In this document: positions 1-21,651 of the stretch, in pieces
Numbering within the stretch: the stretch's first letter is position 1
How the letters are laid out: each line of letters opens with the position of its first letter
Virus record (IMG/VR): IMGVR_UViG_3300025030_001170
Location: 1 to 21,651 of that record
From: a virus
DNA length: 21,651 bases
Strand: one strand, 5' to 3'
Translations under genes and position numbers: made by a program
The notes under the pieces: generated by a model
What the model was told of the DNA's origin: nothing
The model's database searches: none
The model's input: only the letters and a program-made list of their open reading frames with translations

Positions 1-122
1 TAACCTGCTGTGCCTGTTGTCCGGCGCGGGTTGGAGCGACGGCACGGGTGCCGGGGTTTGGGCGGCCCGTTGGGGTGGCGCTCGGGCGAGCTCGGGCAGC
101 AACGTGGGCTTTCGGCTCGCCT
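1..122 (+). repeat. DGR variable repeat (VR)
   Basis: It aligns without gaps to 573-694 (offset 572). There are 21 mismatches in 122 positions, and all fall where TR has A: 17 A-to-G, 4 A-to-C, no A-to-T. Nine TR adenines are unchanged and no C, G or T in TR is altered. This adenine-specific pattern is the signature of DGR mutagenic retrohoming. Similarity is lost from about 123. VR may extend upstream of the window. The run 102-119, identical to TR, is the likely initiation-of-mutagenic-homology segment. Confidence 0.95.
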
Positions 123-136
123 GTTACCCTGTATAA
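2..136 (+). CDS. DGR variable protein, C-terminal fragment (5' end outside window)
   Basis: Only the last 44 codons of the DGR target gene are in the window, ending at TAA 134-136. The frame is set by the TR/VR match: it turns the TR adenines into runs of AAY codons, the usual DGR design. The end reads ...SNVGFRLACYPV. The GFRLAC-type ending is typical of C-type-lectin or formylglycine-generating-enzyme-like folds used by DGR target proteins, such as the Bordetella phage tail tip protein Mtd. Relative to TR, 14 residues differ, mostly Asn to Gly, Ser, Ala, Arg or Asp. The protein probably binds a host receptor or another ligand at the phage tail. That role is inferred from the family, because the N-terminal part is not visible. 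Confidence 0.88.
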   Translation, partial: NLLCLLSGAGWSDGTGAGVWAARWGGARASSGSNVGFRLACYPV

Positions 137-150
137 TCGAGCGATAGCGA

Positions 151-561
151 GTGGCTATGGGCGCAAATTCTGAGGCAGGACTGAATAGAAAATTCGTGGA
201 ATTCGCGAAGCTGCTCAATATCTACCTCAACCACTTTCCCAAACACGAAAAGTTCGCCCTGGCGAACCTGATCAGGACCACGGCCTATGAAATTTACGAT
301 GCCATCACCGAGGGGCAGAAGCGGTATCACAAGAAAACCACCCTGAGCAACCTGGACATCGCCCACGAGAAGCTGCGCATGCAGCTGCACCTGGCCAATG
401 AACTCGGCTATTTCCGCTACAAGGACGGCCGGGATGATGAGGACGATGCCACCGAGACCGCGCGGCACCGTTATCTGGCAATCAGCGCCATGGTGGACGA
501 ACTGGGCGCGATGATCGGCGGCTGGATCAAGAAAATGAAGGATGAAAACAAATGGCAGTAG
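151..561 (+). CDS. avd: DGR accessory variability determinant (Avd), four-helix bundle
   Basis: This 136-aa all-helical basic protein lies between VR and TR, the standard avd position. Avd forms a pentameric barrel that binds the RT and the template RNA and is required for mutagenic cDNA synthesis. Family-like segments are LANLIRTTAYEIYDAITEG in the first half, an AHEKLRMQLHLANELGYF-like third helix, and the C-terminal DELGAMIGGWIKKMK, which closely matches the conserved (L/M)xGGWIK ending. The start is ambiguous: GTG at 151 or ATG at 157. Neither has a strong Shine-Dalgarno, so translation may be coupled to the target gene ending at 136. The usual family length is about 125-130 aa. Confidence 0.9.
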   Translation: MAMGANSEAGLNRKFVEFAKLLNIYLNHFPKHEKFALANLIRTTAYEIYDAITEGQKRYHKKTTLSNLDIAHEKLRMQLHLANELGYFRYKDGRDDEDDATETARHRYLAISAMVDELGAMIGGWIKKMKDENKWQ

Positions 562-572
562 GGGCTGCGTAT

Positions 573-694
573 TAACATGCTGTGCCTGTTGTCCGGCGCG
601 AATTGGAACAACAGCACGAATGCCGGGGTTTGGGCGGCCAATTGGAATAACAATCGGGCGAACTCGAACAACAACGTGGGCTTTCGGCTCGACT
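573..694 (+). repeat. DGR template repeat (TR)
   Basis: This is the invariant donor copy of VR, 12 bp after the avd stop codon and 132 bp before the RT start. It contains 30 adenines, concentrated in AAT and AAC codons at 601-603, 607-612, 619-621, 640-642, 646-654, 661-663 and 667-675. A to G or C changes in the first two codon positions give many residues without creating stop codons. In DGRs the TR transcript is copied by the RT with adenine errors and the cDNA replaces VR. The 3' end at 673-691 matches VR exactly, then an A/C difference at 692/120 follows, as expected for IMH* against IMH. Confidence 0.95.
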
Positions 695-826
695 ACGGTT
701 CCCCTCAAAGCGCGATGAGTGCATAGTGGAGCCACAGGGATGCGCAGTCCTGCATAACGGCGAAATCTTTTTTGCCCGGCTTTCTGGTAGGAGCAATCCG
801 ACGGCCAGCCCGGCAGGTTTTGAGCA
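695..826 (+). other. TR-RT spacer, probable part of the DGR template RNA
   Basis: These 132 nt hold no gene. In the Bordetella phage DGR the spacer between TR and RT is a folded part of the template RNA that binds RT-Avd and primes cDNA synthesis, and the length here (about 130 nt) is similar. The first 32 nt continue the TR reading frame to TAG at 724-726 and look like a relic of the duplicated target gene end. The rest is GC-rich, with local inverted segments such as ggct (about 777-785) against agcc (about 806-809). The RNA role is inferred from the family. Confidence 0.5.
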
Positions 827-1846
827 ATGAAGCGAATCGGCAACCTGTTTGACAAAGTGTTCAGCATCGACAACCTTCTGGCTGCCTACGAGGACGCCAG
901 GAAGGGCAAGCGAAACAAGCGCGCCTGTTTTGAATTCGAGCGGCACCTGGGAGCGCGGATCATGTGCCTGCACAAGGCATTGCTGGCTGGCACCTACCGG
1001 CCACAACCGTATCATAAGTTCACGGTCATGGAACCGAAAGAGCGAGAGATCTATGCGCCGGCCTTTGCCGACGTGGTGGTGCAGCACGCCATCTACCGGG
1101 TGATTTACCCGCTGTTCGATCGGACGTTCATCGCCACCTCCTTTGCCTGTCGCAAGGGCTACGGAACGCATCGGGCCAGCGACTACACCCAGCAGGCCAT
1201 GCGCCGGTGCAGCGGCGAAGAGTATTTCCTGCAGTTGGACGTTCGCAAGTTCTTTTATTCTATCGATCGGGCGGTGCTTCAGGGGCAGATCGAGCGCAAG
1301 ATCAAGGATAGGCGCCTGGTCGAGGTGATGATGCTTTTCGCCGAGTACGAGGAACCAATTGGGATCCCCATCGGCAACCTGCTCAGCCAGATCTATGCGC
1401 TGATCTATCTGAACAGCCTGGACCATTACGTCAAGCGGGTGCTGAAGATCAGGCAGTATGTTCGCTACGTTGACGATTTTGTTCTAATCGGGCTGACTCG
1501 AGAGCAGTGCCTGTCCTGCAGGCTGCGGATAATCGAGTTTTTGAGAAATGAGCTGCGCCTGGAGCTGTCAAAAACAACGATCCAGAAGATCCGCCGCGGC
1601 ATCAATTTCGTCGGCTATCGGACCTGGCGCACATGCAGGGTGATCCGCAAATACAGCCTGTATAAGTTTCGGCGGCGGGTGCGCAGCAGCGACCTGCAGG
1701 CAGTAATCTCGCTGCTCGGCCACGCCAAGCGGACGCAGTCCCTGCGCTATATGCTCAACCTTATCATGGAGGTTAACCGTGCCCTCTTTTTACAAGTACC
1801 GCAAAGCCTCAGATCAGTACACAGTTTACCAGCTGCAGCTGCCTGA
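827..1846 (+). CDS. DGR reverse transcriptase
   Basis: This 339-aa reverse transcriptase matches the compact length of DGR RTs (about 300-400 aa, no RNase H or endonuclease domain). Visible motifs are LQLDVRKFFYSID around residues 136-147 (catalytic D138), the DGR hallmark IPIGNLLSQ around 180-188 (SQ in place of the SP of most retroelement RTs), the catalytic YVDD at 214-217, and the NFVGYR segment at 260-265. It copies the TR RNA, misincorporating opposite adenines, together with Avd. Its location after avd and TR is canonical. The last 68 nt overlap the next gene. The alanine-rich tail after residue 325 may be dispensable. Confidence 0.96.
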   Translation: MKRIGNLFDKVFSIDNLLAAYEDARKGKRNKRACFEFERHLGARIMCLHKALLAGTYRPQPYHKFTVMEPKEREIYAPAFADVVVQHAIYRVIYPLFDRTFIATSFACRKGYGTHRASDYTQQAMRRCSGEEYFLQLDVRKFFYSIDRAVLQGQIERKIKDRRLVEVMMLFAEYEEPIGIPIGNLLSQIYALIYLNSLDHYVKRVLKIRQYVRYVDDFVLIGLTREQCLSCRLRIIEFLRNELRLELSKTTIQKIRRGINFVGYRTWRTCRVIRKYSLYKFRRRVRSSDLQAVISLLGHAKRTQSLRYMLNLIMEVNRALFLQVPQSLRSVHSLPAAAA

Positions 1847-2165
1847 ACCGGCCGAGGATCAGCCGGGGATGATCGACCTAGGCGAGATCGACGGCGAGAC
1901 ATTTGTCTGCGTACCGGACTGGATGCACCCACTGCCGGAGCAGCCGAAGCAGATTACGCTGACACAGATTACGCCGACTCAAGGGCTGATTACTTCGTTC
2001 TTTGCAAAAAGCGGGCTGCTACAGCTCGTTAAGGCCAGGATGGACAACAAGCAGCCGATGGTACGCTACTCGCTGCAGGACGAATTGACCCTGGCGCAGT
2101 GTTACGACTGGCTTCCCCCGTCCCTGGAACGGCACGTTGATGACGGGAGGATCTGGGCAAAATGA
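1779..2165 (+). CDS. hypothetical phage protein
   Basis: This 128-aa protein starts at GTG 1779, supported by a GGAGG at 1768-1772 six bases upstream, so the 68-nt overlap with the RT gene is probably real. It is soluble and acidic to neutral, with a QITLTQITPTQ segment near the middle and a C-terminal helical stretch ending DDGRIWAK. I recognise no domain and see no membrane segment or signal peptide. Its place directly after a DGR and before the lysis genes suggests a structural or tail-associated role, but nothing in the sequence proves that. The stop overlaps the next start by four bases. Confidence 0.75.
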   Translation: MPSFYKYRKASDQYTVYQLQLPEPAEDQPGMIDLGEIDGETFVCVPDWMHPLPEQPKQITLTQITPTQGLITSFFAKSGLLQLVKARMDNKQPMVRYSLQDELTLAQCYDWLPPSLERHVDDGRIWAK

Positions 2166-2542
2166 AATTCCATGCTGACATAGTAGCTGGGTTCCTGCTG
2201 TGGGCGCTAGCGATATGGGCCTGCACCATGCTGCTCTCAGGCTGTACTCAACGGCTGCATCCTTTACTGGCCGAGCACCACGGTGGACAAGAGCTTGCAG
2301 ACGCTGAGGTAGATATCAGGATCGAGCGAAACGGCTTTTGGACAACTCAGGCCGGGTGTGTTGCTGATGTTCCACTTGCTGCTATATGGAAGTTCCCTGC
2401 ACTTGGATGTGCAAAATTAAGCTGTGCTGAAAACAAAATGTGGGAAACAGATAAGATGTGCACTTGCCGGGTAAGGATATGGGCTGAGAGCGTACTCGGC
2501 CATGAACTAAAACATTGCCAAGGGTGGGAGGATATGCTGTGA
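2162..2542 (+). CDS. putative membrane/lipoprotein with HExxH motif
   Basis: This 126-aa protein has an N-terminal hydrophobic segment (residues 9-27) ending in a lipobox-like LLSGC with C28, so it is probably exported and lipidated or membrane-anchored. Near the C-terminus GHELKHC at 113-119 contains HExxH (HELKH at 114-118), the zinc site of many metallopeptidases. The region between has six cysteines (about 66-102) that may form disulfides in the periplasm. Function is unknown. The position at the head of the lysis block suggests an envelope role. HExxH alone in a short protein is weak evidence for catalysis. The start ATG overlaps the previous stop. Confidence 0.75.
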   Translation: MKFHADIVAGFLLWALAIWACTMLLSGCTQRLHPLLAEHHGGQELADAEVDIRIERNGFWTTQAGCVADVPLAAIWKFPALGCAKLSCAENKMWETDKMCTCRVRIWAESVLGHELKHCQGWEDML

Positions 2543-2640
2543 CATACTGGATACTGCTCGGATACGGGGTAATTGTTTTTATCGCCGCCGTCTATGCGCT
2601 TTGCTGTCAAATCGAAAATAGAAAAAGGAAGGGACGATGA
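2539..2640 (+). CDS. tiny one-helix membrane protein
   Basis: This 33-residue frame starts with GTG overlapping the previous stop (GTGA) and ends in TGA overlapping the next ATG. The product has one strongly hydrophobic helix (YWILLGYGVIVFIAAVYALC, residues 3-22) followed by a basic tail ENRKRKGR, an N-out/C-in type topology. Translational coupling on both sides supports expression. It could be a lysis regulator, a spanin-like accessory or another small phage membrane protein. No family was recognised. Confidence 0.55.
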   Translation: MTYWILLGYGVIVFIAAVYALCCQIENRKRKGR

Positions 2641-2729
2641 GAAGATTTGTTATTGCGCTGGCCTTATGTTTTGCTGATAAACTAACACGACTGGCCTATG
2701 CCCTGGAACCGTGGCATAGCGGGAGATAG
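2637..2729 (+). CDS. tiny hypothetical peptide
   Basis: This 30-codon frame starts at an ATGA overlap with the preceding small membrane protein and ends at TAG 2727-2729, just before the ATG at 2734. The product begins MRRFVIALALCFA, a short hydrophobic stretch after two arginines, then a polar end. It may be a small membrane peptide or only a translational bridge to the next gene. The support is the reading-frame coupling and nothing else. Confidence 0.35.
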   Translation: MRRFVIALALCFADKLTRLAYALEPWHSGR

Positions 2730-2733
2730 CACC

Positions 2734-3450
2734 ATGAAAAAAATAACCTTCCTCATGCTTGCGGCCATGATCTTTTGCTCGGGCACTGCCTACGCTTTCG
2801 GCTCTCTCCCTGACGGGTGGTTTGACGGTAAGCCGGTAACACCTCCGGAAGATGTACCGCCTGTTCAGCCGCCGCCCCCGGACCCGGTACAGACAATCAC
2901 AATTGAATACGGAACACGAAATGTCTTCACCAACGAGGTGAACTTTCATTTTAGCAAACCGATCAGCGAATACGGCTCCAAATTTAATTTGAATACCGGT
3001 GGCAAGAAGTACACGATCGGTGCTGATGGTTACAAGGACGGTAATATCGAGGTCCGCAACTCGCAGACGACCAAAAAACTCGTTATCATCGCCGGCCCTG
3101 CATACGCCACCAAGGGCGCGTCGGTCGCCTACCCCTCGAAAGACCCACTGACCAAGCCGGAAGCTACGCCGACTCCGGAGCCACAGCCGGGACTAAGCCA
3201 GCACTTCCACCACTGGAACCCTGCGGCGGTCTGGAACGGGGTCGGGCTTGTACTATGCCCTGACTCACCCAAATACAACTCCTGCACTTTCAACGGCGAG
3301 GCTATGACCCTGCACGGCGCGAAAGACAAGGGCCGCTGGGTGTGGGCGCAGTATTCGAAAAACAAAGGAAAGGGCGGCATAATCATCTGTGACGGGACCA
3401 AATTTGAGGTCAAAGGCGGAAATGAAATGCAAAAGGGGGACTGCTGGTGA
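2734..3450 (+). CDS. secreted hypothetical protein with signal peptide
   Basis: I place the start at ATG 2734, not the upstream in-frame ATG at 2698. It has a GGGAG at 2721-2725 and then encodes a textbook signal peptide (MKKITFLMLAAMIFC, cleavage probably after TAYA near residue 21). The mature protein has a proline-rich linker (PPPPDP near residue 50), a beta-rich domain (about 52-120), a second proline/threonine linker (TPTPEPQP) and a C-terminal domain with three cysteines, ending KGDCW. The two-domain, linker-joined layout suggests an exported envelope or ligand-binding protein, possibly a superinfection or lysogenic-conversion factor. No family was recognised. Confidence 0.8.
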   Translation: MKKITFLMLAAMIFCSGTAYAFGSLPDGWFDGKPVTPPEDVPPVQPPPPDPVQTITIEYGTRNVFTNEVNFHFSKPISEYGSKFNLNTGGKKYTIGADGYKDGNIEVRNSQTTKKLVIIAGPAYATKGASVAYPSKDPLTKPEATPTPEPQPGLSQHFHHWNPAAVWNGVGLVLCPDSPKYNSCTFNGEAMTLHGAKDKGRWVWAQYSKNKGKGGIIICDGTKFEVKGGNEMQKGDCW

Positions 3451-3653
3451 TGAGACTATTTATTGCTTTGGGACTGGCACTGATGCTGGCCGGCTGCGCG
3501 AACAGTAGCCGGAACCTGACAGTACACCTGCACGACAGCGCAACGCTGATGATCTGCGGCTCTACCATATCCCCGGAGGTTATGAAGTCCAACACGGATG
3601 AAAGGGCCTCGAACGCAACCGATGTTTCTCCGACCATTCCGATGGTGCCATAA
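3450..3653 (+). CDS. small putative lipoprotein
   Basis: This is a 67-aa product from ATG 3450 (GTG at 3447 is also possible), with an AAGGGGGA at 3433-3440 as ribosome site. Residues 1-16 are a hydrophobic export signal ending in the lipobox LAGC, followed by a short polar serine/threonine/asparagine-rich tail. Size, lipobox and location between a secreted protein and a holin-like gene resemble outer-membrane spanin subunits (Rz1-like) or other small phage lipoproteins. It is not proline-rich as most Rz1 proteins are, and no inner-membrane Rz partner is obvious, so the spanin idea is tentative. Confidence 0.7.
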   Translation: MRLFIALGLALMLAGCANSSRNLTVHLHDSATLMICGSTISPEVMKSNTDERASNATDVSPTIPMVP

Positions 3654-3669
3654 CAAAATGAGGGGAGAT

Positions 3670-3840
3670 ATGACCGCAATAATGGGCGGATGGGTAACAT
3701 GGGCAGCGGTGGCCGGTTTTGTACTGCTGGCAGTGGTTGATATCTTCAACGGCGAGTACCAGAAAGCGGTCGAGAAATTGACTGCGGCTGGTGGGCTTAT
3801 CGGTATCGGCAGGAAGATTGAAAAAGGGGAAGTGAAATGA
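3670..3840 (+). CDS. small membrane protein, holin-like
   Basis: This 56-aa protein from ATG 3670 has the ribosome site GAGGGGAG at 3660-3667. One strong hydrophobic helix (about residues 7-23: TWAAVAGFVLLAVVDIF) is followed by an amphipathic segment and a second weakly hydrophobic glycine-rich stretch, with a charged end (GRKIEKGEVK). Size and location before two cell-wall hydrolases fit a holin or holin-like protein. The stop overlaps the amidase start by four bases. The upstream frame to 3598 lacks a good ribosome site and overlaps the lipoprotein gene. Confidence 0.7.
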   Translation: MTAIMGGWVTWAAVAGFVLLAVVDIFNGEYQKAVEKLTAAGGLIGIGRKIEKGEVK

Positions 3841-4448
3841 GTCAGCAGTTCCCAGAACTTCGCTGCGGTGATGAGTTCGCCGTTTGCACTGATCGCTTCT
3901 TCGGCAGGCTGATCAACATCCGGCAACGTCTCCAGGCGGCAGACCGCGAAGCCACCTACAACCACTGTGGGATAATCAAAAATGCCGCAGGCGATACCTT
4001 TGAGTCCCGCCGCCGAATCGACAACTACAACTTATTTAAGATGTATGCGGGCCGCAAAATTATCATCATGCGCCCGAACGTCCCGCAGGAGACCCTTGCC
4101 GGAGCCATAGCGCAACTCGAAGAGAAGTTCAAAGGGCGGGTCTATCCATGGTGGCGTATCGTCTTGCACATACTTTCCCCGGCTCTGGCCAGGGACATCA
4201 GTCTTTCCGGTATCCCGGTCTGTTCTGAGCTGCAAGGGTTCCAGCGGTTTTTGATCGGGGTTCGACACAAGTATTATATGGGGTCAACTCCTGATTTGCT
4301 GGTTGACGAGGCGAGGCACTGGCGAGAATACTCCTTACCATACGAGGATACTTGCCCGGAGAGCCTGCCGCCGCCGTTAACCGTTGACGTGATGGACGCG
4401 CAGGAAGCAACGGGCGATACGCCTACAATATTCACAGGCAGCCCGTGA
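3837..4448 (+). CDS. YiiX/YaeF-like permuted papain-fold amidase (C92 type)
   Basis: This 203-aa protein resembles permuted NlpC/P60 enzymes of the YiiX/YebB group. It has an N-terminal GDEFAVCTD (residues 11-19), a histidine in YNHCGII at 43, and a downstream cysteine in GIPVCSEL at 129 where the permuted family places its nucleophile. Such enzymes cleave amide bonds in peptidoglycan peptides or lipids. The expected order H then C is present. Its setting next to a holin-like gene and an M15 endolysin suggests a role in lysis or cell-wall remodelling. The C-terminal 30 residues are acidic and proline-rich and probably unstructured. It starts at an ATGA overlap. Confidence 0.75.
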   Translation: MSQQFPELRCGDEFAVCTDRFFGRLINIRQRLQAADREATYNHCGIIKNAAGDTFESRRRIDNYNLFKMYAGRKIIIMRPNVPQETLAGAIAQLEEKFKGRVYPWWRIVLHILSPALARDISLSGIPVCSELQGFQRFLIGVRHKYYMGSTPDLLVDEARHWREYSLPYEDTCPESLPPPLTVDVMDAQEATGDTPTIFTGSP

Positions 4449-4481
4449 GCCTCAGCAGGCCGGGCGGTAAGGAGTGGCTGG

Positions 4482-4820
4482 ATGACATCAGAGCAATTTG
4501 CGCAACTGCTTTCAATCTTAAAACAGCTGTTGGAAAAGCAGTATACAATTTCCGGCGCAGCCGATTGGCCAATGCTCCTTGTGATTGGGACAATATTAAT
4601 GGGTGCGATTGGTGTTATGTGGGCCGATCTCCGAGCGAAGTTGAGCGACCATCGCACTGCGGCAATGACAGACCTCCGGGAATACAAGGGCGCAAACGAG
4701 AAAGATATCGCAGAATTGAAGGTGGCAAACAAAAATGACCACGACCTAATCTGGGGCGCAATGAGGGATTGCCAAAACGAGTGTTGCCCGCGACATACCA
4801 GGGAGCGAGTGCGCGAATGA
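4482..4820 (+). CDS. phage membrane protein with coiled coil
   Basis: This 112-aa product from ATG 4482 has an AAGGAG at 4468-4473. An N-terminal amphipathic helix (SEQFAQLLSILKQLLEKQ) is followed by one transmembrane helix (residues about 29-46: WPMLLVIGTILMGAIGVM), then a long charged helix of coiled-coil type and a C-terminal cysteine pair ECCPRH. The layout recalls XhlA-type hemolysin or holin-associated proteins and spanin-like inner-membrane subunits. A competing frame (4445-4738) lacks such features. It is coupled by ATGA to the next tiny gene. Confidence 0.75.
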   Translation: MTSEQFAQLLSILKQLLEKQYTISGAADWPMLLVIGTILMGAIGVMWADLRAKLSDHRTAAMTDLREYKGANEKDIAELKVANKNDHDLIWGAMRDCQNECCPRHTRERVRE

Positions 4821-4903
4821 GAGATTACGAGAAAGATTACCTGATCCTAGGGTGTATATTCGTTTTTCTGTGTGGAGCAATCGCGGCGTGGATATGGGGA
4901 TGA
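4817..4903 (+). CDS. tiny one-helix membrane protein
   Basis: This 28-codon frame overlaps the upstream stop (ATGA at 4817-4820) and the downstream start (ATGA at 4900-4903). The charged N-terminus MRDYEKDY is followed by one hydrophobic helix (LILGCIFVFLCGAIAAWIWG) that runs to the end. Coupling on both sides and clear membrane character favour a real product of the lysis block, perhaps an antiholin-like or accessory peptide. No family was recognised. Confidence 0.5.
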   Translation: MRDYEKDYLILGCIFVFLCGAIAAWIWG

Positions 4904-5073
4904 ACGGTAAGTTCGGGCTTTGCCGGGTCTGCGTGGTCTGCACATGGGATTTTCCTGTTGTCGTGCTGCGTTGTCCTGATCCCGAGTTTCCATGGACCAT
5001 GTGGTACTATCGCGGCGCCCATATCCAGGAACTTCACGCACCGTTTAGACGACGGAGGACTGATTTTCTATGA
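4900..5073 (+). CDS. small cysteine-containing hypothetical protein
   Basis: This 57-aa product comes from the ATG overlapping the previous stop (an in-frame ATG at 4894 is an alternative). It has CRVCVVC near residue 8 and another Cys at about 24, many aromatic residues, and a basic end (RRRRTDF). It might bind a metal, but the spacing does not match a known zinc ribbon. The stop overlaps the endolysin start (ATGA 5070-5073). Evidence rests on reading-frame coupling in a compact operon. Confidence 0.5.
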   Translation: MNGKFGLCRVCVVCTWDFPVVVLRCPDPEFPWTMWYYRGAHIQELHAPFRRRRTDFL

Positions 5074-5402
5074 GCCTTTCCGACTCTCAAAAGAAATTCG
5101 CCTCAATGCTCCCGGCGCTCATCAACAAGGCCCTTGACATGGGCTACGAGATCACCTGTGGCGATTTGTTCCGTGATCCAAGGGTACACGGTCAGTACGG
5201 GGAGAAAATTGGCTACAGCGCTACTATGAGCAAGCACAAGTTGCGGCTGGCCATTGATTTGAACCTTTTCCAGCATGGCAGATATCTGACCGGCACTGAA
5301 GACCATCGACCGCTGGGAGAGTGGTGGGAAACGGTAGGCGGTATATGGGGAGGCCGGTTTAATGATGGCAACCACTACGAATGGCCCAACAATGAGAACT
5401 GA
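5070..5402 (+). CDS. endolysin, peptidase M15 family (D-Ala-D-Ala / L-Ala-D-Glu peptidase-like)
   Basis: This 110-aa zinc peptidase is of the VanY/Ply118/Ply500 type, which cuts peptide cross-links in the cell wall at the end of infection. The zinc ligands and active site are visible: SKHKLRLAIDL gives H56 and D63, and the C-terminal RFNDGNHYEW gives D99 and H102. The length is at the short end for the family (about 110-150 aa), meaning a catalytic domain with no wall-binding domain. There is no signal peptide, so export would need the holin. A GGAGG lies at 5054-5058, 11 bases upstream of ATG 5070. It is in the same cluster as the holin-like and amidase genes. Confidence 0.88.
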   Translation: MSLSDSQKKFASMLPALINKALDMGYEITCGDLFRDPRVHGQYGEKIGYSATMSKHKLRLAIDLNLFQHGRYLTGTEDHRPLGEWWETVGGIWGGRFNDGNHYEWPNNEN

Positions 5403-5404
5403 CC

Positions 5405-5614
5405 ATGCCTGACGACGCAGATATTGCCGGACCACGGCATGATAAAGCTGTTGCTGATGCAATTTCCAGGGTTCCTCGCCCTGGGGGACAATCCGCCAGG
5501 TATTGCATAGACTGCGACGATCCGATACCGGAGGCGAGGCGGCAGGCATATCAAGGTTGCCAGAGGTGCGTTCAGTGCGAAGAGGATTTCTGGATTGAAG
5601 CGAAAAGGCGATAA
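5405..5614 (+). CDS. DksA/TraR-family C4 zinc-finger protein
   Basis: This 69-aa protein has the C4 zinc finger of DksA/TraR: CIDC at 34-37, 17 residues, then CVQC at 55-58, inside the family phrase IPEARRQA. It lacks the long N-terminal coiled coil of DksA, as phage TraR-like proteins do. Relatives act through the RNA polymerase secondary channel and mimic DksA plus ppGpp, so it may adjust host transcription late in infection. The family is clear. The exact role is inferred. Confidence 0.88.
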   Translation: MPDDADIAGPRHDKAVADAISRVPRPGGQSARYCIDCDDPIPEARRQAYQGCQRCVQCEEDFWIEAKRR

Positions 5615-5714
5615 GAAACCGGCGAAGGTTATTCCATTCCTACCGGCGTTGCGACGGAAGTTGGAGCAAGAGCGAAAGAGGTTTTTCAAGGCGCTGAAAT
5701 CAATGAACTCCTAG
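5595..5714 (+). CDS. small basic hypothetical protein
   Basis: This possible 39-aa product starts at TTG 5595, with GAGGA at 5582-5586 as ribosome site, and overlaps the zinc-finger gene by 20 bases. It is very basic (PALRRKLEQERKRFFKALKS) and forms one amphipathic helix. It is the last frame before the terminator at 5746. The TTG start lowers confidence. It could be a nucleic-acid-binding or membrane-surface peptide. Confidence 0.4.
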   Translation: MKRKGDKKPAKVIPFLPALRRKLEQERKRFFKALKSMNS

Positions 5715-5745
5715 ATTCCGTCAGGCAATTCCTCTCCTGGCGGTG

Positions 5746-5786
5746 GCCCCGCGCCGGACCTCCCTCCCCGGTAGCGGGGCGCTTTT
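5746..5786 (+). terminator. probable intrinsic terminator of the lysis operon
   Basis: Stem GCCCCGC 5746-5752 pairs with GCGGGGC 5774-5780. An inner stem CCGG 5754-5757 pairs with CCGG 5768-5771. The sequence GC plus TTTT (5783-5786) follows. It sits 32 bases after the last frame of the late block. The T-run is short, so termination may be partial. Confidence 0.6.
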
Positions 5787-5835
5787 GTAATTGGCGTTGC
5801 GGGATGGGCACGCGTGCTCTCTCTCGTACGATCCA

Positions 5836-5889
5836 CAATCACACCCAGGGCAACAGAGGGCCGGGAAATGCGACTCTCCGCAATCACAC
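5836..5889. repeat. imperfect direct repeat in control region
   Basis: A 12-bp repeat reads tccacaatcaca at about 5832-5843 and tccgcaatcaca at about 5877-5888, one mismatch, 45 bp apart. On the minus strand the same repeats would encode CDCG twice within a cysteine-rich open frame (5927 down to 5721). The repeat may be a protein-binding pair or part of that doubtful small gene. The rest of 5787-6000 shows nothing else I can support. Confidence 0.4.
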
Positions 5890-6000
5890 GATTCTGGTGT
5901 ATTTACCTTCGTCAAGAAGATCAACAATCTACCTGGCCCTTGCGTACACCGGATTCAACGGCTGAGGGCGACAGAGTAAAGGGCATGAAATAAAATCTCC

Positions 6001-6030
6001 TTGACCAGCCTTCCCGGCAAGGTGTATTAT
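6001..6030 (+). promoter_or_regulatory. sigma70-type promoter
   Basis: TTGACC 6001-6006 and TATTAT 6025-6030 are separated by 18 bp, each matching consensus at 5 of 6 positions. Predicted transcription start is near 6037. Only about 70 nt separate this start from the strong terminator at 6070-6107, so it may make a short RNA or an attenuated leader of the early operon. Confidence 0.6.
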
Positions 6031-6036
6031 TAAGTA

Positions 6037-6107
6037 ACGAAACGCTCCCCTCCGTGTTTCGCTCCGTGTGACCTGCAGCGGCCCCATCCGTTGCAGGTCT
6101 TTTTTTT
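6037..6107 (+). ncRNA. candidate small RNA with anti-Shine-Dalgarno loop
   Basis: A promoter lies just upstream and a terminator closes the segment. The first hairpin pairs cgaaac 6038-6043 with gtttcg 6056-6061 (two more inner pairs are possible), exposing a C-rich loop that contains CTCCCCTC 6045-6052. That 8-mer is the exact complement of GAGGGGAG, which forms the ribosome sites at 3660-3667, 7062-7069 and 12746-12753 in this window. The second hairpin is the terminator. No reading frame is present. The alternative is a leader with attenuator feeding the operon when antitermination occurs. Confidence 0.45.
6070..6107 (+). terminator. strong intrinsic terminator
   Basis: GACCTGCA 6070-6077 pairs perfectly with TGCAGGTC 6092-6099. 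An inner CGG 6079-6081 pairs with CCG 6088-6090, and a run of eight T follows (6100-6107). It separates the late/control region from the early promoter at 6120. Confidence 0.88.
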
Positions 6108-6119
6108 GCCAAAACACCC

Positions 6120-6148
6120 TTGACTTGCAGCCCTTATTGCGCTACTAT
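6120..6148 (+). promoter_or_regulatory. sigma70-type promoter of the recombination/replication operon
   Basis: TTGACT 6120-6125 is separated by exactly 17 bp from TACTAT 6143-6148. The predicted start near 6155 gives a leader of about 40 nt to ATG 6194, with GAGGAAA at 6181-6187 as ribosome site. It directly follows the terminator, so it is the natural start of the early operon. I saw no clear operator dyad over it. Confidence 0.7.
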
Positions 6149-6193
6149 AAGCATAGAATAAAGGACGACAATAACTAACCGAGGAAAAGCATT

Positions 6194-6373
6194 ATGGCAA
6201 AGCCAGCTCACCGGCCAAGGCTTCCGGACCACAAGCGGAAGATGTCGGTTTCGATCAGAATATCAGCCTGGGTCTTGGCCGAAATAGAGGATCTCGGACT
6301 GCTGGTCGGGCCGACATTGGAAGAGTCGGTTGTGAACTATCTCAAGCTCAGGGAGCCGAGGGTAAAATCATGA
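6194..6373 (+). CDS. small RHH-like putative DNA-binding protein
   Basis: This 59-aa basic product is the first gene after the promoter at 6120 and is preceded by GAGGAAA. KMSVSIRISAWVLAEI (about residues 15-30) looks like the beta strand plus first helix of a ribbon-helix-helix domain, followed by a second helix ending in VVNYLKL. RHH proteins act as dimeric repressors or activators, often on their own promoter. Autoregulation of the early operon is therefore a reasonable inference. The stop overlaps the RusA start by four bases (ATGA). Confidence 0.65.
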   Translation: MAKPAHRPRLPDHKRKMSVSIRISAWVLAEIEDLGLLVGPTLEESVVNYLKLREPRVKS

Positions 6374-6765
6374 AATTAATCCTTCCGCTTGAGGTGATGA
6401 TCCCCCGGAAAACGAGGGAGGACAAGAAGATCATCCTCAACCTCAACATCTACAGGAACGCGCATCATTTCACGCTCAATGCAGCGAAAAAAGAGATGCT
6501 GGAGCACGTTCGACAGGCGCTGCTTCCTTGCGGCGATATCCCGGCCCCTCCGTTCCGGTTTACCTACACGATATTCCCTCCAACAGGCAGGTCGTTCGAC
6601 CTGGGGAATGTGGGGGCAATCGTCCAGAAGTTCACTGATGATGCTTTGATCGAACTCGGGGTCATCAAGGACGACAATATGAAGATCGTGAAAGAGGTTG
6701 TCTATCGGTTCGGCGGGGTGGACAAGGAGAATCCGAGGGCCGAACTAAACATAGAGAGCATTTGA
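6370..6765 (+). CDS. rusA: RusA-family Holliday junction resolvase
   Basis: This 131-aa endodeoxyribonuclease is of the RusA family (120 aa in E. coli prophage DLP12). RusA dimers cut four-way junctions symmetrically and so process recombination and replication intermediates. Family pattern seen: LNIYRNAHH near 25-33, SFDLGN at 75-80 (D77, N80), K87 and DDAL at 90-93, then GVIKDDN at 97-103 with the acidic pair D101/D102. The RxxDxDN motif is partly changed (Leu-Gly between D77 and N80), so one metal ligand may differ. It is coupled by ATGA to the RHH-like gene. Confidence 0.87.
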   Translation: MKLILPLEVMIPRKTREDKKIILNLNIYRNAHHFTLNAAKKEMLEHVRQALLPCGDIPAPPFRFTYTIFPPTGRSFDLGNVGAIVQKFTDDALIELGVIKDDNMKIVKEVVYRFGGVDKENPRAELNIESI

Positions 6766-6766
6766 C

Positions 6767-7051
6767 ATGGCCAAGGCTCCGACAGCGGAACAGAAGCGCA
6801 GGATGGCCAGAGTTGTCGACCTCGGCTGCATAATTTGTGGCCGCCCTGCCGCGATCCATCATTGCAGGCATGCGTGTGGTATGTCCCAGAGACGGCATGA
6901 TCATATTGCCGGATTGTGCGGAGATCACCATCAGCACGGCCCTATTTCACGGCATGGCCAGGGCGCGAAGGAATTCAAGGAAAAGTACGGGGACGACCGC
7001 TGTCTGCATGAGGAAACATGCCGCCGGCTTGGTGAACTGGTAGAGGAATAA
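6767..7051 (+). CDS. HNH-type zinc nuclease, Ref (RecA-dependent nuclease)-like
   Basis: This 94-aa protein has a zinc-binding pair CIIC (21-24), HH (31-32), RRHDHIAGLCGDHHQHG (42-58) and SRHG (61-64). The order C-x2-C...HH...H-x-H...LC-x2-HH...H closely resembles P1 Ref and related phage HNH-like proteins, which cut DNA in RecA-made D-loops. Ref itself is longer, so this may be the nuclease core only. It lies immediately after rusA in the recombination block. A plain HNH homing-type or packaging nuclease is the alternative. Its start has AGAGAG at 6753-6758. Confidence 0.75.
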   Translation: MAKAPTAEQKRRMARVVDLGCIICGRPAAIHHCRHACGMSQRRHDHIAGLCGDHHQHGPISRHGQGAKEFKEKYGDDRCLHEETCRRLGELVEE

Positions 7052-7070
7052 CATTAATCGAGAGGGGAGA

Positions 7071-7448
7071 ATGAACGAGCTGAACGTAAAGCAGTACGAC
7101 CAGATTACCGACACAATCGAGATCGAGGGGACGAAGTATGCCGGCTCCCTTTTCCGGGAGCTTGGCTGCAGCTTCCCTTCTATGGTCGGCCAGGTGATCC
7201 GGGTAGAGCAGAAAAAGGAAGGGACCGTCACCGTGCGAAGGATCGACCGGCCGCGGGCGAATCAGGATATCGAACCGTATGAGACAATGGTGGTCTTCTC
7301 CCCGGCGCTCCGGAAGAGTTTCCTGGCAAATAAGCGGTTTGTCTTCATGGACATGACGATGGGTTTTGCACGGCAAACCAATAATCGCGAGTTGATGCCG
7401 ATGTTATGGACCAAGTGCGAGGAATTCAATCACGAAGAAAAAGAATAA
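7071..7448 (+). CDS. hypothetical early phage protein
   Basis: This 125-aa soluble protein starts at ATG 7071, directly after the strong ribosome site GAGGGGAG (7062-7069). The first two-thirds looks beta-rich (GQVIRVEQKKEGTVTVRRID). The end is acidic and polar. There are no membrane segments and no domain I recognise. It lies between the Ref-like nuclease and the structured noncoding region. Its ribosome site is exactly complementary to the loop of the candidate small RNA at 6037. Confidence 0.75.
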   Translation: MNELNVKQYDQITDTIEIEGTKYAGSLFRELGCSFPSMVGQVIRVEQKKEGTVTVRRIDRPRANQDIEPYETMVVFSPALRKSFLANKRFVFMDMTMGFARQTNNRELMPMLWTKCEEFNHEEKE

Positions 7449-7456
7449 GATTGTCT

Positions 7457-7484
7457 TTGACATCTGGTAAAATTTGAGCATAAT
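7457..7484 (+). promoter_or_regulatory. overlapping promoter elements before structured RNA
   Basis: Two readings are possible. TTGACA 7457-7462 with CATAAT 7479-7484 at 16-bp spacing gives a start near 7491. An extended -10, TGGTAAAAT at 7465-7473, gives a start near 7480. The second would include the whole first helix of the candidate RNA (from 7486) and so fits better. The strong signal within an operon suggests separate transcription of the region downstream. Confidence 0.6.
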
Positions 7485-7848
7485 GGAAGGAGGCAAGCAA
7501 GATGCTTGACCGAAGCGGCCGACCAGCCACCCAAAACGAAAACCACAAGTTGCCCTGGCAATTAGAACAACCCTCCTTCGAGTCTGGTCGGCCCAAAGGT
7601 TCAGCGTTCTCTTTGCCGGGGCATTTTCATTCAGCGCTTTTGGCCCGCGCAATAAAAGCCTGTGCAGCAAAATTGAACCAGCGCTCGAACGGCGCAAGGG
7701 CAACCGCCCACAAAACAGGGAAAACACTACGAGACGCCCGAAAGGGTAAGCAGGGGTTTCGCCGCCCCGCCTGGTATCTGTGGCCAGGTAAAACGGCACC
7801 TGACAAATGGTTCGATTTCCTGCCCTACGGAGGGCAGGTTCTCTCTGG
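7480..7848 (+). ncRNA. candidate structured noncoding RNA with pseudoknot, ~360 nt
   Basis: The stretch 7449-7964 has no convincing gene but is rich in perfect inverted repeats. P1: 7486-7493 pairs with 7572-7579 (8 bp). P2: 7517-7526 pairs with 7584-7593 (10 bp). Their arms interleave (5'P1, 5'P2, 3'P1, 3'P2), which makes a pseudoknot. Local hairpins include 7494-7499/7503-7508 (6 bp), 7548-7553/7558-7563, 7598-7603/7674-7679 (6 bp, closing a domain), 7681-7684/7692-7695, 7698-7701/7706-7709, GCCC-GAAA-GGGT at 7736-7747 (GNRA loop), 7753-7756/7765-7768 and 7770-7774/7784-7788. The last hairpin, 7819-7826/7831-7838 (8 bp), is followed by TTCTCTCT, a terminator-like end. A promoter precedes it. 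The RNA family was not recognised. Confidence 0.6.
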
Positions 7849-7917
7849 CGGCACATTAGATATTGTATGTCTTCTGTGTTGGTTCTTGATACCACTATAC
7901 CCAATGCATGGATAACC

Positions 7918-7943
7918 GGCCCAGGGCGATAACCGCCAGGGCC
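7918..7943 (+). promoter_or_regulatory. hairpin just upstream of gene at 7965
   Basis: GGCCC 7918-7922 pairs with GGGCC 7939-7943 and GGCG 7925-7928 pairs with CGCC 7934-7937, a 9-bp stem with a 5-nt loop. It is not followed by T residues, so it is not a terminator. It lies 10 nt before the ribosome site GGGAGGA (7953-7959). Alternatively 7933-7939 can pair with CTGGCGG 7845-7851, joining it to the upstream RNA. Either form could affect translation or RNA stability. Confidence 0.4.
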
Positions 7944-7964
7944 ACAACGTGAGGGAGGATTGAA

Positions 7965-8297
7965 ATGTCATGGGATAAACTCCCACCGATAGAGAAAGAA
8001 AATTTGCATATCGGCTGCCTGAACTGTTCGAGCGCAGCCCTTGAGGCCCCGCTGGATATGGTTATCGCTGTTGGCTTTGGGTCAGCTACCGTTACTAAAG
8101 ACGGGAAGACTATTTACGACGAAAGAGATGCTGGCGAAGAAAACCTTATGACCGTTGCGCAGGCGGAAGATTTAGCCGCAGCCGATCCTGACCACGATTG
8201 GAGAATAGAAAAATATGGGCCACTGCACGGAGAAGTCTTTCAGAGGCACGGTCCCGGAAAATGGGTTTGTGTCGAATCTAATCAGGGGTTTGCATGA
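7965..8297 (+). CDS. hypothetical phage protein
   Basis: This 110-aa acidic protein starts at ATG 7965 after the ribosome site GGGAGGA. It has a CLNC pair (about residues 18-21), a beta-rich middle (MVIAVGFGSATVTKDGKT), and a PDHDWRIEKYGPLHGEVFQR stretch typical of small phage hypotheticals. No catalytic motif was recognised. It is the first protein gene after the noncoding region and could be transcribed by read-through from it. Confidence 0.75.
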   Translation: MSWDKLPPIEKENLHIGCLNCSSAALEAPLDMVIAVGFGSATVTKDGKTIYDERDAGEENLMTVAQAEDLAAADPDHDWRIEKYGPLHGEVFQRHGPGKWVCVESNQGFA

Positions 8298-8343
8298 CCA
8301 TCATGTCCCAGCAGATATTCCACTCAAGATAGCAAGGAGGACC

Positions 8344-8874
8344 GTGATACACAAGCACAAGGCAATCGTTGACGGCGTAGAGTACGGCACCGGGGATTTA
8401 ATCAAGCGTTGCGGTATTGTCCGGGACTGTGCGCGTAGGCGGATCATCAATTTCAACGAGGGAAAATTGACCGCTGAAGAGCTGTTGACAAAGGGCAAGT
8501 TGACAGGCGGCAAAAAACGATCTTGCGCGGTAATCGACGGCGTTGAGTATTGGCCGGAAGACGTTGCGCGGATTTGCGATATTAAGTATGGGTCCGCCCG
8601 GAACAAAATAATTGATTTCAACGCGGGGAAAATGACGAAAGAGAAGCTTTTTTCCACGGCTCGGGACAAGTCAAAGCGCAAGAGGAGCAAAGCAAACCCG
8701 AATGCGGATTATCGGGCACTTGGCGACAAGCAAAGGCGCGGTGCCCGGTTTCAGATCGGAACGTGGGAGAAAGAGAATATCAAACCTTTGAAGCGTAAGC
8801 GTCGGAAGGGCAGGATAGCAGAACAGCCACCAGGACCGGTATATTATCCTGGGCAATTTATGATAAATCTATAG
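8344..8874 (+). CDS. hypothetical basic protein with internal duplicated module
   Basis: I start this 176-aa protein at GTG 8344, just after AAGGAGG 8334-8340. The frame is open further up to 8215, but that part overlaps the preceding gene and looks non-coding. Residues about 7-50 and 62-105 are two copies of one module at a constant offset of 55. Shared features are DGVEY, then AR, then II-x-FN-x-GK-x-T. The C-terminal third is very basic (KSKRKRSK, KRKRRKGR). Tandem helical modules plus a basic tail suggest DNA or RNA binding. Spacing between ribosome site and GTG is short (3 nt), so the start is uncertain. Confidence 0.65.
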   Translation: MIHKHKAIVDGVEYGTGDLIKRCGIVRDCARRRIINFNEGKLTAEELLTKGKLTGGKKRSCAVIDGVEYWPEDVARICDIKYGSARNKIIDFNAGKMTKEKLFSTARDKSKRKRSKANPNADYRALGDKQRRGARFQIGTWEKENIKPLKRKRRKGRIAEQPPGPVYYPGQFMINL

Positions 8875-8884
8875 GGGGTGCATC

Positions 8885-9778
8885 GTGGATAGAGAATTAT
8901 GGCTTCAGAACAGAAAGACCGGGATCGGCGGCAGTGATGCGCCGGCCATTATGGGATTATCGGCCTGGAAAACGCCGCTTCAGGTCTACATGGAGAAGCG
9001 CGGAGAGCTTGACAATTCCTTTTATGACAACGAAGCGATGGAGTGGGGGCGCCGCCTGGAGCCGGTGATCAGGCAGAAGTATTGCGACCTTACCGGGCTA
9101 GAGGTCGCCGTCCCGCAGGACATCATTCGTCATCCCCTGCATGACTTTATCATCGGCACCCCGGACGGCTTGGCCGCCGACCGCGTCCTTGAGATTAAGA
9201 CCGCACAGTCAATGGATTTATGGGGCGAGGAAGGGACCGATCAGATCCCCCTCAACTATCTGGTACAGGTACAGCATTACATGATGATCACCGGGCTCCC
9301 GGCGGCAGACATTGCGGTACTGTTCTCCTACTCGAACTTCAAGATTTACAATGTCTTCGCCGACTATGAACTGCATGCCCTCATGCTCAACAAGGAAGTT
9401 GAGTTCTGGAACAATGTCCAGAAGGGGGTAGCCCCCGACCCGGTTTCGGCCGAGGATGCCCGGATGAAGTTCCCCAAGAGCACGGCCAGTATCGTCACTG
9501 CCGGCCCGGAGGTTGTGGAACTGCATGAACGGATCAAAGGGCTTTCCGCGCAGGGAAAGGATATCGAGACTCAGCTTGAGCAGGCGAAAACCGAGGTTAT
9601 GACCTTCCTGGGCGAGAATGATACGGTCGTTGATCAGGCCGGCCGACAACTCTTCACCTGGAAATCGAGCAAGCCGCGGGAAGGGTTCGACAAGGACCTG
9701 CTCAAGCTGGAAATGCCGGAAGTATATCGGAAATATGTAAAAGAAGGCGCCTCTTCGCGCCGTTTCCTCACCAAATAA
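8885..9778 (+). CDS. YqaJ-type viral recombinase exonuclease (lambda exonuclease fold)
   Basis: This 297-aa alkaline exonuclease is of the YqaJ/RedAlpha superfamily. It resects double-stranded ends to give 3' tails for its annealing partner. Motifs: GIGGSDAPAIMG (13-24), E59 in RRLEP, GTPDG (91-95, D94) and LEIK (102-105, E103 and K105 of the PD-(D/E)XK core), then QVQHYM (128-133). The start is GTG 8885 after AGGGGG. The C-terminal 90 residues form a coiled coil plus a tail typical of larger family members. The probable annealing protein follows 11 bases downstream. Confidence 0.93.
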   Translation: MDRELWLQNRKTGIGGSDAPAIMGLSAWKTPLQVYMEKRGELDNSFYDNEAMEWGRRLEPVIRQKYCDLTGLEVAVPQDIIRHPLHDFIIGTPDGLAADRVLEIKTAQSMDLWGEEGTDQIPLNYLVQVQHYMMITGLPAADIAVLFSYSNFKIYNVFADYELHALMLNKEVEFWNNVQKGVAPDPVSAEDARMKFPKSTASIVTAGPEVVELHERIKGLSAQGKDIETQLEQAKTEVMTFLGENDTVVDQAGRQLFTWKSSKPREGFDKDLLKLEMPEVYRKYVKEGASSRRFLTK

Positions 9779-9789
9779 AAGGAGCGAAC

Positions 9790-10950
9790 ATGGAAAAGAA
9801 TTTCTTTGCACCGGAAGTATCAGGGGGGACAATGCCCGTTGTCAAGCCGCAGGGGGCAATGGTCGAGATTGAGCAGAGCCGGAGTATCGCCGAGACCCAG
9901 GCGGCAATGATCATCGCCAAGCGGTTTCCCCGGGACGAAAAGCTGGCCCTGGACCGTATTCTCATGGCCTGCACCCGCCCTACCCTCGCCGATCAGGCCC
10001 TCTATTCCTACGCCCGGGGCGGCACGGAGATCACCGGCCCGAGCATCAGGATGGCCGAAGCAATCGCCCAGTGTTGGGGGAACCTGCAGTTCGGTATCCG
10101 CGAACTGGAGCAGCGCAACGGAGAGTCCACGGTCGAGGCCTACGCCTGGGACGTAGAGACCAACACCCGGCAGGTGAAGGTTTTCCAGGTCGCGCACAAG
10201 CGGGCGACGAAGAAAGGGACCTATGCCCTGGAAGATCCCCGGGACATCTACGAGATGGTAGCCAACCAGGGCGCCCGCCGCCTCCGGGCCTGCATTTTGG
10301 GCATTATCCCGGGTGACGTGATCGAGACTGCGGTCAGCCAGTGCGAGACCACCCTGAAGAACAAGGCCGAGGCGACCCCGGAACGGATTCAATCCATGCT
10401 GGAATCATTCGCCACCTACAAGGTCACCAAGGAGATGATCGAGACCCGTATCCAACGGAGAATAGAGGCGATCACCCCGGCCCTCCTGGTCCAGTTGGGC
10501 AAGATTTACAATTCTATAAAGGACGGGATGAGCGTGGCCGCAGACTGGTTTGAAATTGCCAAGGCCGAGGAGAAGCAGACCGGGAACGAGGCGCTCAAGA
10601 GCAAATTGAGCGGCAAGGGGAAAGAAGCAAATCAAGCAGCAGCTCCCCCCGCAGAAGAAACAAAGATGGAAGCCGACGTTCCCCTAGAGCAGCCCGCCGA
10701 TACTTCCGGTCCAGCTCAGGCCGATATTCGGCAGACGAAAATCTCCGGATTCAAGAAGGAGATCGACGCCTGCAAGACTGCAGAAAATGTCGATACATGG
10801 CGGTCGAAGCACAACAAGCGGGTTGATGCCGCGTTCAAACAGGACGACGACGCCTATACGGAGGTCATGTCCTACGCGAATGATCGGTTCGCGGCCCTCT
10901 CTCAGGGGGAAACGGCAGGACAGGATACCGGAAGCAAGCTGAAGCTGTAG
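9790..10950 (+). CDS. probable single-strand annealing recombinase (partner of YqaJ)
   Basis: This 386-aa protein follows the YqaJ exonuclease with the ribosome site AAGGAG at 9779-9784. The conserved-looking core, about residues 70-185, contains YSYARGG, ITGPSIRMAEA, AYAWDVETN, a DIYEMVANQGARRLRACIL helix and IPGDV, a pattern I associate with phage proteins encoded next to YqaJ. The C-terminal third (about 255-310) is a low-complexity, alanine/glutamate-rich linker followed by a short helical end. Annealing activity is inferred mainly from gene order. It would bind single strands made by the exonuclease and pair homologous DNA. Confidence 0.72.
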   Translation: MEKNFFAPEVSGGTMPVVKPQGAMVEIEQSRSIAETQAAMIIAKRFPRDEKLALDRILMACTRPTLADQALYSYARGGTEITGPSIRMAEAIAQCWGNLQFGIRELEQRNGESTVEAYAWDVETNTRQVKVFQVAHKRATKKGTYALEDPRDIYEMVANQGARRLRACILGIIPGDVIETAVSQCETTLKNKAEATPERIQSMLESFATYKVTKEMIETRIQRRIEAITPALLVQLGKIYNSIKDGMSVAADWFEIAKAEEKQTGNEALKSKLSGKGKEANQAAAPPAEETKMEADVPLEQPADTSGPAQADIRQTKISGFKKEIDACKTAENVDTWRSKHNKRVDAAFKQDDDAYTEVMSYANDRFAALSQGETAGQDTGSKLKL

Positions 10951-10983
10951 GATTTTACTGTAAAATAAAACACGGAGGGAACC

Positions 10984-12075
10984 ATGGAACTGATTATCCG
11001 AATGAAAGGGGAGGTCGAGAAGACCAATTTCAAGGAATTCAAGGTAGAGGTCGAGAAGCAACTAGCCATCGTTTCCGGAAAGGCAATCGACAGCACTGAC
11101 GATGCCAAGCTGGCCCGGGACACGATCAAATACTGCCAGGACATCGAGGCCGCGATCACCCAGGCGAAGGAATTGGCCCTGGCCCAGACCGCTGATATCA
11201 AGCAGGTATTCGAGGCGCTTGATGAATTGTCCGGGAAATCGGCCCGGGCCCGGATCGACCTGAAGAAGAAGGTGGACGACTACATGGCCACCCAGAAGAA
11301 GAAAATCATCGACGACCAGGTTGAATCGATTACCCTCCTGGTGAAGGGGCATGTCGCCGAGCACCCTGAATTTGCCCGGATGTATACCGTGAACCGTGGC
11401 GCGTATGAATTGGCGGTCAAGGGTAAGAGTTCTCTCGAATCCATGCAGAAGGCGGTCCGTGACCTCTTCACTGTGCAGGTTGGGATTATCGGCGAGTGCC
11501 TGACCAGGCTGATCGAGAACAAGACCATCCTGGACGCGGCCTGCGCCGAGAACAAGCACCTGTTCCCGGACTATTCCGAGCTGGCCATTGCCAAGGACAA
11601 GTCGATTGTCGTCTCTACCGTTGAGGCCCGGGTGGCCAAGTACGAACTGGAACTGGCCGAGAAGGAGAAGAAAGCCAGGGAGCTTGCGGAAAGGGCGGAG
11701 AAGGCAAAGGCCGACGCGCTGGCCAGGGGGCCGATCGTTGTCCCGGAAGGCAGTAAGGAAAATGCTGCGACGACGGCTGTCGAGTCGTTCGGGCCTGGGG
11801 CAGTTGTAAAGGAAGAGTTTCCAACTGGGCCGGGGCGAATGAGCGGAGCCTTTTCCGCCCCGCCTGATTCACAACATGGGCTTCCCACTCCAGTCGGTCA
11901 ACAGGCAATACGGTCTGGAGTGACGACTGAAGACTCTCTCTCCATTCCCCGCAAGATCACCGTCATGGTGAACGGCGACAAAGCGGAGGTGATCAGGATT
12001 GCCAGGATGATCGATGCGGCAATCTCGAAAGAGGCTTCGGTTATGGTCGTTGGCCTCGGAAATCTCGGGGAATGA
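10984..12075 (+). CDS. DUF1351-like coiled-coil phage protein
   Basis: This 363-aa protein with ribosome site GGAGGG at about 10974 lies third in the YqaJ recombination set, where DUF1351-type proteins commonly occur. Residues 1-240 are almost entirely helical with heptad patterns, including a run ELAEKEKKARELAERAEKAK near 222-241. A flexible proline/glycine linker (about 245-320) leads to a small alpha/beta C-terminal domain (KITVMVNGDKAEVIRIARM). Biochemical function is unknown for the group. It might support the recombinase or single-strand binding. The family call is tentative. Confidence 0.65.
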   Translation: MELIIRMKGEVEKTNFKEFKVEVEKQLAIVSGKAIDSTDDAKLARDTIKYCQDIEAAITQAKELALAQTADIKQVFEALDELSGKSARARIDLKKKVDDYMATQKKKIIDDQVESITLLVKGHVAEHPEFARMYTVNRGAYELAVKGKSSLESMQKAVRDLFTVQVGIIGECLTRLIENKTILDAACAENKHLFPDYSELAIAKDKSIVVSTVEARVAKYELELAEKEKKARELAERAEKAKADALARGPIVVPEGSKENAATTAVESFGPGAVVKEEFPTGPGRMSGAFSAPPDSQHGLPTPVGQQAIRSGVTTEDSLSIPRKITVMVNGDKAEVIRIARMIDAAISKEASVMVVGLGNLGE

Positions 12076-12260
12076 GCAACTTCAAATCAGCGCCTGGTAT
12101 TGGGGACATTCCACCCCTCTACCCGCCGGAGTACAAAGACGATGTGCCTAAATTTTGGTGTGACGTATGTTCAACGCGACTATTTGATGATGAAGTCAAA
12201 AAGGAAGGTCGTGATGAAAAAACCTGCAAGCTCTGTGGAAATCCGGTCATCGACTTCTGA
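12072..12260 (+). CDS. small zinc-ribbon protein
   Basis: This 62-aa protein starts at an ATGA overlap with the previous gene. CDVC (about 30-33) and CKLC (about 52-55) are 18 residues apart, a four-cysteine zinc ribbon. The N-terminus is proline-rich. The role is unknown. Such proteins bind nucleic acid or other proteins. Its 3' end overlaps the next zinc-ribbon gene by 47 nt in another frame. Confidence 0.7.
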   Translation: MSNFKSAPGIGDIPPLYPPEYKDDVPKFWCDVCSTRLFDDEVKKEGRDEKTCKLCGNPVIDF

Positions 12261-12363
12261 CATTCTGTGCGCCGGCTGCGGGCTGAAGATGTCGCCAGAG
12301 TCGTTGTGCCCGGAGTGCGAAGAGAATGTAACCGCGGCAAGTTCATGGGGCTTGGATAAATGA
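12214..12363 (+). CDS. second small zinc-ribbon protein, overlapping frame
   Basis: This 49-aa product from ATG 12214 has AAGGAAGG at 12200-12208 as ribosome site. CAGC and CPEC are 12 residues apart and form a compact zinc ribbon (LCAGCGLKMSPESLCPECEE). It overlaps the previous gene by 47 nt in a different frame and ends in an ATGA overlap with the next gene. The motif and the two-sided coupling support it despite its size. Confidence 0.65.
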   Translation: MKKPASSVEIRSSTSDILCAGCGLKMSPESLCPECEENVTAASSWGLDK

Positions 12364-12758
12364 AGACCGAATCATTCATCTTCACCTCGAAGCGCGAGTT
12401 GACCGATATCCTGACCATGGTCTCCAGGATGAACATCGCCGCAGGGAAAAACTACGAACTGCGGATCGGGCCGGCCGGGGATCTCAAGTCGGTCCAGAGG
12501 ATACTTTATTTCCGTTGGCTCGGGGATTTGGTCGATCATACCGGCCACAGCAAGGACGAACTCCACGAGATTTTCAAGGAGAAGTTCCTGCGCGATATTT
12601 ATTACCGGGACGAAGCCGATTTCCGGGCGGCGACTGATGCCGGTAAAAAACCGGAAGTGTCAATCACCAGGGCCTCGGAAGAGCAGATGCGGGAGTACAT
12701 GGACTGCGTCTTCCATGAGGCCGCAAATATGGATTTTATTCTGCAGAGGGGAGCATGA
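12360..12758 (+). CDS. NinB/YbcN-like phage recombination protein
   Basis: This 132-aa protein has a middle segment QRILYFRWLGDLVDHTGHSKDE-like pattern (about 46-68), then HEIFKEKFL and a C-terminal EEQMREYMDCVFHEAANMDF helix. It resembles NinB (Orf) and YbcN-type proteins, which bind single-stranded DNA and help load recombinases. The N-terminal half is beta-rich as in that family. The resemblance is in pattern and length, not in invariant catalytic residues. It lies in the recombination block and starts at an ATGA overlap. Confidence 0.6.
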   Translation: MKTESFIFTSKRELTDILTMVSRMNIAAGKNYELRIGPAGDLKSVQRILYFRWLGDLVDHTGHSKDELHEIFKEKFLRDIYYRDEADFRAATDAGKKPEVSITRASEEQMREYMDCVFHEAANMDFILQRGA

Positions 12759-13186
12759 TGCAGCGAGAAATATTTCTTTCAAGGGACGAGGCGGAACTGC
12801 TGGTCGATCTGCTGGAGAATAACTTCATCACCGGCCTGTTCGAGCCGAGCGGGGTAGGTGCGGATCTTGCGGTGAATCTCCGGAAAGACTTCGGGATGAT
12901 GCCTCAACCGAAGCTGGAGCCACAGAACAGCATTGAGGCCAGAAGGGGCGCGGTTGGGATTTACAGTCCGACAGAACAGGACAAAATTTGGTTCGCGGCC
13001 TGCGATCAGGTGAAGCGGTCTAACTGTGCCGCCAACACTGACCGGCTCATGGGTTTGCATGCTGCGTTTTTGAAGGAGATAGCCGAGGCCACGGGAAAAG
13101 AAATGAAATGGCGCCGCCGCTTCCTGACCCTGGCCGGCATGCTCGCGGCGGGATTTATCGTGGCGACCTTCCTCCTTTTCCGATGA
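12755..13186 (+). CDS. hypothetical C-tail-anchored membrane protein
   Basis: This 143-aa protein has two candidate starts, ATG 12755 (overlapping the previous stop) and ATG 12758. The ribosome site is GAGGGGAG 12746-12753. The soluble N-terminal 120 residues are helical. The last 20 residues are a hydrophobic helix (LAGMLAAGFIVATFLLF) after a basic KWRRRF, so the protein is probably anchored by its C-terminus in the inner membrane. No domain was recognised. Its ribosome site is complementary to the loop of the candidate small RNA at 6037. Confidence 0.7.
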   Translation: MMQREIFLSRDEAELLVDLLENNFITGLFEPSGVGADLAVNLRKDFGMMPQPKLEPQNSIEARRGAVGIYSPTEQDKIWFAACDQVKRSNCAANTDRLMGLHAAFLKEIAEATGKEMKWRRRFLTLAGMLAAGFIVATFLLFR

Positions 13187-13383
13187 AAGACAGCGTCTTC
13201 AAGACAAAGCCGGTCGCCAGGATCGGCGGGCGGCTGATCGACCATGCCGAGTGGAAGTCGATCAAGCGGAAAATAAGCGCCCTCCGCAGGGCAACGAGAA
13301 TGAGGCACGTTGAGTGCCCTGAGCTTATCAACTATCTCAAAAAGGTGAGACAAAATGACCGAAAGAAAGATTGCATGTGTTGA
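13183..13383 (+). CDS. small basic hypothetical protein
   Basis: This 66-aa product starts at ATG 13183, which overlaps the previous stop (ATGA). The longer open frame upstream is ignored because it lies inside that gene. It is very basic and helical (WKSIKRKISALRRATRMRHV), ends in CMC and has three cysteines overall. It may bind nucleic acid. It overlaps the next gene by 29 nt. Confidence 0.6.
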   Translation: MKDSVFKTKPVARIGGRLIDHAEWKSIKRKISALRRATRMRHVECPELINYLKKVRQNDRKKDCMC

Positions 13384-13738
13384 TGTAAATGCGGCGGCCG
13401 GAGAGCTTCATAAGGCATTCTCCGCGTTCCTGTACATGAACATGACCGGAGCGAAGGCGGCAATGGCGGCGGCTCTTGAACAGCAGGCCAGTGAACTTTA
13501 CGCCAGCGACCCGAAATTCAAGGCGAACGTGGACAGCGCGGTCAACAGGTTCATGGCCGTGATCCTCAAGACCGCGACGGTACTCCCCGATCAGAACGGG
13601 CTCTTTGTCTGGAACGGCGGGCCGTCCGATGTTGGGATTTACAATGCCACCAGATACCTCCGGGAGCACTTCCTGCTCAAGGTGGACAAGAGCGTTCTGA
13701 GCAAGGGCATTCAGGCTATGGTGCTTATTCCGAAATAA
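13355..13738 (+). CDS. hypothetical phage protein
   Basis: This 127-aa protein from ATG 13355 has AAGGTGAG just upstream as ribosome site. The N-terminal half is alanine-rich and helical (AAAGELHKAFSAFLYMNMTG), followed by a short beta-rich part with FVWNGGPSDVGIYNATRYL. No family was recognised. It is the last gene before a 60-nt AT-rich gap, where the operon may have a break. Confidence 0.72.
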   Translation: MTERKIACVDVNAAAGELHKAFSAFLYMNMTGAKAAMAAALEQQASELYASDPKFKANVDSAVNRFMAVILKTATVLPDQNGLFVWNGGPSDVGIYNATRYLREHFLLKVDKSVLSKGIQAMVLIPK

Positions 13739-13798
13739 TGCGCAAAAACAATTAAATAAGAGACACAGTTAATGTGATGCCTTAACATTTCCATAGAC

Positions 13799-14437
13799 AT
13801 GAAAACAGAAACAGAGCTTGCCGGCAAAGTTGTCTCTACCTTGCATGAATGGGGGTGGGAGGTATATCAGGAGGTTATCGAATCAGGTGGCCGCTGCGAT
13901 ATCGTAGCAAAACGCGGGCCGATATTATGGGCTATTGAGTGCAAACTGTCGTTTGGTCTGCCGGTGATAGACCAGGCGTACCGCTGGCGCAGGAGGGCGA
14001 ACTATATTTCTGTTGCGGTCAAATCTGCATCTGGGAGCGGGATAGGTGTCAAGTTTTGCCAGGATTACGGGATAGGCGTACTTGCTTGCCGGCACAATGT
14101 CTATGAAGTGGTAAAGCCAAAACTAGCGCGTAAAATTAATCCAATAGCCGTCAATGACGATCAAAAAACATGGGGGACTGCTGGAACAAACGGAGGGGAT
14201 TATTATACTCCGTTTAAAAAAACGGTCAGGGATTTGGTAAAGGTAGTCCGTGCTAATCCTGGTGTTGAATTTAACAAGTTAATTAAGGAATTGGACCACC
14301 ACTATCGATCATTATCAACAGCAAAATCATGCCTCCGTGGTTTTATCGGGACCGCTGTAATTCCGGAAATTGAGGCGCGTGTAGTCGATAAGAGATTGTG
14401 CTGTTTCGTCAGGGACAAGACAGAAACGCCTCCTTGA
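13799..14437 (+). CDS. PD-(D/E)XK-type nuclease-like protein
   Basis: This 212-aa protein has a restriction-endonuclease-like core at its N-terminus: an initial helix with E6, then RCDIVAKRG (D34) and WAIECKLS (E47 and K49), i.e. D-x12-E-x-K, followed by a helix with QAYRWRRRANY as in VRR-NUC or Vsr-like nucleases. The C-terminal 90 residues resemble a small helical or winged-helix region (VRDLVKVVRANPGVEFNKLI). It probably cuts DNA, perhaps as a junction or host-DNA nuclease. The upstream gap lacks a good ribosome site. Codon use looks more AT-rich than neighbouring genes, hinting at a separate origin. Confidence 0.78.
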   Translation: MKTETELAGKVVSTLHEWGWEVYQEVIESGGRCDIVAKRGPILWAIECKLSFGLPVIDQAYRWRRRANYISVAVKSASGSGIGVKFCQDYGIGVLACRHNVYEVVKPKLARKINPIAVNDDQKTWGTAGTNGGDYYTPFKKTVRDLVKVVRANPGVEFNKLIKELDHHYRSLSTAKSCLRGFIGTAVIPEIEARVVDKRLCCFVRDKTETPP

Positions 14438-14463
14438 CATTACCTTGAAGTTGTGATTCAAAT
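14434..14463 (+). promoter_or_regulatory. possible sigma70 promoter
   Basis: TTGACA 14434-14439 overlaps the end of the nuclease gene. TCAAAT 14458-14463 follows at 18-bp spacing (4 of 6 matches). It would start a transcript near 14470 with a leader of about 215 nt before ATG 14685. The -35 is perfect and the -10 is weak. Confidence 0.4.
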
Positions 14464-14684
14464 AAAGCATCTGCCGGTTTGATCCGGCGTCATTTGCCGC
14501 CAGGGCTGATTACCCTGAAGGCGCAAAACCAAGGAGCATGTACTTTGTATCTCCTGATAAAAACTGAAAGCCTGCCTGCATCCGCGATAGTTTCAGAAAC
14601 TAGTTTGCCGTCTTTTCCTTGGTTGGGGCGTCATTCATCATGCGCGGGTGTAGTCGGGCTTTTGTGGTTTATGGGGAGGTAAAA
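14464..14684 (+). other. structured leader with operator-like palindrome, no firm gene
   Basis: This 221-nt gap holds hairpins gccgg/ccggc (about 14473-14487) and caggg/ccctg (about 14501-14517, flanked by further pairs). An AAGGAG at 14531-14536 can pair with CTCC downstream. A palindrome TAGTTTC-A-GAAACTA lies at 14588-14602, overlapping AAACTAGTTT at 14597-14606. A weak 45-codon frame from TTG 14545 to 14682 has acceptable ribosome spacing but no protein-like character. The palindrome is a plausible repressor site for the gene at 14685. Confidence 0.4.
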
Positions 14685-15275
14685 ATGAAAAGACCGATTC
14701 TCTTTTCCGGGCCCATGGTCCTGGCGATTCTGGAAGGACGCAAGACGCAGACGCGGCGGATTGCCAAGGTTACGGGAGACGGTTGCAAGCCTGGATTTAT
14801 AACCCCGCTAGGTTGTCATGTGCCGAGAAGGGTAGAAGAGCATATTTCGTACTGCCCTTATGGCAAAGTTGGGGACCGCCTTTGGGTGCGAGAGGCATTT
14901 CACCTGTGCGGGACTGACATCAACGGGAAGCCGCATACTGAATGGATTTACAGGGCCGGGAGCTACGAGGAACCAGGAATGGAGTGCACCGTCTGTAAGA
15001 AGCCTGTGCGCTGGAAACCATCAATCCACATGCCGCGATACGCATCACGGCTCACGCTGGAAATTACTGATGTCAGTGTGGAGCGGCTGCAGGATATCAG
15101 CGAAGAAGACGCGAAGGCCGAGGGGTGCGCCCCTGGATTAACCAACGTGAAAAAATGCCACGGCTGGACCCCTTATGTTCTTGGTTATTCGCTCCTTTGG
15201 AATGAGATCAACGGCCCCGACGCATGGAGAAAAAACCCCTATGTATGGGTTGTCTCTTTTGTGGCGGTGAAATAG
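14685..15275 (+). CDS. ASCH-superfamily phage protein
   Basis: This 196-aa protein starts at ATG 14685 with GGGGAGG at 14673-14679; the upstream frame from 14619 lies in the leader. It contains ILFSGPMVLAILEGRKTQTRR (N-terminal, 4-25), CPYGKVGDRLWVREAF, a CTVC pair, WKPSIHMPRYASRLTLEI, and VERLQDISEEDAKAEG. These phrases are typical of a widespread phage family in the ASCH/PUA-like superfamily, sometimes named morphogenetic protein. ASCH folds bind RNA or modified nucleosides. The biochemical role in phages is unknown. Confidence 0.82.
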   Translation: MKRPILFSGPMVLAILEGRKTQTRRIAKVTGDGCKPGFITPLGCHVPRRVEEHISYCPYGKVGDRLWVREAFHLCGTDINGKPHTEWIYRAGSYEEPGMECTVCKKPVRWKPSIHMPRYASRLTLEITDVSVERLQDISEEDAKAEGCAPGLTNVKKCHGWTPYVLGYSLLWNEINGPDAWRKNPYVWVVSFVAVK

Positions 15276-15278
15276 TCG

Positions 15279-16138
<860 letters not shown>

Positions 16139-16163
<25 letters not shown>

Positions 16164-17344
16164 AAAAATCTCTGGTCGGGATTATTCTGCAAAAACCGCA
16201 AACTATTGCGGAGATTCAGCAGATGGTGGCCGACGAGGATTTCTCTGACTTCAGGGCCGCCAAGGTTTACAGGGAGGCTTTGGCCGCTTTTCGCTCAGGA
16301 GGCACTTTTGACCTTGTGATCGCAGCAGCTTCTATGCCGAAACATGCGGTGTGGCTGGCTGAAGCACATGATGTTATCCCGATCAACTACCGGGAATACG
16401 CAAGTAAAATCAACAACGAAGCACGATGTCGCCGGATAAAAGAAGGCGCACTGAAGGTTTCTAAATCATCAGGCGATCAGGCTGACGATCTCCTGCGCGA
16501 ACTCAGCGCACTGCATCGGAGCGAACAGAGGTCAACAGGGAAAACAGGGGTAATATCAGATGTTGCCACCCGTACATTTGAGCTGATTGAAAAAAATCGT
16601 GCCCGTGGGAAAATGCACGGCGTCCGCACGGGTTTTGATTTTCTTGACGATGCGTTTGTCAGGTATGTCCCTGGGCATATGTGGCTGGTTACCGGATTCA
16701 CCAGCGCCGGGAAAACGACAATGGCAATAGAGATGTTGTCCAGGGTGAACAAAGCCAGGGTGATGGTCGTGTCCACGGAAATGACTGAGGAGCAGCTTGT
16801 CGCAAGAATGGTTTCAAGGGAAACTGGATTGCACAATCAAAAAGTGCTGTCCGGGATGCTGGAGCCGGAAGAATACGATACTGTCTTGGCGGTAATGGCG
16901 CGGATAAAAGAGCAGAGTATGGCAGTAGTCGATGACCGACGCGAGCTGCAGGAGATCGAGGGCATTGTCATGCAGCAGGCAATGGCCGGCGGAGTCGATG
17001 TCGTATTCCTTGATTATGTGCAACAGATACGGTGCAAGGGTGTTCCCCGTAAAGAGTGGGGAGCGGAGGCTGCGGACCGGATACAGGAGCTTGCCAAGCG
17101 GGCCAGAACGTGCATCGTCTGTTTTTCCCAGGTTTCAAATCAGGTTGGCCGTGGCGAAGTTGAACAACTGGAGGGCAAGGGAGCTGGAGAATGGGCGGCT
17201 TGCGCTGATGTCGGGGTGAGGTTGCGCCGGGACTTGAAAAAGGACAAATATTTGCTCGGGTTCGATATGCAGAAAGGCCGGCATTACGGAACGTTACAGA
17301 AGGACTTGACCTTTATGGCCAACTTTACGAGGATAAGCGAATGA
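16139..17344 (+). CDS. DnaB-like replicative helicase
   Basis: This 401-aa helicase has an N-terminal DnaB domain (about 1-110: EKSLVGIILQKP, then FSDFRAAKVYREALAAF), a linker and a RecA-like motor. Walker A GFTSAGKTT lies at 186-194, STEM at 212-215, Walker B VVFLDYVQQI at 288-297, and the SQVSNQ sensor motif at about 330-335. It unwinds DNA at the phage fork as a ring hexamer. It is shorter than E. coli DnaB (471 aa), as usual for phage versions. The start overlaps the initiator gene by 25 bases with GAGGAA upstream. Confidence 0.93.
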
Positions 17345-17580
17345 TGAAATTAAGCAGGGACAAAAAGTACATCTTAATCAATGTAACCTCTGATTTTATC
17401 TATGAAATACCGTTGTTCACAATTAAAGGAGTAGCCGATATTGATCGGTGGAGGAATCACCTGCAGGAAAAGCAGTGGGCGACCGGAAGCGTTATCAGTG
17501 AGTTTGAGAAGTTGGCATCCAATAGCTTGCGGAGTCCGTTTTATAGGAACGAGCCAAGCGCCGGATACCATAAGGGCTGA
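17341..17580 (+). CDS. hypothetical phage protein
   Basis: This 79-aa protein starts at ATG 17341 overlapping the helicase stop. A beta hairpin-like N-terminus (KYILINVTSDFIYEIPLF) precedes a helix with DRWRNHLQEKQW. No family was recognised. Downstream 17581-17675 contains GC-rich purine tracts and no supported gene. Confidence 0.65.
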   Translation: MMKLSRDKKYILINVTSDFIYEIPLFTIKGVADIDRWRNHLQEKQWATGSVISEFEKLASNSLRSPFYRNEPSAGYHKG

Positions 17581-17675
17581 CAAGGCAGGGCCTCCAGTCA
17601 ATTTTAACGGGAGAGGCAAGGGCGTGGCAAGGGCGGGGGTGAGAAAAACGATTACAGGGCAAATTTGAGGTTTTT

Positions 17676-18038
17676 ATGCCAGCACTGAATTTCAAGAAAC
17701 AGTTCGCTCCGAAGGTTGAGTCCGGCGAGAAGCGACAGACGATTCGCGCTTGCAGAGAGGATGGGAAAAATCCTCACCCTGGGCAAACGCTGTACCTCTA
17801 CACCGGGATGCGGACCAAGAGTTGCAGGAAGCTCAGGGAAGAAACGTGCCGGGAATCCTTGCCGGTCTATATGGACGCACAGGAAAACGGAATGGTAGAC
17901 GTTTTTATCGGTGGGGACCTGCTCAGTTCTGCGGATGTTGAAAAGTTGGCCGTCGCTGATGGCTTTGATAGCTCCGATGAGTTTATAAAATTCTTTTCTT
18001 GTTGCCTACCTTTTAAGGGATACCTCATCCTGTGGTAG
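17676..18038 (+). CDS. ASCH-like small phage protein
   Basis: This 120-aa protein begins PALNFKKQFAPKVESGEKRQTIR-like (start at ATG 17676 with GAGG at 17667-17670), followed by PGQTLYLYTGMRTKSCRKLR and VDVFIGGDLL, the layout of ASCH-domain proteins with K-x-QTIR near the binding pocket. Relatives bind nucleic acids or hydrolyse modified bases. The substrate here is unknown. It is the last gene of the plus operon and the second ASCH-like gene in the window. Confidence 0.78.
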   Translation: MPALNFKKQFAPKVESGEKRQTIRACREDGKNPHPGQTLYLYTGMRTKSCRKLREETCRESLPVYMDAQENGMVDVFIGGDLLSSADVEKLAVADGFDSSDEFIKFFSCCLPFKGYLILW

Positions 18039-18086
18039 GCAATTTAACTCCCTCACTAATCCGGGCACAGGAAACTGTGAACGAAA

Positions 18087-18112
18087 AAGGCGGGCCAATG
18101 AGCGCCCGCCTT
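18087..18112 (-). terminator. intrinsic terminator for the minus-strand operon
   Basis: A 9-bp stem pairs 18087-18095 with 18104-18112, with an 8-nt loop. On the minus strand it is followed by TTTTT (complement of 18084-18088), 23 bases after the last minus gene. On the plus strand only TT follows (18111-18112), inside the stem, so it works mainly for the minus strand. It separates two convergent operons. Confidence 0.82.
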
Positions 18113-18134
18113 CGGTATCCGATTTGTTACCTGT

Positions 18135-18311
18135 TCAGTCCGTGGCCACCGGCACCACTTCTGCCCCGGTCATCTGGTCAATGATATTGCAGGCCGCCCA
18201 GAAGGTGCGAAACTTCCCCCTGAATTCACCCTCCGGGCTATCGACCCGCCATTGACCATCGGGCAGCGCGGTGATTTTGTAATGGTGGTAGATGGTTTCC
18301 CTGGAGGTCAT
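18135..18311 (-). CDS. small hypothetical protein
   Basis: This 58-aa product starts at ATG 18311 with AGGGGA six bases upstream. A longer frame to 18401 begins inside the neighbour and is arginine-rich and unconvincing. HHYKITALPDGQWRVDSPEG (9-28) looks like a small beta domain, and the end is neutral. It is the last gene of the minus operon. No family was recognised. Confidence 0.6.
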   Translation of the reverse strand: MTSRETIYHHYKITALPDGQWRVDSPEGEFRGKFRTFWAACNIIDQMTGAEVVPVATD

Positions 18312-18321
18312 GATGATTCCC

Positions 18322-18696
18322 CTAAATCTGCTCAAGTTCCTTGGTATACAGGGTCGCCGCCGCCTCAGCCGCAACGTCAACCGACTTGAAATTACCAACA
18401 CCTTTTAACGGCGACATGAATTCAACCGAAATCTTTCCATCCCCGTGATAGACCATCCACCAGCAGCGATTACCACGGGTGAAAATTATCTTTAGCGATT
18501 CGCAGTACAGCTCGAACCTTACGGCCACGCTCTGGTCGCTGAGGAGCATCTCGATGTCCATTGGGCGGAGGTGCAGGTAATTGTTCACCAGATTCGCGAG
18601 CTTGACTGCTTTCTCGCTATCTTTTACCATCTTTTCCCGTATCTCGCGGCCCCTTTTCTCCACTTTCTTTTTTGCTGCAAGTTCTAATGGCTTCAT
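18322..18696 (-). CDS. hypothetical protein
   Basis: This 124-aa protein has a very basic helical N-terminus (ELAAKKKVEKRGREIREKMV), then a beta-rich middle (RFELYCESLKIIFTRGNRCW) and an alanine-rich C-terminal helix. No motif was recognised. The start overlaps the stop of the upstream gene (ATGA), which supports the operon. Confidence 0.65.
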   Translation of the reverse strand: MKPLELAAKKKVEKRGREIREKMVKDSEKAVKLANLVNNYLHLRPMDIEMLLSDQSVAVRFELYCESLKIIFTRGNRCWWMVYHGDGKISVEFMSPLKGVGNFKSVDVAAEAAATLYTKELEQI

Positions 18697-19130
18697 GACT
18701 TTTCTTCCTCCTTTTTATTAAACCTCTTCACCCAGTTCTCGAATTGTTCAGGCCCGCCCCAGCATCCGGCCGGCGCGTGGTTGTAGAAGAAAACGATATA
18801 CCGGTTGAGAATGGCCAAGTTCTCATCGTCGGCCCGGCCAACTGCGTTTTTAAGATCGTTGGTAATTATCGCCTTGAGGAATCCACCAGGTATTGACCCC
18901 TCGAAAATGTAGCGAACTATCGCCCCTCGCATCCGTTCCGGTATCCCGCAACTCTCAAGACCTCGCCTCACTTCCTCGAACATTCCCGTCTTTGCTCCTC
19001 CGTTTTGTTGTTTAATCAGAATTACAGGGCAACGCCCCCTCATTCTCCCTCCCATGAGGTTTCGATAGAGCGCCTTCCCCATGGCATCGATTGTCTTGTC
19101 TAAGAAGTCCCCTGCGTTTGTTCTTGTCAT
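18693..19130 (-). CDS. hypothetical protein
   Basis: This 145-aa basic, mainly helical protein has a GRMRGRCPVILIKQQNGGAK segment (28-47) and an aromatic C-terminal half (RYIVFFYNHAPAGCWGGPEQ). A GAGGA lies upstream of ATG 19130. It has no hydrophobic helix long enough for a membrane segment and no recognised domain. It is translationally coupled with the downstream gene. Confidence 0.65.
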   Translation of the reverse strand: MTRTNAGDFLDKTIDAMGKALYRNLMGGRMRGRCPVILIKQQNGGAKTGMFEEVRRGLESCGIPERMRGAIVRYIFEGSIPGGFLKAIITNDLKNAVGRADDENLAILNRYIVFFYNHAPAGCWGGPEQFENWVKRFNKKEEEKS

Positions 19131-19199
19131 GCTGTCCTCTTTTTCTGCTCCTGGCAGTTTCCAGGATCGGCCAGGGAGCGAGTCCCTGACCTGTCCCGA

Positions 19200-19697
19200 T
19201 TACTTCCGTCCGTTTGATTCACACACGACCACGAGCGGTGCTTTCCAGGTGTCCCAGAACCGCCGCGACCTCGTTCCGTCCATCTGCGCTATTCGCTCAT
19301 TGTCGAAATTCCACCAATCCACCAGGCTGTGAAACTCGCAGCCTATTTTCATGTGCGCGTCAAAAATGATGACGTGGTATTCTCCGGTTTCAATTTGGAT
19401 AGGGATTTTCTCAATTGTTATTTTTTCACCGTTGGCCCGGCTCAGGTCGGCCCCGCTCAGGTCGGCCCCGCTCAGGTAGGCCCGGCTCAGGTAGGCCCCG
19501 CTCAGGTCGGCCCCGCTCAGGTTGGCCCCGCTCAGGTAGGCCCCGCTCAGGTTGGCCCCGCTCAGGTCGGCCTTATTCTCAATAGCCCATCTGACGGCAA
19601 GGCCGACTTTCGCAGATATCGCATCATCCTTCTTCGCCTTGATGTTGGCGATGAACTGTACCTCTCCGGTAAACCGGTTTTTAATCTCGTATTTCAT
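19200..19697 (-). CDS. pentapeptide-repeat protein
   Basis: This 165-aa protein carries nine or more tandem A(D/N/Y)LS(G/R) pentapeptides (about residues 43-92), which fold as a right-handed quadrilateral beta helix. The stretch before the repeats contains [10 protein letters not shown], a typical lead-in for phage members. A separate C-terminal domain (about 93-165) follows ([20 protein letters not shown]). Some pentapeptide proteins mimic DNA and block gyrase or nucleases; that is possible but not shown here. AAGGAG lies eight bases before ATG 19697. Confidence 0.9.
19441..19575 (-). repeat. nine 15-bp tandem repeats encoding pentapeptides
   Basis: The unit ctcaggtcggccccg occurs nine times with changes mainly at one position (c, a or t) that swaps Asp, Tyr and Asn codons. 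High identity between units suggests recent expansion and possible copy-number change. Confidence 0.9.
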
Positions 19698-19891
19698 CTC
19701 TGTTCTCCTTTTTTATTCGTTCGTGGAACCGGCCTGTAGCGCAGTTCCGGGTAGGTAAAGTAATCAGTCTCCAGCCACCTACCGATGTGCGCAAGCTGCG
19801 GACCGGAGTCCTTGTACTTCGGCGTTGGCTTCTCAAACAGCCACCACCATAGATCGAGGAAGATGTTCGTTTTTACTGGCTTTAATTTCAT
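19694..19891 (-). CDS. small hypothetical protein
   Basis: This 65-aa protein has a WWWLFEKP stretch (15-22) and a basic, proline-rich C-terminus. The tryptophan cluster may sit at a membrane or protein interface. The stop overlaps the pentapeptide gene start by four bases. No family was recognised. Confidence 0.6.
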
Positions 19892-19893
19892 TT

Positions 19894-20148
19894 TTACCGT
19901 GCCTCGTATTGATATGGTTCCGCCTCAATGTGCCCTTTGAAGATCGCGAGGACGCAATAATCTGACAGAGCGTTGTCGTCGTTAATCAGGTAATGGCCGA
20001 CGCTTGTAGAGTCCGCGTCAATCGCCTGGACCTTGCCGGCATGAGCTGCGGCCTCGACCGAGGGCTCGTCAACATGCGCGGTGAATGTGTCATACCCGAA
20101 GTCATCTGTTGCATACTCAGGCCGCTGGATAATCACTGTGTATTTCAT
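19894..20148 (-). CDS. small acidic hypothetical protein
   Basis: I place the start at ATG 20148 with GGAGG nine bases upstream; the longer frame to 20181 would run through the upstream gene. The 84-aa product begins MKYTVIIQRPEYATDDF and is strongly acidic. It resembles the protein at 20766-21008 in its YTVI start, DD, spaced alanines and AxFxG near the end, so the two are probably paralogs. Small acidic phage proteins are often inhibitors or DNA mimics, but there is no direct evidence. Confidence 0.62.
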   Translation of the reverse strand: MKYTVIIQRPEYATDDFGYDTFTAHVDEPSVEAAAHAGKVQAIDADSTSVGHYLINDDNALSDYCVLAIFKGHIEAEPYQYEAR

Positions 20149-20152
20149 GGCT

Positions 20153-20332
20153 TCATTCCTCCGTAGGCTCGTAGAACTCAAGCAGAGATTGAATTCTGAG
20201 TAGGTTATCGTCCAGGGCTTTGTCGGTTTTTATCCCCCAGGCGAGGATATGCGCATACTCTGTAACTTCGGTAGTTGTCCCGCCTTCTTCATCTGACTCT
20301 TCAACGATCAATGCAATTCGGTATGTTTTCAT
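20153..20332 (-). CDS. small acidic hypothetical protein
   Basis: This 59-aa frame runs from ATG 20332 to TGA 20153-20155. It is short and strongly acidic (IVEESDEEGGTTTEVTE), then helical (DDNLLRIQSLLEFYEPTEE). The downstream gene's ribosome site GGAGG overlaps its last codons, as expected in a coupled operon. No family was recognised. Confidence 0.6.
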   Translation of the reverse strand: MKTYRIALIVEESDEEGGTTTEVTEYAHILAWGIKTDKALDDNLLRIQSLLEFYEPTEE

Positions 20333-20359
20333 TTTTCTCGTAGCCTCATTGTTGTTTAA

Positions 20360-20563
20360 TCAGAGTATCATTCCGTCCAGGTCGGCACGGTCTGATTTCG
20401 CATAATGGATTTCATCATATTCCTTGTGAATCCCGACCAGGAGCGGAATCCCCGCGACAAAGCGATCAACCCATTTGTAAGTGTCGGTTTCGGCCTCGGC
20501 GCGGCTTTTGTCGGATACTTTGCTGTCCAGGCTGTAGTCGTTGCAAACGTCGTAAAGTGTCAT
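20360..20563 (-). CDS. small acidic hypothetical protein
   Basis: This 67-aa protein starts MTLYDVCNDYSLDSK, rich in Asp and Glu, with a central WVDRFVAGIPLLVGIHKEYD. The start overlaps the stop of the upstream gene (ATGA) and an AGGGGA lies just before. No family was recognised. Confidence 0.58.
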   Translation of the reverse strand: MTLYDVCNDYSLDSKVSDKSRAEAETDTYKWVDRFVAGIPLLVGIHKEYDEIHYAKSDRADLDGMIL

Positions 20564-20769
20564 TCCCCTGCCCTCCGTCTTGCCGGTGTTCCCAGCGGAA
20601 TCTCCCTCCCCAGCACATAGACTCCAACATGGACGTTGGTCTCGGCTATGGTCCCGGTTACGCTGACCTTGACATCAAAGTCCTCATCGTCCGTGAATGG
20701 ATGCCAAACCGTCACGTCATTATTCTTATCGCATTGTTTTAGCAGAGATATTAATTCCTTGACCTTCAT
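20560..20769 (-). CDS. small hypothetical protein
   Basis: This 69-aa protein starts MKVKELISLLKQCDKNNDV, a helix followed by strands (VKVSVTGTIAE, VHVGVYVLGRE), a compact alpha/beta pattern often seen in small phage proteins. A strong GGGAGGG lies eight bases upstream of ATG 20769. It is coupled by ATGA overlaps to both neighbours. Confidence 0.62.
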   Translation of the reverse strand: MKVKELISLLKQCDKNNDVTVWHPFTDDEDFDVKVSVTGTIAETNVHVGVYVLGREIPLGTPARRRAGE

Positions 20770-21008
20770 GGCATATCCCTCCCGGTAAGCTCCGGAGTCA
20801 AGTCTCCAGCGAATACGGCGACGAGGGGATAAAGCCGCGCAAGGGTGATTTCGTCCGGGTATCCCTCCTCGGTCCCATTGTCAGCATAAAAAGCCTTTTC
20901 TCGCACAATCTTAACAGCGGCGCGCGCTTCTTCTGCCTCCGCCCCTTCTATGTAGGTATCGTCAAGCCCGCAATCTTCCCTTGCTAAGATAACCGTGTAA
21001 TCTTCCAT
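20766..21008 (-). CDS. small acidic hypothetical protein
   Basis: This 80-aa protein is highly acidic (EDCGLDDTYIEGAEAEEA; about 20 Asp/Glu). It starts MEDYTVILARED and ends with AVFAGDLTPE. It matches the 19894-20148 protein in several spaced positions, which suggests an ancient duplication within the operon. A CGGAG precedes ATG 21008. Function is unknown. Confidence 0.63.
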   Translation of the reverse strand: MEDYTVILAREDCGLDDTYIEGAEAEEARAAVKIVREKAFYADNGTEEGYPDEITLARLYPLVAVFAGDLTPELTGRDMP

Positions 21009-21087
21009 GGTTTTCTCCGTGTTGTTGGTTTATTTGTGACCAGCCATCCCCAGGGGCATGGCCTCCACCCGCCCCAGGCATCGCGTT

Positions 21088-21300
21088 TCACATCATAACC
21101 CGACCAGTGGGGCGACCGTGCTGTGCCATTGCCTGCGCGGTCTGCCTGGCGTCCGTCTCATCGTCGGTGAAATAAGTTGCCCGATGGTCGGCACGGCCAA
21201 ACTGGTAGAGCGTGACCGTGAATTCCTGCCAATCGTCGTCATAGTGGACCCGCGTTTCGATCCCGCCCCGCTTGATACATTCGATCCGTCGTTTTGACAT
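21088..21300 (-). CDS. small hypothetical protein
   Basis: This 70-aa basic-to-neutral protein has RVHYDDDWQEFTVTLYQ (17-33), a beta-rich segment, and ADARQTAQAM-like helix (DDETDARQTAQAMAQHG). Its leader has two tandem AACACGGAG copies before ATG 21300, the nearer acting as ribosome site. No family was recognised. The gap 21009-21087 downstream holds no supported gene. Confidence 0.6.
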   Translation of the reverse strand: MSKRRIECIKRGGIETRVHYDDDWQEFTVTLYQFGRADHRATYFTDDETDARQTAQAMAQHGRPTGRVMM

Positions 21301-21322
21301 CTCCGTGTTCCTCCGTGTTTGG

Positions 21323-21616
21323 TTATGCTTCCAGGCCCAGGGCTAGCAGGATTTCCCGGCGCTTATGCTCCATCCCGTGCTGTACGCCCTTTACATACTC
21401 CTGCCGTGCGGCCTCGGCGGCCTCGGCGCGATCCTTCTCCATCTGGCGCTCAAGGTTCGATTTCGCTGACGCGGCACTTATCCCCATTGCTCCGTCATAC
21501 GTTCCATTCCGCAGATCATCCAGGAGATCCACGGCGAGATACATTGCCTCACTCGCATTCCCAGCATCGGCGGCGTTGATGATCATCTGGACGAAATTAC
21601 AGAGCCCGTCCTTCAT
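21323..21616 (-). CDS. hypothetical helical protein
   Basis: This 97-aa protein has an N-terminal helix pair (LCNFVQMIINAADAGNASEA, AVDLLDDLRNG) and a charged C-terminal coiled coil (NLERQMEKDRAEAAEAARQE). It is soluble with no signal. The start overlaps a possible upstream stop (ATGA) at the window edge. No family was recognised. Confidence 0.63.
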   Translation of the reverse strand: MKDGLCNFVQMIINAADAGNASEAMYLAVDLLDDLRNGTYDGAMGISAASAKSNLERQMEKDRAEAAEAARQEYVKGVQHGMEHKRREILLALGLEA

Positions 21617-21651
21617 GTTTTTCGGCGGGGCGAGCTGCCGATAGTATCCCT
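21613..21651 (-). CDS. partial CDS, C-terminal end only
   Basis: An open minus-strand frame enters from beyond the window and stops at TGA 21613-21615, overlapping the next ATG in the ATGA pattern used throughout this operon. Only 12 residues are visible (RDTIGSSPRRKT). Product unknown. Confidence 0.4.
   Translation of the reverse strand, partial: RDTIGSSPRRKT

What the first reader, a model, noticed from the sequence alone, without database searches (positions are those of the whole stretch)
1..1846. Complete DGR core in a phage lysis-proximal location
VR (1-122), avd, TR (573-694) and a DGR-type RT (SQ motif, YVDD) are all present. All 21 VR/TR differences fall on TR adenines (17 to G, 4 to C, 0 to T), with nine adenines unchanged and no change at C, G or T. 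Fourteen codons differ, 12 of them in the AAY/AGC cluster. The large share of adenines changed shows the system has been active.
Basis: partly seen in the sequence, partly recalled or inferred. Interest (0 to 1): 0.85.

Follow-up and report, generated by a model that had tools for sequence, protein, structure and literature searches.

The report
Active receptor-mutating retroelement in a phage
This phage carries a working copy of a known kind of targeted-mutation machine (a diversity-generating retroelement) that keeps rewriting the tip of a probable host-binding protein; sister genomes show it in action, and its DNA landing-site hairpin is built in a way I did not find described.

Summary
VR 1-122 and TR 573-694 differ at 21 sites, all TR adenines, with avd at 157-561 and a DGR-type RT at 827-1846. 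One correction: the A/C difference at VR 120 is not mutagenesis. TR "GAC" against VR "GCC" at the repeat's 3' end is fixed in 117 of 121 relatives, so 20 sites are products of mutagenesis.

The target gene upstream was recovered from a sister contig: a 564-aa C-type-lectin protein, closest in fold to the Thermus DGR variable protein TaqVP and to BPP-1 Mtd. Sister contigs keep the TR identical while the VR changes. Window and L005 are identical over 3,374 bases outside VR and differ at five VR sites, all TR adenines. In 15 sibling pairs, 184 VR differences lie at TR adenines and 7 elsewhere.

Layout matches Bordetella phage BPP-1, so this is a new member of a known kind. The specialist-level novelty is the hairpin after VR. 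It lacks the published 7-10 bp stem and instead flanks the GATA loop with tandem G.A positions; 84 of 135 relatives share this form. About 30% of target relatives have lost the retroelement core, leaving a frozen receptor.

The parts
2..136 (+). 3' end of the DGR target gene (last 44 codons and TAA stop 134-136); rest of the gene lies off the contig, complete in L005 3088-4782 (564 aa)
   Evidence: translation; full-length gene in sister contig L005
1..122 (+). variable repeat (VR); 20 mutagenised adenine sites
103..122 (+). IMH-like 3' end of VR: unchanged stretch plus the fixed GCC (TR: GAC) difference at 120
   Evidence: GAC/GCC in 117 of 121 relatives
138..151 (+). target-site hairpin CGAGC[GATA]GCGAG, tandem G.A type, 15 bases after VR
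   Evidence: comparative pairs; only 2 bp by standard DNA rules
157..561 (+). avd, accessory variability determinant (alternative start GTG 151)
   Evidence: Pfam bAvd E 1.7e-15; NCBIfam NF033474 E 1.3e-20, 73.6 bits against cut-off 80
573..694 (+). template repeat (TR), 30 adenines, asparagine AAY codons
   Evidence: identical in L003, L004, L005
675..694 (+). IMH*-like 3' end of TR (GAC at 691-693 where VR has GCC)
695..826 (+). spacer (Sp) between TR and RT: conserved structured RNA, probable RT/Avd-binding and cDNA-priming element
   Evidence: 15 of 19 pairs with compensatory change, 93.3% cells paired vs 72.3% shuffled; model R1 hit 675-822, E 5.5e-28 (the window row was in the model)
827..1846 (+). 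DGR reverse transcriptase, 339 aa
   Evidence: RVT_1 E 2.9e-14; best solved relative is the BPP-1 DGR RT 8ub7, E 1.4e-55, against 8e-23 for a group II intron RT; 38% identical to Brt
1779..2165 (+). small gene overlapping the RT end (128 aa, no family); lies directly after the target in relatives that lack the DGR core; possibly a partner or chaperone of the target
   Evidence: same position as bbp4 in BPP-1 but no evident sequence likeness

Best explanation
A functional, recently active diversity-generating retroelement of the BPP-1 layout in a dsDNA tailed phage. The avd-TR-spacer-RT stretch is transcribed. RT and Avd bind the structured spacer RNA and copy TR into cDNA, misreading adenines. 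The cDNA replaces part or all of VR in the adjacent target gene, guided by the IMH-like 3' end and the GATA-loop hairpin after it. The target is a C-type-lectin-fold tail or receptor-binding protein whose C-terminal binding face is thereby varied, probably changing which host surfaces the phage can bind. Shown here: the anatomy, adenine-restricted VR change with constant TR between sister phages, conserved spacer structure, and the lectin fold of the predicted target. Inferred from BPP-1: transcription, RNP formation, cDNA priming, integration and host-range change.
For: VR/TR anatomy. Window, L005 and L004: identical TR, 0 (L005) or 6 (L004) differences outside VR, and 5 VR differences all at TR adenines. 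Fifteen sibling pairs give 184 vs 7. RT closest to the BPP-1 DGR RT structure; Avd families. Same gene order in BPP-1 and in 97 relatives with VR-TR spacing about 540-760. Spacer covariation. Predicted target, pLDDT 81: TaqVP Z 27.8 over 300 residues, Mtd Z 12. The PHROGs hits of the target include tail families.
Against: No expression, RNP or infection data. The sister contigs are assembly consensuses, not read-level variants. The hairpin lacks the 7-10 bp stem found essential for efficient homing in BPP-1 (PMC3240598). Model R1 does not detect the BPP-1 spacer. The host and the identity of the bound molecule are unknown.
Confidence: 0.95

Rival explanations
1. The DGR is a fossil: VR was diversified long ago and the system is now silent.
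For: Decayed relatives are common: of 62 target relatives with at least 1.5 kb downstream, 10 keep only fragments of avd or RT and 9 keep no detectable trace.
Against: RT and avd are open and conserved here; window and L005 share every base of 3,374 outside VR but differ at five VR adenine sites.
Confidence: 0.03
2. VR differences between sister phages come from ordinary recombination between divergent target genes, not from mutagenic copying.
For: L003 carries a different target gene up to the VR (69% protein identity to the L005 target) joined to a nearly identical core, and its VR has 7 non-adenine differences from the TR; these bases resemble sister TRs such as L006 and L007. So target-gene exchange next to VR does happen.
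Against: It cannot produce 184 adenine-site against 7 other differences in 15 pairs with identical or near-identical cores.
Confidence: 0.04
3. A side question, not exclusive of the best explanation: the GATA hairpin at 138-151 is not a homing element but a translation signal for avd (its 3' arm runs into the GAGTGG before ATG 157).
For: It lies between the end of the target gene and the avd start; the stem is very weak by standard DNA rules.
Against: It occupies the place, and has the GRNA loop, of the proven BPP-1 element (PMC3240598); 43 relatives have a Watson-Crick hairpin at the same spot; several targets that lost the core (L128, L137, L147, L151, L180) also lack it.
Confidence: 0.2

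Closest known systems
Bordetella phage BPP-1 DGR (mtd-avd-TR-brt)
   Same: Gene order target-avd-TR-RT-small gene-endolysin; adenine-only VR/TR change; RT 38% identical over 287 aa; spacer of similar length; GRNA-loop hairpin after VR; lectin-fold target.
   Different: The BPP-1 hairpin has an 8-bp Watson-Crick stem (-12.2 kcal/mol); here there are only 2 bp flanked by tandem G.A. The target resembles TaqVP more than Mtd (Z 27.8 against 12). BPP-1 has no GAC/GCC mark. Avd is barely alike in sequence (E 0.02).
Thermus aquaticus prophage DGR variable protein TaqVP (PDB 5vf4)
   Same: Closest solved fold of the target, Z 27.8 over 300 residues, VR at the extreme C-terminus (PMC6328139).
   Different: The target has an inserted domain (about 333-418) that resembles the E1-enzyme and phage T1-type tail-tube domain and a longer, poorly predicted N-terminus.
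Pseudomonas phage Bise (OR683401)
   Same: Closest annotated phage RT (57% identity), same VR-avd-TR-RT order, GAC/GCC mark, R1 spacer.
   Different: Contractile-tail phage; its target was not compared with this one; 6-bp Watson-Crick hairpin.

Membership tests
Diversity-generating retroelement | TR/VR pair with differences restricted to TR adenines | tested here: met
   21 of 21; siblings 184 vs 7
Diversity-generating retroelement | Reverse transcriptase of the DGR type | tested here: met
   SQ motif and YVDD in the translation; best solved relative is the BPP-1 DGR RT 8ub7. The NCBIfam hits are to other RT families, all far below their cut-offs
Diversity-generating retroelement | VR inside the coding sequence of a target gene | tested here: met
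   VR ends the 564-aa ORF of L005
Diversity-generating retroelement | Mutagenic homing (RT-dependent transfer from TR to VR) | not testable with these tools
   only its natural footprint is seen
BPP-1-type DGR | avd gene between VR and TR | tested here: met
   bAvd E 1.7e-15; NF033474 E 1.3e-20, slightly below its cut-off
BPP-1-type DGR | IMH and IMH* (3' ends of VR and TR nearly but not fully identical) | tested here: met
   fixed GCC against GAC, 117 of 121
BPP-1-type DGR | GRNA-loop inverted repeat shortly after VR | tested here: met
   GATA loop 143-146, 20 bases after VR; an element of this kind in nearly all relatives
BPP-1-type DGR | 7-10 bp GC-rich Watson-Crick stem of that hairpin (common feature in PMC3240598, not part of the definition of a DGR; not strictly required for activity, PMC12875486) | tested here: not met
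   2 bp only; tandem G.A variant instead
BPP-1-type DGR | Structured spacer RNA between TR and RT | tested here: met
   covariation
C-type-lectin DGR variable protein | C-type-lectin (FGE subtype) fold with VR at the C-terminus | tested here: met
   predicted model: TaqVP Z 27.8, Mtd Z 12, FGE Z about 10; prediction only

The most novel reading that the evidence does not exclude
This clade of phage DGRs uses a distinct class of target-site hairpin. A GRNA loop is closed by two base pairs and then tandem G.A positions (GA-NN-GRNA-NN-GA), with a short outer stem or one bulged T, in place of the published 7-10 bp stem. It is interchangeable in evolution with the Watson-Crick form, and it works in active elements such as this one.
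Probability: 0.55. Interest if true: 0.5.

Novelty: new member of a known kind. Interest (0 to 1): 0.42.

Why it matters
It is a clear natural experiment: two phage contigs identical over 3.4 kb except for five adenine-derived bases in the receptor tip, with the template unchanged. It extends BPP-1-like diversification to a large clade of environmental phages. It also raises a testable point about how homing sites are recognised, because active members lack the stem that BPP-1 needs for efficient homing. The repeated loss of the core from related phages suggests that diversification is often given up and the receptor frozen.

Tried and rejected
(1) 3'-to-5' polarity of homing: window/L005 differ only at the 3' side of VR, but other pairs differ only in the middle (L037/L038) or the 5' half (L034/L035), so no general polarity. 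(2) Mutagenesis in trans of the core-less phage L120/L129: its VR has 5 non-adenine mismatches to this TR (positions 9-118), so it was not freshly copied from it; its contig holds no RT match. (3) Selection for in-frame avd-RT fusions after core loss: only 4 of 7 fusions are in frame (read off the coordinates). (4) Rfam has no family matching the window. (5) The R1 spacer model does not find the BPP-1, VP58.5, ANMV-1, BalMu-1 or ACA1 spacers, although BPP-1 shares the string GTCCTGC...GGCGAA. (6) The target by sequence alone has no Pfam family and no credible PDB relative; only the fold comparison identified it. (7) G.A invariance is by construction (that is how the class was defined), as is pairing of the two inner positions; the evidence is the share of loci, the two-way changes of the inner pairs (CG 46/TA 8; GC 50/AT 4) and the pairing of outer positions that were not selected for.

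Full report
WHAT WAS CLAIMED AND WHETHER IT IS THERE. A direct count gives exactly that: offset 572, 17 A>G, 4 A>C, 0 A>T, 9 of 30 adenines unchanged, nothing at C, G or T. The repeat is also found blind. The window is the whole of an IMG/VR record of 21,651 bases, a fragment that begins at the VR, so only the last 44 codons of the target gene are on it.

THE MISSING TARGET GENE AND THE POPULATION TEST. A scan of IMG/VR with the RT brought in three records of the same phage: L003, L004 and L005. The 8.1-kb L005 supplies the target gene: an ORF of 564 aa (3088-4782) ending in VR, preceded by two smaller genes (one with tail-fibre-like PHROGs hits) and a large LPD38-domain protein. Across window and L005 the TR is identical and the 3,374 shared bases outside VR have no difference. 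The VRs differ at five sites (96, 98, 99, 101, 102), all TR adenines. L004 has the L005 VR and six differences elsewhere. In 15 sibling pairs with identical or nearly identical cores, 184 VR differences lie at TR adenines and 7 at other bases.

A CORRECTION: THE MARK AT POSITION 120. In 117 of 121 relatives the TR reads GAC and the VR GCC at the 3' end of the repeat. The A>C at window 120 is therefore a fixed difference of the IMH/IMH* kind and not a product of mutagenesis. It lies beyond the last varied adenine (102), as expected if cDNA does not carry that base into VR. BPP-1, VP58.5 and ACA1 do not have this mark; Pseudomonas phage Bise, which belongs to the same clade, does.

SPECTRUM. Over relatives, changed adenines go to G, C and T in the proportion 904:495:438. 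BPP-1 RT in E. coli also favours C misincorporation opposite A, that is A>G in the product (59%), then 26% and 14% (PMC12875486). The window's 17:3:0 fits the first rule but has an odd lack of T (roughly 0.5% by the clade's proportions, my estimate). Selection on one recent lineage would explain it; this was not tested.

THE PARTS. Avd matches Pfam bAvd and the NCBIfam Avd model, the latter just under its cut-off. The RT is nearest to the BPP-1 DGR RT among solved structures, by a wide margin over group II intron RTs, and is 38% identical to Brt. In an RT tree it sits with L006, L007 and L008 (support 99) inside a large clade of phage and prophage DGRs apart from BPP-1, VP58.5, ANMV-1 and BalMu-1 (the distant rows have long branches). 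The spacer 695-826 is strongly conserved. A consensus fold has 19 pairs, 15 with compensatory changes; 93.3% of cells are paired against 72.3% in shuffles, and sliding the partners destroys it. A covariance model of it hits the DGR-bearing relatives searched, Bise included, but not BPP-1 and the other older phage DGRs. In BPP-1 the spacer recruits RT-Avd and primes cDNA (PMC12875486); the same role here is inferred.

THE TARGET. The AlphaFold2 model of the 564-aa protein (34 sequences, mean pLDDT 81) matches TaqVP, the variable protein of the Thermus aquaticus prophage DGR, at Z 27.8 over 300 residues, then BPP-1 Mtd variants at Z 12 and FGE-type lectin folds. A domain inserted at about 333-418 resembles the E1-enzyme domain that is also matched by phage T1-type tail-tube chains. 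PHROGs hits include tail families. The varied residues are at the C-terminus, as in TaqVP and Mtd (PMC6328139). That it is the receptor-binding protein is inferred.

THE HAIRPIN. In BPP-1 an inverted repeat after VR is needed for efficient homing, and phage DGRs compared there have GC-rich 7-10 bp stems and GRNA loops (PMC3240598). Window 138-151 reads CGAGC GATA GCGAG. The loop fits; the stem does not, since standard DNA rules give 2 bp and -0.8 kcal/mol against -12.2 for BPP-1. But GA on both sides, two pairs away from the loop, recurs in 84 of 135 loci (54 distinct sequences), while 43 have a Watson-Crick stem at the same place. The two inner pairs change on both sides (CG or TA; GC or AT), and outer pairs that were not used to define the class pair far above shuffles, in one subclass with a bulged T. 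The sequence CGAG/CGAG is what tandem sheared G.A pairs would use (own knowledge, not tested). The label changes at least 12 times on the RT tree by parsimony, 2 by well-supported branches alone. Several sibling pairs with adenine-only VR changes have the GA form, including the window, so the form is compatible with activity. BPP-1, VP58.5, ACA1 and Bise have Watson-Crick stems. I did not find the GA form in the open papers read; papers outside the held library could describe it.

LOSS AND EXCHANGE. Of 62 relatives of the target with at least 1.5 kb downstream, 43 have an RT of full or nearly full length, 10 only fragments, 9 no trace (three of the nine, L137-L139, look like near-copies, and some of the nine may never have had a core). 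Fragments include avd heads joined to RT tails, for example L136, L181, L189. The small gene that overlaps the RT end in the window (1779-2165) then lies close after the target, so the core sits as a cassette between two genes. In L003 the target is from another lineage, joined at the VR to a core that is otherwise the same, and its non-adenine VR bases resemble sister TRs.

VERDICT. An ordinary but well-documented active DGR: new member of a known kind. Its interest lies in the population evidence and the hairpin variant.

Noticed in passing
window 15687-15729: Near-perfect palindrome (21-nt arms, 1 nt apart, 90% complementary) inside ORF 15279-16163, which lies just before a DnaB-like helicase gene; possible replication origin.
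   Followed up: no
window 19200-19697 (- strand): Pentapeptide-repeat-like protein gene with a 15-nt repeat array (19416-19602).
   Followed up: no
L003 1058-2824: A second, 588-aa paralogue of the target upstream of the DGR target, ending in the same CACYPV/CACYPV-like tail but with no VR-like similarity to the TR found.
   Followed up: partly
L120 / L129 (IMGVR 3300025030_000306): Phage contig of 33.7 kb with a close relative of the target, intact VR end, hairpin and avd start, but no RT match and no second TR-like copy: a frozen receptor after loss of the core.
   Followed up: partly
L136 7559-8506; L181 2717-3055; L189 1495-2016: In-frame fusions of the avd start with the RT end, after deletion of the TR and most of the RT.
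   Followed up: partly
window 1779-2165: Conserved small gene of unknown family that follows the target in core-less relatives; candidate partner or chaperone of the target.
   Followed up: partly
window 8885-10950: YqaJ-type exonuclease next to a 386-aa protein of phrog_3657 (unknown function): looks like a phage recombination pair.
   Followed up: no
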